From Lelliottia jeotgali (GTDB lineage: Bacteria > Pseudomonadota > Gammaproteobacteria > Enterobacterales > Enterobacteriaceae): a DNA stretch of 64,000 nucleotides. Below the pieces are notes generated by a model that saw nothing but the letters and a program-made list of their open reading frames with translations, did not search any database and was not told the DNA's origin. Below, piece by piece: positions 1 to 64,000 of the stretch. The stretch spans positions 3,224,001 to 3,288,000 of the forward strand of contig CP018628.1 in the NCBI GenBank assembly GCA_002271215.1. The letters are read 5' to 3'. Each line of letters opens with the position of its first letter. Position 1 is the first letter of the stretch. The translations under genes were made by a program, and so were the position numbers.

Positions 1-336
1 TACGGCATTAAAAATTGCGACACCATCAAGAAAGCGCGTCGCTTCCTGGAGGCTAATAATATCGAGTATCGCTTTCATGACTATCGCGCGGACGGCCTTG
101 ACGCAGAATTTCTGCATAGCGCTATCGCGGAACTCGGCTGGGAAGCGCTGCTGAATACGCGCGGGACCACCTGGCGTAAACTGGATGAATCTGTGCGCAA
201 TTCCATCACTGACGCCGACAGCGCAGCAAAATTGATGCTCGAAATGCCCGCGATCATCAAACGCCCATTGCTCTGCGCGCCAGGGCAGCCTATGCTGCTG
301 GGTTTCAGTGAATCCAGTTATACACAAATCATTTGA
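1..336 (+). CDS. yffB: YffB/ArsC-like thioredoxin-fold protein (5'-truncated by window edge)
   Basis: The reading frame is open from the first base to TGA at 334-336 (111 codons). It matches the E. coli YffB/Spx-ArsC family almost to the N-terminus, so only about four residues lie outside the window. The single cysteine in the N-terminal [13 protein letters not shown] motif corresponds to the redox cysteine of ArsC-like proteins. A second, CXXC-type cysteine is absent. The family adopts a thioredoxin fold and YffB has been linked to glutathione, but its physiological role is unclear. The dapE ATG follows 10 bases later, so the pair is probably co-transcribed, as in E. coli. A second ArsC-like gene, yfgD, lies at 12369-12728. 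Confidence 0.93.
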
Positions 337-346
337 GGTGTAGTCT

Positions 347-1474
347 ATGTCTTGCCCGGTCATTGAGCTGACTCAGCAGCTTATTCGCCGTCCTTCCCTT
401 AGCCCGGACGACGCAGGTTGTCAGGCATTAATGATTGAGCGCCTGCGCGCTATTGGTTTTACCGTCGAGCGTATGGATTTTGGCGACACCCAGAACTTCT
501 GGGCATGGCGCGGCCAGGGCGAAACGCTGGCCTTCGCCGGACACACCGACGTGGTGCCTGCGGGCGACGCTGACCGCTGGATTAATCCCCCTTTCGAACC
601 GACTATCCGTGACGGCATGCTCTTTGGCCGAGGTGCGGCTGACATGAAAGGTTCGCTGGCGGCAATGGTCGTGGCCGCTGAGCGCTTTGTCGCCCAGCAC
701 CCGAACCACAAAAACCGCCTCGCGTTTTTGATTACCTCCGACGAAGAAGCCAGCGCCAAAAACGGCACGGTGAAAGTCGTCGAAGCGCTGATGGAACGTC
801 GCGAACGTCTCGATTATTGCCTGGTCGGCGAACCGTCGAGCACTGAGATCGTCGGTGACGTGGTGAAAAATGGTCGTCGCGGTTCCCTGACCTGTAATCT
901 GACCGTTCACGGCGTTCAGGGCCACGTGGCTTATCCGCATCTGGCCGATAACCCGGTTCATCGCGCCGCGCCAATGCTGAACGAACTTGTGGGCATTGAG
1001 TGGGATAAAGGCAACGAATTTTTCCCGCCGACCAGTATGCAGATTGCCAACGTTCAGGCAGGCACCGGCAGCAATAACGTCATTCCGGGCGATTTCTTCG
1101 TACAGTTCAACTTCCGTTTTAGTACGGAACTGACCGACGAGATGATCAAATCTCGCGTTATTGCCCTGCTGGATAAATATGAATTGCGCTACACCCTGGA
1201 CTGGTGGCTTTCTGGCCAACCGTTCCTGACGCAGCGCGGCAAGCTGGTTGATGCGGTGGTTAACGCTATCGCGCACTATAATGAAATTAAACCGCAACTC
1301 CTGACCACCGGCGGCACTTCTGACGGACGCTTTATTGCCCGAATGGGTGCGCAGGTTGTCGAACTGGGCCCAGTGAACGCCACCATTCATAAAATCAATG
1401 AATGCGTGAACGCGGCTGATTTGCAGCTACTGGCTCGTATGTATCAACGCATTATGGAGCAACTCGTCGCCTGA
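347..1474 (+). CDS. dapE: Succinyl-diaminopimelate desuccinylase
   Basis: DapE hydrolyses N-succinyl-L,L-diaminopimelate to L,L-diaminopimelate and succinate in the cytoplasm, a late step of the lysine and meso-DAP (peptidoglycan) pathway. The protein has 375 residues, the same length as E. coli DapE. It keeps the M20 metallopeptidase ligands: AGHTDVV near residue 65, GRGAADMKG near 95-101, the SDEEAS glutamate pair near 133, and the C-terminal HK in NATIHKINE. The lid/dimerisation domain lies in the middle. ATG is 10 bases after the yffB stop, and ypfN begins 25 bases downstream, matching the conserved yffB-dapE-ypfN arrangement. Confidence 0.98.
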
Positions 1475-1499
1475 CGACTGCTCTGAGAAGGAATAGCGA

Positions 1500-1703
1500 A
1501 TGGACTGGCTGGCTAAATATTGGTGGATTCTGGTACTGGTGTTTCTGGTAGGCGTACTGCTGAACGTTATCAAAGATCTGAAGCGCGTGGACCACAAGAA
1601 GTTTCTCGCCAACAAACCTGAACTTCCCCCTCATCGTGACTTTAACGATAAGTGGGATGATGACGACAACTGGCCGAAGAAAGATCAGAAAGATCAGAAG
1701 TAA
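1500..1703 (+). CDS. ypfN: Small membrane protein YpfN (UPF0370)
   Basis: This is a 67-residue protein with one N-terminal hydrophobic segment (about residues 3-24, [19 protein letters not shown]). An acidic and lysine-rich soluble tail ends in repeated KDQK. It matches E. coli YpfN (66 aa) in length, layout and position after dapE. An AAGGAAT-type ribosome binding site precedes the ATG. The function is unknown; from the hydrophobic segment, it is probably a single-pass inner-membrane protein. Confidence 0.93.
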
Positions 1704-1727
1704 TCGTCAAACTCCGCACCCAACTGT

Positions 1728-1764
1728 CCCCTCTCCCCTATGGGGAGAGGGTCAGGGTGAGGGG
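1728..1764. repeat. CCCTCTCCC-type dispersed palindromic repeat, copy 1
   Basis: A palindrome of CCCTCTCCCC and GGGGAGAGGG is followed by a GGTGAGGGG tail. It sits between the convergent ypfN and ypfH genes. The same unit recurs at 9545-9578 and 20508-20542, each time between genes and next to REP-like or terminator sequence. I read it as a dispersed intergenic repeat that may also end transcription from both sides. Confidence 0.75.
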
Positions 1765-1771
1765 TAATAAC

Positions 1772-2467
1772 TCACATAAACTCAACGATATCGTCATCGT
1801 TCGGTTTACTGCCGCTTAATGCCTCATCAAAATAGTGCTTCGGCACGGTAAATTGCAGGTGATTCAGGGCGAACTGCATGCTGCGATCGTCAATGGCATG
1901 ACCCAGTTCATCAACAATATCCAGCGTCACATCTCCCCCTTCACGAATCAGCGCTTCCTGAGCGGCCACCGCATGGGAAAGCTCAATCACGCGATCTTCC
2001 CCGCCGTGGATCAGGTGAATCGTCGTCGCTGTCGTCGCGCTCTGCGGTAACGTCGCGAAGCGTCCGTTAAAGGCAATCACGCGCGACACCAGCCCTGGCT
2101 GCGCTTTCACGCTCTCCAGCGACATAATCGCCCCCTGCGAAAAACCAATCAGCGCGGTAGCCCCGGCACCCACACCGCTCTGATTTTGCCAGTAGCGCAC
2201 GGTATCGATAAAGGTCGGCATGATGGCATCGATGCGCGCCTGACGATTATCTTCCGTTACGCCCTGTACGGAAAACCACTGACGCCCCTGGGGGCCACAA
2301 GGTTCTACGCCACCGATACTGACGATGAGCGCGTCCGGAAAAATCGGCGCAAACCAGCTGCCAATTTGCCCCATATTCGCCGCATTATCACCGACGCCAT
2401 GAAACAGCAGCAGCAATTGCTGCGCAGGGCTGGAAGGGCTTTGGACAACAAAATGGTCGTGTTTCAT
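1772..2467 (-). CDS. ypfH: YpfH, alpha/beta-hydrolase carboxylesterase
   Basis: This 231-residue alpha/beta hydrolase belongs to the phospholipase/carboxylesterase (YpfH) family; E. coli YpfH is 232 aa. The nucleophile serine is in GFSQG near residue 110, with an oxyanion-hole LLFHGVGDN motif near 20-28. The acid in GGEDRV (about 157) and the histidine in LGHAIDD (near 190) complete the triad. E. coli YpfH has esterase activity on short acyl esters, but its natural substrate is unknown. It lies downstream of tmcA on the same strand with a 73-base gap. Confidence 0.93.
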   Translation of the reverse strand: MKHDHFVVQSPSSPAQQLLLLFHGVGDNAANMGQIGSWFAPIFPDALIVSIGGVEPCGPQGRQWFSVQGVTEDNRQARIDAIMPTFIDTVRYWQNQSGVGAGATALIGFSQGAIMSLESVKAQPGLVSRVIAFNGRFATLPQSATTATTIHLIHGGEDRVIELSHAVAAQEALIREGGDVTLDIVDELGHAIDDRSMQFALNHLQFTVPKHYFDEALSGSKPNDDDIVEFM

Positions 2468-2540
2468 GGCAGTCTCCTTAATTGATAGTCAGGATTTTAC
2501 GCCTCTGGGGGGTAATGACCATGCCACTTCATTGAAGAAG

Positions 2541-4514
2541 TCATTGAAAAAATTGCCATTGCAAAATATCAGTTTTGAGCTGCTGGCAGCGGCGACTATC
2601 AATAAAATCAAGCGCCTGCTCGGCTTCGCTGCGCTGTTGTGCCAGCAACGCTTTGCGACCGGACATCGCGCGATCGTTGTCGTTTTCAAGCTTCCCGCGC
2701 AGTCCCTGAAGCGGCAAATCCACCGCCAGCAAAAGCCGCGTGAGCGCCGCCGCAGAGGTAGAAAGCGGACGATGCGCAAAGGCGAAACCACCCAACTCCA
2801 GCCAGTCATCATCGTTAAGGGTAGACTCCCAGCAATCTTCCACTGGGATCTTTTCGGCGTTCCATTTTTCAATTATTCGCGCATCGCGACACAGCCGTTG
2901 ATGTTCCTGCGCACAAAGCGCCTGCCCCGCCTCGCTGATGGGCTTCAGTGCCATCGCCGTGTAACACCCGCTGCTGGCCTCACGGTGAGTTCCCATTCGC
3001 ACCAGAACAAAACCGCAGCGCTGCCAGAAGCGCCATAGCTCTTGCGTGTAGCCAAAGCTAACGGAAAGATAATCCTGCTGCGCATGATGACTTGCGCCGA
3101 GGACTAATGACTGACCGATGCCTTCTCGCTGACGCGCCGGATGAACGGCTACCCGCGTGACGCGCCTCCCTATCAGGGTAGCCGCCAGCGGCGATCCCCC
3201 GTGAGCAGCCAGAGATTGCGCCACCAGATTGCCGCGTGGGCGTCGATAACCCGCCCATACCGCCTGACTCAATGGTGGCGCTAACCCGCCTTCATCGACC
3301 AGCCACAGCGCACCCACCAGGCCATCACCCGCGCGGGCGACGGCAAAATGCTGGCCCGGCGCGTCCATCATGCGACGTAAATCCAGCGGTGAGGTTCGAT
3401 AATGGGCAGAGCAGAGTAGCGTGTAAATGTTTGCCGCGAGCTGCGGCTGACTCTCCCACGCATTTTGTTCCAGCGGGATAATTTCTGGCGAATCAACGGC
3501 GGTCTCATTGACGACATCATCAAATAGCAGTGCGTTAGCCACGACGCGCTCAAGCGGACACCCCGCCGCCCAGCGAATGGGCGCAGAGAGCGTGAAGTGT
3601 TTCAGCCCGCTAAAGCGTGCACAGAATTTGAGTAAAAAACCGCGCCCGGTGCCTTCGTAACCTTGTACGGTCGTGGTCAGCAATACGCGCGGAAAACGCG
3701 ACACCAGCTGTTCCAGCAGCGGACCGGGAATGGCGGCGGCTTCATCGACAATCAGCCAGTCGGCCTGTTGGTCAGAGGCCAGCAGCGCGTCAGGTGCCAT
3801 AAAGTGATAGTTATCTGCCGCGAAACGGGCGATCACTTCCGTCGCCCCTTTCGCTGGCGCGGTGACGATAGCGCGGCCCGGAATGCGGCTTAACAACATT
3901 CCCGCGAGGGCAGATTTGCCGCGACCACGCGGTGCAGTCACCACCGCCACGCCTGCGTTCATCTCAATTAATGCCGCCAGAATCTCAGCCTGCTCGCGCT
4001 GCGGCTCGCCGCTGGCAGGCTGCCAGTCGGGTGCTGGAGAGAGAGAAAAATCGGGGAAAGGCTGATGCTGTTGCCAGACCAGCATGCCGGGATCGTGGCT
4101 CACCGTTCGGCAAAAGTGGCGGACAAAATGCGGGGTCGCTATCGGTTTTTCGCTGTCACTCCAGCGCACAGAATCGCTGTCGGGTTTTTCAGGCCAGACA
4201 GAAAAAGGCGGCGTGAGTAACACCAGCAGACTTCCGGCGCGTAACGTACCGCTGAGTGCGGCAAAAGCGGAGACATCAAAGCCGCGACGGGCATCGAAAA
4301 TGGCGTGGTGGTATTCCCGCCCGAGCAGGTTTTTTAACGCCTGCGGTGCGCAGCTCGGGTCGACAGGCGCGTCGTTTCCAACCCACAGCCAGTCACCAAC
4401 TAGCACGTCGCGCAGCGATAAAGCTTGCGTCTGTGACCACGTATCATCACCGCTTATTACCCACAGTCGACGATGCCCTTCGCGCTGTAGCCGAGCCGCC
4501 AGACGTTCAACCAT
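2541..4514 (-). CDS. tmcA: tRNA(Met) cytidine acetyltransferase TmcA
   Basis: TmcA makes N4-acetylcytidine at the wobble position of elongator tRNA-Met, using acetyl-CoA and ATP/GTP. From this start the protein has 657 residues (E. coli 671). The order is an N-terminal DUF1726-like domain, an RNA-helicase module with Walker A (APRGRGKSALAG) and Walker B (WLIVDEAAAIP), a GNAT domain (VAVHPARQREGIGQSL) and a C-terminal tail. I chose the ATG at 4512-4514 because a GAGAG-type ribosome binding site precedes it. An upstream in-frame GTG at 4547 overlaps the ypfJ stop as GTGA but has no visible binding site. The sequence is noticeably more diverged from E. coli than its neighbours are. Confidence 0.93.
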   Translation of the reverse strand: MVERLAARLQREGHRRLWVISGDDTWSQTQALSLRDVLVGDWLWVGNDAPVDPSCAPQALKNLLGREYHHAIFDARRGFDVSAFAALSGTLRAGSLLVLLTPPFSVWPEKPDSDSVRWSDSEKPIATPHFVRHFCRTVSHDPGMLVWQQHQPFPDFSLSPAPDWQPASGEPQREQAEILAALIEMNAGVAVVTAPRGRGKSALAGMLLSRIPGRAIVTAPAKGATEVIARFAADNYHFMAPDALLASDQQADWLIVDEAAAIPGPLLEQLVSRFPRVLLTTTVQGYEGTGRGFLLKFCARFSGLKHFTLSAPIRWAAGCPLERVVANALLFDDVVNETAVDSPEIIPLEQNAWESQPQLAANIYTLLCSAHYRTSPLDLRRMMDAPGQHFAVARAGDGLVGALWLVDEGGLAPPLSQAVWAGYRRPRGNLVAQSLAAHGGSPLAATLIGRRVTRVAVHPARQREGIGQSLVLGASHHAQQDYLSVSFGYTQELWRFWQRCGFVLVRMGTHREASSGCYTAMALKPISEAGQALCAQEHQRLCRDARIIEKWNAEKIPVEDCWESTLNDDDWLELGGFAFAHRPLSTSAAALTRLLLAVDLPLQGLRGKLENDNDRAMSGRKALLAQQRSEAEQALDFIDSRRCQQLKTDILQWQFFQ

Positions 4515-4543
4515 CACGACACTCTCATCCCTGAGGCTCAGAT

Positions 4544-5419
4544 TCACATGGTTTTACCGAAGGTGTTGCACTGGGCCGGATCGCCGCTCGCAAACCCGCG
4601 TTTGAACCAAGTGTAACGTTCTTCGGATGTGCCGTGGGTGAAGCTGTCCGGCACCACGCGGCCCTGGCTCTGCTGTTGCAGGCGATCGTCACCGATGGCC
4701 TGAGCGGCATTCAGCGCCTCTTCCAGATCGCCCGACTCCAGCACGCCCTGCTGCTGCATACTGTGACCCCAGACGCCAGCGAAGCAGTCGGCCTGAAGTT
4801 CCATACGCACGGACAGGCGGTTGATTTCAGTCTGAGAGGCGTTTTGCTGCAGCTGACGCACTTTCGGCTCGATGCCGAGCAGTTTCTGTACGTGATGGCC
4901 GACTTCATGGGCAATCACATAGCCCTGGGCGAAATCGCCGTCAGCGCCGAGCTTGCGTTTCATGTCGTCATAGAAGGAGAGATCGATATAGACGGTGCTG
5001 TCTGCCGGGCAGTAGAACGGGCCCATCACTGATTGTCCGGTGCCGCATCCCGTGCGCGTCGCGCCACGGTACATCACCAGTTTTGGCTGCTGGTAGGTGC
5101 GACCCATTTTTTCGAACTGCTGGCTCCACGTATCTTCAGTGGTCGCCAGAATCACTGACGTGAATTTAGCTGCTTCATCTTCGTTCGGGCTGATGGAGCG
5201 CTGGGATTGTTGCTGCTGTTGTTGAATGGGTTCGCCGGTCATTAAACCGGTCAGATCGACGCCGTAGTAGCCCGCCACCAGTACGATAATCAACAGAACA
5301 ATGCCGCCTTTACCGCCGGGAAGCCGCATTCCACCGCCACCCATAGAAGGCCCCATGCCGCCGCTACTGCTGCGCCTGTCTTCTACATTGTCACTTTCAC
5401 GACGCCCTTGCCAGCGCAT
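4544..5419 (-). CDS. ypfJ: YpfJ, membrane-anchored neutral zinc metallopeptidase-like protein
   Basis: The protein has 291 residues. It has a polar N-terminus, one transmembrane segment near 39-56 ([16 protein letters not shown]), a Gln-rich linker, then a DUF1000-type zincin domain. The zinc motif HEVGHH is at about 171-176, and a downstream glutamate lies in ELQADCFAG. The likely topology is a catalytic domain in the periplasm, anchored in the inner membrane. No substrate is established. ATG at 5419 was chosen over an upstream GTG (5425) because GAGGTG lies five bases before it and the protein then starts as in E. coli. The stop overlaps the alternative tmcA GTG start. Confidence 0.93.
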
Positions 5420-5502
5420 AACCACCTCGAAACTATCTCGTCATCAATAGAGTGATCGTAGGCGGTTAACGGGCGGATTACCATAGGAAACAAAGGTAAG
5501 AA

Positions 5503-5528
5503 GCCAAAGGATACGCTGATCCTTTGGC
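5503..5528 (-). terminator. Terminator after purC
   Basis: A perfect inverted repeat, GCCAAAGGAT / ATCCTTTGGC with a 6-base loop, lies 11 bases beyond the purC stop. On the minus strand it is followed by a T-rich tract (TTCTTACCTTTG). Confidence 0.7.
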
Positions 5529-5539
5529 CTGCAAGGGAA

Positions 5540-6253
5540 TTAATCGAGTTTAACGCCCAGACGATGCGCGACGGCTTCGTAGGCTTCAATCAGGCCACCC
5601 AGGCTCTGACGGAAACGGTCTTTGTCCATTTTATCGAGGGTTTCTTTGTCCCACAGGCGGCTGCCGTCCGGAGAAAACTCATCACCCAGCACCACTTCGC
5701 CTTTGTACAGACCGAACTCCAGTTTGAAATCGACGAGGATTAAGCCTGCATCGTCAAACAGCTTTTTCAGTACGTCGTTGGCTTTGTAGGTCAGTTCCTG
5801 CATACGCGCCAGATTCTCTTTGCTCACCCAACCGAAGGTTTCGCAGTAAGATTCGTTGACCATCGGATCGTGCATTTCGTCATTTTTCAGGAACAGATCG
5901 AACAACGGCGGGTTCAGCTCGATGCCTTCTTCAATACCCAGACGCTTCACCAGAGAGCCAGCAGCACGGTTACGCACCACGCATTCCACCGGAACCATAT
6001 CCAGTTTTTTCACCAGACATTCCGTATCGGACAGCAACGCTTCCATCTGAGTTGGGATACCGGCTTCGGCAAGTTTGCTCATAATGAAATGGTTGAACTT
6101 GTTGTTCACCATGCCTTTACGGTCGAACTGCTCAATGCGTGCGCCATCCCCTGCTGACGTATCATTGCGGAACTCGAGCACCAACAGATCCGGGTTTTCG
6201 GTGCTGTATACGGTCTTCGCTTTGCCACGATACAACTCAGCTTGCTTCTGCAT
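5540..6253 (-). CDS. purC: Phosphoribosylaminoimidazole-succinocarboxamide synthase (SAICAR synthetase)
   Basis: PurC joins aspartate to CAIR with ATP to give SAICAR in de novo purine synthesis. From the ATG at 6253 the protein has 237 residues and begins [16 protein letters not shown], matching E. coli PurC end to end. A second ATG six bases upstream (6259) is also possible, but its spacing to the AGGAGT site is shorter. Conserved motifs include [21 protein letters not shown] and [13 protein letters not shown] near-palindromic PurR box lies about 50 bases upstream, and the bamC terminator separates it from bamC. Confidence 0.98.
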
Positions 6254-6304
6254 CTTCATTACTCCTGGTGTGATGATATGGTCAAAATCTCGGGATATTA
6301 TGCC

Positions 6305-6320
6305 ACGCACACGTTTGCGT
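6305..6320 (-). promoter_or_regulatory. PurR operator upstream of purC
   Basis: ACGCACACGTTTGCGT matches the PUR box consensus ACGCAAACGTTTNCNT, with nearly complete dyad symmetry. It lies 51 bases before the purC start, the usual place for PurR-hypoxanthine repression in enterobacteria. Confidence 0.8.
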
Positions 6321-6334
6321 GACACTAAAATAAA

Positions 6335-6357
6335 AAGGGCTGGATTAACCAGCCCTT
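6335..6357 (-). terminator. Terminator after bamC
   Basis: AAGGGCTGG / CCAGCCCTT with a 5-base loop is followed on the minus strand by TTTTATTTT. It lies just beyond the bamC stop and closes the dapA-bamC unit before the purC promoter. Confidence 0.85.
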
Positions 6358-6361
6358 CTTT

Positions 6362-7396
6362 TTATTTGCTGAATGCAGCCTGGAAGACCGCGACCAGCGC
6401 ATCGTTCTGCGACTGGGTCAGCGTGTGACCTTTCGGATCGATGAACTGCAAGCTGCTGCGGTTATCGAGGTCACCGACCTGAATTTTATAATCGCCGGAA
6501 GCCAGACCTGGGTCGCTCGCGCCCAGTTCCTGCCATGCGCTATCAGAAAGCGGTTTGTAGGTGGCCGTGATGCTGCCCGTAGAACGGGTGCTGTCGGTCA
6601 CTTTCATACCGGCTTTTTCAAGCACAGCTGGCAAACGCTGCCAGGTCTGCTGGAACGGTGCACGCACCACCAGCATTGGCAGACCGGTGTCATCGGCTGC
6701 GCTCTGCACATCAAATGTCACGCCGCTGCGGCTCTGCGCAGAGTTCGCGGCATCGGTCGCGTTTTTATCCAGACCAGACGCAATCACGTTCAGCATTTCG
6801 GTGCTGTAGCGCTGCAGAGAAGCGGCATCCGCAACTGGCTTACCCGCCTGCTCCAGGTTCAGCAGCTTGACCGTAACGGCCTGCTGATAACCCTGTGGTT
6901 TGACAGAGACTTGATAACGACCACGGTACTGCTGATCTTCATCCAGACGGTTCCATTCGATCCAGTCGGTGGTCAGGGTCTGACCCGCGTCGTCGCGCTT
7001 ATCAATCGTGTAGTTCTTCGACTGAATTACACTGACGACCTGCGGCCACAGCGTGTTGTTACGACCGTTTTCGACCAGCAGCGTTGCGGTGTCACCCGTA
7101 AACTGGGTGCGCGCACCGCTCACCAGAGCCAATGGCTGCGCAGGTGGGCGAATATCCAGCGCTTTACCGACAGCGCCACTGCCATTGGTGACAGGAATGT
7201 TGTAATCGCCGTTTTGAATCGGCAGGATCATACCCGCTGGCGCATGAAGTTCAGCAAGCGGAGCTGCATCCAGATAGGATTCATCACCGCTCACCTGGCG
7301 CTTGTAGCGCGAGTCTGAACTACAGGCAGCGAGCAGCATAACAAGCGAAACACCCGCAACCTTCGCCAGGCGCGTCTTCTGTACTGAGTAAGCCAT
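6362..7396 (-). CDS. bamC: Outer membrane assembly lipoprotein BamC
   Basis: BamC is an accessory lipoprotein of the BAM complex that inserts beta-barrel proteins into the outer membrane. From the ATG at 7396 it has 344 residues, identical in length to E. coli BamC (formerly NlpB). The signal peptide ends in a lipobox, LLAAC, with Cys25 as the lipidated residue and Ser at +2, which fits outer-membrane sorting. Two helix-grip domains follow. ATG was preferred to the TTG one codon upstream because AGGGAGA is well spaced from it. It is 16 bases downstream of dapA, in the same transcription unit as in E. coli. Confidence 0.97.
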
Positions 7397-7412
7397 CAAA
7401 TCTCCCTAAACT

Positions 7413-8291
7413 CTACAGCAAACCGGCATGCTTCAGCGCCCCGGTGACCACTTCACGACCGTGGTCGGTGATGGGGGTCATCGGCAGACGCAGCGTGTCG
7501 GTCGCTACAAGTCCCAACTCCTTACATGCCCATTTCACTGGGATCGGATTGGGTTCGACAAATAATTTTGTGTGCAGCGGCATCAGACGCTGGTTAATCA
7601 AGCGAGCTTCGTCGAAATGACCCGCCGCAGCCAGTTTGCACATTTCGGCCATATCACGCGCCGCGATGTTAGACGTCACGGAAATCACGCCGTGACCGCC
7701 GAGCTGCATGAAGTCCAGCGCGGTCGCGTCATCACCACTGAGCAGGATAAAGTCGTCTGAAACCAGCTCTTTGATCTGGTGAACGCGGCTTAAGTTCCCG
7801 GTCGCCTCTTTAATTGCGATAATATTTTTAACTTTCGAGAGACGGCCTACGGTTTCCGGCAGCATATCGCAGCCAGTGCGCGACGGCACATTATACAGAA
7901 TTTGTGGCAAGTCAGTATGTTCAGCGATGGCTTTGAAATGCTGGAACAGACCTTCCTGAGTAGGACGGTTGTAGTACGGAGTTACCGTCAGGCAGCCGAC
8001 AATACCGCTGTTGTTGAAACGCTGGGTCAGGCTGATGGCCTCTGCGGTTGCATTTGCACCCGTCCCGGCGATAACAGGAATACGCCCGTCAGCCAGTTCG
8101 ACGGTCATCATCACCACATCGCCGTGTTCTTCATGGCTCAGGGTGGCGGATTCACCGGTAGTCCCTACCGAAACGATCGCCGCAGTCCCGTTGGCGACAT
8201 GGTAATCAATCAGTTTTTTCAGGCTTGACCGGCAGACATTACCTTTCTCATCCATCGGCGTAACAAGCGCAACAATACTTCCCGTGAACAT
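7413..8291 (-). CDS. dapA: 4-hydroxy-tetrahydrodipicolinate synthase
   Basis: DapA condenses pyruvate with aspartate-4-semialdehyde, the first committed step of lysine and DAP synthesis. The protein has 292 residues from ATG at 8291 ([17 protein letters not shown]), matching E. coli. It is a TIM barrel with the [11 protein letters not shown] loop, the catalytic tyrosine in [11 protein letters not shown] and the Schiff-base lysine in [10 protein letters not shown]. The six upstream codons of the longer frame are not part of family members. Confidence 0.98.
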
Positions 8292-8436
8292 GGGCCATCC
8301 TCTGTGCAAACAAGATTCTCAATGGTACGTTTGGAACTGTAATAAAAGCAAGCGACGTAAGGTGTCCAGGCTGTTGTATGCACGTTTTTTTTATGCTTTC
8401 CTTATGATGACTTAACCACGCAAAGGAAGAACAGGT

Positions 8437-8997
8437 TTGACAACCTCATCACAACATTACCTGGTTATCACTGCGCTGGGTGCCGACAGAGCCGGTATTG
8501 TGAACACCATCACCCGCCACGTCAGCAGTTGCGGCTGTAATATCGAAGACAGCCGCCTTGCGATGCTGGGCGATGAGTTCACGTTTATCATGCTGCTGTC
8601 CGGGACATGGAACGCGATTACGCTCATTGAATCCACTTTACCGCTTAAAGGCGCGGAGCTGGATTTGCTGATCGTGATGAAACGCACAACTGCACGCCCG
8701 CGTCCGGCCATGCCGGCGACCGTCTGGGTGCAGGTTGAAGTCACCGACTCCCCGCATTTAATCGAACGTTTCACCGCACTTTTTGACAGCCATCAGATGA
8801 ACATCGCGGAACTGGTGTCACGCACACAGCCTGGTCCAACGCCAACCCTGTTTATTCAGATAACAGCACACAGCCCTGCTTCACACGATGCATCAAATAT
8901 TGAGCAAGCGTTCAAAGCACTCTGTACAGAACTCAATGCGCAAGGCAGTATAAACGTCGTCAATTATTCGCAGCACGAACAGGATGGAGTTGAGTAA
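8437..8997 (+). CDS. gcvR: Glycine cleavage system transcriptional repressor GcvR
   Basis: GcvR is the accessory repressor that binds GcvA to hold down the gcvTHP operon when glycine is low. The protein has 186 residues with two ACT domains: one at about 1-80 (HYLVITALGADRAGIVNTITRHV) and one at about 95-180. It matches E. coli GcvR (190 aa) with a short deletion near 132-137. The start is TTG at 8437, as no ATG fits and the protein aligns from its first residues; AAGGAAGA precedes it. It is divergent from dapA, and its stop overlaps the bcp start (TAATG). Confidence 0.95.
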   Translation: MTTSSQHYLVITALGADRAGIVNTITRHVSSCGCNIEDSRLAMLGDEFTFIMLLSGTWNAITLIESTLPLKGAELDLLIVMKRTTARPRPAMPATVWVQVEVTDSPHLIERFTALFDSHQMNIAELVSRTQPGPTPTLFIQITAHSPASHDASNIEQAFKALCTELNAQGSINVVNYSQHEQDGVE

Positions 8998-9467
8998 TGA
9001 ATCCACTGAAAGCCGGTGACATCGCACCGAAATTTAGCCTGCCCGATCAAGACGGCGAGCAAGTAAATTTGACCGACTTCCAGGGACAGCGTGTTCTGGT
9101 CTATTTCTACCCGAAAGCCATGACGCCAGGGTGTACCGTACAAGCGTGCGGCTTACGCGATAACATGGATGATTTGAAAAAAGCAGGCGTAGACGTGCTG
9201 GGTATCAGCACCGATAAGTCAGAAAAACTGTCACGCTTCGCTGAAAAAGAGTTGCTGAACTTTACCTTGCTCTCCGATGAAGACCATCAAGTGTGCGAAC
9301 AGTTTGGCGTCTGGGGTGAGAAGTCTTTCATGGGCAAAACCTACGACGGTATTCATCGCATCAGTTTCCTGATCGATGCCGACGGCAAAGTTGAGCATGT
9401 GTTTGATGATTTCAAAACCAGCAACCACCACGACGTGGTGCTCGACTGGCTGAAAGCGAACGCCTGA
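8997..9467 (+). CDS. bcp: Thiol peroxidase Bcp (BCP/PrxQ-type peroxiredoxin)
   Basis: Bcp reduces H2O2 and organic hydroperoxides using thioredoxin. It has 156 residues like E. coli Bcp. The peroxidatic cysteine is Cys46 in TPGCTVQACGLRD and the resolving cysteine Cys51, the PrxQ arrangement. The ATG overlaps the gcvR TAA (TAATG), so translation is probably coupled. A strong terminator follows within 45 bases. In E. coli K-12 the hyf operon lies downstream; here perM follows directly in convergent orientation. Confidence 0.98.
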   Translation: MNPLKAGDIAPKFSLPDQDGEQVNLTDFQGQRVLVYFYPKAMTPGCTVQACGLRDNMDDLKKAGVDVLGISTDKSEKLSRFAEKELLNFTLLSDEDHQVCEQFGVWGEKSFMGKTYDGIHRISFLIDADGKVEHVFDDFKTSNHHDVVLDWLKANA

Positions 9468-9507
9468 GTCACTTGAGCCGTCTGCTGCCCGGCGGCAAGA
9501 TAAAGGC

Positions 9508-9536
9508 AAAACGGCAACCTTCGGTTGCCGTTTTTT
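9508..9536 (+). terminator. Terminator after bcp
   Basis: AACGGCAACC / GGTTGCCGTT with a short loop is followed by six Ts on the plus strand, 42 bases beyond the bcp stop. A nearly identical hairpin sits downstream of the GH1 gene at 20475-20498. Confidence 0.9.
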
Positions 9537-9544
9537 ATGTGTTC

Positions 9545-9578
9545 ACCCTCTCCCGTGGGAGAGGGCCGGGGTGAGGGC
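9545..9578. repeat. CCCTCTCCC-type dispersed palindromic repeat, copy 2
   Basis: CCCTCTCCC and GGGAGAGGG, with a GGGGTGAGGGC tail, sit between the convergent bcp and perM genes. A REP-like fragment (GCGCCACCCGGC) follows at about 9594-9605. Confidence 0.75.
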
Positions 9579-9609
9579 ATCAGGCAGCACAAAGCGCCAC
9601 CCGGCAAAT

Positions 9610-10671
9610 TTACTCTTCGACAGCTGGCACATCCGGCCACGCGTGAACCACGGCTTTGATGAGCGTCGCCAGAGGAATCGCAAAGAATACGCCCCAGAAT
9701 CCCCACAGGCCGCCGAAAATCACCACCGACAGAATAATCACTAGCGGATGCAGGTTTACCGCTTCCGAGAACAGCACCGGCACCAGAAGATTGCCGTCCA
9801 GCCCCTGAATAATCAGATATACCGCGAAGCAGCTCCAGAACTCCGTTCCAAGACCAAACTGGAACAATGCCACGCCGACCACCGGAATCGCCACCACGAA
9901 TGCGCCGATATAGGGAATGAGCACCGAGAAGCCCACCAGCACCGCCAGCAGCAGCGAATAGTTCAGGCCGAAAATGATGAAACCAATCCAGGTCGCAACA
10001 CCAACCACAATCATCTCCAGCACTTTGCCGCGAATGTAGTTGGTTATCTGCTGGTTCATCTCCTTCCACACCTGCCCTGCCAGACCGCGATTGCGCGGCA
10101 GAATGCGGCGCACGGCGTTAAGCATCTGCTCTTTATCTTTTACCAGGAAGAAGACCATCAGCGGGACCAGCACTAGATAGACCGCCAGCGTCAGCAGCCC
10201 GACCAGCGAGGCGAGAGAATATTTCACCACTGAATCGCCCATTGTCATGATGCGGGCGCGCATGTTTTCCGCCATCGCATCAATAATGCCCGCGTCCATC
10301 AGAGCCGGATAACGTCGCGGCAGCGTAGCGGCAAAATCGGAGAGTTTATTGAGCATGCCGGGCATATCGCGAATCAGGTAAATCCCCTGCTGCCAGGCAA
10401 CAGGCATTACCACAAACGACATCAGCAGCAGAATACCCACGAACAGGATCAGCACGATGCTGGTCGCCCAGCGGCGTGAGCAGCCAATATTTTCCAGACG
10501 AACCGTTGGCCATTCGAGAAGATAAGCCAGCACGAGAGCCACCAGCAAAGGCGCCAGTAGGCCGCTGAAGAAGAACAGGATACAGAACCCGGCAACCAGG
10601 ATAACCAGCAAAGCAATAGCTTCGGGATCGCTGAAACGACGCCGATACCACTGCATTAACATTTCGAGCAT
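9610..10671 (-). CDS. perM: AI-2E family permease PerM (YfgO)
   Basis: This is a 353-residue polytopic inner-membrane protein of the AI-2E/UPF0118 exporter-like family, the same length as E. coli PerM. Paired N-terminal membrane helices (about 15-60) are followed by a soluble loop (about 100-160), then a further block of helices. The family GxxxGFSVLIPYIGAFV and C-terminal FGGLWGFWGVFFAIPLATL motifs are present. The substrate is not known; some family members export AI-2 or act as sodium-proton antiporters. It diverges from bepA. Confidence 0.95.
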   Translation of the reverse strand: MLEMLMQWYRRRFSDPEAIALLVILVAGFCILFFFSGLLAPLLVALVLAYLLEWPTVRLENIGCSRRWATSIVLILFVGILLLMSFVVMPVAWQQGIYLIRDMPGMLNKLSDFAATLPRRYPALMDAGIIDAMAENMRARIMTMGDSVVKYSLASLVGLLTLAVYLVLVPLMVFFLVKDKEQMLNAVRRILPRNRGLAGQVWKEMNQQITNYIRGKVLEMIVVGVATWIGFIIFGLNYSLLLAVLVGFSVLIPYIGAFVVAIPVVGVALFQFGLGTEFWSCFAVYLIIQGLDGNLLVPVLFSEAVNLHPLVIILSVVIFGGLWGFWGVFFAIPLATLIKAVVHAWPDVPAVEE

Positions 10672-10892
10672 ACAACCCTTCCCTGAATCTGATGGCTGGA
10701 GCGAGAGGCGAATTGTATCTAACTGTCACTCAAAAGACTTTCGCTTTTTGACTCTGGGTCACGAAACGCAAAAGGCCGTTGTTTGGGATTTTCTTCACGC
10801 CACAACACCGCTACACTCGCAGAGCAGTTGAAGGTGAACGATATGCACGTTCTTCGGTCAAATGGCTACATCCAAAATACAGGGCAGAGGTT

Positions 10893-12356
10893 ATGTTCAG
10901 GCAGTTGAAAAAAACTCTGGTTGCAACGCTTATTGCCGCATTGACTGTCGGTCAGATGGCGCCAGCTTTCGCTGACTCCGCCGATACATTGCCGGATATG
11001 GGAACCTCAGCAGGCAGCACGCTTTCCATCGGACAAGAAATGCAGATGGGGGATTATTATGTGCGCCAGCTTCGTGGCAGCGCGCCGCTAATCAATGACC
11101 CGCTGCTGGTGCAATACATCAACGGGCTGGGGATGCGCCTGGTTGCCCATGCTGACTCGGTTAAAACGCCCTTCCACTTCTATTTAATCAATAACGACGA
11201 AATTAACGCCTTTGCCTTCTTCGGCGGAAATGTGGTGTTGCATTCGGCGTTATTCCGCTATTCCGATAACGAAAGCCAGCTCGCATCGGTGATGGCACAC
11301 GAAATCTCCCACGTCACCCAGCGCCATCTGGCGCGTGCTATGGAAGATCAGAAAAAGAATGCGCCATTGACCTGGGTCGGTGCCCTAGGCTCGATTCTGC
11401 TGGCGATGGCCAGCCCGCAGGCCGGCATGGCGGCGCTGACTGGCACGCTCGCCGGGACGCGCCAGGGGATGATCAGCTTTACTCAGCAGAACGAACAGGA
11501 AGCGGACCGCATCGGCATTCAGGTGCTCCAGCGCTCCGGGTTTGATCCGCAGGCAATGCCCTCGTTCCTCGAAAAACTGCTCGACCAGGCGCGTTATTCC
11601 ACACGCCCACCGGAAATTTTGCTGACGCACCCCCTGCCGGAAAGCCGTCTGTCGGATGCGCGTAACCGTGCCAACCAGATGCGCCCGGTCGTCGTCCAGT
11701 CATCGCAAGATTTTTACATGGCAAAGGTCAGAACCCTCGGCATGTATAACTCCGGGCGTAACCAGCTAACCAGCGATCTGCTTGATACGCTGGCGAAAGG
11801 CAACGTCCGTGAGCAGAATGCGGCGCAATATGGTCGGGCGCTTCAGGCGATGGAAGCCAACAAATACGATGAGGCGCGTAAAGCGCTCCAGCCGCTTTTG
11901 TCGGCTGATCCGAACAATGCCTGGTATCTCGACCTCTCAACCGACATCGATTTAGGGCAGAAGAAAACGGCTGACGCGATCAACCGTCTGAAAAATGCTA
12001 AAGATCTGCGCACCAATCCGGTGTTACAGCTCAACCTGGCGAACGCTTACTTACAGGGCGGCCAGCCTAAAGACGCGGCAACCATTCTGAATCGTTATAC
12101 GTTTGATCATAAAGACGATCAAAACGGCTGGGATTTGCTGGCGCAAGTCGAAGGGCAGCTCGGCAACCGTGACCAGGAATTAGCAGCCCGCGCCGAAGGT
12201 TTTGCGTTGGTTGGGCGACTGGATCAGTCGATTTCCTTGCTCAGCAGCGCCAGTTCGCAGGTTAAACTGGGCAGCCTGCAGCAGGCACGTTACGACGCCC
12301 GAATCGATCAGCTGCGCGCCTTGCAGCAACGCTTCAAGCCGTACGAAAAGATGTAA
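10893..12356 (+). CDS. bepA: Periplasmic chaperone/metalloprotease BepA (YfgC)
   Basis: BepA helps assemble LptD and degrades stalled outer-membrane proteins in the periplasm. From the ATG at 10893 ([13 protein letters not shown]) it has 487 residues, as in E. coli, with a cleavable signal peptide of about 27 residues ending in PAFA. The M48 zinc motif HEISH is at 136-140 with the third ligand in QEADRIG, followed by a TPR region from about 310 to the C-terminus. The 38 codons upstream of this ATG would destroy the signal peptide, so I rejected the longer frame. yfgD follows 12 bases downstream. Confidence 0.97.
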
Positions 12357-12368
12357 TAAGGAGAAGTC

Positions 12369-12728
12369 ATGTCAGACGCGGTAAAAATTTATCACAACCC
12401 TCGCTGCTCCAAGAGCCGCGATACGCTGAGCCTGTTGAAATCTAACGGTATCGATCCTGAAATCGTATTGTATCTGGACACCCCTCCGGACGCCGCAACC
12501 CTTCGCCAGCTTCTGAGTATGCTGGGCATGACGAGCGCGCGGGAACTGATGCGCCAGAAAGAGGATCTGTATAAGTCGTTAAACCTTGACGATAGCCATC
12601 TGTCCGAAGATGCGCTCATTCAGGCGATGGTCGAGAATTCAAAGCTGATTGAGCGCCCGATCGTGGTGGCTAACGGTCAGGCGCGCATTGGTCGCCCACC
12701 GGAAGACGTGCTCGAAATCCTCAATTAA
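12369..12728 (+). CDS. yfgD: ArsC-family arsenate reductase-like protein YfgD
   Basis: This 119-residue thioredoxin-fold protein has the ArsC motif HNPRCSKSRDTL near the N-terminus (Cys13) and the C-terminal RPIVVANGQARIGRP segment typical of glutaredoxin-dependent ArsC. It matches E. coli YfgD. Being outside any ars operon, its arsenate reductase role is unproven. AAGGAGA lies before the ATG and the gene is probably co-transcribed with bepA. Its stop overlaps the stop of the convergent transposase-derived gene by three bases. Confidence 0.95.
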   Translation: MSDAVKIYHNPRCSKSRDTLSLLKSNGIDPEIVLYLDTPPDAATLRQLLSMLGMTSARELMRQKEDLYKSLNLDDSHLSEDALIQAMVENSKLIERPIVVANGQARIGRPPEDVLEILN

Positions 12729-13549
12729 TTCGACCGCCGCAGCGCTTCGAGAAAAGCCTGCGGCGTACTGTCTCCCAGCTTTTTCTGCGTTTTACCCTGA
12801 TTATAAAATTCACAGATCCGCATCAGCAGTTGCCCTGCCGGTTCCATATTCATCCGAGGAATAATCTCGCCTAACGGGATCGCCACCTGCACCGCGCAAT
12901 ACCGGGCCGCACTTCTTTTTACCCCAATCCCTTCAAGCGTTAACGGTGCAGTAAACCCAAAAGTCTCAACAGATTGGATATCAGCCGGACAGGCTTTTAA
13001 CAATTCATTCGCCCAGTTAGCCACCAGCTGCACCGAGATGCCTGCGTAAAGCCGGGCAAAACACCAACCGCTGATCGGCTCCCGTGCCCACAAAAGATGT
13101 TGCTCGCCGCCATCGTCCATGTGCAACGAGAGCGGCAGATGGTGCAATTCAAGCCGATGCGGCACCCCGCCTGCTTTTAAGGCTTTTTTACCCTGCAACG
13201 GCGCGCCCTGCCGTTGCACCGCAGCCGGTTTCAGGTAGCGATTGAGCGTTGCCCGCGAAACGCTGATCCCCAATCCTTCCGTCACCAAAAACAAAAGCTC
13301 GTCCAGCGGCGCACCGGTAGCGTCGCGTAGAGCATTAATCAACGCAATCTGCTCTTGTCTCATTGCTTTGTGTATCACTTTTGGGGTGGTGTGATTGTCT
13401 GAAACCTGGTCTCGTTTACGCCAGCGCCGGACGGTGGTCACTGAAATCCCCAGTTCAACAGCCAGCTCTCTGTCGCTTTTTTCGGACTGCTGAAGGTAGC
13501 GACGCGTCCGCGGCGTGGTCGTGGCATTGGCGTGCAGTTTAATTTCCAT
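12725..13549 (-). CDS. Transposase-derived helix-turn-helix protein, probably a regulator (IS481-like, DDE triad lost)
   Basis: This 274-residue protein looks like an IS481-type transposase from end to end. An N-terminal helix-turn-helix lies at about 24-50 (RELAVELGISVTTVRRWRKRD), with a second helical DNA-binding segment near 64-106. A reduced integrase-fold region spans about 130-230, and the transposase-like C-terminal FYNQGKTQKKLGDSTPQAFL motif comes at about 248-267. The acidic DDE residues expected after LHM, in TDNG and in the NGxxER segment are not present at the matching places. The frame is intact, has a GAGGG binding site, and lacks flanking inverted repeats or target duplications. 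I infer a domesticated transposase acting as a DNA-binding regulator of the divergent EIIC operon. A decaying transposase remnant is the alternative. Confidence 0.7.
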   Translation of the reverse strand: MEIKLHANATTTPRTRRYLQQSEKSDRELAVELGISVTTVRRWRKRDQVSDNHTTPKVIHKAMRQEQIALINALRDATGAPLDELLFLVTEGLGISVSRATLNRYLKPAAVQRQGAPLQGKKALKAGGVPHRLELHHLPLSLHMDDGGEQHLLWAREPISGWCFARLYAGISVQLVANWANELLKACPADIQSVETFGFTAPLTLEGIGVKRSAARYCAVQVAIPLGEIIPRMNMEPAGQLLMRICEFYNQGKTQKKLGDSTPQAFLEALRRSN

Positions 13550-13582
13550 CGCGAGCCCTCAGTGGAATTTCTTATAACCAAT

Positions 13583-13605
13583 CTTGTGAGATTTATATTA
13601 ACAAG
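13583..13605. promoter_or_regulatory. Inverted repeat in the divergent promoter region, candidate operator
   Basis: CTTGT and ACAAG are separated by 13 AT-rich bases. The inner TTGTGA/TAACAA arms extend the symmetry with one mismatch. It lies 34 bases from the start of the transposase-derived gene and just upstream of the CRP-type site. The TGT...ACA ends resemble IS481-type termini. Binding by the divergent regulator is a guess. Confidence 0.35.
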
Positions 13606-13615
13606 GCGATTACAT

Positions 13616-13658
13616 TGTGACCTGTTTCACCTTTCGGTCGCAACGCTTCGCTGATAAT
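13616..13658 (+). promoter_or_regulatory. CRP-type class II promoter of the EIIC operon
   Basis: TGTGA, six bases, then TCACC (13616-13631) is a close match to the CRP consensus TGTGA-N6-TCACA. GATAAT at 13653-13658 matches the -10 consensus in five of six positions. With a start at about 13665, the CRP dyad is centred at -41.5, the standard class II position. No good -35 element is present, as expected for such promoters. Confidence 0.65.
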
Positions 13659-13707
13659 CCTCAGACATAACACAAACAACGTCACTCGATCTTGTACGGA
13701 GTTCACA

Positions 13708-15027
13708 ATGAACAATGTTCTGGGATTTATGGAAGCAAAATTGATGCCGCTGGCGGCCAAAACGGCTCAGCAGCGTCATCTGGGTGCCATTCGTGGCGCG
13801 TACGTATCATTCATGCCATTTATCATCGTCGGCTCAATTCTGCTGGTGATCTCCTCGTTCCCGAATCAGACGTATCAGCAGTTTATGTCCTCGGCCTTTG
13901 GCGAAAGCTGGAGCTCGATCATTGAAATCCCGTTTAACGCCGTCTTCTCTACCATGTCGCTGTTTATCAGCTTCCTGGTTGCCTTCCGTCTGGCGGAGCA
14001 TTACGGCGAGGACCGCATTTCATGCGGTATTCTGGCGCTGGTTAGCTTCCTGATCCTCACGCCATTTATCAAAGTCGCGGAGAACGGCGGCATAACCGTC
14101 ATGCCGGTCGAATGGATTGGCAGCAAGGGGCTGTTCGTGGCGATGATTGGTTCGCTGCTGTGGACGGAGCTGTTCTGCTGGCTGAAGCGCAAAAACCTGG
14201 TGATCAAAATGCCAGACGGCGTGCCGCCTGCGGTGCAGGAATCTTTCGCCGCGCTGATCCCCGCCTTGCTGGTGATGATCCTGGTGCTGGTCATTCGCAT
14301 CGTGTTTGGAAACACCCACTATCACACCATTCATCAGTTCATCTATGAAGTGGTCGCCACGCCGGTGCGCCACTATGGCACGTCCTATTTCGGCGCGCTG
14401 ATGACGGTGTTCAGCATCACCATTTTGTGGTCTGTGGGTATTAACTCCGGGTCGATGATCAACGGCATCATCCGTCCGCTGTGGATGGAGAACCAGACCG
14501 ACAACATCGCCGCCATTCAGGCAGGCGTGACGCCGCCGCACATTATCACCGAGCAGTTTTTTGACATGATCTGGATGGGCGGCGCGGGTGCCACCCTGTC
14601 GCTGGTGATCGCGATGCTGATTTTTGCCCGCAGTAAAAACATGCGCGAAGTGGCGCGGCTCGGCGCGGGCGCGTCGGTGTTCAATATCAACGAACCGATT
14701 TTGTTCGGCCTGCCGGTGATCATGAACCCGATCATGCTGATTCCGTTTAACCTGGTGCCGCTGGTATTAGTCACCGTGCAATACGCGGCGATGAAACTGG
14801 GCGCCGTGGCGGTTACAACGGGAGTCTTTATTCCCTGGACGCTGCCGCCGGTGATCAGCGGATTTATCGTCACCGGGCATATTAGCGGCAGCGTGATGCA
14901 GCTGCTTAACCTGCTGATTGGCGCGATGCTTTATCTGCCTTTCATGCGGATTCTGGACAAACAGTACCGCGCGGCGGAAATTGCCACCGCGACGCAACCC
15001 GAAGCCACACTGGCGAAACAGGAGTAA
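13708..15027 (+). CDS. PTS EIIC permease, lactose/cellobiose/diacetylchitobiose family
   Basis: This 439-residue protein is a polytopic EIIC of the CelB/ChbC/LicC type. It starts with an amphipathic segment (FMEAKLMPLAAKTAQQRHL), has about ten hydrophobic segments, and carries the family signature VFNINEPILFGLPVIMNPI near 330-350. It contains only the membrane C domain. No EIIA or EIIB gene is nearby, so phosphotransfer must come from partners elsewhere, possibly ChbA/ChbB-type proteins. GGAG precedes the ATG. The next gene starts three bases after its stop and the third overlaps, so the three genes form one operon. Substrate specificity cannot be read from the sequence; the glycosylasparaginase next door suggests a GlcNAc-containing glycoside or glycoamino acid. 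Confidence 0.9.
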   Translation: MNNVLGFMEAKLMPLAAKTAQQRHLGAIRGAYVSFMPFIIVGSILLVISSFPNQTYQQFMSSAFGESWSSIIEIPFNAVFSTMSLFISFLVAFRLAEHYGEDRISCGILALVSFLILTPFIKVAENGGITVMPVEWIGSKGLFVAMIGSLLWTELFCWLKRKNLVIKMPDGVPPAVQESFAALIPALLVMILVLVIRIVFGNTHYHTIHQFIYEVVATPVRHYGTSYFGALMTVFSITILWSVGINSGSMINGIIRPLWMENQTDNIAAIQAGVTPPHIITEQFFDMIWMGGAGATLSLVIAMLIFARSKNMREVARLGAGASVFNINEPILFGLPVIMNPIMLIPFNLVPLVLVTVQYAAMKLGAVAVTTGVFIPWTLPPVISGFIVTGHISGSVMQLLNLLIGAMLYLPFMRILDKQYRAAEIATATQPEATLAKQE

Positions 15028-15030
15028 AGC

Positions 15031-15990
15031 ATGTGGGGAATTATCGCAACCTGGCGAATGGCGCTGGAAGGCGTGACGGAGTCTGCGTCTGCGCTGGCTG
15101 CGGGGAAGCCAGTTTCATCGGCGGTAGTGGATGCCGTTGCCACCGTTGAAGACTTCCCGTATTACAAGTCGGTCGGTTACGGCGGGCTGCCCACCGAAAA
15201 TGGCGACGTGGAACTCGACGCCGCCTATATGGACGGCGATACGCTGGCCTTTGGTGCGGTAGGGAATCTGGTGGATATCGCCAACCCGGTGCGCGTCGCG
15301 CAGGCGCTTAGCCGCCAGCGCTACAACAGCCTGCTGGTCGGCCAGGGCGCGCGGGAATGGGCGCTCAGCCAGGGCTTTGCCGACAAGACCATGCTCACCG
15401 ACCGGGCGATGCAGCACTACCGCAAACGCTGTCGCGAAACGCTGGATAAAGGCTTAAGCCCCTACGATGGACACGACACCGTCGGCATTATCGGGCTTGA
15501 TAAACAGGGGTCGATGAGCGTCGCCACCTCCACCAGCGGCCTGTTTATGAAAAAACGCGGACGCATCGGGGATTCACCGATCATCGGTTCCGGCTTTTAT
15601 TGCGACAGCGAAACAGGTGCCGCCACTGCCACTGGTGTGGGGGAAGATTTAATGAAAGGCTGCACCAGCTACGAGATCGTGCGCCGTATGGCGCAGGGGA
15701 TGACACCACAACGCGCTGCAGATTCCGTGGTCTTCGAACTGGAAGACAAACTGATGTCGCGCTTTGGTCGCGTGGGCGATCTTTCGGTGGTGTGTATGAA
15801 TAACAAAGGCGAGTTTGGCGCAGCGACCAATATCAAAACCTTCTCGTTTGTCGTCGCTACCGCAAATCAACCGTTGACCGTTTTCCGCACCGAACGCCTG
15901 CGCGAGAAAACCCATTATCAGGCCGTGGATGACGAATGGATGCAGGCCTATGCCGCGCGGATCCGCGCCCCGATTGAGGAACAATCATGA
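15031..15990 (+). CDS. N(4)-(beta-N-acetylglucosaminyl)-L-asparaginase (glycosylasparaginase)
   Basis: This 319-residue Ntn-hydrolase of the glycosylasparaginase family has the autocleavage motif GHDTVG, making Thr150 the new N-terminal nucleophile of the beta chain. Other family motifs are TSTSGLFMKKRGRIGDSPIIGSGFYC and ATATGVGEDLM. The enzyme hydrolyses the GlcNAc-asparagine bond of N-glycans, giving aspartate and 1-amino-GlcNAc. No signal peptide is visible: the protein starts MWGIIATWRMALEGV, which is already the conserved core. It should therefore act in the cytoplasm, unlike the secreted Elizabethkingia enzyme. It starts three bases after the EIIC stop with AGGAG upstream, and its TGA overlaps the start of the peptidase gene. 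Confidence 0.9.
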   Translation: MWGIIATWRMALEGVTESASALAAGKPVSSAVVDAVATVEDFPYYKSVGYGGLPTENGDVELDAAYMDGDTLAFGAVGNLVDIANPVRVAQALSRQRYNSLLVGQGAREWALSQGFADKTMLTDRAMQHYRKRCRETLDKGLSPYDGHDTVGIIGLDKQGSMSVATSTSGLFMKKRGRIGDSPIIGSGFYCDSETGAATATGVGEDLMKGCTSYEIVRRMAQGMTPQRAADSVVFELEDKLMSRFGRVGDLSVVCMNNKGEFGAATNIKTFSFVVATANQPLTVFRTERLREKTHYQAVDDEWMQAYAARIRAPIEEQS

Positions 15991-17414
15991 TTTCCTGTGA
16001 GCTTATAACCACTCTTGCAAAAGCAAAACCGCACAGCCATTTGCTGGCGTACCCGTCCAGCGCCCTGCTGCCAGATACTGCGCTTATCAACGAAATGCGC
16101 GAACAGAAAAACGTGGCGGATGCGCGCTTCGGCTGCGCGCCGTTTTCCCGTATTACCCTCCTGCCGGACGCACTCTGGCATGACGCGCTGACCGATGGAT
16201 TACTCGCCGCGCTGCGCCCACTTTTCGCCGCACCGGCCAGCGAGAATGTGGTGCTGGATGTCAGCAACATTCACGACACCGTTCTGGTGCAGTTGCTGCG
16301 CTTTCTGTTCAATCAGGCGCACAGACTCAGCGATTTAAAGCTGAAGAAAACAGCCGACACTGACCTTCGGATTCGCCACGTCACCGTCCTGTGTTTGCCT
16401 GAGCAGCAGGAACACCTGAGCAAAATCATTGAGCAGCAGCGGGCCATCGCCAACGGTATGATCGCCGCACGCCGTCTGGCAGATACGCCGTCGGATCGCT
16501 GTACGCCGCAGTATGTGGTCGACGAGGCGCAAACACTCTGTGCCGCCTTCCCTGCCCTGCGCTGCGAAGTGCTCGATGAAAAACAGATCGTAGAGCAAGG
16601 TCTGGGACTGTTACACGCCGTCGGCAAAGGGGCCACCTGCCCACCGCGCCTGTTGGCGATTCATTATGACGGCACAAATGACGGTCCGGTGCGCTGCTAC
16701 GTAGGCAAAGGGATCACGTTTGATACGGGCGGTCTGTGGCTGAAAGAAGGCGCGGGCATGTACACCATGAAGTACGACATGTGCGGTGCAGCCAACGTAC
16801 TGGGCCTGATGCTGACCGTGGCGGAGTTGAATCTTCCCGTGAGGATCATGGGCGTGCTGGCGCTGGCGGAAAACGCCATTGGCCCGGATGCCATGCAGCC
16901 GGGAACGGTGGCACGCGCCTGTAACGGTCTGACGGTGGAAATCAACAATACCGACGCCGAAGGACGGCTGGTGTTGGCCGATGCCATCGCCTGGGCCAGT
17001 CAGCGGCATCCGCAGGCGCACTACATTATTGATATGGCGACATTAACCGGCGCGGTGGTAAAAGCGCTGGGGTATGAGCTGAGTGGGTTGATGACGCAGA
17101 ACGAGCCACTGCGCCAGGCGTTGTCCCTCGTAGGCAAAACGAGCGGCGATGACGTATGGTCGCTGCCGCTGGACGCGCGGCTGAAAAAGCAGACGGAGAG
17201 CACGATTGCCGACCTGTGCAATACGCCGACCAACAATGCGGCGATCAGCGCGTCGGCTGCATGGTTATTACATCATTTTTGTCCGCCGACGATTCCGTGG
17301 GCGCACCTGGATATCAGCGGGACCGCGTTGTGGCGTGAAGGCGGGAGAAGCGTGGCGTCAGGAAGACCGATTCCGTTATTAGTCGAGCATTTGTTAGCGG
17401 ATATCGAATCGTAG
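15987..17414 (+). CDS. M17 leucyl aminopeptidase family protein
   Basis: This 475-residue M17 metallo-aminopeptidase has a catalytic C-terminal domain that retains the metal and catalytic residues: [10 protein letters not shown] near 239-248, MKYDMCGAAN near 256-265 and [13 protein letters not shown] near 321-333. The N-terminal domain is poorly conserved relative to PepA. It overlaps the glycosylasparaginase gene by four bases (ATGA) and has GAGGA upstream. The natural guess is that it trims peptides from imported glycopeptides, or cleaves aspartyl or asparaginyl dipeptides, but specificity cannot be read. It is distinct from pepB at 59078-60364. Confidence 0.88.
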   Translation: MISCELITTLAKAKPHSHLLAYPSSALLPDTALINEMREQKNVADARFGCAPFSRITLLPDALWHDALTDGLLAALRPLFAAPASENVVLDVSNIHDTVLVQLLRFLFNQAHRLSDLKLKKTADTDLRIRHVTVLCLPEQQEHLSKIIEQQRAIANGMIAARRLADTPSDRCTPQYVVDEAQTLCAAFPALRCEVLDEKQIVEQGLGLLHAVGKGATCPPRLLAIHYDGTNDGPVRCYVGKGITFDTGGLWLKEGAGMYTMKYDMCGAANVLGLMLTVAELNLPVRIMGVLALAENAIGPDAMQPGTVARACNGLTVEINNTDAEGRLVLADAIAWASQRHPQAHYIIDMATLTGAVVKALGYELSGLMTQNEPLRQALSLVGKTSGDDVWSLPLDARLKKQTESTIADLCNTPTNNAAISASAAWLLHHFCPPTIPWAHLDISGTALWREGGRSVASGRPIPLLVEHLLADIES

Positions 17415-17480
17415 GCCCGTGCAAGCGAAGCGCCGCCGGGCAACAAAGCCGGGTGGCGGCTTCGCCTTACCCGGCCTACA
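17411..17480. repeat. REP/BIME pair
   Basis: Two REP-like units in opposite orientation (GTAGGCCCGTGCAAGCGAAG and GCCGGGTGGCGGCTTCGCCT ends) fill the space between the convergent M17 peptidase gene and hda. The same pair recurs at 23977-24044, 35403-35470 and 59000-59067. Confidence 0.88.
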
Positions 17481-17496
17481 GGACCGTCGGTTTTTG

Positions 17497-18198
17497 CTAT
17501 AACTTGAGCGTTTCTTTCACAAACGGAATGGTCAGCTTGCGCTGAGCGGTAATGGACGCGCGATCGAGCTGATCCAGCGTATCAAATAGAGTTCGCATCT
17601 CGCGATCCAGCCGCTTTAACAGAAAACGTCCCACGTCTTCCGGCAGCTCAAACCCACGTAACCGCGAGCGCAACTGCAGCGCCTGAAGCTTGTCTTCATC
17701 AGAGAGTGGCTGGAGTTTATAGATTTGTCCCCAGTCGAGGCGCGACGCCAGATCCGGTAATCCGAGGTTTAGCTGACGCGGCGGGCGATCCCCGGTGATC
17801 AGCAACCGGGTTTTACCCGATTCCAGAATGCGATTGTAGAGGTTGAACATCGCCATTTCCCACAGCTCATCCCCGGCGATGCATTCGATATTGTCGATAC
17901 AGACCAGCGAAAGATGTTCCATACCGTCGAGCACTTCCGGGACAAACCAGGTTCGCTTATCCAACGGCACATAGCCTACCGCGTCCCCGCGCTGGGAAAG
18001 CTCCGCGCAGGCGGCGTGCAGCAGATGGCTGCGTCCCGCGCCTTCGCGTGACCAGATATAAATGTATCCGCTGTGCTCCTGGCGTAACACGTTTTGCAAC
18101 GCAGCCAGTAAAGAGGGGTTATCGCCCGGCCAAAAACTCGCGAAAGTTTCGTCGTCAGGAAGATAAAGTGGCAGAGAGAGCTGTGCCGGTCCGTTCAG
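17497..18198 (-). CDS. hda: DnaA regulatory inactivator Hda
   Basis: Hda is an AAA+ protein that, with the DNA-loaded beta clamp, stimulates ATP hydrolysis on DnaA (RIDA) and so prevents re-initiation. The protein has 233 residues if begun at the CTG codon at 18196-18198 ([11 protein letters not shown]). This is where E. coli hda starts, at an unusual CUG, and GAGG lies five bases before it. The N-terminal QLSLPL clamp-binding motif is intact. A degenerate Walker A ([11 protein letters not shown]), Walker B (LVCIDNIE), sensor 1 and arginine finger regions follow. An in-frame GTG at 18246 would give 249 residues with a non-conserved extension. It is downstream of uraA on the same strand. Confidence 0.93.
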
Positions 18199-18263
18199 AA
18201 ATACCTCGATCAAGGTCTCACATAAAATCGGGAGGGAGTTTATCACGGAACCCGCGATGAGAG

Positions 18264-18288
18264 AACCGGGCGGATCGTCCGCCCGGTT
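18264..18288. terminator. GC-rich hairpin between uraA and hda
   Basis: AACCGGGCGGA / TCCGCCCGGTT with a 3-base loop lies just beyond the uraA stop. The T-run is on the plus-strand side (GGTTTTAGG), while the minus-strand side reads TTCTC. It may therefore slow rather than stop uraA transcription. Confidence 0.6.
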
Positions 18289-18294
18289 TTAGGA

Positions 18295-19584
18295 TCAATG
18301 TGATGCTTTTTCGCTCTCCTGAGCGTCCAGCACTTCTTCCTCAGGGCGAAGCACAGAGATCAGCTTGAAGATCAGGCTCAGACCTACACCAACGATAGTC
18401 GCCAGCGCCATCCCTTTCAGCTCTGCCGCGCCGATATGCACCTTCGCACCGCTCACGCCGATGATCAGGATAACGGAGGTCAGGATCAGGTTCTGCGTTT
18501 TGTTGTAATCCACTTTGGATTCAATCAGCACGCGAATACCGGACGCACCGATGACTCCGTACAGCAGCAGAGAAACCCCGCCGATCACCGGAACCGGGAT
18601 AATCTGGATCGCCGCCGCCAGTTTCCCGACACAGGAGAGCAGAATCGCAAAGATAGCCGCCCCGCCGATCACCCAGGTACTGTAGACGCGGGTAATCGCC
18701 ATCACGCCGATGTTCTCACCGTAGGTGGTGTTTGGCGTGGAGCCGAAGAAACCGGAAATCATCGTCGACAGGCCGTTAGCAAACATCGAACGGTGCAGGC
18801 CTGGGTCGCGGATCAGATCTTTTTTGACGATATTCGCCGTCACCACCAGGTGACCAACGTGCTCGGCAATCACTACCAGCGCCGCAGGCAGAATGGTGAA
18901 GATCGCAAACCACTCAAAGCGCGGCGTGTAGAAGGTTGGCAGTGCGAACCAGTGCGCCTGCGCAATCGGAGAAGTATCCACCACGCCCATCGCGAAGGAG
19001 AGCGCGTAGCCCGCCAGCACCCCAATCAGAATCGGGATAATCGCCAGGAAGCCGCGGAACAGCACCGAACCGAAGACGGTTACACCCAGAGTCACCAGCG
19101 AAATAATGATGGTTTTGGATTCCGGGGATTGTCCGTCCGCAGGCAGCAGACCAGCCATGTTGGCTGCCACACCCGCCAGCTCCAGACCGATGACGGCAAC
19201 GATTGCGCCCATCGCCGCAGGCGGGAACATCACGTCCAGCCAGCCGGTCCCGGCTTTCTTCACAATGAAGGCCACCAGGCAGAACAATGCACCACACATG
19301 ATAAAGCCGCCCAGCGCCACTTCGTAGCCTAACGGCAGCAACAACAAGACCGGGGAGATAAACGCAAAGCTGGAGCCCAGATACGCCGGGATTTTGCCTT
19401 TACAGATGAAAAGGTACAGCAGCGTGCCGACGCCGTTGAACAGCAACACGGTGGCCGGGTTAATGTGAAACAGAATGGGCACCAGTACGGTTGCACCGAA
19501 CATGGCAAACAAGTGCTGCAAACTAAGCGGGATCGTCTGCAAAAGCGGCGGTCTTTCACTCACCCCGATAGTACGGCGCGTCAT
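18295..19584 (-). CDS. uraA: Uracil-proton symporter UraA
   Basis: UraA imports uracil with a proton across the inner membrane, feeding Upp. It has 429 residues, as in E. coli, in the 14-helix NCS2 fold. The substrate-binding motifs are AEHVGHLVVT (helix 8) and STPNTTYGENIGVMAITRVYS (helix 10). It lies downstream of upp with an attenuator-like hairpin between them, the usual upp-uraA operon. Confidence 0.98.
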   Translation of the reverse strand: MTRRTIGVSERPPLLQTIPLSLQHLFAMFGATVLVPILFHINPATVLLFNGVGTLLYLFICKGKIPAYLGSSFAFISPVLLLLPLGYEVALGGFIMCGALFCLVAFIVKKAGTGWLDVMFPPAAMGAIVAVIGLELAGVAANMAGLLPADGQSPESKTIIISLVTLGVTVFGSVLFRGFLAIIPILIGVLAGYALSFAMGVVDTSPIAQAHWFALPTFYTPRFEWFAIFTILPAALVVIAEHVGHLVVTANIVKKDLIRDPGLHRSMFANGLSTMISGFFGSTPNTTYGENIGVMAITRVYSTWVIGGAAIFAILLSCVGKLAAAIQIIPVPVIGGVSLLLYGVIGASGIRVLIESKVDYNKTQNLILTSVILIIGVSGAKVHIGAAELKGMALATIVGVGLSLIFKLISVLRPEEEVLDAQESEKASH

Positions 19585-19626
19585 AGTGTTTTCCTCTAAG
19601 TATTGTGAGTTGTTTGTGTTTTATTC

Positions 19627-19664
19627 AAAAAAAAGCCGACTATCAAAGTCGGCTTCTTTATCGT
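19627..19664 (-). terminator. Hairpin between upp and uraA
   Basis: AAGCCGAC / GTCGGCTT flanked by A- and T-rich runs lies in the 87-base upp-uraA gap. It reads as a terminator on the minus strand (GTCGGCTTTTTTTTG) and may set the upp:uraA ratio by partial termination. Confidence 0.75.
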
Positions 19665-19671
19665 TATTCGA

Positions 19672-20298
19672 TTATTTCGTACCAAAAATCTTGTCGCCGG
19701 CATCGCCGAGCCCAGGGATGATATACCCGTGCTCGTTCAAGCCCTGATCGATAGAGGCGGTATACAGCTCAACGTCCGGGTGTGCTTTTTCCAGCGCCGC
19801 GATACCTTCCGGTGCCGCAACCAGTACCAGCACCTTGATGCTGTTACAGCCGGCATTTTTCAGCAGGTCGATGGTGGCGATCATGGAGCCGCCGGTGGCG
19901 AGCATCGGGTCAACGACCAGCGCCATACGCTCGTCGATGTTGGACACCAGCTTCTGGAAATACGGGACTGGCTCGAGAGTTTCTTCATTACGGTAGATAC
20001 CGACCACGCTGATACGCGCGCTCGGTACGTGCTCCAGCACGCCTTCCATCATGCCCAGACCTGCGCGCAGGATTGGCACCACGGTAATTTTCTTACCTTT
20101 GATCTGCTCAACCTGTACCGGGCCGTTCCAGCCTTCGATGGTCACTTTTTCAGTTTCCAGGTCAGACGTTGCTTCGTAAGTCAGTAAGCTTCCAACTTCA
20201 GAGGCCAGTTCGCGAAAACGCTTCGTGCTGATGTCATGCTCACGCATCAGGCCCAGCTTGTGTTTAACGAGTGGGTGTTTCACTTCCACAATCTTCAT
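19672..20298 (-). CDS. upp: Uracil phosphoribosyltransferase
   Basis: Upp converts uracil and PRPP to UMP (pyrimidine salvage). It has 208 residues from the ATG at 20298 ([16 protein letters not shown]), matching E. coli. The PRPP loop [11 protein letters not shown] and the uracil-binding [16 protein letters not shown] motif are present. Another ATG six bases upstream is too close to the AGGAG site to be preferred. It heads the upp-uraA operon, with a UTP-sensitive-type promoter about 37 bases upstream. Confidence 0.98.
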
Positions 20299-20325
20299 TC
20301 TCATTCTCCTCTGAGGTGGCTACCG

Positions 20326-20347
20326 CAAAAAAAATCGCCGGATTATA
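20326..20347 (-). promoter_or_regulatory. upp: upp-uraA promoter with run-of-eight-T start region
   Basis: On the minus strand a perfect TATAAT (20342-20347) is followed by CCGGCG and then A, eight Ts and G. This is the initially transcribed sequence described for E. coli upp, where high UTP causes reiterative U addition and non-productive initiation. The predicted +1 is at 20335 or 20336. Confidence 0.75.
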
Positions 20348-20474
20348 CCGCTTTTTTCCGGGATCGCCATACCCATCTTGCTTGATGCGGATCAAGCAAA
20401 GTGGATTAGGGAGCGATAGTGAGTATAAAACAGGAAAAAAAAGAAGGGAGTTTTGCCGGGTGGAGGTAAAGGCA

Positions 20475-20498
20475 AAACGGCAACCAGGTTGCCGTTTT
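20475..20498 (-). terminator. Hairpin downstream of the GH1 gene
   Basis: AAACGGCAACC and GGTTGCCGTTT arms are separated by one base, with A/T runs on both sides, so it could act in both directions. It lies between upp (transcribed away) and the end of the GH1 gene. Confidence 0.65.
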
Positions 20499-20507
20499 TG
20501 GTGTTTG

Positions 20508-20542
20508 CGCCCTCTCCCGTGGGAGAGGGTCGAGGTGAGGGC
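20508..20542. repeat. CCCTCTCCC-type dispersed palindromic repeat, copy 3
   Basis: CCCTCTCCC / GGGAGAGGG with a GAGGTGAGGGC tail. It is the third copy of this unit in the window and lies next to a single REP-like unit (20563-20590) beyond the GH1 stop. Confidence 0.75.
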
Positions 20543-20562
20543 ACCAGACCGCAGAGGCTTAT

Positions 20563-20590
20563 GGCCCGTGCAAGCGCAGCGCCGCCGGGC
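20563..20590. repeat. Single REP-like unit
   Basis: GGCCCGTGCAAGCGCAGCGC followed by CGCCGGGC matches one half of the REP pairs elsewhere in the window. It touches the 3' end of the GH1 gene. Confidence 0.7.
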
Positions 20591-20592
20591 GA

Positions 20593-22062
<1,470 letters not shown>

Positions 22063-22067
22063 TTACA

Positions 22068-22079
22068 GAAACCGGTTTC
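22068..22079. promoter_or_regulatory. LacI-family (AscG-type) operator, proximal
   Basis: The perfect 12-base palindrome GAAACCGGTTTC, flanked by CA and AG, matches the AscG operator consensus TGAAACCGGTTTCA. It covers the predicted transcription start of the GH1 gene, where repressor binding would block initiation. Confidence 0.75.
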
Positions 22080-22085
22080 AGTCAA

Positions 22086-22114
22086 ATCATGTGCAATGGT
22101 TTAGCCTGTTGCAA
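22086..22114 (-). promoter_or_regulatory. Predicted promoter of the GH1 gene
   Basis: Minus-strand TTGCAA (22109-22114) and CATGAT (22086-22091) are 17 bases apart, each matching the sigma-70 consensus at four of six positions. The pair sits exactly between two identical operators. Confidence 0.5.
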
Positions 22115-22124
22115 GCAGATTACC

Positions 22125-22136
22125 GAAACCGGTTTC
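22125..22136. promoter_or_regulatory. LacI-family (AscG-type) operator, distal
   Basis: A second copy of GAAACCGGTTTC lies 57 bases (centre to centre) from the proximal one, upstream of the -35 element. Two copies would allow cooperative binding or looping by an AscG- or GalR-like repressor encoded elsewhere. Confidence 0.75.
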
Positions 22137-22221
22137 ATTTTCGTGAACGGCATCAAGTTTGTCTGCGCCCGATGTATAAATGTGTAAATTTGCAGCGACT
22201 TTTTTTGACCGCAGAATAGGC

Positions 22222-22237
22222 TCGCAAACGTTTGCCT
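22222..22237 (+). promoter_or_regulatory. PurR operator upstream of purM
   Basis: TCGCAAACGTTTGCCT contains the palindrome GCAAACGTTTGC and matches the PUR box. It lies 57 bases upstream of the purM GTG, as in E. coli purMN. Confidence 0.85.
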
Positions 22238-22290
22238 GGACTGTTAGAATTGCGCCGATTTTTCTTACTATGCTATGCGTGGGGACTTAA

Positions 22291-23969
<1,679 letters not shown>

Positions 23970-23976
23970 TCTGTTT

Positions 23977-24044
23977 GTCGGGTGGCGCTTACGCTTACCC
24001 GACCTACAAAACCGTAGGCCCTTGCAAGCACAGCGCCGCCGGGT
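23977..24044. repeat. REP/BIME pair
   Basis: Opposed REP units with the GTCGGGTGGCGCTTACGCTT and GTAGGCCCTTGCAAGCACAG ends lie just after purN and may protect the 3' end of the purMN message. Confidence 0.88.
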
Positions 24045-24107
24045 ATTATTTTGCGGTCCCGCATTTATCCCCACCAACTCCCTAAATTCCCCCAGAAAAA
24101 AAATTAA

Positions 24108-24127
24108 CTGTCATACTTTTCTGGCAC
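24108..24127 (+). promoter_or_regulatory. Possible Pho box upstream of ppk
   Basis: CTGTCAT is followed by CTGGCAC about 90 bases before the ppk ATG, with a CATAAT -10-like hexamer at 24155-24160. The two half-sites are 13 rather than 11 bases apart, so the match to the PhoB consensus is weak. Confidence 0.3.
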
Positions 24128-24213
24128 AGTTGGACATCTCGTGTCAAAGCTCGCCATAATAGAATCGAGACGGATTTGCTGCGTCCCGTGATTGAAACGG
24201 AGTGTAAGTTGTA

Positions 24214-26274
<2,061 letters not shown>

Positions 26275-26277
26275 CCT

Positions 26278-27819
26278 ATGCCGATAAATGATAAGACCCC
26301 ACGCCCGCAGGAGTTCGCTGCGGTCGATTTAGGTTCTAACAGCTTCCATATGGTCATCGCCCGCGAGGTCGACGGCGCCATGCAGATCATCGGGCGCCTC
26401 AAGCAGCGCGTTCATCTCGCCGATGGTCTTGACGACAAAAACATGCTCAGCGAAGAGGCGATGGAGCGTGGCTTAGCCTGCCTGTCACTGTTCGCCGAAC
26501 GCTTGCAAGGCTTTTCGCCGTCCAGCGTGTGCATCGTCGGAACGCACACGTTGCGCCAGGCGCTGAACGCACCGGAGTTTCTCAAACGCGCGGAAAAAGT
26601 TATCCCCTATCCTATTGAGATAATCTCGGGTAACGAAGAAGCGCGATTGATTTTCATGGGCGTGGAACACACTCAGCCTGAAAAAGGCCGCAAGCTGGTG
26701 ATCGATATCGGCGGCGGTTCTACCGAGCTGGTCATTGGCGAAGATTTTGAGCCGAAGCTGGTTGAAAGCCGTCGTATGGGCTGCGTCAGCTTTGCGCAGA
26801 TGTATTTCCCTGGCGGCACCATAAACCGAGAAAACTTCCAGCGCGCGAAAATGGCAGCGGTGCAAAAGCTGGAATCCCTCGCCTGGCAGTATCGCATTCA
26901 GGGCTGGAACGTTGCGCTTGGTGCGTCCGGCAGCATCAAAGCAGCGCATGAAGTGCTGCTGGCGATGGGCGAAAAAGACGGGATTATCACCCCGGAACGT
27001 CTGGAGTTGCTGCGCGAAGAGGTGCTTAAACATAAAAGCTTTGAAGCGCTGAGCCTGCCGGGTTTATCCGACGAACGTAAGGCCGTATTTGTACCTGGCC
27101 TCGCAATTCTGTGTGGGGTATTTGATGCGCTGGCGATCCGCGAGCTGCGTCTGTCCGACGGTGCGCTGCGTGAAGGCGTGCTGTACGAAATGGAAGGTCG
27201 CTTCCGTCATCAGGATATTCGCAGCCGCACCGCACAAAGCCTGGCGAATCAATACAACATCGACCGGGAACAAGCAAAACGCGTTCTGGAAACCACCACG
27301 CATATTTATGAGCAGTGGGAAGCGCAGAATCCGAAGCTCGCTCATCCGCAGCTGGCTGCCCTGCTGAAATGGGCAACGATGCTGCACGAAGTGGGCCTGA
27401 ATATTAACCACAGCGGAATGCATCGTCACTCGGCGTATATTCTGCAAAACAGCGATCTGCCGGGCTTCAACCAGGAGCAACAAATGATGATGGCGACATT
27501 GGTGCGCTATCACCGTAAAGCCATCAAACTGGATGATTTGCCGCGCTTTACGCTGTTCAAGAAAAAACAGTTCCTGCCGTTGATCCAGTTGCTGCGCTTA
27601 GGCGTGCTGCTGAACAACCAGCGCCAGGCGACGACCACACCGCCGACGCTGATTCTGAAAACCGACGACCATCACTGGACGTTGAGCTTCCCGCATGACT
27701 GGTTTAGCCAGAATGCCCTGGTGCTGCTGGATCTCGAAAAAGAGCAGCAGTACTGGGAAGGCGTGACCGGTTGGTTGTTGAAAATTGAAGAAGAGCAGTC
27801 GCCAGACGTCGCGGCGTAA
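26278..27819 (+). CDS. ppx: Exopolyphosphatase
   Basis: Ppx removes terminal phosphate from long polyphosphate chains. It has 513 residues as in E. coli: two actin-like ASKHA domains ([14 protein letters not shown] at about 16-29; [14 protein letters not shown] at about 141-154) and a C-terminal HD-like helical domain from about 310. It is the second gene of ppk-ppx and converges with pdeF. Confidence 0.98.
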
Positions 27820-27826
27820 TCTGTGG

Positions 27827-27857
27827 TTCTCAGGCGTCTATCGGTGACGCCTGAGAA
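27827..27857. terminator. Perfect inverted repeat between ppx and pdeF
   Basis: TTCTCAGGCGT / ACGCCTGAGAA with a 9-base loop (11 perfect pairs) lies eight bases beyond the ppx stop and overlaps the last codons of pdeF. There is no strong T-run, but its convergent position suggests a shared transcription barrier or an RNA-stabilising hairpin. Confidence 0.6.
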
Positions 27858-30070
27858 TGCAGTAATGTTTCCAGCGCTTCAGGTTTACCGATCAAATACC
27901 CCTGCAGATAGTCAATTCCTAACGAATCCACCGCACTGCGAATCGCTTCACTTTCCACAAATTCAGCCACCACCAGCATTTTTTTCATTCTGGCGAGATG
28001 ACAGATGGACGCCACAATCTGATAGTCGAGGCTGTTGTCGGCAATATTGCGAATAAAGCTACCGTCAATTTTCAGGATATCCGCGTCGACACTTTTCAGG
28101 CGCGCATAGCTCGCGTAACCCGTACCAAAATCGTCGATCGCAATCCGACAGCCCATTTTTTGTAGCTGTTTCACGATTTGATTGAGCAGATCCGCGCTGC
28201 CAAAGCCGCTGCATTCAGTAATTTCAAATATCAGCTGCCACGCTTCGATTGAATACTTCTTCAGCAACCGGTGAACTTCAACAGGAAAGTGCGAACGGCA
28301 GAGCGTTGAAGGGGAAAGATTAATCGCAAACCGCTTGCCCCGCAGCCTGTCGCGATGCTCAGCCATAAACTGCAGCGTGCGCTCCAGAACCCATAGATCA
28401 ACACGTGATGAAAGACCGAATTCCTGCGCCACCGGCAAGAATTTATCGGGCGCAATAAGTGCGCCATTTTCGCTCTGCATGCGGAGCAAGATCTCGTGGT
28501 AGTGGTCACCACGGATACCTTGTACTCGCTGAGCTACCAGCTGAAATTCGTTATGATCAAGTGCTCGTTGCAAGCGATTCATCATCGCCACTTTATCTTT
28601 CAGGCTACGCTGCAAATTCGCTGCGCCACGCTGCTGTAGACTCTCGGGATGATTGGTGGATAACGACAAATCCGCGATGATACTCAGCTCACCCAGCAGC
28701 AGATAAAGATGGTTAACCGGCGAGCGTACGCAGCAATAGCTAATGCCGACCTGAGGCTGCAACGGCATACCATCCCAGATAAACCGAAACTGCTTGATAT
28801 GTTCATCCAGCGCTTCAATGCGCGCCGCGTGTGACTCCGTATTCAGTCGTATCGCCAGATCGTGTCCAGACAGTTGATAAACGCACTCATTTTGCTGGAG
28901 CGAGCCGTTGAGCCACTCCGCCAGCTTTTGTTTGTACTGGATGCGCAGTAGCACCCCATAATTACGCCCCAGCACTTCAAGTTCAGGTACACGCAGCATA
29001 CACAGCGCCGACCAGGGCGATTTAGCCAGCGATCGCGACAACGCCCGCAGATTCGGCATATGCACCATAGGGTCGAGAAAGGCCAGACGACTGGCGTGTC
29101 GCGTTATCTCTCGCTGGCGCGTGGCCAGCATCGCCATGTAAATCACCACGAAAGAGAAAACCAGATAGCTGGATGAGGTAATTGCCAGCTGAACGTCGTA
29201 ACCCTGGCCGAGAGGGATGTAGCGGTAAAAGTAGTGAATGGCAACCATTAACACCGGCGTCCAGACTATCGATATCAGCTTATAGCCAAAGCGCATCGAT
29301 CCCCATAGCATCAGCGGCATCAGTAACGACAGCGTATAGTTGGTGCTGAAAATGGAACTGTTATCGCTCATAGGGAACAGCAGCAGGCACAGCAGACTCG
29401 CCAGGGCGGCTCCCCAAAGAATAAACTCTGCCACCGTGACTTTCTTATCTATCTGCGCGCGAATCTGAGAAGCTAACCGTTTGAGATAGCGCGGATGGCG
29501 GATTACCCGGATCAGTAAATAACTCAGCGGTACACCCGTTAGCCCGCCAACCAGCAGTCCCTGGTAGTTAATCAAAGTGTGAATACTGAGCGGATTCAAC
29601 CCGGCCAGGCTCTGGCGACTCTCATAAATCCCCAGATAAACAGCAAACTGGAAGAGCACCAGAAATAACGTTGACGGACACAGAACCTGCCAGAAAATAC
29701 GCTGCGACATGAGTCTGATATCGCCGTACGCCACCATATTTCGCCGGGGAGCAAACACCCGATAACCGCCCCAACTGATGATCAGAGGAACAATAAAATG
29801 ACAAATAACAGCGATGGTTTCAAAAACACTGGTGTCAGGATAATAACGAAGAAACAGTGCCAGCAAGATCCCCGGCAATGCGGCAAAGCCAAAAAAGAGC
29901 AACGTGGAAAGCAGAAATGCCAGTGGCATATAGTAAAGGGCAATAATTCCGCCGTTTAAGTGCGTATAGGTACTCGCAAAACTCAGGATGGGCAGAAAGA
30001 TCACAGGTAAAACAAGAGGAAGCGCCCACCAGCGGTCTTTGTGTCGTTTCAGGAAGGGTATTATTTTCAT
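27830..30070 (-). CDS. pdeF: Cyclic di-GMP phosphodiesterase PdeF (YfgF)
   Basis: This 746-residue inner-membrane c-di-GMP phosphodiesterase corresponds to E. coli YfgF (747 aa). An N-terminal MASE1-like multi-helix sensor (about 15-315) is followed by a degenerate GGDEF domain in which the GGDEF motif reads LSGHDLAI. A C-terminal EAL domain from about 500 follows, with EILLRM in the EAL loop and intact FEITE, DDFGTGYAS, LKIDGSFI and VAEFVE metal and substrate motifs. The EAL domain is therefore probably active while the GGDEF domain is not. The E. coli protein is described as an anaerobically important phosphodiesterase; an FNR-like box lies upstream here. Confidence 0.96.
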   Translation of the reverse strand: MKIIPFLKRHKDRWWALPLVLPVIFLPILSFASTYTHLNGGIIALYYMPLAFLLSTLLFFGFAALPGILLALFLRYYPDTSVFETIAVICHFIVPLIISWGGYRVFAPRRNMVAYGDIRLMSQRIFWQVLCPSTLFLVLFQFAVYLGIYESRQSLAGLNPLSIHTLINYQGLLVGGLTGVPLSYLLIRVIRHPRYLKRLASQIRAQIDKKVTVAEFILWGAALASLLCLLLFPMSDNSSIFSTNYTLSLLMPLMLWGSMRFGYKLISIVWTPVLMVAIHYFYRYIPLGQGYDVQLAITSSSYLVFSFVVIYMAMLATRQREITRHASRLAFLDPMVHMPNLRALSRSLAKSPWSALCMLRVPELEVLGRNYGVLLRIQYKQKLAEWLNGSLQQNECVYQLSGHDLAIRLNTESHAARIEALDEHIKQFRFIWDGMPLQPQVGISYCCVRSPVNHLYLLLGELSIIADLSLSTNHPESLQQRGAANLQRSLKDKVAMMNRLQRALDHNEFQLVAQRVQGIRGDHYHEILLRMQSENGALIAPDKFLPVAQEFGLSSRVDLWVLERTLQFMAEHRDRLRGKRFAINLSPSTLCRSHFPVEVHRLLKKYSIEAWQLIFEITECSGFGSADLLNQIVKQLQKMGCRIAIDDFGTGYASYARLKSVDADILKIDGSFIRNIADNSLDYQIVASICHLARMKKMLVVAEFVESEAIRSAVDSLGIDYLQGYLIGKPEALETLLHSQASPIDA

Positions 30071-30420
30071 AGATGCCTGACTAAGCCTTTTTTATCCGAA
30101 GATTGTTTTTCAGACAGGCATCCAACCTGACGTATTGACCCACACTGTTTTCATAGAAAACGTCGTGGAGGGAGGATTTTAGTGATCAATGGCAGGTGAG
30201 GATTGACGTAAATCAAAGCAAGATGGTCAAAAAATCAATTATTACAATTTTCCCGCTGAGTTTTCAGTTTTCTATCAGTGCGTTAAATAGTTCAATTACC
30301 ATTGATAACAATAATTAATTTTTAGTCTGACGATTTTTTACACATCTCACAATTGACCCCTCGTTCCCACTGTGACTTAATAGTCCCATCGCCCAATAAG
30401 GGTATGCCCAGGAAAATACA
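30071..30420. other. Divergent intergenic region pdeF-yfgG
   Basis: This is a 350-base AT-rich region without a supported gene. It holds the divergent promoters of pdeF and yfgG and an FNR-like box at 30203-30216. I see no repeat or convincing small-RNA gene in it. Confidence 0.6.
30203..30216. promoter_or_regulatory. FNR-like box
   Basis: TTGACGTAAATCAA matches the FNR consensus TTGAT-N4-ATCAA with one mismatch. It lies 133 bases upstream of pdeF and 204 upstream of yfgG. Anaerobic control fits the reported anaerobic role of E. coli YfgF. Confidence 0.55.
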
Positions 30421-30609
30421 GTGAGTCAGGCAACGAACATGCACAAACGAAATCGATTTAACACTCGAATGACCCGCATTATATTGCTTATCAGCTTCCT
30501 GTTTTTCTTTGGCCGCTTCGTTTATTCCTCCATTGGCGCCTGGTATCACCATCAGGACAAAATTCAGTCTCAGCAGGTGAGTCAACCGCTGGATGCTGCA
30601 ATCCGATAG
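30421..30609 (+). CDS. yfgG: Small membrane protein YfgG
   Basis: This 62-residue protein has a basic N-terminus and one transmembrane segment (about 20-40, IILLISFLFFFGRFVYSSIGAW). It matches E. coli YfgG (63 aa), including the RMTRI and FGRF motifs. The start is GTG with AGGA upstream. E. coli YfgG has been linked to nickel and cobalt stress, but the mechanism is unknown. Confidence 0.88.
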   Translation: MSQATNMHKRNRFNTRMTRIILLISFLFFFGRFVYSSIGAWYHHQDKIQSQQVSQPLDAAIR

Positions 30610-30690
30610 CCCACTCGCGCACGTCGGTCATTTCCCCTAATTGATACCGTCATCCATACCGTCAAAAATGGGTGAACAATGGGTATATGC

Positions 30691-30724
30691 AAAAAAAAAC
30701 CTCTGAATCAACAGAGGTTTTTTT
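30691..30724 (-). terminator. Terminator after guaA
   Basis: AAAAACCTCTG / CAGAGGTTTTT with a 6-base loop and A/T runs on both flanks lies 17 bases beyond the guaA stop. It can stop guaBA and also the convergent yfgG transcript. Confidence 0.92.
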
Positions 30725-30740
30725 GATAACAGAGGGAAAC

Positions 30741-32315
30741 TTATTCCCACTCAATCGTCGCTGGTGGTTTACCGCTAATGTCATAAACGACACGGGAAAT
30801 ACCGTTAACTTCATTGATGATGCGGTTGGATACGCGCCCCAGGAAGTCGTACGGCAGGTGCGCCCAGTGAGCGGTCATGAAGTCGATGGTTTCGACGGCG
30901 CGCAGAGAGACAACCCAGTCGTATTTACGACCATCGCCCATTACGCCGACGGAGCGGACTGGCAGGAACACGGTGAACGCCTGGCTCACTTTGTTGTACA
31001 GGTCAGCTTTATGCAGTTCTTCAATGAAGATTGCATCTGCACGACGCAGCAGGTCGCAGTACTCTTTCTTCACTTCGCCCAGCACGCGCACGCCCAGACC
31101 TGGACCCGGGAATGGGTGGCGGTACAGCATGTCGTACGGCAGACCCAGCTCAAGACCGATCTTACGCACTTCGTCTTTGAACAGCTCGCGCAGCGGTTCC
31201 ACCAGACCCATCTTCATCTCTTTCGGCAGGCCGCCCACATTGTGGTGAGATTTGATGACGTGTGCTTTACCGGTTGCGGAGGCAGCGGATTCGATCACAT
31301 CAGGGTAAATGGTACCTTGCGCCAGCCACTTCACGTCTTCCAGACGCAGCGCCTGTTCGTCGAACACTTCAACAAACACGCGACCAATGATTTTACGTTT
31401 GGCTTCAGGATCGTTCTCACCCGCCAGCGCGGAAAGGAAACGCTCTTCGCCTTCGACGTGAACGATGTTCAGACCGAAATGATCGCCGAACATGTCCATG
31501 ACCTGCTGGGCTTCGTTCAGACGCAGCAAACCGTTATCCACGAACACACAGGTCAGGTTTTTGCCGATAGCACGGTGCAGCAGCATCGCGGTCACGGAGG
31601 AGTCAACGCCACCGGACAGGCCAAGAATAACTTTGTCATCGCCGACTTGCTCACGCAGACGAACAATCGCGTCTTCGATGATTTTTGCAGGCGTCCACAG
31701 CGCTTCGCAGCCACAGATTTCACGCACGAAACGCTCGAGCAAACGCTGGCCCTGACGGGTGTGGGTGACTTCCGGGTGGAACTGCACGCCATAGAAGCGT
31801 TTTTCTTCGTTTGCCATAATGGCAAACGGGCAGCTTTCGGTGCTGGCAACGGTCACGAAGTCAGACGGAATGGCGGTCACTTTGTCGCCGTGGCTCATCC
31901 ACACATCCAGCACAGGTTTGCCTTCAGCGGTCAGGGAATCTTCGATCCCGCGAACCAGGGCGCTGTCGGTCAGTACTTCGACCTGCGCGTAACCAAATTC
32001 ACGCTCGTTAGAGGACTCAACGTGGCCGCCCAGCTGCATCGCCATGGTTTGCATGCCGTAGCACACGCCAAATACAGGAACGCCAGCTTCAAACACATAT
32101 TGCGGTGCGCGTGGGCTGTTGTGCTCGGTGGTGCTTTCCGGGCCGCCGGAAAGAATGATGCCGCTTGGGTTGAATTCACGGATTTGTGCTTCCGTGACAT
32201 CCCATGCCCAAAGTTCACAGTAAACGCCGAGTTCGCGCACGCGACGTGCCACCAGCTGTGTGTACTGAGAACCGAAATCCAGGATAAGAATGCGATGTTT
32301 ATGAATGTTTTCCAT
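30741..32315 (-). CDS. guaA: GMP synthase (glutamine-hydrolysing)
   Basis: GuaA aminates XMP to GMP with ATP and glutamine. It has 524 residues (E. coli 525). The class I glutamine amidotransferase domain is at about 8-205 (GVCYGMQ nucleophile Cys near 85; GVQFHPEV). The ATP pyrophosphatase domain has the [11 protein letters not shown]-loop near 230, and a C-terminal dimerisation domain follows. It is downstream of guaB with a 64-base gap containing a hairpin. Confidence 0.98.
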
Positions 32316-32348
32316 TATTGACGCTAATTCCGAGGCAAGTGAAACAAA

Positions 32349-32370
32349 GCGCCCGGCATAAGCCGGGCGC
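32349..32370 (-). repeat. Intercistronic hairpin guaB-guaA
   Basis: GCGCCCGGC / GCCGGGCGC with a 4-base loop lies in the guaB-guaA gap. It has no T-run in the transcribed direction, so it is more likely an RNA stability or processing element than a terminator. Confidence 0.6.
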
Positions 32371-32379
32371 GGAAACTTA

Positions 32380-33846
32380 TCAGGAGCCCAGACGGTAGTT
32401 CGGGGACTCTTTGGTGATCGTCACGTCGTGAACGTGGCTTTCCTGGATACCCGCACCGCTGATACGCACGAATTCCGCTTTAGTACGCAGCAGGTCGATA
32501 GTACCACAGCCGGTCAGGCCCATACAGGAACGCAGGCCGCCCATCTGCTGGTGAATGATCTCTTTCAGACGGCCTTTATACGCCACGCGACCTTCGATAC
32601 CTTCTGGTACCAGTTTGTCAGCGGCGTTGTCGGTCTGGAAGTAACGGTCGGAAGAGCCTTTGGACATCGCGCCCAGGGAACCCATACCACGGTATGATTT
32701 ATAAGAACGGCCCTGGAACAATTCGATTTCGCCAGGAGATTCTTCAGTACCAGCCAGCATGGAACCCACCATCACCGCTGCTGCACCTGCCGCGATCGCT
32801 TTCGCGATGTCGCCGGAGAAACGAATACCGCCGTCGGCGATAACCGGAACACCGGTGCCTTCCAGCGCTTCTACCGCGTCGGAAACCGCAGTGATCTGTG
32901 GAACGCCCACGCCGGTTACGATACGGGTAGTACAGATGGAGCCAGGGCCGATACCCACTTTCACTGCGCTGCAACCCGCTTCTGCCAGGGCACGAGCGCC
33001 TGCGCCAGTCGCCACGTTACCGCCGATGATTTGCAGGTCCGGGTATTTAGCACGGGTATCACGAATACGCTGCAGAACGCCTTCGGAATGACCGTGAGAG
33101 GAGTCAATCAGCAGAACGTCAACGCCTGCTGCAACCAGCGCATCTACGCGCTCTTCATTGCCTGCACCTGCGCCAACCGCTGCACCTACGCGCAGACGGC
33201 CACGTTCGTCTTTACAGGCGTTCGGTTTACGCTCTGCTTTCTGGAAATCTTTCACGGTGATCATGCCACGCAGATGGAAGCCGTTATCCACCACAAGCGC
33301 TTTCTCGACGCGCTTTTCGTGCATTTTAGCCAGCACGACTTCACGGGTTTCGCCTTCACGCACGGTCACAAGACGCTCTTTCGGCGTCATGTACACGCTG
33401 ACAGGCTGGTTCAGGTCGGTCACGAAACGCACGTCACGACCGGTAATGATGCCGACCAGTTCGTTGTCTTCAGTCACAACCGGGTAGCCCGCAAAGCCGT
33501 TACGCTCGGTCAGCGCTTTCACTTCGTGCAGGGTGGTGGTTGGCAAAACGGTCTGTGGGTCGGAGACGATACCGGATTCATGTTTCTTCACGCGGCGAAC
33601 TTCTTCCGCCTGACGCTCGATGGACATGTTTTTGTGAATAAAGCCGATGCCACCTTCCTGTGCCAGGGCGATAGCCAGGCGCGCTTCAGTCACGGTGTCC
33701 ATTGCCGCAGAGAGCATAGGAATGTTCAGACGAATGGTTTTCGTCAACTGCGTGCTGAGATCGGCAGTATTCGGCAGAACGGTGGAATGAGCGGGAACGA
33801 GGAGGACGTCGTCAAACGTCAGTGCTTCTTTAGCGATACGTAGCAT
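32380..33846 (-). CDS. guaB: Inosine-5'-monophosphate dehydrogenase
   Basis: GuaB oxidises IMP to XMP with NAD, the branch point to guanine nucleotides. It has 488 residues from ATG at 33846 ([16 protein letters not shown]), as in E. coli. It is a TIM barrel with two inserted CBS domains (about 93-205). The catalytic cysteine lies in [10 protein letters not shown] (near 305), with the IMP loop [12 protein letters not shown] and the flap arginine region MGSLGAM. The TTG two codons upstream is not conserved. A PurR box lies 52 bases upstream. Confidence 0.98.
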
Positions 33847-33897
33847 GGGCAATATCTCTGACCTGGGTGGTTAAATATTGCCGTGGCATTATACAGA

Positions 33898-33913
33898 GCG
33901 TAACCGATTGCAT
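33898..33913 (-). promoter_or_regulatory. PurR operator of guaBA
   Basis: On the minus strand ATGCAATCGGTTACGC corresponds to the guaB PUR box of E. coli (GCAATCGGTTACGC core), 52 bases upstream of the guaB start. Confidence 0.75.
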
Positions 33914-34005
33914 CCACACTTTTTTATAAAAAATGCTTGCGATTACCTCCGGGCGGGTTACTATCGACTGAATAACTTGCTGATTTAGAATTTGATCCCG
34001 CTCAC

Positions 34006-35379
34006 ATGTTATCCTCTCAGAGCCCCTCAATTTATACCGTAAGCCGCCTCAATCAATCGGTTCGTTTGCTGCTCGAGCAGGAAATGGGACAGGTTTGGAT
34101 CAGCGGAGAAATATCTAATTTCACGCAGCCCTCTTCCGGCCATTGGTACTTTACGCTGAAAGACGACACCGCTCAGGTGCGCTGTGCGATGTTTCGCAAC
34201 AGCAATCGCCGGGTGACGTTCCGCCCTCAGCATGGTCAGCAAGTTCTGGTACGCGCTAATATCACATTGTATGAACCGCGCGGTGATTATCAAATTATCG
34301 TCGAGAGCATGCAGCCTGCGGGCGAAGGGTTGCTGCAACAAAAATACGAGCAACTGAAAGCGACACTTTCCGCAGAAGGCCTGTTCGATCAGCAGTTCAA
34401 GAAAGCACTGCCCTCACCTGCCCATTGCGTGGGGGTGATCACCTCCAAAACCGGTGCGGCGCTGCATGATATTTTGCATGTGCTAAAGCGTCGTGACCCG
34501 TCGCTACCCGTTGTGATTTATCCAACCGCCGTCCAGGGTGATGATGCGCCAGGGCAAATTGTTCGCGCCATTGCGCTGGCAAACGCCCGTCAGGAGTGCG
34601 ATGTCTTAATCGTCGGGCGCGGCGGCGGTTCTCTGGAAGACTTGTGGAGCTTTAACGACGAACGCGTAGCGCGGGCGATTTTCGACAGTCAGATCCCTAT
34701 CGTCAGCGCAGTCGGACATGAAACCGACGTCACCATCGCCGATTTTGTTTCCGATATGCGCGCACCAACACCATCGGCTGCCGCTGAAATCGTCAGCCGG
34801 AACCAGCTGGAACTCTTGCGCCAGTTGCAGAACGGACAGCAGCGTCTGGAGATGGCGATGGACTATTTCCTCGCTAACCGCAATCGTCGTTTCACCCAGC
34901 TTCAACATCGCCTGCAACAGCAGCATCCGCAGCTGCGTCTTGCGCGTCAGCAGACGGTGCTGGAACGTCTGCGCCAGCGGATGAATTTCGCGCTGGATAA
35001 TCAGCTTAAGCGCGCCGTTTCGCGCCAGCAACGCATGACCCAGCGCCTGAATCAGCAAAATCCGCAGCCGCGCATCTACCGTGCACAAACCCGCATGCAG
35101 CAGCTTGAGTATCGTCTGGGCGAGAATATCCGTGCACGTCTGAGCAGCACACGTGAGCGCTTTGGCAACGCGGTGACGCATCTGGAAGCCGTTAGCCCGC
35201 TCTCGACGCTGGCGCGCGGCTACAGCGTGACCACGGCGACCGACGGCACGGTGCTGAAGCAGACCAAACAGGTGAAAGCCGGGGATGTGCTGACCACCCG
35301 TCTGGCCGACGGCTGGGTAGAAAGTGAAGTGAAAGGCATTACGCCCGCCAAAAAGACGCGCAAGAAAAAGGTGGTTTAA
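34006..35379 (+). CDS. xseA: Exodeoxyribonuclease VII large subunit
   Basis: XseA is the catalytic subunit of ExoVII, which degrades single-stranded DNA from both ends. It has 457 residues (E. coli 456). An OB-fold domain lies at about 1-100 ([25 protein letters not shown]). The catalytic domain has [19 protein letters not shown] and [29 protein letters not shown] long coiled-coil region (about 265-370) and a basic tail follow. It is divergent from guaB. Confidence 0.98.
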
Positions 35380-35402
35380 CCGGCTTTGACGCATCAGATG
35401 TT

Positions 35403-35470
35403 GCCGGGTGGCGCTTCGCTTACCCAGCCTACAAAGCCCGTAGGCCCGTGCAAGCGAAGCGCCGCCGGGC
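35403..35470. repeat. REP/BIME pair
   Basis: Opposed REP units (GCCGGGTGGCGCTTCGCTTA and GTAGGCCCGTGCAAGCGAAG ends) lie between the convergent xseA and yfgJ genes. Confidence 0.88.
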
Positions 35471-35494
35471 AGTGTTGGCACAATCTGAAATTAT

Positions 35495-35710
35495 TTACAC
35501 CGGCTTAAATTCCACGCGTTTCTTCGAAATCAAACCGTGCCCATTCTGGCAGAAATAATCGACCGCGCCGCAGGCTTTCAACACCTGCAAAGGCTGATGG
35601 CAGTCGGGGCATAGCGCTTGCAGCGCGATATCTTTATCGCATGTTTCGCAGTGCGCCATTCCGTTGACGGGTTCCAGCTCGGAATGACAATCCGGACAGA
35701 TAACAGACAT
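35495..35710 (-). CDS. yfgJ: Zinc-ribbon protein YfgJ
   Basis: This 71-residue protein has three cysteine pairs: CPDCHSEL near 5-8, CETC near 21-24 and CPDC near 34-37, plus a C-terminal Cys in YFCQNGHG. This is the rubredoxin-like double zinc-ribbon pattern of the YfgJ (DUF1407) family. The length equals that of E. coli YfgJ. The function is unknown. Confidence 0.92.
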   Translation of the reverse strand: MSVICPDCHSELEPVNGMAHCETCDKDIALQALCPDCHQPLQVLKACGAVDYFCQNGHGLISKKRVEFKPV

Positions 35711-35752
35711 CGTGACTCCTTAAAAAGTTTTGTAGTTATTTTACCACGCCGC

Positions 35753-36784
35753 TCAGTGCGGGCCACGCAGCAGCTGCTGTAATTCCAGAAGCAATTCGAC
35801 CTCTTCCAGCCGGCGCTGGGTGATGCGGCTCACCTCTTCCGGCGCTCGCTCATACAGGCTCTTCTCCGCCAGGATATGCTCCGCCAGGCAGCGCGCGTAG
35901 ATCGTGCCCGGAAGCGTCCAATGCTGCACGTTTTCACCCTCAATCAACTCAATCACATCCTCAGCGCCGCGCCGGTCATGGCTAATGATTCGGCCATCGC
36001 GCAGATGCAGGCGGAGCCCTTTTTGCCCGCCCGCGGGTCCGGCGTATTTATTCAGCCAGATATCGACTGGAATACCGCTCACGGTCCCCCGAAGCTGCGC
36101 TTCGCCTTCAGCGGTGTGCAGATCGCCTTTGGATATCGGGCGGCCTAGCCTGTCTTTTGCTGAAATTAACTGCAACGACAATTCACCGCTTCCCCCCAGA
36201 CCATGCAGGGTATCGCGCATCATCGCCAGTACGTGAGTACCAATATCGATAATCACGCCGTCAGGATGCTGGAGCTGGCGGGTATCAGGCTCGCCGGTAG
36301 CAAAATTGAGGGCGACAGGCTCCCCCGCCGCGTTGAAGCCGCTTGGCTCCTGGAGAAATCCTTCGATTTTGACAATTTCATCAAGTTGGCCCTGCGCGAT
36401 CTGTATAGCCCCCGTGCGTGCCATCCAGTGATCGAGTGCCAGCACCCGAGAAGCATCCTCCGGCTGCGCCAGCAGATGCTTCAGCCGTTCAACCTGCGTC
36501 AGGCTCGCCACCACCGGTTTTTCCACCACGATTCGCTGGATCGGCGAGGCTAATGCCTGCTCTAACGCGTCGAGGTGATTTAGTGAAGAGGTGGTGATGA
36601 ACAACGTGTCAATTGGGCTCGCCAGCAACTGTTCAAGCGTACGGCAGCGCGTTACGCCTTCCAGTTCACGCTCCGGGCGAATATCAAAACCAAGACAACT
36701 CACAGGCTGGTTAAAAATCTGACGCAATGCCGGTAAATAGGCCGTTTCAACCACCGCACCAAGACCAATAAACCCAAATCGCAT
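35753..36784 (-). CDS. Gfo/Idh/MocA-family NAD(P)-dependent oxidoreductase
   Basis: This 343-residue protein has an N-terminal Rossmann fold (MRFGFIGLGAVVETAYLPAL), the family EKP motif in RIVVEKPVV (near 92-100) and a C-terminal alpha/beta domain. IIDIGTHVLAMMRD (near 187-200) aligns with the DxGxH catalytic segment that ends in the substrate-binding His. Such enzymes oxidise or reduce sugars, inositols and related polyols. No sugar gene is adjacent, so the substrate is open. It lies between yfgJ and der, where E. coli K-12 has no such gene, with 42 bases to yfgJ on the same strand. Confidence 0.85.
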   Translation of the reverse strand: MRFGFIGLGAVVETAYLPALRQIFNQPVSCLGFDIRPERELEGVTRCRTLEQLLASPIDTLFITTSSLNHLDALEQALASPIQRIVVEKPVVASLTQVERLKHLLAQPEDASRVLALDHWMARTGAIQIAQGQLDEIVKIEGFLQEPSGFNAAGEPVALNFATGEPDTRQLQHPDGVIIDIGTHVLAMMRDTLHGLGGSGELSLQLISAKDRLGRPISKGDLHTAEGEAQLRGTVSGIPVDIWLNKYAGPAGGQKGLRLHLRDGRIISHDRRGAEDVIELIEGENVQHWTLPGTIYARCLAEHILAEKSLYERAPEEVSRITQRRLEEVELLLELQQLLRGPH

Positions 36785-36824
36785 TTTCCACTCCGTTCAT
36801 CTGATTGTCGGGCGACAAAAGGCA

Positions 36825-36849
36825 AAAAACCCGACTCAGTCGGGTTTTA
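36825..36849 (-). terminator. Terminator after der
   Basis: AAACCCGA / TCGGGTTT with a 5-base loop is followed on the minus strand by TTTTTTGCC. It lies nine bases beyond the der stop and ends the rodZ-to-der gene series before the oxidoreductase gene. Confidence 0.9.
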
Positions 36850-36857
36850 TTGTGCAA

Positions 36858-38333
36858 TTACTTGCCTTTCTTGATGTGCTTGATCAAACGCTTACGCTTA
36901 CGCATCTGGTTCGGCGTCAGGGTGTTGCGTTTGTTGGCAAACGGGTTTTCCCCTTCCTTAAACTGAATGCGGATAGGGGTACCCATCACGTCCAGCGATT
37001 TACGGAAGTAGTTCATCAGATAACGTTTATAGGAATCTGGCAGGTCTTTCACCTGATTACCGTGAATCACCACGATTGGCGGGTTGTAACCACCGGCGTG
37101 GGCATATTTCAGCTTCACGCGGCGACCGCGAACCAGCGGCGGCTGATGGTCTTCTGCTGCCATCGTCATGATGCGTGTCAGCATCGCCGTGCTCACACGA
37201 CGGGTGGAGCTGTCGTAGGCTTCGCGAACGGATTCGAACAGGTTACCCACGCCGCTGCCGTGCAGTGCGGAAATGAAGTGTACGCGGGCAAAGTCGATGA
37301 AGCCCAGACGGAAGTCCAGCATCTCTTTAACTTGCTCACGCACTTCATTGCTCAGGCCGTCCCACTTGTTGACGACGATAACGAGTGAGCGCCCACTATT
37401 GAGGATAAAGCCCAGCAGGGAAAGGTCCTGATCGGAGATACCTTCACGCGCGTCGATGACCAGCATGACCACGTTGGCATCTTCAATCGCCTGCAGCGTT
37501 TTGATAACAGAGAATTTTTCCACCACATCGGTGATTTTCCCGCGCTTACGCACACCTGCGGTGTCGATAAGCACATACTCGCGCTCATCACGTTCCATCG
37601 GGATGTAAATGCTGTCACGCGTCGTGCCCGGCATGTCGTAGACCACCACGCGGTCTTCGCCGAGGATACGGTTAGTCAGTGTGGACTTACCCACGTTTGG
37701 ACGGCCGACAATCGCAAGTTTGATAGGCAGATCCTGCGGATTGAAATCATCCTCAGGCTCTTCTTCTGCGCCCTCTTGATCGGCTTCGAACTGTGCCCAG
37801 TATTCGGCATCTTCGTCCACTTCTTCCGGCGGGTTCACTTCATCAACCCACGGCAGCAGAACGGTTTCGAGCAGACTGGTAACACCACGACCATGAGACG
37901 CAGCAATCGGGTAGATTTCGCCCAGACCGAGGGCCCAGAAATCAGCCACCGCCTGATCGGCATCAATACCGTCAGTTTTGTTCGCCACCAGGAAGGTTGG
38001 TTTTTCGCGGGAGCGAAGGTGTTTGGCGATAGCCGTATCGGCAGGCATCAGGCCCGCACGTGCGTCTACCATGAACAGAACAATGTCCGCCTCTTCAATC
38101 GCCAGCAGAGATTGCTCTGCCATGCGCGTTTCCACACCGTCTTCTGTCCCGTCGATACCACCGGTATCGATACAGATAAACTCGCGTCCTTCAACTTCAG
38201 CACGACCGTACTTACGGTCACGAGTCAGCCCCGGGAAATCCGCCACCAGCGCATCACGGGTGCGTGTTAAACGGTTAAAAAGAGTGGATTTTCCAACGTT
38301 CGGGCGCCCGACAAGCGCGACCACAGGTACCAT
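36858..38333 (-). CDS. der: Ribosome-associated GTPase Der (EngA)
   Basis: Der is an essential double GTPase for 50S subunit maturation. It has 491 residues from ATG at 38333 ([17 protein letters not shown]), matching E. coli (490). Two G domains are present: G1 GRPNVGKS at about 8-15 with NKTD, and GRPNVGKS at about 210 with NKWD. A C-terminal KH-like domain and basic tail ([15 protein letters not shown]) follow. The 20 extra N-terminal codons of the longer frame run into a hairpin and are not conserved. Confidence 0.97.
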
Positions 38334-38358
38334 GTTTGAAGCCTCATAAAATTCAAAG

Positions 38359-38380
38359 AAACGTCGCAGGTGCGACGTTT
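38359..38380. repeat. Perfect hairpin in the der leader
   Basis: AAACGTCGCA, GG, TGCGACGTTT forms a ten-base perfect inverted repeat 26 bases upstream of the der start. It is followed by TTAT on the plus strand and TCTTTG on the minus strand. It could be a second terminator or attenuator between bamB and der. Confidence 0.6.
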
Positions 38381-38392
38381 TTATAAAAGTCA

Positions 38393-38422
38393 AAACGGCC
38401 CCTGAGTTAACAGGAGCCGTTT
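38393..38422 (-). terminator. Terminator-like hairpin after bamB
   Basis: AAACGGC(C)CCTG / CAGGAGCCGTTT with a 6-base loop and one mismatch is followed on the minus strand by TTGACTTTTAT. It lies 22 bases beyond the bamB stop. Confidence 0.75.
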
Positions 38423-38443
38423 ATTATACTACAAACGAGACGA

Positions 38444-39622
38444 TTAACGCGTGATCGCGTAGAGCGTACCGTCTTTTGCCTGGATCAGCAGTTTGCCGTC
38501 AGCCACTACTGCATCGGTCAAGAAACCGGAGCTGTCGACTTTTTCCTGCGCCACGAAGCGACCCGTTTCCGGATCAATCCAGTGCATATAACCTTCGCTA
38601 TCACCCACAACCAGGCTGCCATTATACAGCGCAGGTGCCGTTAACAGGCGGTGTAGCAGATCGCTTTGCGTCCAGAGCGTTACGCCACCATCGGTGTTCA
38701 GCGCCAGCAGGCGATCGTTCTGATCAACGATGTAAATACGATTGCCATCGACGATGAAATCGTTCACAGAACCTAGCTCACGTTTCCACATTACCTGACC
38801 ACTGCGCAGATCCAGCGCCGTCAGGTTACCGTTATAAGCCAGTGCGTAAACGACGTTATCCACGATAACGGGAGTGGTATCCACATCGCTCAGACGATCG
38901 ATTTCAGTCGGGCCAGTGGCCTGAGAGATACGCTGCTGCCAGATCATTTGTCCTTGCTGCATCAGCACGGCGCTCACGCGACCGTTGTCACCGCCGACGA
39001 TTGCTGCACCGAAAGCCGTTGCTGGTGCAGATTCACCGCGCAGAGACAGGGCTGGCATATCCAGGTTGACGGTCCATTTCACTGCGCCGTCAGTTTCGTT
39101 CAGCGCCTGCAGCTGGCCGTTGCTGGTATGAATCAGCACCAGGCCGTCGCTGACAACCGGACGTGACAAGGCTTCGCCCGCAACGCGAGTCTGCCATGCA
39201 ATAGAACCATCGCTGGCGTTCAGTGCATAAACCTGCGCTTTTTCGCTACCGATATAGACATGCCCACCGGCAACGGTCACGCCACCTGAGAGCAGTGCAG
39301 GAGAACGGGAGAACCAACCGTCTTTCTCGGCCAGATTCACAGACCAGACTTCTTTTCCATCATCCGCATTGAACGCACGCACGGTGCCTTTGCGATCGGC
39401 TGCATAAACAACGCTATCAGCATACGCAGGATGCAGGTTGGAATAAAAATCACCAATACCATCACCCACGGAGGAGCTCCACGCGGTTGACGGGGTAAAC
39501 TGGTTTTCAACAGTCGGCAGCGGGGACATTTTTACAACATCTTCTTCGCCACTGAACAGTGAACAGCCACTCAATAACGTAACAGAAAGCAGTCCTGGCA
39601 GAAGTAATTTACGCAATTGCAT
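38444..39622 (-). CDS. bamB: Outer membrane assembly lipoprotein BamB
   Basis: BamB is an eight-bladed beta-propeller lipoprotein that binds the POTRA domains of BamA. It has 392 residues as in E. coli, with a lipobox LLSGC (Cys20) and Ser at +2 for outer-membrane sorting. PQQ-like WD repeats recur through the chain (for example GKEVWSVNL, GSIAWQTRV, GAVKWTVNL, GQVMWKREL). It is 10 bases downstream of yfgM in the hisS-yfgM-bamB series. Confidence 0.98.
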   Translation of the reverse strand: MQLRKLLLPGLLSVTLLSGCSLFSGEEDVVKMSPLPTVENQFTPSTAWSSSVGDGIGDFYSNLHPAYADSVVYAADRKGTVRAFNADDGKEVWSVNLAEKDGWFSRSPALLSGGVTVAGGHVYIGSEKAQVYALNASDGSIAWQTRVAGEALSRPVVSDGLVLIHTSNGQLQALNETDGAVKWTVNLDMPALSLRGESAPATAFGAAIVGGDNGRVSAVLMQQGQMIWQQRISQATGPTEIDRLSDVDTTPVIVDNVVYALAYNGNLTALDLRSGQVMWKRELGSVNDFIVDGNRIYIVDQNDRLLALNTDGGVTLWTQSDLLHRLLTAPALYNGSLVVGDSEGYMHWIDPETGRFVAQEKVDSSGFLTDAVVADGKLLIQAKDGTLYAITR

Positions 39623-39632
39623 CGGGTCCCTC

Positions 39633-40253
39633 TCAGACGGACAAATTATTTATTTTCATCTGCATCATTTCGCTCAGCGCAGGTGAGGCGTTGCTTTTCA
39701 CGCCTGCTTCCCACGCGCTGCGCGCGCCTTGTTTGTCGCCTTTGCTCAACAGCGCTTCACCGCGCAGGTCAGCAACAATGGCTGCAAAACCTTCGCCTTT
39801 CACCGTATCGAGCGTTTTCAGCGCATCATCGGCTTTTTTCTGCTGTACCTGAATACGGGCCAGACGCAGGTTGATCACTGCTTTCAGATTGTCATCGCTG
39901 GCAGCAGCCAGACCTTGAGTCAGCTGGGCAGCCGCTTTATCCAGTTCATTTTTATCAACAAACTGCTGAGCCACTTCAAGTGCAGCCAGTGCACCGTAAG
40001 TATTTTTGTTGTCAGCTGCAAATTTTTCAGCGGCGGCCAGCGTTTGAGGCTGATCGGCGCGAATTGCGCTCACGGTATTTTCATAAGACAGGGAAGCATC
40101 ACGCGCGGAATCAGCCTGATGACTGTTCCAGTAGCGCCAGCCAAGTAGCGCACCAACACCCAAAATCACCCCAACCACCAGGGCTTTGCCATTTTCGGCA
40201 AAGAAGCGTTTGATCGCATCAACCTGGTCGTTTTCGTTCTCGTACATTTCCAC
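39633..40253 (-). CDS. yfgM: Periplasmic TPR protein YfgM
   Basis: YfgM is an inner-membrane protein with a periplasmic TPR-like domain. It associates with PpiD and the SecYEG translocon, and affects RcsB stability in E. coli. It has 206 residues, as in E. coli: a short cytosolic N-terminus (MEMYENENDQVDAIKRFFAENG), one transmembrane helix (about 24-42) and helical repeats from about 60. It lies between hisS and bamB with gaps of 13 and 10 bases. Confidence 0.96.
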   Translation of the reverse strand: MEMYENENDQVDAIKRFFAENGKALVVGVILGVGALLGWRYWNSHQADSARDASLSYENTVSAIRADQPQTLAAAEKFAADNKNTYGALAALEVAQQFVDKNELDKAAAQLTQGLAAASDDNLKAVINLRLARIQVQQKKADDALKTLDTVKGEGFAAIVADLRGEALLSKGDKQGARSAWEAGVKSNASPALSEMMQMKINNLSV

Positions 40254-40266
40254 GCTGTTTTTCCCC

Positions 40267-41541
40267 TTACCAAGTCAAAGTGCGCAAGTGCGCGGCAACG
40301 CTTTCCTGCGTTACGGTTGTTTGCTCACCAGAGCGCAGGTCTTTTACCACCACTTCGCCAGCAGCCACTTCGGACTCGCCCAGCACCAGTGCGATAGTTG
40401 CGCCCCACTTGTCGGCACGGGCAAACTGCTTTTTGAAGTTGCCACCACCGTGGTTGGTCATCAGTTTAACGCCCGGCAGCGCATCGCGCAGACGTTCGGC
40501 AAACTGCATTGCCGCAGACTGCGTATCCGCACCTGAAGCCACCAGGTATATATCGACAACAGATTCTGCTTTAAATTCCGGATTAACTGCCTGAACCAGC
40601 AAAACAAGTCGCTCAAGACCCATCGCGAAGCCCACCGCTGGGGCGGCACGACCGCCGAGCTGTTCAACCAGACCGTCATAACGACCGCCTGCACAGACAG
40701 TACCCTGCGATCCGAGGCTGGTGGTGACCCACTCAAACACGGTGCGGTTGTAGTAATCCAGACCGCGAACCAGACGCTGGTTAACGGTATAGGCAATACC
40801 CGCGTCTTCCAGCAGTTTGCACAGTCCAGCGAAGTGTTCGCGGGAATCTTGATCCAGATAGTCACCCAGCGCCGGAGCATCGTTCAACAGCGCCTGCACT
40901 TCCGGGTTCTTGGAATCCAGAACGCGCAGCGGGTTGCTGTACATGCGGCGCTGGCAGTCTTCATCCAGCTTATCTTTGTGCTGTTCCAGGAACGCGACCA
41001 GCGCATCACGGTAGTTGGCACGCGCTTCGAGGGAACCAATAGAGTTCAGCTCCAGCGCAACGTGCTGGGAAATCCCCAGCTCACGCCACCAGCGCGCAGT
41101 GAGCATGATGAGCTCAGCGTCGATATCCGGCCCTTGCAGGCCAAAGACTTCAACACCCAGCTGATTAAATTGACGGTAACGACCTTTTTGCGGACGTTCG
41201 TGGCGGAACATCGGGCCGATATACCACAGACGCTGCTCCTGATTGTACAGGAGACCATGTTCGATGCCGGCGCGTACACAGCCCGCTGTACCTTCCGGGC
41301 GCAGAGTCAGGCTGTCGCCGTTGCGGTCCTCAAAGGTATACATCTCTTTTTCAACGACGTCAGTGACTTCACCGATCGCGCGTTTGAACAATGGGGTCTG
41401 CTCTACAATCGGCAAACGGATTTCGCTGTAACCGTAGCTGCCGAGCACCTGTTTCAGGGTGCCTTCAATGCGCTGCCAGATGGCGGTTTCGCCAGGCAGA
41501 TAATCGTTCATGCCGCGAATGGCTTGAATGTTTTTTGCCAC
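40267..41541 (-). CDS. hisS: Histidyl-tRNA synthetase
   Basis: HisRS is a class II synthetase of 424 residues, as in E. coli. Motif 2 ([21 protein letters not shown]) and motif 3 ([14 protein letters not shown]) are present, with the histidine-specific [15 protein letters not shown] loop and the C-terminal anticodon-binding domain (about 330-424). It lies 91 bases downstream of ispG. Confidence 0.98.
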
Positions 41542-41607
41542 GTTTATTCTCTTTCTATATACAAAAAAGAACCCGAAGATTCATTAATCCAGGGTTCAAT
41601 CATACAT

Positions 41608-41626
41608 GGGAAGCCTTTGGCTTCCC
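41608..41626 (-). repeat. Hairpin between ispG and hisS
   Basis: GGGAAGCC, TTT, GGCTTCCC forms an eight-pair hairpin seven bases beyond the ispG stop. It has no T-run in the minus direction, so it may shape partial readthrough or mRNA stability. Confidence 0.55.
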
Positions 41627-41632
41627 AACACG

Positions 41633-42751
41633 TTATTTTTCAACTTGCTGAATGCTGATGCGCTGGGCTTCATCCAGCATCGTTGCTTTCGCGCGGATGC
41701 GAGCTTCCAGCTGATCGATCATGTCGTTGTTGTCCAGACGATCTTTACGAATCCCGTCTTCATAAAGGCCGCTTTTCTTGTTGCCACCGGTCACGCCGAG
41801 CGTGGATACCAGTGCTTCACCAGGACCGTTCACGACGCAGCCGATAATGGAGACATCCATCGGCGTAATCAGATCTTCCAGACGCTGTTCCAGCGCATTT
41901 ACTGTTCCAATGACGTCAAATTCCTGACGCGAACAGGTTGGACACGCGATGAAGTTGATCCCGCGAGCGCGGATGCGCAGCGATTTCAGAATGTCGAAAC
42001 CGACTTTGATCTCTTCAACTGGATCTGCCGCCAGCGAAACACGCAAGGTGTCGCCAATCCCTTCGGAAAGCAGCAGCCCAAGGCCGATCGCCGATTTGAC
42101 GGAACCGCTACGCAAGCCACCTGCTTCGGTGATCCCGAGGTGCAACGGCTGATCGATCTGTTTCGCCAGCAGGCGATAGGATTCAACGGCAAGGAAAACG
42201 TCAGAGGCTTTCACGCTCACTTTGAACTGATCGAAGTTAAGACGATCAAGGTGATCCACATGGCGCATCGCAGATTCGAGCAGCGCCTGTGGCGTCGGTT
42301 CGCCGTATTTCTCTTGCAGATCTTTTTCCAGCGATCCGGCGTTTACGCCGATGCGGATAGGGATGTTTTTATCACGGGCGCAATCAACAACCGCGCGAAT
42401 ACGCTCTTCGCTGCCGATATTACCTGGGTTAATGCGCAGGCAATCCACGCCATATTCCGCGACTTTCAGGGCAATACGGTAGTCAAAGTGGATATCAGCG
42501 ACCAGCGGAACACTAACCTGCTGTTTGATAAGTTTGAATGCCTCTGCAGCATCCATAGTCGGCACGGAGATACGGACAATATCCGCACCTACGCGCTCTA
42601 ATGCTTTGATTTGATTGACTGTGGCCTCAACATCCGTAGTTCGGGTGTTGGTCATCGATTGAACGGCGATGGGTGCACCATCACCAATCGGCACATTCCC
42701 AACGTAAATCCGTTTGGATTTTCTACGTTGAATCGGAGCCTGATTATGCAT
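41633..42751 (-). CDS. ispG: 4-hydroxy-3-methylbut-2-en-1-yl diphosphate synthase (flavodoxin), IspG/GcpE
   Basis: IspG reduces MEcPP to HMBPP in the MEP isoprenoid pathway with a [4Fe-4S] cluster. It has 372 residues (E. coli 372). A TIM barrel comes first, then the reductase-like cluster domain, with ligands in [10 protein letters not shown] (near 270-273) and [13 protein letters not shown] (near 305). It lies 26 bases downstream of rodZ. Confidence 0.98.
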
Positions 42752-42777
42752 GAAAAGTCTCCCGCGCTACTCGCCTG

Positions 42778-43785
42778 TTACTGTGCTGCTGATTGTTCGG
42801 CATTAACGGTAAGACGCGCAACCTGGTTAGTTCTGATAAAACGGCTCAGATCGACAGGTTTTCCTTGATACTGGATCTGCACCGCAGCCGGAGCGCCGAT
42901 TTTAAGCTTATACGGTGCCTGACCGGTAAGATTTAACGTGCCATCTTTACGCTGCAAGCCGCTGAACAGCTTTTTGCCGGTTGCGTCTGTCACTTCCAGC
43001 CAGCAATCGGCAGAAAAGTTCATGACCAGCGCGTTAGGGTCAGCAGTTGTGGTCCCTGCAACACCCGCCTGATCCGTTGGCAGTGGTTGAGCGGTATTCG
43101 CCGTATTAGCCGATGCCGTGGTGGCTGGAGCGGTATCAACATTGGCCTGAGAAGGCGCAACGACGGCGTTTTGCGCCGTCGTTTGATCCGGTGTAGTCGC
43201 TGGTACAGGCGTCTGTACAGGCTCTACGGTCTGAGAATCTGTCGCAGCCGTTTGCGGCTCGACAGAAGTACTGCTCTCGGTGTTTAACGGCACGCTTTGC
43301 GCGCCGTCGTTACCGGAATTGTTCAGCTCAGCGGATGACTGATCGGCCATCGTGGTGATCTCTTCCTGCTGCGCTTTGTGGTTTTGCCACCACCATGCGC
43401 CCGTCAGACCAATCACTACAAACAGCACCAGCCAGGTAAAACTCATCAGCCAGCCATCACGTTTTTTACGACGTTTGCCCAGAGAAAAAGTCTGCATCGG
43501 CGCGACTTTCGCCGCACGAACCGGTGCCTGTTTTTCCATCATAGGCAGCAGTTCTTCTTCAGGGATATGCACCAGTTTTGCATAAGAGCGGATGTAACCA
43601 CGCAGAAACGTTGAAGCGAGATCGGCGGGAGCCTTATCTTCTTCAATATTGCGAACCGTGGAAACCTTCAGGCACAAGCGTTCTGCAACGGCTTGCTGGC
43701 TGAGTCCGAGTTGTTCACGGGCGTTGCGAAGACGAACGCCGGTGGAGAGTGCTTCATTTTGGTCGTGAGTGGCTTCAGTATTCAT
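42778..43785 (-). CDS. rodZ: Cytoskeleton protein RodZ
   Basis: RodZ links the MreB cytoskeleton to the membrane and the elongation machinery. It has 335 residues (E. coli 337). An N-terminal HTH_25 domain ([28 protein letters not shown]) binds MreB. A single transmembrane helix lies at about 111-131, followed by a periplasmic Ser/Thr/Ala/Pro-rich linker (about 140-245) of low complexity and a C-terminal DUF4115 beta domain. The linker is where it differs most from E. coli. Confidence 0.97.
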
Positions 43786-44084
43786 TCGCTACAACTACTT
43801 ACTGGTACGTGTAAATTAGGGTTCAGGCGCCGGTGAGTCACAATGCCACCCGCACCGCGAAACTTCTGGTCATTTAACCGTAGTCGGACACTAAGTATAA
43901 GACTGTCCGGCCTTAGTTGACAGTGCAGCGCTACTCATGAGGCTAAACTGTTGTTGCGACGTTACATACTGCCTTAAAGTCGTCGGAAACGCACCGTAAT
44001 TATTCAGCAATCCCAATGAATCTAACTGAATATTCAGTAAGCTAATGCGTCACGACGCAAATATGCGCCGTGACCGCATAAGAA
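43786..44084. other. Intergenic region rlmN-rodZ
   Basis: These 299 bases separate rlmN from rodZ. They are expected to carry the rodZ-ispG-hisS promoter. I see no supported small gene, repeat or clear operator, only short imperfect hairpins such as TGCGTCACGACGCA near the rlmN end. Confidence 0.5.
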
Positions 44085-45251
44085 TCACACCGCTTTGACC
44101 TCAATCGCCTCGCCCTGCATGCGTTTACGCAGCGTACGCTTGGTACGGTCAATCACATCGCCAGCCAGCTGACCGCAGGCAGCATCGATATCATCACCAC
44201 GCGTTTTACGCACGATAGTGGTGAAGCCGTACTCCATCAACACTTTGGAGAAACGGTCGATACGACTGTTCGAGCTGCGACCATACGGTGCGCCAGGGAA
44301 CGGGTTCCAGGGGATCAAGTTGATCTTGCATGGCGTGTCTTTCAGCAATTCCGCCAGCTGATGCGCATGATCGGTTTCGTCATTCACATGATCCAGCATT
44401 ACGTATTCGATAGTCACGCGACCCTGATTAGCATTGGACTTTTCAAGATAACGACGCACAGCGGACAGGAAGGTTTCGATATTGTACTTTTTGTTGATCG
44501 GTACAATTTCGTCACGGATTTCGTCGTTTGGTGCATGGAGAGAAATGGCCAGGGCCACGTCAATCATATCGCCCAGTTTATCCAGAGCGGGTACAACGCC
44601 AGAAGTAGAGAGCGTTACACGGCGTTTGGACAGACCAAAACCGAAGTCATCCAACATGATTTCCATCGCTGGAACGACGTTAGTCAGGTTCAGCAACGGC
44701 TCACCCATGCCCATCATCACCACGTTGGTGATTGGACGCGTGCCGGTGACTTTTGCCGCGCCAACGATTTTCGCCGCGCGCCATACCTGACCAATAATTT
44801 CAGACACACGCAGGTTTCGGTTGAAGCCCTGCTGCGCTGTTGAGCAGAATTTACACTCCAGCGCACAACCCACCTGGGAGGAGACGCACAGCGTCGCGCG
44901 ATCTTCTTCCGGGATATACACCGTTTCAACGCGCTGATCGCCAACCGCAATCGCCCATTTGATGGTGCCGTCAGCAGAACGCTGTTCTTCCACCACTTCC
45001 GGTGCACGGATTTCAGCGACGTCTTTGAGTTTGTTGCGCAGCACTTTGTTGATGTCAGTCATGTCATCAAAGTTGTCGCTGCAATAGTGGTACATCCATT
45101 TCATGACCTGATCGGCACGAAACGGCTTCTCGCCCATCTCTTTGAAAAACTCGCGCATCTGCTGACGGTTCAGATCCAGCAGGTTAATTTTTCCATTTTT
45201 ATTTGGAACCGCGGCAATGGCGACTTCAGAGGTGTTAACTAGTTCAGACAT
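44085..45251 (-). CDS. rlmN: Dual-specificity 23S rRNA/tRNA adenine-C2 methyltransferase RlmN
   Basis: RlmN is a radical SAM enzyme that makes m2A2503 in 23S rRNA and m2A37 in some tRNAs. It has 388 residues (E. coli 384). The N-terminal accessory domain is followed by the cluster motif CALECKFCS (Cys near 125-132) and GMGEPLLN. The methyl-carrying cysteine lies in [12 protein letters not shown] (near 359). The start is ATG with a GGAAAAT leader. Confidence 0.97.
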
Positions 45252-45304
45252 AATATTTTCCGGCCTCGTTGTTACACGTTATGGCCCGTGGAGGGTTGAA
45301 AAGA

Positions 45305-45340
45305 AACGCCCCGGTAGGCGATCTGCTCTTCCGGGGCGTT
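45305..45340 (-). terminator. Terminator after ndk
   Basis: AACGCCCCGG / CCGGGGCGTT with a 16-base loop is followed on the minus strand by TCTTTTC. It lies in the 163-base ndk-rlmN gap. Confidence 0.75.
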
Positions 45341-45414
45341 GCATTGTACAAAGTCTGACGCAGGGATGCCACGTTTGCACGCGGCATTTACGAAAAATTA
45401 GTATTCCAGCGGAA

Positions 45415-45846
45415 TTAGCGCGTACGTGCGCACACTTCGCCTTCTGCGAAGAAGTAAGCGATTTCGCGCGCAGCAGATTCAACAGAGTCGGAACCGTGGG
45501 TGCCGTTTTCGGTGAAGCTGTCCGCGTAGTCAGCACGCAGGGTGCCAGCCAGTGCGTTAGCCGGGTTAGTTGCGCCCAGCAGATCGCGGTGACGCTGTAC
45601 TGCGTTTTCGCTTTCCAGTACGGAAACCACGATTGGACCGGAAGTCATGAACTCAACCAGGCCGTCGAAGAAAGGTTTGCCGTCGTGCTCAGCGTAGAAA
45701 CCGCGAGCCTGTTCAACGGTCAGATGCAGCATTTTGGTGCCAACGATTTTGAACCCTGCAGATTCAAAGCGAGCAAAGATGCTGCCAATAACGTTTTTTG
45801 CCACCGCGTTTGGTTTGATGATGGAAAAAGTACGTTCAATAGCCAT
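45415..45846 (-). CDS. ndk: Nucleoside diphosphate kinase
   Basis: Ndk equalises the NTP and dNTP pools through a phospho-histidine. It has 143 residues as in E. coli. The active-site histidine is in NGTHGSDS near residue 117. The KPNAV motif near the N-terminus and the Kpn-loop region are conserved. Confidence 0.98.
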
Positions 45847-46002
45847 GATTACCTCTGTTATGTGTTCTGTTGTTTTGCATACGTCTGTATATGATGGCGC
45901 GGATTATAGAGAGCAATAGCGCCATTGCCTATGGTTCGACGTAACATTTTTTTAAAATAAGACGAGTTTTAGCAACAGGTCACATCTACGATTTTCTTTT
46001 CG

Positions 46003-48327
46003 TTACTGCAAGGTAAAATTCGCCGTGGCGACTTGCCCCGTCTCATCCAGTACCAGTAACTGATAATCCCCTGCTTTATCAAGCTGCAAAGTGTAAGCGC
46101 GTCCCTTCACATTCAGCGGTTCGCCGTTCAGGAACCACCAGCGCACGCTGTCGCTGCCGATGGCCTGTAGCGGCAGCGACACCCGAGTCTCACCGGGTAG
46201 ACGTTTAATCAACGCGCCTTCACGTATGCCAGATAACATCAGCGGCGCGGGGGAATCTTGCGCCAGTGGAGGACAAACGGCAGAAGACGCAGGAACGCGC
46301 GCGGCTCTGCGCTCAGATGCAGGTAGCCACGGCTCCAGCGGCAGCGGCCAGACGTCGAGGATTTTCTCCTGCGCATCAGGGCAATCTGCCGCGACGCGTT
46401 TGCCTGCTTTATCCAGCCAGACCGGGAAACGAATCCCGCGAATGCCTTCCTGCTCGGGAAGTAACAGCGTGGGCGGCTGGCTGCCATCAAGCAACCAGGT
46501 CGCGAGCCTGCGACGACAGTTCTCACTACCTTCAGGCAGCGTCTGTCCACCAGGCCAGCAGATCACACCCCGACTTACGGAGGCTGGACGTGGATCGCGC
46601 GGCAAACGCCCCTCGTCGACTGTCGAACTCGACTGCAGCATGTTATTGACCTGGTTCAGCAACGGCACGGCGCTGGCAAAGCCAAACTGCCCGGCAACCG
46701 GTGTGCCGTCCGGGCGACCAGTCCAGATACCGATGATGTAACGCGCATTCAGGCCAACGGCCCAGGCATCACGATACCCGTAGCTGGTGCCGGTTTTCCA
46801 CGCCAGAGGCGCAAACTGTGGCAGTGCACCATCCGGCAGCGGTTGCGTTTCGTTACCTAAAATGCGGCGAATAATCCACGCCGCACCGGGCGAAAGCAGC
46901 GGGCGCTCAATCAGCGGGTCACCAGGCCGCAAACGTAACTGTCCCGCTTTCCCCTGACGGGCAAAGGCACTGTAGGCGGCAGTGATATCTGCAAGCCTGG
47001 CGCCCGCGCCGCCCAGTATCAGGGATAGATTGGGCTGCGCACCAGCAGGCAAGATCAGGCGTAATCCGACGTTGCTCAGCATCCCGGCGAAACGTTTGGG
47101 ACCGTAGGCTTCCAGCACCTGAACAGCAGGAAGATTGAGTGAGCGCACCAGCGCTTCGCTCATACTGACGGGGCCATGAAATCCACTGTCAAAGTTGCCG
47201 GGACGATAATCTCCCGTGCGCCTTGGCACATCCTGTAAAAGAGAAGCAGGATGGAGCAGACCGTCATCCAGCGCCATGCCATAGACAAAGGGTTTCAGCA
47301 CCGATCCCGGCGATCGGATCGCGCTCACCATATCGACGTGGCTAAACCGGCTGTCGTCATTGATGTCCACCGATCCTACCCAGCCACGCACTTTCATGTT
47401 GGTGTGATCAACGACGATCATCGCCAGAGAGCTGCGCGGGGGCAGACGAGATTTCCAGTTCATCGCCAGCTCTTCGAGCTGTCTTTGAAGCGAGGCATCC
47501 AGCGTGGTCACGATTTTATTGTCGCGGCTTTTGCTCAGCATCATGCGGGAGAACAACGGCGCCAGCTGCGGCATTTGTCGTGGAGCCAACCAGACCGGCT
47601 CCTGACGCGACTCTTTCACCTGCTGCTCACTCCAGACCCCCTGCGTCACCATACGCTCAAGCACTTTATTGCGTGCCGCTTCAGCGCGGTCTGGCCAACG
47701 GTCCGGGCGCAAACGACTCGGTGCCTGTGGAAGCACTGCCAGCAGCGCGGCTTCGGAGTAGCTTAGCTGAGCCGGTGATTTCCCAAGATAGGCCCAGCTT
47801 GCCGCCCCCACTCCCTGAAGTGTTCCACCAAAAGGTGCGCGATTGAGATAGAGGGTGAGAATGTCGCGTTTGGAAAGATGCCATTCCAGCTGCATCGCCC
47901 GCCAGAGCTGACGCACTTTGCCGCCAAAGGTACGCGAATGCGGATCGAGCAGACGCGCCACCTGCATGGTGAGCGTACTGCCGCCCGACACCACTTTGCC
48001 AGAACTCAGATCCTGCCAGGCAGCACGCAAAACGGAGAACGGATTGACGCCCGGATGATCCCAGAACCAGCGATCTTCATACTGGATCAGGGCGTCGAGA
48101 TAGCGGGGAGAAACCTCTTCGATCGTAACCGGATAGCGCCAGATCCCGTCGCTATCGGCAAACCGCCACAGTGGCGTACCTTTTTCATCAACCACCACCC
48201 GCGCCGGGTTGACCTCTTTCAAAGGCAACGGCCACAGGCGGTCGGCGACAAAAATCAGTCCCCATAAAATGAGAATCGCCCCCGCCAGCCACAGCCAGCG
48301 GGAGCGAATGAGTCGAGATAACGTCAC
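46003..48327 (-). CDS. pbpC: Penicillin-binding protein 1C
   Basis: PBP1C is a bifunctional class A peptidoglycan synthase with 774 residues (E. coli 770). It has an N-terminal membrane anchor (about 10-28) and a GT51 transglycosylase with the YEDRWFWDHPGVNP catalytic Glu and GGSTLTMQVARLL. The transpeptidase has SPGSVLKPF (SxxK serine), SLN and KTGTSYGYRDAW. A C-terminal BiPBP_C domain follows (about 690-774). The start is GTG. yfhM ends one base upstream, so the two are probably translated together, the usual alpha-2-macroglobulin/PBP1C pairing. Confidence 0.97.
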   Translation of the reverse strand: MTLSRLIRSRWLWLAGAILILWGLIFVADRLWPLPLKEVNPARVVVDEKGTPLWRFADSDGIWRYPVTIEEVSPRYLDALIQYEDRWFWDHPGVNPFSVLRAAWQDLSSGKVVSGGSTLTMQVARLLDPHSRTFGGKVRQLWRAMQLEWHLSKRDILTLYLNRAPFGGTLQGVGAASWAYLGKSPAQLSYSEAALLAVLPQAPSRLRPDRWPDRAEAARNKVLERMVTQGVWSEQQVKESRQEPVWLAPRQMPQLAPLFSRMMLSKSRDNKIVTTLDASLQRQLEELAMNWKSRLPPRSSLAMIVVDHTNMKVRGWVGSVDINDDSRFSHVDMVSAIRSPGSVLKPFVYGMALDDGLLHPASLLQDVPRRTGDYRPGNFDSGFHGPVSMSEALVRSLNLPAVQVLEAYGPKRFAGMLSNVGLRLILPAGAQPNLSLILGGAGARLADITAAYSAFARQGKAGQLRLRPGDPLIERPLLSPGAAWIIRRILGNETQPLPDGALPQFAPLAWKTGTSYGYRDAWAVGLNARYIIGIWTGRPDGTPVAGQFGFASAVPLLNQVNNMLQSSSTVDEGRLPRDPRPASVSRGVICWPGGQTLPEGSENCRRRLATWLLDGSQPPTLLLPEQEGIRGIRFPVWLDKAGKRVAADCPDAQEKILDVWPLPLEPWLPASERRAARVPASSAVCPPLAQDSPAPLMLSGIREGALIKRLPGETRVSLPLQAIGSDSVRWWFLNGEPLNVKGRAYTLQLDKAGDYQLLVLDETGQVATANFTLQ

Positions 48328-48328
48328 G

Positions 48329-51300
48329 TTACGGAACGATAATCAACGGGCCGCTTGCGGCACCCGTTGCCCGCCACTGTGGAACATACATAGATTCCAC
48401 CATCGGAACCGGAACCTCATACGTCCCAGGCGTAACAGCGCGAGCCAGGTACACCAGCGTTACAGGCTGCCCGTCGTTCACCGGAACCGCCGCGACAAAG
48501 CGATCGTCGCGGAACTCCATATGCTGAATATCGGCCTGTTGCATCTGGTTTAACAGGTTCTGCACTTCACTGCCGCTGTCCTGAAGGCTGGCGCTGTTGC
48601 TGGCGAGATTCTGGTTTTCCAGCTCAAGACCTGCCGGGAGTAAATCCACCACCAGCGCATCCGGGACATTCTGATTGGCTTTCACTTCCAGCCAGACCAG
48701 AACCAGTTCACCGCTCTTCAGGGAGGAGAGGGATTTACTGCTGCCGTCGGTCGCCAGAATATGACGCTCGATTTGCAGGACATTAGACGATGGCTCTGGG
48801 GCATATTCCGGATAACCTGTACTGTCGAGACGCACCCACAGTGGCGTAGTGCCGCTGTTGGTGACCTGCAATGCGCCCAACTGATCGCCCGTCACATTTT
48901 GCACCTGAGACTTGTCGCTGCTCAGCGCTTTATCAGAGACGCTGGTCGTTGCTTGCCAGGCACCGGAAAGCGTCTGGAGCGAACGTCCGGCCAGGAACAG
49001 AGCATTGATCTCCTGAGTCGAAAGCCAGCGCTGGCTGAACGCCTGTTGAGAGAGCGTATTCAGCAGCGTGTTTTGCGCTTCCGGCAGCAGTTTGTACTCT
49101 TCCAGCAGAGAGAGCATCAGGGCGTTATCGCGTAGCTGGCTGCCGTAGTCTGCCATCCAATTTTTGCTGTCACTGCGCGGGGTTTTTATCGCCAGATCCA
49201 ACGCCTGCTGGCTGCGCGGCGCATCGCCCATCAGTTTCAGCGCCATCCCCAGTTGCATCAATGGCAGACCAGAACCGGTCTGAGCACGACGATCCCAGAT
49301 TTCACGCAGAGCGCCGAGCGGAGCCTTTTGCTGGCGTGCGAGCACCAGGGCGGCATACGCCTGTACGGCGAACTTACTGGCCTGAGTATCATCGCTGTAG
49401 CGAATGGACATCATGCCTGGGTCTTGCAGATAGCGCAGCAGACGGCTGTTGGCATTGTTCACAGCATCCACGGGCACGCTGTAACCCTGTTCGCCCGCGC
49501 GCACCAGGAAATCGGTGACGTAGGCCGTCAACCAGTACTCTTCCGGGCCATTTTTATCCCACAGGGCAAAACCGCCGTCATCGCGCTGCATTTGCAGCAA
49601 ACGGGAGATGCCGATATCAATGGCCGCGCGACGTTTGTCATCGGTATCCCCTTTGATGCCAAGCGCGGTCAGCTGCGCGGCGTTGGTGTAGAGCGACGGG
49701 AACAGGCCGCTGGCGGTTTGTTCCAGACAGCCGTACGGATACGCCTGCAATTCGCGAATATAGCGCGCCAGATTCAGCGGCGGCTTACCGCTGAGCAGCA
49801 ACTGCCCTTGCCGCGTGGCCGGAGAGAATCCCGTGATATGCTGCGTCGGTGCCGTCCAGCTTTCGCCTGGGTTGAGCATCGTGCCGGTATTGACCGTCTG
49901 CGCCGGGAACGCCGGACGCACGCCGATTTTCCAGCTTTTCTGCTGCGGTGCGAAGGTTTCGCCCGGAAGTTCAAGGCCGGTCACCTGCGCGGTAATTTCA
50001 CCGTCGCCGTAGCCATCCAGCGCACGCACCGGAATAAACAGCGTATTGCGTACGCCAGGCGCCAGTTGAACAGGCTGCGGCTGCGCCCCTTCAAGAGACA
50101 TTAAACCCGACGCGGTGAGCGATACGTTCAACGTCTGCGGCTTGTCGGTGAGGTTGGTCAAGTCCAGCGTCAACCGCGTGGAATCACCGCTGGCCAGGAA
50201 ACGTGGTGTGTTCAACTCGGTAATCACCGGGGCGGCGACAATTACTTTTCCTTCGCTGCTACCAAAGTCATCCTCGGTCCAGGCCTGGGCCATCAAACGC
50301 AACTCGCCGTTGAAATCGCCAATCGGTAAGGTAATAGTCCCCTCCCCATTCGCGTCCAGCGTCACAGGCTGAGCCTGTTGAGCAATAATCGTGACGTGAT
50401 TCACCGGCGGTTTACCGCCGCGTTTCAGCTCATCACCATCGCCACCAAAGCGCAGCGCCGCCATGCGTCCCTGTCCTTCGATAACCTGGCCGTAGATGTC
50501 ATAGATATCTGCGCCGTAGCGTTTCTGGCCGAAGAACGCCTGCCACGGGTCGGGCGTGACGTAATCGGTGATATTCAGTACGCCGCTGTCCACAGCAGAC
50601 ACCAGTACGTTCACTTTCTGCGGAACAGCACCGTCTTTCACGCTGGCTTTGACTTTCACCGACAGCGTCTGATTCGGGCGCATTTTTTGCGGATTTTCCA
50701 GCGCAATATTCAGGCGACGGTTTTCATCACCCATCGGCAGATGTAACAGACCTACGGCGCGTTTTGGCGTCGCTGATTTGGATTTATCTCCCGGACGCAC
50801 CACCAGCGTGCTGAGGTACAGATCGTGACGCTTCCAGGCCTTGTCGACTGGTATAGAGATATCCAGGCCATTGGCCGGAACGTCGATCTCTTTCCACCAC
50901 AGCGGCCCTTCGCTGGATTCGATCATCGCATAGCCTTTACCCGCAGCAGGTGCAGCAACGTGTAACTTAATGGTGTCGCCAGGCTGATAGGAGGGCTTAT
51001 CGAGTTTCAGCATCACCCGGTCCGGGCGCGCAGCGCCGGTGCCGTCGCTGTTATCCTGCCAGCTGTAGCCCGCCCAGAAGCGCACACTGCTGACCATGTT
51101 ATCTGGGGCTTTGACTTCCAGGCGGTAAGACCCCCACTCCACCGGGAAGGTCACTTTGCCCGTTTCGTCGGCCTTAAGCGTCAATTCCTGCTCGCCTTCC
51201 ACCAGATCTTTCTGGTCGAACTGCGACAGCCAGCCATCGCTTTCGGACCAGTTCCAGTAGTAGTCACGACGCTCGCGAATCAGGCGCACCTGAAGATCCG

Positions 51301-53278
51301 AGACCGCTTTTTTGGCGCCGCTGGCATCGGCATAAACAATGTCGAAACTGGCGTTGCCATTTTCATCGACAATCGGCTGGTTCACCGTAGTGTCGGTCCG
51401 ATAGTCGTAGACCGCCTTACTGGCAAACTGCGGGCGAATCCCCGGCAGCGTATCGGCAGGCCAAATAGCCTGTTCCGCACGGCGCGTCACCGGACGTCCA
51501 CCCGATTCCAGCAGGCTTGCCTGGAGAATCAACTGCAGCGGCGAGTGAGTTTCTTTCCACTGGCTTTCGGTCGAGACCTGACCCCGGCCTTGATCATTGA
51601 GCGCTAACTGCACTTCATCCAGGCTGCGGCTGAGATTCTCCTCAGCGATGTCGCCAAACTGGAAGCCTGGCAAGGCGCTGACCGCCTCACGCAGCGGACG
51701 AAGGAACAACTGCCCCTGCAGGTTATTACCGTTGGCCGGAGCACCGTAAAGGTAATATCCGACAACATCAAAATTCACCTCGTCCTGCGTCGAAACCGGG
51801 GCTTTCTGCCCGGTCAGATTCAGCGCCATGCGTTCAGGCATGAAATCTTCGACGTGGAAATCCCACAGACGTTGCTGGTTGTCGCCGGTATTGGCACGAA
51901 CGTGCCACATGCCCGTTTGCGCACCGCTCTCCAGCGGGTAGTTAAAACGGTACAGACCGTTTTCCGGTTTGCTAACCACCGTGCGCGCCACTTGTCCATC
52001 CGGGCGCAGAACTTCCAGCTTCACTGGCTGGTCTGGCAGCGGCTTGCCATCACTGTCGCGCAGCAGACCGTTGAGGATCACCGTCTCGCCCGGACGATAA
52101 AGATCGCGCGGACCAAACATGAAGAATTGCTTGCTGTAACCTGGCGCACCGGCGATATCAAATTCCGCCAAATCGAGCGCCGGGAGTTTGAGATCAAGAA
52201 GCGTGGTCTGCCCGTCTTTACGGGCCAGAATCAGCGCGGCTTCTTTATCGGTTTCTAGCTTCGCGTGGCCGTCAGTATCGCTGGTGCCTTGCGCCAGCGT
52301 CTGGCCTTTATCGTTCAGTAGCAACACTTCAACGCCGGACTGCGCCGCGCCGTTCTCCAGGCTCTGGGTGAAAATATCCAGACGGTTGTGATAGCGGTGC
52401 GCGGATAAGCCCACGTCGCTCAGCGTGAACAGGGTTGCCGCGTTGCTGTAATTGTAATGCCCGGCCTGATTCATCACGGCGATATAGACGCCAGACTGCT
52501 GCAACGGTTTGATATCACGCAGTGGCAGGAGCAGTTTTTCACGCGTGTTGCGTGCCGGATTGAGATCAAAACGCCCGGTATAGACCAAATCTGCCATCTT
52601 CAACAGATTGTCGGATTCCCAGTTGGTCAGGGAGTTGCGGTACTCCCACTGGCTGACAAATGACGCCAGCGATTCCGGCTTCACGCGGTAGAAGTTCACG
52701 TCCACGTTATTGACGTTGAGCGCCATCACCGGCAGGCCTTCGACGACTTTTCCTGGCAGGAGCGAACCCCGGCTGGCAAAGCCCACGGTCGGTTCAATAT
52801 CTCGCGTAGTGATCGCTTTTTCGTAATCGATGCCAAACGTCGCTTTGTTCAATGCCTGAAGATCGCGCTCCACGGTGACAACCAGGTTGCGATTCGGCTC
52901 CAGGTGACGCAGGCGCAGCTCTTTCAGATTCGGGGCAAGTTCCCAGGCACCATCCACTTTGCCGCTCTTTTTATCGACGACATGAACCGTGCGGGCGAAA
53001 TCCTGATCGGGATTGAGCGGAACGGAAAAAGTCAGCACCAGCGTTGATGCACCATCAAGCTGCACTTCCGAGGCATCCAGTAGCGTCAGCTCTTTGCCTT
53101 GACTCAGCGCGGCCAGTTTCGCCAGCTTATCAGCATCGGGTTTTACAGGGGCTTTTTCTGTCGGAGTGGACGCAGCGGGTGCCGTCGCCTGAGACTTGTC
53201 GTCACTGTTATCACAGCCAACAAGCGTAAAAGTGGTGAGTAGCGCGAGAGAAAGCGCAGCTAAGCGAAACGGTGTCAT
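48329..53278 (-). CDS. yfhM: Bacterial alpha-2-macroglobulin YfhM (lipoprotein)
   Basis: This large periplasmic protease trap has 1649 residues (E. coli YfhM/ECAM 1653). The signal peptide has a lipobox LVGC (Cys22) followed by Asp at +2, the Lol-avoidance signal for inner-membrane retention. MG1-MG10 beta-sandwich domains come next, a bait region lies before the thioester domain, and the thioester motif CLEQ is intact at Cys1184-Gln1187 (DNA about 49718-49729). It is thought to trap proteases that reach the periplasm while PBP1C repairs peptidoglycan. pbpC follows one base downstream. Confidence 0.97.
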   Translation of the reverse strand: MTPFRLAALSLALLTTFTLVGCDNSDDKSQATAPAASTPTEKAPVKPDADKLAKLAALSQGKELTLLDASEVQLDGASTLVLTFSVPLNPDQDFARTVHVVDKKSGKVDGAWELAPNLKELRLRHLEPNRNLVVTVERDLQALNKATFGIDYEKAITTRDIEPTVGFASRGSLLPGKVVEGLPVMALNVNNVDVNFYRVKPESLASFVSQWEYRNSLTNWESDNLLKMADLVYTGRFDLNPARNTREKLLLPLRDIKPLQQSGVYIAVMNQAGHYNYSNAATLFTLSDVGLSAHRYHNRLDIFTQSLENGAAQSGVEVLLLNDKGQTLAQGTSDTDGHAKLETDKEAALILARKDGQTTLLDLKLPALDLAEFDIAGAPGYSKQFFMFGPRDLYRPGETVILNGLLRDSDGKPLPDQPVKLEVLRPDGQVARTVVSKPENGLYRFNYPLESGAQTGMWHVRANTGDNQQRLWDFHVEDFMPERMALNLTGQKAPVSTQDEVNFDVVGYYLYGAPANGNNLQGQLFLRPLREAVSALPGFQFGDIAEENLSRSLDEVQLALNDQGRGQVSTESQWKETHSPLQLILQASLLESGGRPVTRRAEQAIWPADTLPGIRPQFASKAVYDYRTDTTVNQPIVDENGNASFDIVYADASGAKKAVSDLQVRLIRERRDYYWNWSESDGWLSQFDQKDLVEGEQELTLKADETGKVTFPVEWGSYRLEVKAPDNMVSSVRFWAGYSWQDNSDGTGAARPDRVMLKLDKPSYQPGDTIKLHVAAPAAGKGYAMIESSEGPLWWKEIDVPANGLDISIPVDKAWKRHDLYLSTLVVRPGDKSKSATPKRAVGLLHLPMGDENRRLNIALENPQKMRPNQTLSVKVKASVKDGAVPQKVNVLVSAVDSGVLNITDYVTPDPWQAFFGQKRYGADIYDIYGQVIEGQGRMAALRFGGDGDELKRGGKPPVNHVTIIAQQAQPVTLDANGEGTITLPIGDFNGELRLMAQAWTEDDFGSSEGKVIVAAPVITELNTPRFLASGDSTRLTLDLTNLTDKPQTLNVSLTASGLMSLEGAQPQPVQLAPGVRNTLFIPVRALDGYGDGEITAQVTGLELPGETFAPQQKSWKIGVRPAFPAQTVNTGTMLNPGESWTAPTQHITGFSPATRQGQLLLSGKPPLNLARYIRELQAYPYGCLEQTASGLFPSLYTNAAQLTALGIKGDTDDKRRAAIDIGISRLLQMQRDDGGFALWDKNGPEEYWLTAYVTDFLVRAGEQGYSVPVDAVNNANSRLLRYLQDPGMMSIRYSDDTQASKFAVQAYAALVLARQQKAPLGALREIWDRRAQTGSGLPLMQLGMALKLMGDAPRSQQALDLAIKTPRSDSKNWMADYGSQLRDNALMLSLLEEYKLLPEAQNTLLNTLSQQAFSQRWLSTQEINALFLAGRSLQTLSGAWQATTSVSDKALSSDKSQVQNVTGDQLGALQVTNSGTTPLWVRLDSTGYPEYAPEPSSNVLQIERHILATDGSSKSLSSLKSGELVLVWLEVKANQNVPDALVVDLLPAGLELENQNLASNSASLQDSGSEVQNLLNQMQQADIQHMEFRDDRFVAAVPVNDGQPVTLVYLARAVTPGTYEVPVPMVESMYVPQWRATGAASGPLIIVP

Positions 53279-53405
53279 CCTATATCCCTGGTCCGTAGAG
53301 CCTGTTAGTCGTCCGACTAAGTATTATCCGCAAGTTTCACGAATACAAAAGTCCAATTTTAGAATCTGGATAGCGCCTCGCATATTACTCCCGGCAAGGG
53401 GCAAC

Positions 53406-53421
53406 TGCTACTCAGATCACA
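53406..53421 (+). promoter_or_regulatory. Possible CRP site upstream of the EIICB gene
   Basis: TGCTA, six bases, TCACA matches TGTGA-N6-TCACA in eight of ten core positions. It lies 142 bases (dyad centre) upstream of the EIICB start. No well-placed -10 was found, so this is tentative. Confidence 0.35.
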
Positions 53422-53426
53422 GTGGT

Positions 53427-53446
53427 AAAGGTTACATGTTACCTTT
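53427..53446. promoter_or_regulatory. 20-base palindrome, candidate operator of the alpha-glucoside operon
   Basis: AAAGGTTACATGTTACCTTT is symmetric except for one mismatched pair. Its half-site TAAAGGTTAC recurs as TAAAGGTCAC at 53485-53494. It lies about 110 bases before the EIICB start in the region divergent from yfhM. The RpiR-family regulator encoded downstream is the obvious candidate to bind it. Confidence 0.5.
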
Positions 53447-53555
53447 CGCGTCATTTGTTTTTAAAACAATAAGATAGCTGGATGTAAAGGTCACCCACCT
53501 GCTAGTTTAAACCTGAGACGCACCCAGAGTGCGCGGTTCACTTAGAGAGATAGCC

Positions 53556-55100
53556 ATGAAACGAGCCGTGAACGCCCTACAAAATTTCGGAAAATCATTA
53601 TACGGACCGGTACTTATCTTACCGATTGTCGGGCTGTTCATCGCCTTCGGCAACGTATTCGGTAACGGTAATCTAGCAGAATATGTGCCGTTTCTCGGCC
53701 ATCCTTTGATTCAAAACATTGGCCAACTGATCGCCAAATCAGCGGTCTCTGTGCTGGTAAACCTGGCGCTGGTCTTTGCGGTCGGCATTCCTATTGGTCT
53801 TGCGACGCGGGACAAAGGTTACGCCGCGCTCATAGGGCTAGTGACCTTTGTGGTGTTCATCAACGCCATGAATGTGACGCTCCAGCTGCAAGGGCATGTG
53901 GCTCCAGCCGATCAGATGAAAGCCGCCGGGCAGAGCATGGTACTCGGTGTACAAGTGCTGGAGATGGGCGTGTTCGCCGGGATCCTGACGGGTGCATTGT
54001 CGGGATACCTGTACAACAAATACTCCGGCGTACAGTTTAACGGTGCGATGGCGATCTACTCCGGGCACTGCTTCGTGGCGATTGTGATGCTGCCAGTATC
54101 GATGTTGCTCGGCGTGTTAATGAGCGAACTGTGGCCCTTCGCCCAGCACGGTATCAGCGCGATGGCTCTGGCTATTAAGGGTTCTGGCGCGTTTGGCGTG
54201 GCGATTTATGGTTTCCTGGAGCGCATTCTGGTGCCGACAGGACTCCATCATCTGGTCTACACCCCGTTCCTGTATACGGAGCTTGGCGGCACGCAGGACG
54301 TGTGCGGCACGGTGTATCAGGGCGCACGGAATATCTATTTCGCTGAAATGGCCTGCCCGGAAGTAAAACAGTTAAGCAGCACGGTGGTGTGGGATGCGCG
54401 CGGGATCAGCAAGATGTTCGGTCTGCCCGCCGCAGCGCTGGCAATGTATATGACAGCCCGCCCGGAACGTAAAGCGCTCGCTAAAGCCATTCTGATCCCG
54501 GCGGCACTGACCTCCCTGTTGGTCGGCGTGACTGAGCCGCTGGAGTTCTCATTCCTGTTTGTCGCCCCGCTGCTGTTTGTAGTGCATGCGGTACTGACCG
54601 GGATTGGCATGATGCTGTTCTACCTGTTTGGCGTTCATGCTATCGGCGCTAACGGCATTATCGATTTCATTTTGTACAACCTGCCGCTCGGCACCGAAAA
54701 GTCCAACTGGCCGATATACATCGTGGTCGGGATGATCATGTTCGCCCTCTACTTCATCGTGTTCCGCTTCCTGATCCTGCGCTTCAACATGAAAACGCCG
54801 GGCCGCGAGGATGACGAACAAGAGACCCGTCTGTACAGCAAGCAAGAGTATCAGGCGAAAGGCAGCAACGACGGGCTGGGCGAGTCCATCGTGGTCGGTC
54901 TCGGCGGGCGAGCAAACATTGAAGTGGTGGATAACTGCTACACCCGACTGCGCGTCACCGTCAAAGATGTCGACATCATCGACGAACCCCGTCTTAAGGC
55001 GACAGGCGCGAAAGGCATTATCAAGCAAGGTAACAACGTTCAGGTGGTCTACGGGCTGCACGTCAAAAAAATGCGAGAAGCCGTTGAGACGTTTCTCTGA
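53556..55100 (+). CDS. PTS EIICB, alpha-glucoside type (GlvC/MalX/AglA-like)
   Basis: This 514-residue PTS permease belongs to the glucose superfamily. The EIIC domain (about 1-400) has many membrane helices and the LERILVPTGLHHLVYTPF and VGVTEPLEFSFLFVAPLLF motifs. The EIIB domain (about 440-514) has the phosphorylatable Cys461 in DNCYTRLRV. It imports and phosphorylates alpha-glucosides such as maltose, isomaltose or sucrose isomers, taking phosphate from EIIA-Glc, since no EIIA is fused or adjacent. ATG at 53556 follows AGAGAGA; an in-frame GTG at 53529 is less likely. The GH4 gene begins 11 bases downstream, confirming the alpha-glucoside pathway. It is absent here in E. coli K-12. Confidence 0.9.
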   Translation: MKRAVNALQNFGKSLYGPVLILPIVGLFIAFGNVFGNGNLAEYVPFLGHPLIQNIGQLIAKSAVSVLVNLALVFAVGIPIGLATRDKGYAALIGLVTFVVFINAMNVTLQLQGHVAPADQMKAAGQSMVLGVQVLEMGVFAGILTGALSGYLYNKYSGVQFNGAMAIYSGHCFVAIVMLPVSMLLGVLMSELWPFAQHGISAMALAIKGSGAFGVAIYGFLERILVPTGLHHLVYTPFLYTELGGTQDVCGTVYQGARNIYFAEMACPEVKQLSSTVVWDARGISKMFGLPAAALAMYMTARPERKALAKAILIPAALTSLLVGVTEPLEFSFLFVAPLLFVVHAVLTGIGMMLFYLFGVHAIGANGIIDFILYNLPLGTEKSNWPIYIVVGMIMFALYFIVFRFLILRFNMKTPGREDDEQETRLYSKQEYQAKGSNDGLGESIVVGLGGRANIEVVDNCYTRLRVTVKDVDIIDEPRLKATGAKGIIKQGNNVQVVYGLHVKKMREAVETFL

Positions 55101-55111
55101 AGGAGCCAAAC

Positions 55112-56479
55112 ATGTTTAAACCTCCCTTTATTCTGTCCATTGCCGGTGGCGGCAGCACTTACACGCCGGGCATTGTGAAAAGCCTGATGGTCCAGTTGCA
55201 GGATTTCCCGCTGGCGGAAATTCGCCTCTACGACATCGACGCCGCACGCCAGGACACCATCGCGCCAGTGGTCGAAAAAGTAATTCGCGACCACAGCCAG
55301 AGCATCAAATTTACCGTGACCGACAACCCGGAAGTGGCGTTCAGCGGGGCACATTTTGTCTTCGCTCAGATGCGCGTCGGTCAGTACAAAATGCGCGAGC
55401 AGGATGAGAAGATCCCCCTGCACCACGGCGTCGTCGGCCAGGAAACCTGCGGTCCTGGCGGGCTAGCCTACGGTCTGCGCACCATTTTACCGATGGTGGA
55501 GCTTATCGATCTGGTGGAGCGTTACGCTCACCAAAAAGCGTGGATCGTGAACTACTCCAACCCGGCGGCAATTGTGGCAGAAGGCGTGCGCCGCCTGCGC
55601 CCAAATGCCCGCGTACTGAATATCTGCGATATGCCGGTGGCGGCGATGCGCAATATGGGCGCGATTCTGGGTGTCGATCGTCACAAGCTGGAAGTCGACT
55701 ATTTTGGCCTGAACCACTTCGGCTGGTTTACCCGCGTACTGGTGGACGGCGTCGACAGATTGCCGGAACTGCGTCGCCACATCGCGAAATACGGCCTGCT
55801 GACGGAAGACGCGGCCAAAACCGACCCGCAGCACTCGGACCCCTCGTGGGTGAAAACCTGGCGCAACATTAAGCCAATCATGGATAACTTCCCGGAATAC
55901 CTGCCGAACCCGTATCTGCAGTATTACCTGATGCCAAATCAGATTGTTGAGCATCAGAACCCGGACTACACCCGCGCTAATGAAGTGATGAACGGGCGAG
56001 AGAAAAAACTGTTCGCGGCGGCGGAAGAGTACAAGCGTACCGGCATTCTGTCCGACGCTTTTCACGTCGGTGTACACGGCGAGTTTATTGTCGATGTTGC
56101 GCGCTCACTGGCGTTCAACCTGCGTCAGCGCCATCTGGTGATGGTTGAAAACCGTGGGGCGATCACCAATCTGCCGTACGACGCCGTAGTAGAAGTCCCG
56201 GCCTATATTACCTCCGAAGGGCCAGAGCCGATTCGCGTGGGCCAGGTTCCGCTGTTCCATCAGACGCTGCTCCAGCAGCAGCTCGCCTCTGAGCAACTGC
56301 TGGTGGAAGCGACTATCGAAGGCAGTTACGAAAAGGCGTTGCAGGCATTTACCCTGAACCGCACCGTACCGACGATGGAACACGCGAAAGCCATTCTTGA
56401 TGAGATGATTGAGGCCAACCGCGACTACTGGCCTGCGCTGCAAAAAGCGTGGCAGGACGGCGAAGCGGTGAAAAAATAA
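55112..56479 (+). CDS. aglB: 6-phospho-alpha-glucosidase, GH4 (AglB/GlvA-like)
   Basis: GH4 enzymes cleave 6-phospho-alpha-glucosides by an NAD- and Mn-dependent redox-elimination mechanism in the cytoplasm. The protein has 455 residues. The NAD-binding motif is ILSIAGGGSTYTPG at the N-terminus. The signature CDMP at 172-175 marks alpha-glucosidases in this family, with the conserved GLNHFGWF and CGPGGLAYG. It is very similar to Klebsiella AglB and Fusobacterium MalH. AGGAG precedes the ATG. It is cotranscribed with the EIICB gene and followed by a hairpin before sseA. The symbol is by resemblance to Klebsiella aglB. Confidence 0.9.
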   Translation: MFKPPFILSIAGGGSTYTPGIVKSLMVQLQDFPLAEIRLYDIDAARQDTIAPVVEKVIRDHSQSIKFTVTDNPEVAFSGAHFVFAQMRVGQYKMREQDEKIPLHHGVVGQETCGPGGLAYGLRTILPMVELIDLVERYAHQKAWIVNYSNPAAIVAEGVRRLRPNARVLNICDMPVAAMRNMGAILGVDRHKLEVDYFGLNHFGWFTRVLVDGVDRLPELRRHIAKYGLLTEDAAKTDPQHSDPSWVKTWRNIKPIMDNFPEYLPNPYLQYYLMPNQIVEHQNPDYTRANEVMNGREKKLFAAAEEYKRTGILSDAFHVGVHGEFIVDVARSLAFNLRQRHLVMVENRGAITNLPYDAVVEVPAYITSEGPEPIRVGQVPLFHQTLLQQQLASEQLLVEATIEGSYEKALQAFTLNRTVPTMEHAKAILDEMIEANRDYWPALQKAWQDGEAVKK

Positions 56480-56509
56480 GGGCTTGCTCGCGAGTTGAAC
56501 GTGGTGTGC

Positions 56510-56537
56510 TTGTCGGTGTCAGAAAAAACACCGACAA
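56510..56537 (+). terminator. Hairpin between the GH4 gene and sseA
   Basis: TTGTCGGTGT / ACACCGACAA has ten perfect pairs and an 8-base loop, followed by TCCTTTCAATT. The T-run is short, so it may be a leaky terminator that lets some transcription enter sseA. Confidence 0.6.
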
Positions 56538-56570
56538 TCCTTTCAATTCAAAAATGAAATGGAGGCACCC

Positions 56571-57416
56571 ATGTCCACCTCATATTTTGTCGCAGCCGAC
56601 TGGCTTCTCGAACACAGCGACGACCCGGAAGTGCAAATTCTTGATGCGCGAATGGCCCCTCCAGGGCAAGAACATCGCGACGTTCCCGCTGAATACCGCG
56701 CCGGACATCTCCCGGGCGCGGTCTTTTTCGATATCGAAGCCCTCTCCGATCACACCTCTCCTCTGCCGCACATGATGCCGCGCGCGGAAGCCTTTGCCGT
56801 GGCAATGCGCGAGCTGGGCGTGAGTCGTGACAAGCATCTGGTGGTGTATGACGAGGGCAATCTGTTCTCCGCCCCACGCGCGTGGTGGATGCTGAAAACC
56901 TTTGGCGTCGAGAATGTGTCTATTCTGGCCGGTGGACTGGCGGCCTGGCAGCGCGACGAACTGCCGCTTCAGCAGGGGGATGTCGCTCTGCCGGAAGGGG
57001 ATTTCGACGCCACGCTCGATCCGACCGTCGTGAAACGTCTGACCGATGTATTACTGGCGAGCCACGAGAAAACGGCGCAAATCGTCGATGCCCGCCCTGC
57101 GCCTCGCTTTACTGCCCAGGCCGACGAGCCGCGCCCTGGCCTGAAACGCGGCCATATTCCCGGCGCACTTAACGTGCCGTGGGGCGATCTGGTCTTTGAA
57201 GGCGAGCTGAAAACCACCGATGAACTGAGCGAGATTTTTGAACGTCAGGGTGTGGATTTGCACAAACCGGTTATTGCCAGCTGCGGCTCTGGCGTCACCG
57301 CCTGCGTGGTGATTCTGGCGCTGGCGACCCTTGGCGTGACCGACGTGACCTTATACGACGGCGCGTGGAGCGAATGGGGTGCGCGTGACGATCTGCCGAT
57401 TGAACCCGCTCAATAA
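56571..57416 (+). CDS. sseA: 3-mercaptopyruvate sulfurtransferase
   Basis: SseA moves sulfur from 3-mercaptopyruvate to thiols or cyanide. It has 281 residues from ATG at 56571 (MSTSYFVAADWLLEH), equal to E. coli SseA. There are two rhodanese domains; the active-site loop SCGSGVTAC (Cys near 238) is in the second. An ATG 12 bases upstream overlaps the GGAGG site and is rejected. Here it is preceded by an alpha-glucoside operon and its stop overlaps the start of an RpiR-type regulator (TAATG). In E. coli K-12 it lies between yfhM and sseB. Confidence 0.96.
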   Translation: MSTSYFVAADWLLEHSDDPEVQILDARMAPPGQEHRDVPAEYRAGHLPGAVFFDIEALSDHTSPLPHMMPRAEAFAVAMRELGVSRDKHLVVYDEGNLFSAPRAWWMLKTFGVENVSILAGGLAAWQRDELPLQQGDVALPEGDFDATLDPTVVKRLTDVLLASHEKTAQIVDARPAPRFTAQADEPRPGLKRGHIPGALNVPWGDLVFEGELKTTDELSEIFERQGVDLHKPVIASCGSGVTACVVILALATLGVTDVTLYDGAWSEWGARDDLPIEPAQ

Positions 57417-58186
57417 TGGATAACCGGCTGGCGACACTGCTCACGCGCGGGGAATCGTTGACCCGCGCGGAATATCGCGTCCTGTCGCATCTCACGGAGC
57501 ATCCCCTGCTGGTGGGTAATATCACGGTGCGCGAGCTGGCGCAGGCGACATTTGTCTCGACGGCGACCATTATGCGCCTGTGTCAGAAGCTGGGGTTTAG
57601 CGGCTTTAGTGAGTTCATCTGGCACTGCAAGCAGTTACTCACCGATACGCCGCACATTGCGAGCCAGGCTCAGGATTTACCCCACCTGCCCGCCCTGTTC
57701 AGCCAGTTTATCGCCAACTATCAGCAGACCTTTCAGTGGGTGACGGAAGAGAAGCGCCGTCAGTTTGCGACGCTGCTGCGCGAGAAAGAGAGTTTCTTTT
57801 TGTACGGGGCCGGGTTTTCCTATTTGTTCGCCGAGTACCTGACCAAAAAGCTGCAGGTGCTGGGCAAAACGGCGTTTATTTCCGGGCCGGGCGACAGTCG
57901 GAATATTTTTCTCAGCAACGCCGCGCGCTATCAGGTGTTTATCGCGGTGTCGCGCAGCGGCGAAACAGAACAGGTTCTGGATAAAGCGCGGATCGCTAAA
58001 AACGTCGGCATGACGGTAATCGCCTTTACCCGTGCGTCAGCGAATACCCTTGCCGGGATGGCGGATCTGCATTTTGCGTTGTATGACGAAGCGGTGCATT
58101 ACGCCGCCGAGGCCGCAGGCGTGACGTCGTTTGAATCGAATCTGGTGTTACTGATGGATTTACTGCTGCTGGAAGCAACGGGGTGA
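57416..58186 (+). CDS. MurR/RpiR-family transcriptional regulator
   Basis: This 256-residue protein has an N-terminal HTH_6 domain at about 1-77 (TVRELAQATFVSTATIMRLCQKLGFSGFSEF) and a C-terminal SIS sugar-phosphate-binding domain at about 105-235 (FFLYGAGFSYLFAEYL; VSRSGETEQVLDKA). RpiR regulators sense phosphosugars. A PTS and 6-phospho-glucosidase pair lies just upstream, so it probably controls that operon in response to a glucose-6-phosphate-containing sugar. It overlaps the sseA stop by one base and ends in a hairpin before sseB. Confidence 0.9.
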   Translation: MDNRLATLLTRGESLTRAEYRVLSHLTEHPLLVGNITVRELAQATFVSTATIMRLCQKLGFSGFSEFIWHCKQLLTDTPHIASQAQDLPHLPALFSQFIANYQQTFQWVTEEKRRQFATLLREKESFFLYGAGFSYLFAEYLTKKLQVLGKTAFISGPGDSRNIFLSNAARYQVFIAVSRSGETEQVLDKARIAKNVGMTVIAFTRASANTLAGMADLHFALYDEAVHYAAEAAGVTSFESNLVLLMDLLLLEATG

Positions 58187-58198
58187 ATGTTCACCCCG
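58179..58198. terminator. Bidirectional hairpin rpiR-sseB
   Basis: CGGGGTGAA, TG, TTCACCCCG has nine perfect pairs. It overlaps the regulator stop codon and lies seven bases from the end of the convergent sseB gene. Confidence 0.75.
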
Positions 58199-58204
58199 CT
58201 CACT

Positions 58205-58981
58205 TTAGATAATGCGGGTGGTTTTCAAATCGCGCAGGAAGCCGCCCCAGCGACGTTCGTAGAACGGCGTGATGTGCTCGGTAATAAAGTGGCTGATGCC
58301 CTTCTCACCTTTAACGACCTGACAGATATCAATCGGCTCGTCGCCCGGCAGAGTATCGGTAGCAACGCTACCTGTCGCCTGAATGATCTCTTCGATATCA
58401 CCGTCCGCTTCAATCCCAATCAGCAGAACAGGCTGTTCTTCCGCGCTCTCTTTGATCGAGCAGAGAAACGCGCGTTTCACCGGTTTGATGGTTTTGAACA
58501 GCGTGGTCAGGGAGTCGATCATCTGCGCCGGGGGTTCGGCCACTTCGGACAGCAGCAGCGTTTCGCCGCCTTCCAGCACTTCCTGCGTGCTCAGCGGGTT
58601 GCCCTCTTCGCCAATCAGATGGCTTATTTCGCGCGGGGTGAACTCTTTTCCGGTCGGCAGTTTGGCGTTGAGGAACAGGGTTTCGCCGAGCGTCATTTCG
58701 AACAATGTGCGCACGGGCATGACCACAAACGCCTGCTCGTCTTCAACCGCTTGCTGTAAGGCTTCAAGTGAGGTGAAGAACGGGATGACGGAAGTGCCGT
58801 CGTCTTTTTCCCAGTGCAGCAGATCCAGCGCGCTGTCTTCAACAACCTGCTCGCCTTCCGCCGCCGTTCCTGGAACCCAGACGGTGGACTCCAGTAGGGT
58901 GCGGAAAAATGCCGGACGATGGGCGGGCTCAGTCGCCGCCTGCTCCAGCAGAGTTTCTAATTCGTTTTTGGTTTCGGACAT
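58205..58981 (-). CDS. sseB: Enhanced serine sensitivity protein SseB
   Basis: This 258-residue protein has the same length as E. coli SseB. Two SseB-type alpha/beta domains are joined by a linker, with the ...VIPFFTSLEALQQAV and LPTGKEFTPREI motifs in the first and a conserved C-terminal tail. Overproduction in E. coli changes serine sensitivity; the biochemical role is unknown. It is downstream of pepB, with a REP pair between them. Confidence 0.95.
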   Translation of the reverse strand: MSETKNELETLLEQAATEPAHRPAFFRTLLESTVWVPGTAAEGEQVVEDSALDLLHWEKDDGTSVIPFFTSLEALQQAVEDEQAFVVMPVRTLFEMTLGETLFLNAKLPTGKEFTPREISHLIGEEGNPLSTQEVLEGGETLLLSEVAEPPAQMIDSLTTLFKTIKPVKRAFLCSIKESAEEQPVLLIGIEADGDIEEIIQATGSVATDTLPGDEPIDICQVVKGEKGISHFITEHITPFYERRWGGFLRDLKTTRII

Positions 58982-58999
58982 AGTTTCGTTACGTTAATC

Positions 59000-59067
59000 G
59001 CCCGGCGGCGCTGCGCTTGCACGGGCCTACGGGTTTTGTAGGCCGGGTAAGCGCAGCGCCACCCGGC
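59000..59067. repeat. REP/BIME pair
   Basis: Opposed REP units (GCCCGGCGGCGCTGCGCTTG and GTAGGCCGGGTAAGCGCAGC ends) lie between pepB and sseB on the pepB 3' side. Confidence 0.88.
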
Positions 59068-59077
59068 ATTAAGCCAA

Positions 59078-60364
59078 TTACTCAGCCGTCAACAGATTCG
59101 CAATAGTGCGCACACCCAGACCGGTGGCGCCCGCAGACCACTGCTCCACGCCCGCTTTACGGTAGGTGGCGGAACAGTCGATGTGCAGCCAGCCTTCGCG
59201 ATAGTTTTCAACAAAGTGGGACAGGAAACCTGCCGCGGTGCTTGCGCCTGCCGGATAGGCTGCGCTCGCAGTGTTGTTCAGCTCGGCAAAATTAGATGGC
59301 AGCTGGCTGCGGTGGAATTCGGCCAACGGCAGACGCCAGAACGGTTCGTTCTCGGCGGCGGCACTCGCCAGCAGACGGGCGGCCAGTTTGTCGTCGAAGC
59401 TGAACAGGGCGTGATAGTCGTTGCCCAGGGCGGTTTTCGCCGCACCCGTCAGGGTCGCCATATCGATGATCAGCTCTGGTTTCTGCGCAGATGCGTCAAT
59501 CAGGCCATCGGCCAGCACCAGACGGCCTTCGGCGTCGGTGTTCATGACTTCAACGTTTTTACCGTTGCGATAGCGAATGATATCGCCCAGCTTGAACGCG
59601 TTGCCGCTCACCATGTTGTCGGCGCAGCACAGGTACAGTTTCACGCGCTTATTCAGACCACGGGTGATGGCAAACGCCAGTGCGCCAGTGATGGTCGCCG
59701 CGCCGCCCATGTCGGACTTCATAGAGTCCATGAATGCGCTTTGTTTCAGGCTATAGCCGCCGGTATCAAAGGTGATACCTTTCCCGACCAGGCAGGCAAA
59801 GACAGGCGCTTGTTTGTCACCCGTTGGGTTGAAATCCAGCGCCAGCAGTACCGGTGGGCGCTCAGAGCCACGGCCCACGGTGTGAATACCCATGTAGTTC
59901 TGCTCGCGCAGATCTTCACCTTTGGTGATGCGGTACGACATTTTATCGCCTGCCGCTTTGCACAGCAGATCGACCGCGCGCTGCGCCAGCTGCTCTGGAC
60001 CGAGCTCTTCCGCCGGGGCGTTGATGGTGTCGCGCACCCAGTCGATGATGGTCAGACGGTTTTCCAGCTCTTTCTGCGCGGCTTCATCGAGGTTTGCCCA
60101 CTCGACTTTACGGGTGCCTTTCGGGCCTTTGTAACCCGCCCAGAAGGCCCAGCTGCGATCCGTGTCCCAGCCTTCACCAGCTAGAGTGACATGCTTGATG
60201 CCCAGGCCGTCGATTTTACGCGCGGCGCGCTGGATCAGACCCAAATCATCGGAATCGTTCAGGTGCAGGGTAATACCGTCGTTGTTAATGCTGTAGGTGG
60301 CTTTGTCGCCCCAGCGTGCGTCCGCAGGCTGTGTAGAGAGCGTAATTTTCATCGCTTCGGTCAT
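59078..60364 (-). CDS. pepB: Aminopeptidase B (peptidase B)
   Basis: PepB is an M17 aminopeptidase with a preference for acidic N-termini (Asp, Glu). It has 428 residues from ATG at 60364 ([19 protein letters not shown]), matching E. coli (427). Metal-binding [18 protein letters not shown] and [13 protein letters not shown] motifs are intact. The longer frame adds seven unconserved residues. It is adjacent to the isc genes as in E. coli, here separated from iscX by an ERIC element. Confidence 0.97.
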
Positions 60365-60427
60365 TTTATTTTTCCTTATTAGCAACTAGCAAACGGGCCG
60401 CCAGAGGCAGCCCGTATATTCATTCCA

Positions 60428-60543
60428 CTAAATGATTCGCGCTGCAGAAAGGCGGCAAGCGAGCAAATCCCCAGGAGCAGAGATTACTCTGTGACTGGGG
60501 TGAGCGAGCGCGGCCAACGCATCTGCAGCGTGAAGCATGACGT
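60428..60543. repeat. ERIC element
   Basis: This roughly 116-base imperfect palindrome starts CGCTGCAGAAAGGCGGCAAG. It contains AATCCCCAGGAGC in its left arm and GTGACTGGGGTGAGCGAGCG in its right arm, and ends in CAACGCATCTGCAGCGTGAAG. These are the conserved ERIC sequences of enterobacteria. The centre is shorter than the consensus. It occupies nearly the whole pepB-iscX gap and ends a few bases from the iscX stop, so it is transcribed at the 3' end of the isc message. Confidence 0.92.
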
Positions 60544-60547
60544 GGAA

Positions 60548-60748
60548 CTACTCTGCTTCATCTAACCAGACTAGCAGAATCGCCTCCAGAATTTTTTCAT
60601 TGGATGCGCTAGGATCGTCGTCAAAATCTTCAAGATCGCAGATCCACTGATGCATATCGGTGAATCGGACGGTCTTGGGGTCGAGATCCGGGTTGGCGTC
60701 GTATAGCGCCTCGCCGATTTCGCGGCTGTCGGTCCACTTCAGTCCCAT
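60548..60748 (-). CDS. iscX: IscX (YfhJ), iron-sulfur cluster assembly adaptor
   Basis: IscX is a small acidic protein that binds IscS and iron and tunes the rate of cluster assembly. It has 66 residues, as in E. coli. Family motifs are [15 protein letters not shown] and [14 protein letters not shown], with an acidic DDD patch. It lies 11 bases downstream of fdx. Confidence 0.97.
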
Positions 60749-60759
60749 ACTACCCCCTG

Positions 60760-61095
60760 TTAATGCTCACGCGCATGGTTGATAGTGTAACGCGGGATTT
60801 CGACCACCAGGTCTTCATCGGTGACGCGCGCCTGGCAGCTTAAACGGCTGTCTGGCTCCAGACCCCATGCTTTATCCAGCATGTCGTCTTCGTCTTCGGT
60901 GCTTTCCGCGAGGGAGTCAAAACCTTCACGCACGATGCAGTGGCAGGTGGTGCAGGCACAGGATTTTTCACAGGCGTGTTCAACTTCGATACCGCCGCGC
61001 AGGGCAACATCGAGAATAGTTTCGCCGGTCTCAGCTTCCAGAACTACGCCATCCGGACAGAGGTCCGCATGAGGCAGAAAAACAATCTTTGGCAT
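60760..61095 (-). CDS. fdx: [2Fe-2S] ferredoxin Fdx
   Basis: Fdx is the adrenodoxin-type ferredoxin of the ISC system that supplies electrons for cluster assembly. It has 111 residues (E. coli 111). Cluster ligands are [12 protein letters not shown] (Cys near 42, 48, 51) and Cys87 in SRLSCQARV. It follows hscA by one base. Confidence 0.98.
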
Positions 61096-61096
61096 A

Positions 61097-62947
61097 TTAA
61101 ACCTCGTCCACGGACTGGCCTTTCAGCGCGGTACGGACAGACTGGTCCATACGGCGTGCGGCGAAGTCCTGGGTTTGTTTATCAACGTTTTTAATCGCTT
61201 GTTCTATTGCGTCAGCGTCATCGCCGTCGGCCACTGCGCGTAACTGCGCGGTAGCATCGTCGATAACCTGACGCTCGGCGGCGCTTAACAGCGCGGCATC
61301 AGCAGTGAGTGCGCCTTCCAGACTTTCCAGCACGCGCGCGGCTTCGACTTTTTGTTCAGCCAGCATACGCGCCTTCACATCCTGTTCGGCATAGCTCATT
61401 GACTCCTGAATCATGGTGGCGATTTCGCCATCGGTCAGTCCGTAGGACGGTTTCACCTGAATGGAAGACTCCACGCCGGTCGATTTTTCCATCGCCGTGA
61501 CGCTCAGTAGACCGTCGGCATCCACCTGGAAGGTGACGCGGATATGCGCCCCACCCGCTGGCAGCGCCGGGATACCGCGCAGCGCGAAACGCGCCAGCGA
61601 ACGGCAATCCTGAACCAGCTCGCGCTCGCCCTGCATCACGTGGATGGACATCGCCGTCTGACCGTCTTTGAAGGTGGTGAACTCCTGCGCGCGCGCCACC
61701 GGAATAGTGGTGTTACGCGGGATCACTTTCTCGACCAGGCCGCCCATCGTTTCCAGCCCTAACGAGAGCGGAATAACATCGAGCAGCAGCATTTCGCTGT
61801 CCGGCTTGTTGCCGACCAGAATGTCCGCCTGCACCGCCGCGCCAATCGCCACCACTTTGTCCGGGTCGATGGAGGTGAGCGGCGTACGGCCAAAAAATTC
61901 GCCCACGCGATCGCGCACCAGTGGTACGCGGGTCGATCCGCCAACCATCACCACTTCCAGCACCTCGCTGGCGTCGACGTTGGCGTCTTTCAGTGCGCGA
62001 CGACAGGCCAGGAGCGTGCGTTTTACCAGTGAGGCAATCAGTTCGTTGAACTGCTCGCGGGTGATTTCACCGCTCCAGCCCGCCACGGTAACGGTGACAG
62101 ACTGCGCGTCGCTAAGAGCAATTTTGGCGTCAATAGCGGCGTCGAGCAGTTCGCGCTGGACGCGGACGTCGCTGCGATCGGCAATGCCTGCCTGTTCGCG
62201 AATGTAATCCGCCAGCAGATGGTCGAAGTCGTCGCCGCCGAGAGCAGAATCGCCGCCGGTCGCCAGCACTTCAAACACACCACGGCTGAGGCGCAGAATG
62301 GAGATATCAAAGGTGCCGCCACCGAGATCGTAAACGGCAATCACCCCTTCCTGACCGGAGTCGAGGCCGTAGGCAATCGCTGCTGCGGTAGGCTCGTTGA
62401 GCAGACGCAGCACGTGCAGGCCCGCCAGACGTGCAGCGTCTTTGGTGCCCTGACGCTGGGCATCGTCGAAGTAAGCCGGAACGGTGATCACCACGCCGTC
62501 CAGCTCGCCTTCAAGCGTTGCCGTCGCACGCGCCGCCAGCGCTTTGAGAATATCGGCAGAGACGCGAATCGGATTGAGTAAACCGGCATCGGTTGCGATC
62601 ATCGGCAGGCCGTTTTCACTGGCTTGCAGCTGATAGGGCAGATGCGGGTAACGCGTCTGAATATCGACCAGCGAGCGGCCCATCATTCGTTTTACCGAGC
62701 TGATGGTATTGGCTGGATCTTTCGCGGCATTGGCGCGCGCGTCATATCCTACCGAGTAGCCCTGCTGCTGGTAGTAAACCACGGAAGGCAGCAGATGACG
62801 CCCTTCGGCGTCTGCCAGGGTTTCCGCCTGGCCGCTGCGTACGGTCGCTACGAGGGAATTGGTGGTGCCTAAATCAATGCCCACCGCCAGACGACGCTGG
62901 TGCGGTGCGGCGCTGAGGCCAGGCTCACTAATTTGTAATAAGGCCAT
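61097..62947 (-). CDS. hscA: Fe-S protein maturation chaperone HscA
   Basis: HscA is the Hsp70 homologue that works with HscB to release clusters from IscU. It has 616 residues, as in E. coli. The nucleotide-binding domain contains [24 protein letters not shown] and [11 protein letters not shown] substrate-binding domain from about 390 recognises the IscU LPPVK motif. It lies 14 bases downstream of hscB. Confidence 0.98.
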
Positions 62948-62961
62948 AATTGCTTCCGAAA

Positions 62962-63477
62962 TCAGAAATCGAGCAGCTTTTCTTCGAGTTGTTCAGCACT
63001 GCTTCGTAGTTTATCGAGAAAACGCAGCTTGCGTACAGTGTCCGCCGCCACGTCCCACGTCTGGTTATTCAGTTGTTCAACCATCAGCTGATGGCGGGAG
63101 TCGAACATCGCTTTCACCCGTTTGATGAAGCTTTCAAGACGCGCTTCGTCTTTTGCCTGTTCGATCTCATCAAGCTCTTCGCGCAACTCCAGCTGTTCCA
63201 TCAGGAAGGCGGTGTCACGGACGGTGTGCTGTTCGCTTGCCAGATCAAAACCGTGCAGGGAGAGCAGATATTCCGCGCGTGCTAACGGATTGCGCAGAGT
63301 TTGCCACGCCTGGTTGATCGTGGCCGACTGCGAAACTGCAGCCAGTTGCTCCGCCGGGGTACCGCTGGCAAATTTATCCGGGTGGAATTGACGTTGCAGA
63401 TCCTGAAAACGAACCGTCAGGCTCTGAATATCAATCGGGTACTGGGCGGGCAACCCAAAGAGGGTGAAGTAATCCAT
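62962..63477 (-). CDS. hscB: Fe-S protein maturation co-chaperone HscB
   Basis: HscB is a J-domain protein of 171 residues, as in E. coli. The N-terminal J domain (about 1-75) has the HPDKF signature, and a C-terminal three-helix domain binds IscU. It follows iscA with a 76-base gap containing a hairpin. Confidence 0.98.
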
Positions 63478-63505
63478 AACAATCTCAGGGTTAGCCAGTT
63501 AGAAC

Positions 63506-63539
63506 AAACCCCACACGTAGCCAGGCCACGGTGGGGTTT
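63506..63539 (-). repeat. Hairpin between iscA and hscB
   Basis: AAACCCCAC / GTGGGGTTT arms are separated by 16 bases. They lie 14 bases beyond the iscA stop inside the isc series and may influence the iscA-to-hscB transcript ratio. Confidence 0.65.
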
Positions 63540-63553
63540 CGGATAACGCGCCG

Positions 63554-63877
63554 TTAAACGTGGAAGCTTTCGCCGCAACCGCACTCGTCTTTTACGTTCG
63601 GGTTAGTGAATTTAAACCCTTCGTTGAGGCCTTCTTTCACGAAGTCCAGCTGAGTGCCGTTGAGAAATTGCAGGCTCTTGCCATCGACTACTACCTTCAC
63701 GCCTTTATCTTCAAACACGGTGTCATCAGTTGCCGGTTCGTCAACAAACTCCAGTACATAAGCCATACCGGAACAGCCGGAGGTACGTACGCCCAGTCGC
63801 AGGCCAAAGCCTTTACCACGGTTCGCCAGAAAGGAGCTTACTCGCGCGGCAGCGCTGTCGCTAAGGGTAATCGACAT
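63554..63877 (-). CDS. iscA: Iron-sulfur cluster assembly protein IscA
   Basis: IscA is an A-type carrier of 107 residues from ATG at 63877 ([13 protein letters not shown]), as in E. coli. The three cluster or iron ligands are Cys35 in TSGCSGMAY and CGCGES near the C-terminus. A TTG two codons upstream is not conserved. It follows iscU by 13 bases. Confidence 0.98.
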
Positions 63878-63890
63878 ACTCAAACCTCAA

Positions 63891-64000
63891 TTATTTCGCT
63901 TCACGTTTGCTTTTATAGTCCGCAATAGCGGCTTTGATCGCGTCTTCTGCCAGGATAGAACAGTGAATTTTCACCGGTGGCAGTTCGAGTTCGTCAGCAA
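63891..64000 (-). CDS. iscU: Iron-sulfur cluster scaffold IscU (partial, cut by window edge)
   Basis: The last 36 codons of IscU read into the window. They include the HscA-recognised LPPVK motif, then IHCSILAED with the third cluster cysteine (Cys106 in E. coli). The end is ADYKSKREAK followed by TAA at 63891-63893. The remainder lies beyond position 64000. Confidence 0.97.
   Translation of the reverse strand, partial: ADELELPPVKIHCSILAEDAIKAAIADYKSKREAK

Follow-up and report, generated by a model that had tools for sequence, protein, structure and literature searches.

We propose that a compact gene unit lying between yfgD and hda in Lelliottia jeotgali is an operon for glycoasparagine catabolism, activated by CRP and under substrate control, whose partner phosphotransferase system (PTS) parts are encoded elsewhere, a reading to which, from the sequence evidence, we assign a probability of about 0.77. 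The gene content, linkage, conserved residues, and conserved promoter elements described below were observed directly. Within the window, by which we mean the whole 64,000-nucleotide stretch that was analyzed, a divergent regulator-like gene faces genes for an IIC transporter, a glycosylasparaginase, and an M17 peptidase (Table 1). The IIC and hydrolase genes are separated by 3 bases (15028-15030) and the hydrolase and M17 genes overlap by 4 bases, in agreement to the base with the initial annotation. The unit was also said to be inserted between genes that are neighbors in E. coli, and indeed arsC/yfgD is followed directly by hda in one E. coli record; a megablast search with 12725-17414 gave no match among 20,395 E. 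coli records.

Table 1. Coordinates and properties of the features of the unit and its flanks
Feature	Position	Strand	Remarks
yfgD/arsC-like flanking gene	12369-12728	+	outside the unit; 3' end overlaps the end of the regulator gene by 4 bases
Regulator (regulator-like ORF)	12725-13549	-	from ORF list; near-invariant N-terminal HTH (residues ~1-46) and variable IS481-transposase-like C-terminal region
Candidate regulator operator, dyad AATC-N6-GATT	13580-13593		within longer conserved block 13574-13597
CRP-like site TGTGACCTGTTTCAC	13616-13630	+	centre 13623.5
Candidate -10 element GATAAT	13653-13658	+	CRP centre 29.5 bases before its first base, that is, at -41.5 if this is the -10
PTS EIIC, lactose/cellobiose/chitobiose family	13708-15027	+	from ORF list; G-I-N replaces the usual G-[IVL]-H
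N4-(beta-N-acetylglucosaminyl)-L-asparaginase (glycosylasparaginase)	15031-15990	+	from ORF list; no signal peptide by eye; H-D-T150 motif
M17 (leucyl-aminopeptidase-type) peptidase	15987-17414	+	from ORF list; metal-site and NTDAEGR motifs intact by eye, in alignment to 3H8E
hda flanking gene	17497-18246	-	outside the unit; from ORF list and profile match

The hydrolase matched Pfam Asparaginase_2 at 213 bits, and a PDB search returned glycosylasparaginases as its top matches at 189 bits, the next match scoring 124. In glycosylasparaginases (EC 3.5.1.26), the nucleophile is the Thr of an H-D-T motif, and the substrate residues are Trp, Arg, Asp, and Thr-Gly. The hydrolase was aligned to 1P4K/9GAA, and T7, W8, D149, T150, R178, D181, T201, and G202 are kept in 84/84 rows of the hydrolase alignment and T168 in 83/84. 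The isoaspartyl peptidase of the same genome, which has a separate iaaA-like gene, deviates at T7, W8, and D149. Assignment of the hydrolase as an isoaspartyl peptidase or plant-type asparaginase (IaaA) was rejected on its score against the NCBIfam beta-aspartyl-peptidase model (113.7 versus 567 bits) and on the disagreement of these residues. Since it keeps the residues of glycosylasparaginases, the enzyme is predicted to cleave GlcNAc-Asn.

The IIC matched Pfam PTS_EIIC at 203 bits and scored 441.8 bits against two further models, well above the cutoff of TIGR00410 for Lac/cellobiose-family IICs (236 bits) and barely above that of TIGR00359 (434.45 bits); the diacetylchitobiose/cellobiose PTS IIC 3QNQ aligned with it at 372 bits. 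It matches a model named for cellobiose IIC. Its earlier placement in the family of diacetylchitobiose permeases thus holds at the level of the family, but the protein is not ChbC itself: orthology was ruled out by a score of 218.7 bits against the 760-bit cutoff of NF007634 and by an Asn in place of the His of the G-[IV]-H motif, and linkage to a glycoasparagine hydrolase further sets it apart from ChbC. We take His250 of 3QNQ (bcChbC) to have a functional role. The Asn occupies the conserved His position in 18/18 hydrolase-linked IICs, whereas ordinary relatives have His; one unlinked IIC (L202) also carries Asn there. An IIC of Priestia megaterium, at 45%, carries no annotation. The third protein of the operon matched Pfam Peptidase_M17 at 346 bits (cutoff of 25) and fell below the cutoff in all 13 NCBIfam aminopeptidase models listed.

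The regulator had been called transposase-derived. It is related to the IS481 transposases, with an E value of 5.8e-12 against the NCBIfam model, but the match covers only residues 19-194 and its 45.7 bits lie so far under the cutoff of 224 bits that it cannot be said to be one. Unlike IS481 transposases, it has its strongest constraint in the HTH and is fixed beside one operon. As to the D-D-E catalytic triad of IS481 transposases, no Asp or Glu is invariant from residue 84 on in the alignment of 27 sequences from which the conservation of the regulator was taken, with D146, E157, and E195 kept in at least 90% of the rows. We rejected an active transposase on the low IS481 score and because each of 32 genomes has a single match, beside the operon. 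Database entries give the protein names such as "XRE family".

The regulator/IIC intergenic region is itself conserved. The dyad, as AATC-N6-GA[TC], occurs in 49/53 such regions, and a matrix built from 46 of them placed its top site upstream of the IIC gene in 15/15 distant loci scanned, in two of them weakly. The CRP-like site was found as TGTGA-N6-[TG]CA[AC] in all 53 regions and in the strict form TGTGA-N6-TCAC in 46, and its spacing to NNTAAT[CT] is identical in 52/53.

The survey of conservation covered 295 sampled genomes of the family Enterobacteriaceae and 60 genomes of the genus. Orthologs of the IIC (at least 72% identity), the hydrolase, and the regulator occur in the same 32 of the 295 family genomes, and all four genes were together in 32/32 (31/31 opened regions and the window), at the yfgD/hda site in 23 and elsewhere in 9. 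The cluster is therefore not due to chance, and the conserved co-occurrence anticipated by the initial annotation is borne out. Within the genus, the hydrolase ortholog is full-length in 40 of the 60 genomes, split into two pieces in one, reduced to a remnant in another, and missing from 18.

Related loci vary in composition. Operons with added IIB and IIA genes were found in Serratia, Hafnia, Klebsiella sp. BIGb0407, Izhakiella, Atlantibacter, an uncultured Cedecea, and a Providencia MAG (n = 7), and four Vibrionaceae loci have the order IIC-hydrolase-IIB-IIA. In Clostridia, Lac-type PTS genes lie near a 59-62% identical hydrolase in 12/12 loci, 11 of which also have an M20-type dipeptidase, and the Enterococcus gilvus locus reads GntR-dipeptidase-hydrolase-IIB-IIC-IIA. 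The linked peptidase is of the M17 type in the enterics and of the M20/Sapep type in the Firmicutes, and so varies with lineage. In the G321 variant, a 46% identical hydrolase is linked to a Glc-type EIIBC, a NagB-like protein, and a LacI-type regulator (names by reading), a neighborhood that points to an amino-sugar phosphate product.

Sugar-asparagine catabolism is known in an enteric from the fra locus of Salmonella, which acts on fructose-asparagine with enzymes and a transporter that differ from those of the unit. The claim that the system is undescribed did not stand, as the E. faecalis ega locus with Lac/cellobiose PTS genes is already published (Combret et al. 2023/24, via PMC11160706). 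As presented there, ega combines a glycosylasparaginase, lactose/cellobiose PTS IIB and IIC, a dipeptidase, and a regulator and, by the title of Combret et al., is needed to use glycoprotein-derived GlcNAc-Asn. Both loci link a glycosylasparaginase to a Lac-family PTS IIC. We likened ega by its description, the sequences compared being those of E. gilvus and L. curvatus; no E. faecalis sequence was named among the best 120 matches listed. Passages of PMC6960285 describe the alf-2 cluster of Lacticaseibacillus casei (AlfH, AlfC, AsnA2, PepV, and SugK), in which AsnA2, like our hydrolase, lacks a signal peptide and is linked to a peptidase. AsnA2 cleaves GlcNAc-Asn in vitro. GlcNAc-Asn itself gave no growth of L. 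casei, whose permease requires a fucosylated form; unlike the unit, alf-2 has an MFS permease, a fucosidase, a separate sugar kinase, and a GntR regulator, and uptake is non-PTS. The legend of Fig. 7 in that paper explains "PTS" for clusters including those of L. curvatus and L. sakei. Judged by title, none of the matches listed in a literature search dealt with a Gram-negative operon of this kind, and passages of PMC12791066 and PMC13048965 refer to Becerra et al. and Combret et al., with nothing further on Gram-negatives. What looks new in the enterobacterial variant is the IS481-like regulator (GntR in ega) with its conserved operator, the CRP-like site at -41.5, an M17 peptidase for the dipeptidase, and the absence of IIA and of the IIB that ega has, whose place may be taken by an orphan IIB-IIA pair next to rpoC.

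Taken together, the best reading is that the PTS takes up GlcNAc-Asn or short N-glycopeptides, with cytoplasmic cleavage to aspartate and an amino sugar and trimming of the peptide to follow, which we regard as well supported because of the linkage to a Lac-type PTS, the hydrolase residues, and the Asn of the IIC. The substrate, its phosphorylation, the partner proteins, and the role and sign of the regulator are parts that we infer. The IIC would import GlcNAc-Asn, or a very short peptide bearing it, and IIA and IIB from other loci would phosphorylate the sugar at C6, the pair beside rpoC being the best candidate and ChbB/ChbA or beta-glucoside-type IIB/IIA the alternatives. The hydrolase would then free aspartate and 1-amino-GlcNAc-6-phosphate, which would yield ammonia and GlcNAc-6-phosphate for NagA (present in the genome) and NagB. 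The IS481-like protein would bind the AATC...GATT-type operator and control the operon, presumably as a repressor released by the substrate or a breakdown product.

Unless partners are borrowed, this PTS lacks two components: tblastn with eight IIB/IIA queries found neither IIA nor IIB in the unit or anywhere else in the 64-kb window. The initial annotation was silent on this point. The orphan IIB-IIA pair that adjoins rpoC in this genome is only ~43-51% identical to operon-type IIB/IIA. An rpoC-type IIB is present in 28/28 genomes with an IIA-less operon versus 0/4 with an IIA-bearing one, and its association with the IIA-less operon has a Fisher p of 2.7e-21, uncorrected for kinship. A dedicated partner was nevertheless rejected, as this IIB occurs in 60/60 genus genomes, operon present or absent, and the pair can only be called an available partner. 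That the IIC is instead energized by ChbB/ChbA or another IIB/IIA, with the rpoC pair unrelated, would be compatible with the same substrate and is a doubtful but serious contender: ChbA is as near to the operon IIAs (49-55% identity) as the other IIAs compared, the chb operon looks complete by reading, and 38 sampled family genomes outside the 28 also have an rpoC-type IIB. Against this, the rpoC IIB was top by bit score in 9/9 rows and ChbB clearly the worst (34-42% identity), although the comparison covered three of the genome's 12 IIBs. A bolder scenario, to which we give somewhat less than an even chance, is that a mobile operon lost IIA, and mostly IIB, at least two times in genomes already carrying the free rpoC IIB-IIA, which would now power the orphan IIC, while an IS481-type transposase, once tamed, turned into its dedicated operator-binding regulator and kept a similar operator across Enterobacterales and Vibrionaceae.

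The same operon might serve another main substrate, such as chitobiosyl-Asn, Glc-Asn, or other beta-aspartyl glycosylamines; the IIC would then phosphorylate the sugar and the hydrolase free a sugar phosphate for ChbF-like enzymes. IICs of this family handle disaccharides, a chb operon is present in the genome (by reading), and glycosylasparaginases tolerate longer glycans; we nonetheless consider this quite improbable, as no glycosidase was seen in the loci with annotation or a full gene list, other loci having been probed with chosen queries, and the G321 variant carries a NagB-like protein. A variant of the GlcNAc-Asn reading would make short N-glycopeptides the real substrate of import and give the peptidase the central role, and most loci do have a linked peptidase. 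This variant seems unlikely: no Lac-family IIC is known to us to carry a peptide, and the M17 gene was not found in 4 of the 16 loci of the Buttiauxella/Vibrionaceae group, all four being Vibrionaceae. Likewise, although the closest pepV relatives are linked to asnA2 homologs according to PMC6960285, the L. casei pepV mutant there grew like the wild type on a fucosylated glycoamino acid, and with the M17-less loci this argues that the peptidase is not essential. The patchy hydrolase in the genus might suggest a neutral leftover of horizontal transfer whose genes have no joint function, but the strict co-occurrence, the conserved active sites and promoter elements, and the parallel assembly in another phylum leave this next to no credence.

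If the unit is a glycoasparagine operon as proposed, the use of N-glycan remnants by way of the PTS would reach beyond Gram-positives to many Enterobacter, Lelliottia, Klebsiella oxytoca-group, Kluyvera, Citrobacter, Hafnia, and Serratia strains and to marine Vibrionaceae. The Asn-for-His signature may tag glycoasparagine IICs, and the rpoC-linked IIB-IIA offers a test case for PTS parts shared between loci. The regulator, in turn, lends itself to testing whether a transposase relative has become a transcription factor, its operator being readable.

Open reading frame analysis placed all four genes of the unit, with the 3-base gap and the 4-base overlap, exactly where the initial annotation had put them. 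Domain searches identified the products as an HTH protein, a PTS EIIC, an Asparaginase_2 hydrolase and an M17 peptidase, and the flanking genes as an ArsC-family gene (yfgD) and hda, in a host genome that is a single contig of 4.60 Mb. In one E. coli record, arsC/yfgD is followed by hda with no gene in between; hda was matched in 5,375 of 5,426 E. coli genomes, and megablast with the yfgD/hda insert gave no match among 20,395 E. coli records. The window also contains a second M17-type gene, 38% identical to the operon's peptidase, which we take to be probably pepB.

Coordinates of the unit and of other features discussed (L numbers, loci extracted around matches; G numbers, sampled genomes, G000 being that of the window; C1, contig; other coordinates refer to the window)
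Feature	Position	Strand
Regulator	12725-13549	-
IIC	13708-15027	+
Hydrolase	15031-15990	+
M17 peptidase	15987-17414	+
Second M17-type gene	59150-60034	-
Free-standing Lac-type IIB-IIA pair beside rpoC	L156:5662-6288 (G000:C1 about 215.7-216.3 kb)	
GGDEF-type protein adjoining the IIB-IIA pair (named by reading)	L156:6475-8010	
Hydrolase in two pieces, G002	G002:C1:3515058-3516001	
EIIBC, NagB-like protein and hydrolase row, G321	L056:4665-8952	
172-174 aa gene, C. difficile	L141:6406-6924	
172-174 aa gene, L. curvatus (selenoprotein B family)	L004:9695-10219	

To follow the unit across genomes, as the initial annotation had proposed for Enterobacteriaceae, we surveyed its neighborhoods at genus and family level. 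A full-length hydrolase ortholog (at least 92% identity) was found in 40 of 60 genus genomes and was absent from 18; one genome (G002) carries the hydrolase in two pieces, and another (G007, locus L063) has a decayed copy with partial regulator, hydrolase and M17 genes at the yfgD-hda site. In the family sample of 295 genomes, 33 had the hydrolase (E <= 1e-60) and 32 had the IIC with an identity of at least 72%; a threshold of E <= 1e-100 gave 36 genomes for the IIC, the extra four through relatives of 39-43% identity only. The regulator was found in the same 32 genomes as the IIC, plus one weak match (G216, 29%), and the sole hydrolase-bearing genome beyond the 32 is G321. The co-occurrence proved to be conserved: all four genes were together in the 31 regions opened in addition to the window (22 at yfgD/hda and 9 elsewhere), and each of the 52 loci of a named collection (L064-L115) contained them all. 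The four-gene set therefore moves as a block and is retained as a block.

The best solved relatives of the hydrolase are glycosylasparaginases (189 bits, against 124 bits for the next family member). All 84 aligned rows retain the residues that we assign to the nucleophile and the substrate pocket, except that T168 is found in 83, and the genome's own isoaspartyl-peptidase-like protein deviates at T7, W8 and D149. Because the hydrolase begins at a mature-type N-terminus and has no signal peptide recognizable by eye, it should be cytoplasmic, an expected location that it has in common with AsnA2 of L. casei. According to the AsnA2 paper, AsnA2 cleaved GlcNAc-Asn in vitro and enzymes of this kind require the alpha-amino and alpha-carboxyl groups of the asparagine to be free, which gives a peptidase a reason to be in the operon; the same paper reports that a pepV mutant of L. 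casei grew as the wild type did, and that GlcNAc-Asn alone gave no growth because the permease needs fucose (PMC6960285).

The IIC is a Lac/cellobiose-family protein and can be aligned over residues 5-427 with the chitobiose-type transporter 3QNQ. All 18 hydrolase-linked IICs, from Proteobacteria and Firmicutes, carry the motif G-I-N, while 3QNQ and the host genome's two other aligned IICs have G-[IV]-H; we take His250 of 3QNQ to be a position with meaning for sugar binding. A census of Lac-family IICs in seven genomes gave 33 matches, 30 of them with loci. Asn was present in all six IICs that share a short locus with the hydrolase; the remaining 24 comprised 19 with His, three with Asn and two that yielded no motif. 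Two of these three Asn IICs are Clostridium KNHs214 copies; one contig was opened, and there the IIC and the hydrolase are about 8 kb apart on the same strand; for the third (L202), no hydrolase was found within the 9 kb opened.

Related operons occur in other lineages. Seven loci, from Serratia, Hafnia, Klebsiella sp. BIGb0407, Izhakiella, Atlantibacter, an uncultured Cedecea and a Providencia MAG, show the order regulator (divergent), IIC, hydrolase, M17, IIB, IIA. Buttiauxella, Cedecea davisae and their kin account for 11 loci with the regulator gene at the far end; a IIB was found in five of them (in two pieces in L131) and a IIA was detected in none. Four Vibrionaceae loci are ordered IIC, hydrolase, IIB, IIA, with no M17 gene detected. 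Across these 15 loci and one from an Oceanospirillales MAG, the IIC and hydrolase were present in all 16, the regulator in 15 and the M17 gene in 12. Among 12 Clostridia loci, which include four copies from one strain, at least one Lac-type PTS gene was near the hydrolase in all 12 and an M20/Sapep-like dipeptidase in 11. The same hydrolase region recurs on four contigs of Clostridium sp. KNHs214 (L136, L137, L138 and L139), as repeats or as an assembly artifact. The C. difficile locus (L141), with some names assigned by reading translations, runs from an antiterminator-like regulator through IIA, IIB and IIC to a 172-aa protein, the hydrolase, a dipeptidase and a CutC-like protein. In Enterococcus gilvus the order is GntR, dipeptidase, hydrolase, IIB, IIC, IIA, and the Latilactobacillus curvatus locus reads hydrolase, GntR, a "selenoprotein B family" gene, IIC and dipeptidase, with neither IIA nor IIB among the 16 features shown. 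In a hydrolase tree of 31 rows, in which several forks are open and the placement of G321 and of the outgroup is unsure, the gammaproteobacterial rows other than G321 cluster together (21 rows, 100/99). A group of 14 (100/100) unites full-operon and IIA-less types, and a second one (92/86, under the starred level) unites Buttiauxella and Vibrionaceae.

By gene content, with names assigned by reading, G321 has recruited a different PTS to the same hydrolase: a Glc-type EIIBC, a NagB-like protein and a 46% identical hydrolase stand in a row divergent from a LacI-type regulator gene. As the hydrolase is joined there to another PTS and a glucosamine-6-phosphate-type enzyme, this arrangement supports an amino-sugar phosphate as the probable outcome of the pathway.

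Eight queries detected no IIA or IIB in the window; across the host genome, three matches to Lac-type IIA and twelve to PTS_IIB were obtained. The likeliest partner of the operon's IIC would be the free-standing IIB-IIA pair beside rpoC; the 12 kb read there, with names assigned by reading, contained no IIC. The rpoC-type IIB (at least 83% identity) was present in 66 of 295 family genomes and 60 of 60 genus genomes, with a IIA beside it in all 30 loci checked and the rpoC end visible in 18 of these 30 short loci. It occurs in 28 of 28 genomes with a IIA-less operon and in none of the four with a IIA in the operon (Fisher's p 2.7e-21, uncorrected for kinship, the four representing three genera). 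In bit scores against operon-type IIBs, the rpoC IIB exceeded the beta-glucoside-type IIB in nine of nine rows, narrowly, and ChbB was lowest, a comparison that covered these three of the genome's 12 IIBs; comparing the IIAs with operon-type IIAs did not discriminate between candidates. A dedicated link is disfavored, since the rpoC-type IIB is also found in 38 further family genomes, including G321, and in genus genomes that have no operon.

Between the regulator and IIC genes lie 158 bases. They include the block AACCAATCTTGTGAGATTTATA, which carries the dyad AATC-N6-GATT, as well as a CRP-like site that would be centered at -41.5 if GATAAT is the -10. Across 53 such regions, the dyad with GAT or GAC was found in 49, the CRP-like site in 53 in relaxed form and 46 in strict form, and its spacing to the -10-like element was the same in 52. 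A weight matrix of the operator, built from 46 of the 53 regions, was used to scan 15 distant loci whose regulator gene is not divergent from the IIC. The best site lay upstream of the IIC in all 15 (scores 1.2 to 26.1), with 9.3 against 9.0 for the next site elsewhere in L128 and a low 1.2 in L131; the window, which belongs to the training set, scored 39.7 against 9.7. An inverted copy near -35 ranked second or third in nine of the 15 and was the top site in the two Enterovibrio loci. Upstream of the IIC, all 11 Buttiauxella/Cedecea-type loci also have the CRP-like site; in the four Vibrionaceae loci its strict form is absent from that position. The conserved element tracks the operon and not the position of the regulator gene, and it therefore fits a candidate operator of the IS481-like regulator, although its likeness across loci owes something to shared descent too. 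In an alignment of 27 regulators, the HTH hardly changes even where overall identity falls to 36%; the rest is mostly variable, with D146, E157 and E195 kept in at least 90%. Besides HTH domains, the regulator's family-level matches were transposase models only, IS481 best and all below the cut-off, and the PDB held no sequence match. We put at roughly 0.4 the combined reading of a split PTS powered by the rpoC pair under a domesticated IS481-type transposase regulator, a weight reduced by the conservation of D146, E157 and E195 and by two weak operator matches among the 15.

The initial annotation had called the system undescribed. The unit is real and coherent and its function was well guessed, but this kind of system is already known, and what we describe is a Gram-negative variant of the published ega type. 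Citing Combret et al. 2023, PMC11160706 describes the ega or "enterococcal glycosylasparaginase locus" as made up of EgaG, IIB and IIC together with an oxidoreductase pseudogene, a GntR regulator and a dipeptidase, and the title of the cited paper states that use of glycoprotein-derived GlcNAc-Asn in E. faecalis infection depends on it; by a figure legend, clusters compared in PMC6960285 also include PTS genes. The L. curvatus and C. difficile loci include the 172-174 aa gene, and the E. faecalis locus the oxidoreductase pseudogene. Our searches of an open-licence full-text collection turned up no paper dealing with the enterobacterial version, which does not imply its absence elsewhere. Within the literature searched, the novelty lies in how the enterobacterial variant is put together, in its regulator with the candidate operator, in the signature of the IIC, and in the operon's likely use of borrowed PTS parts.
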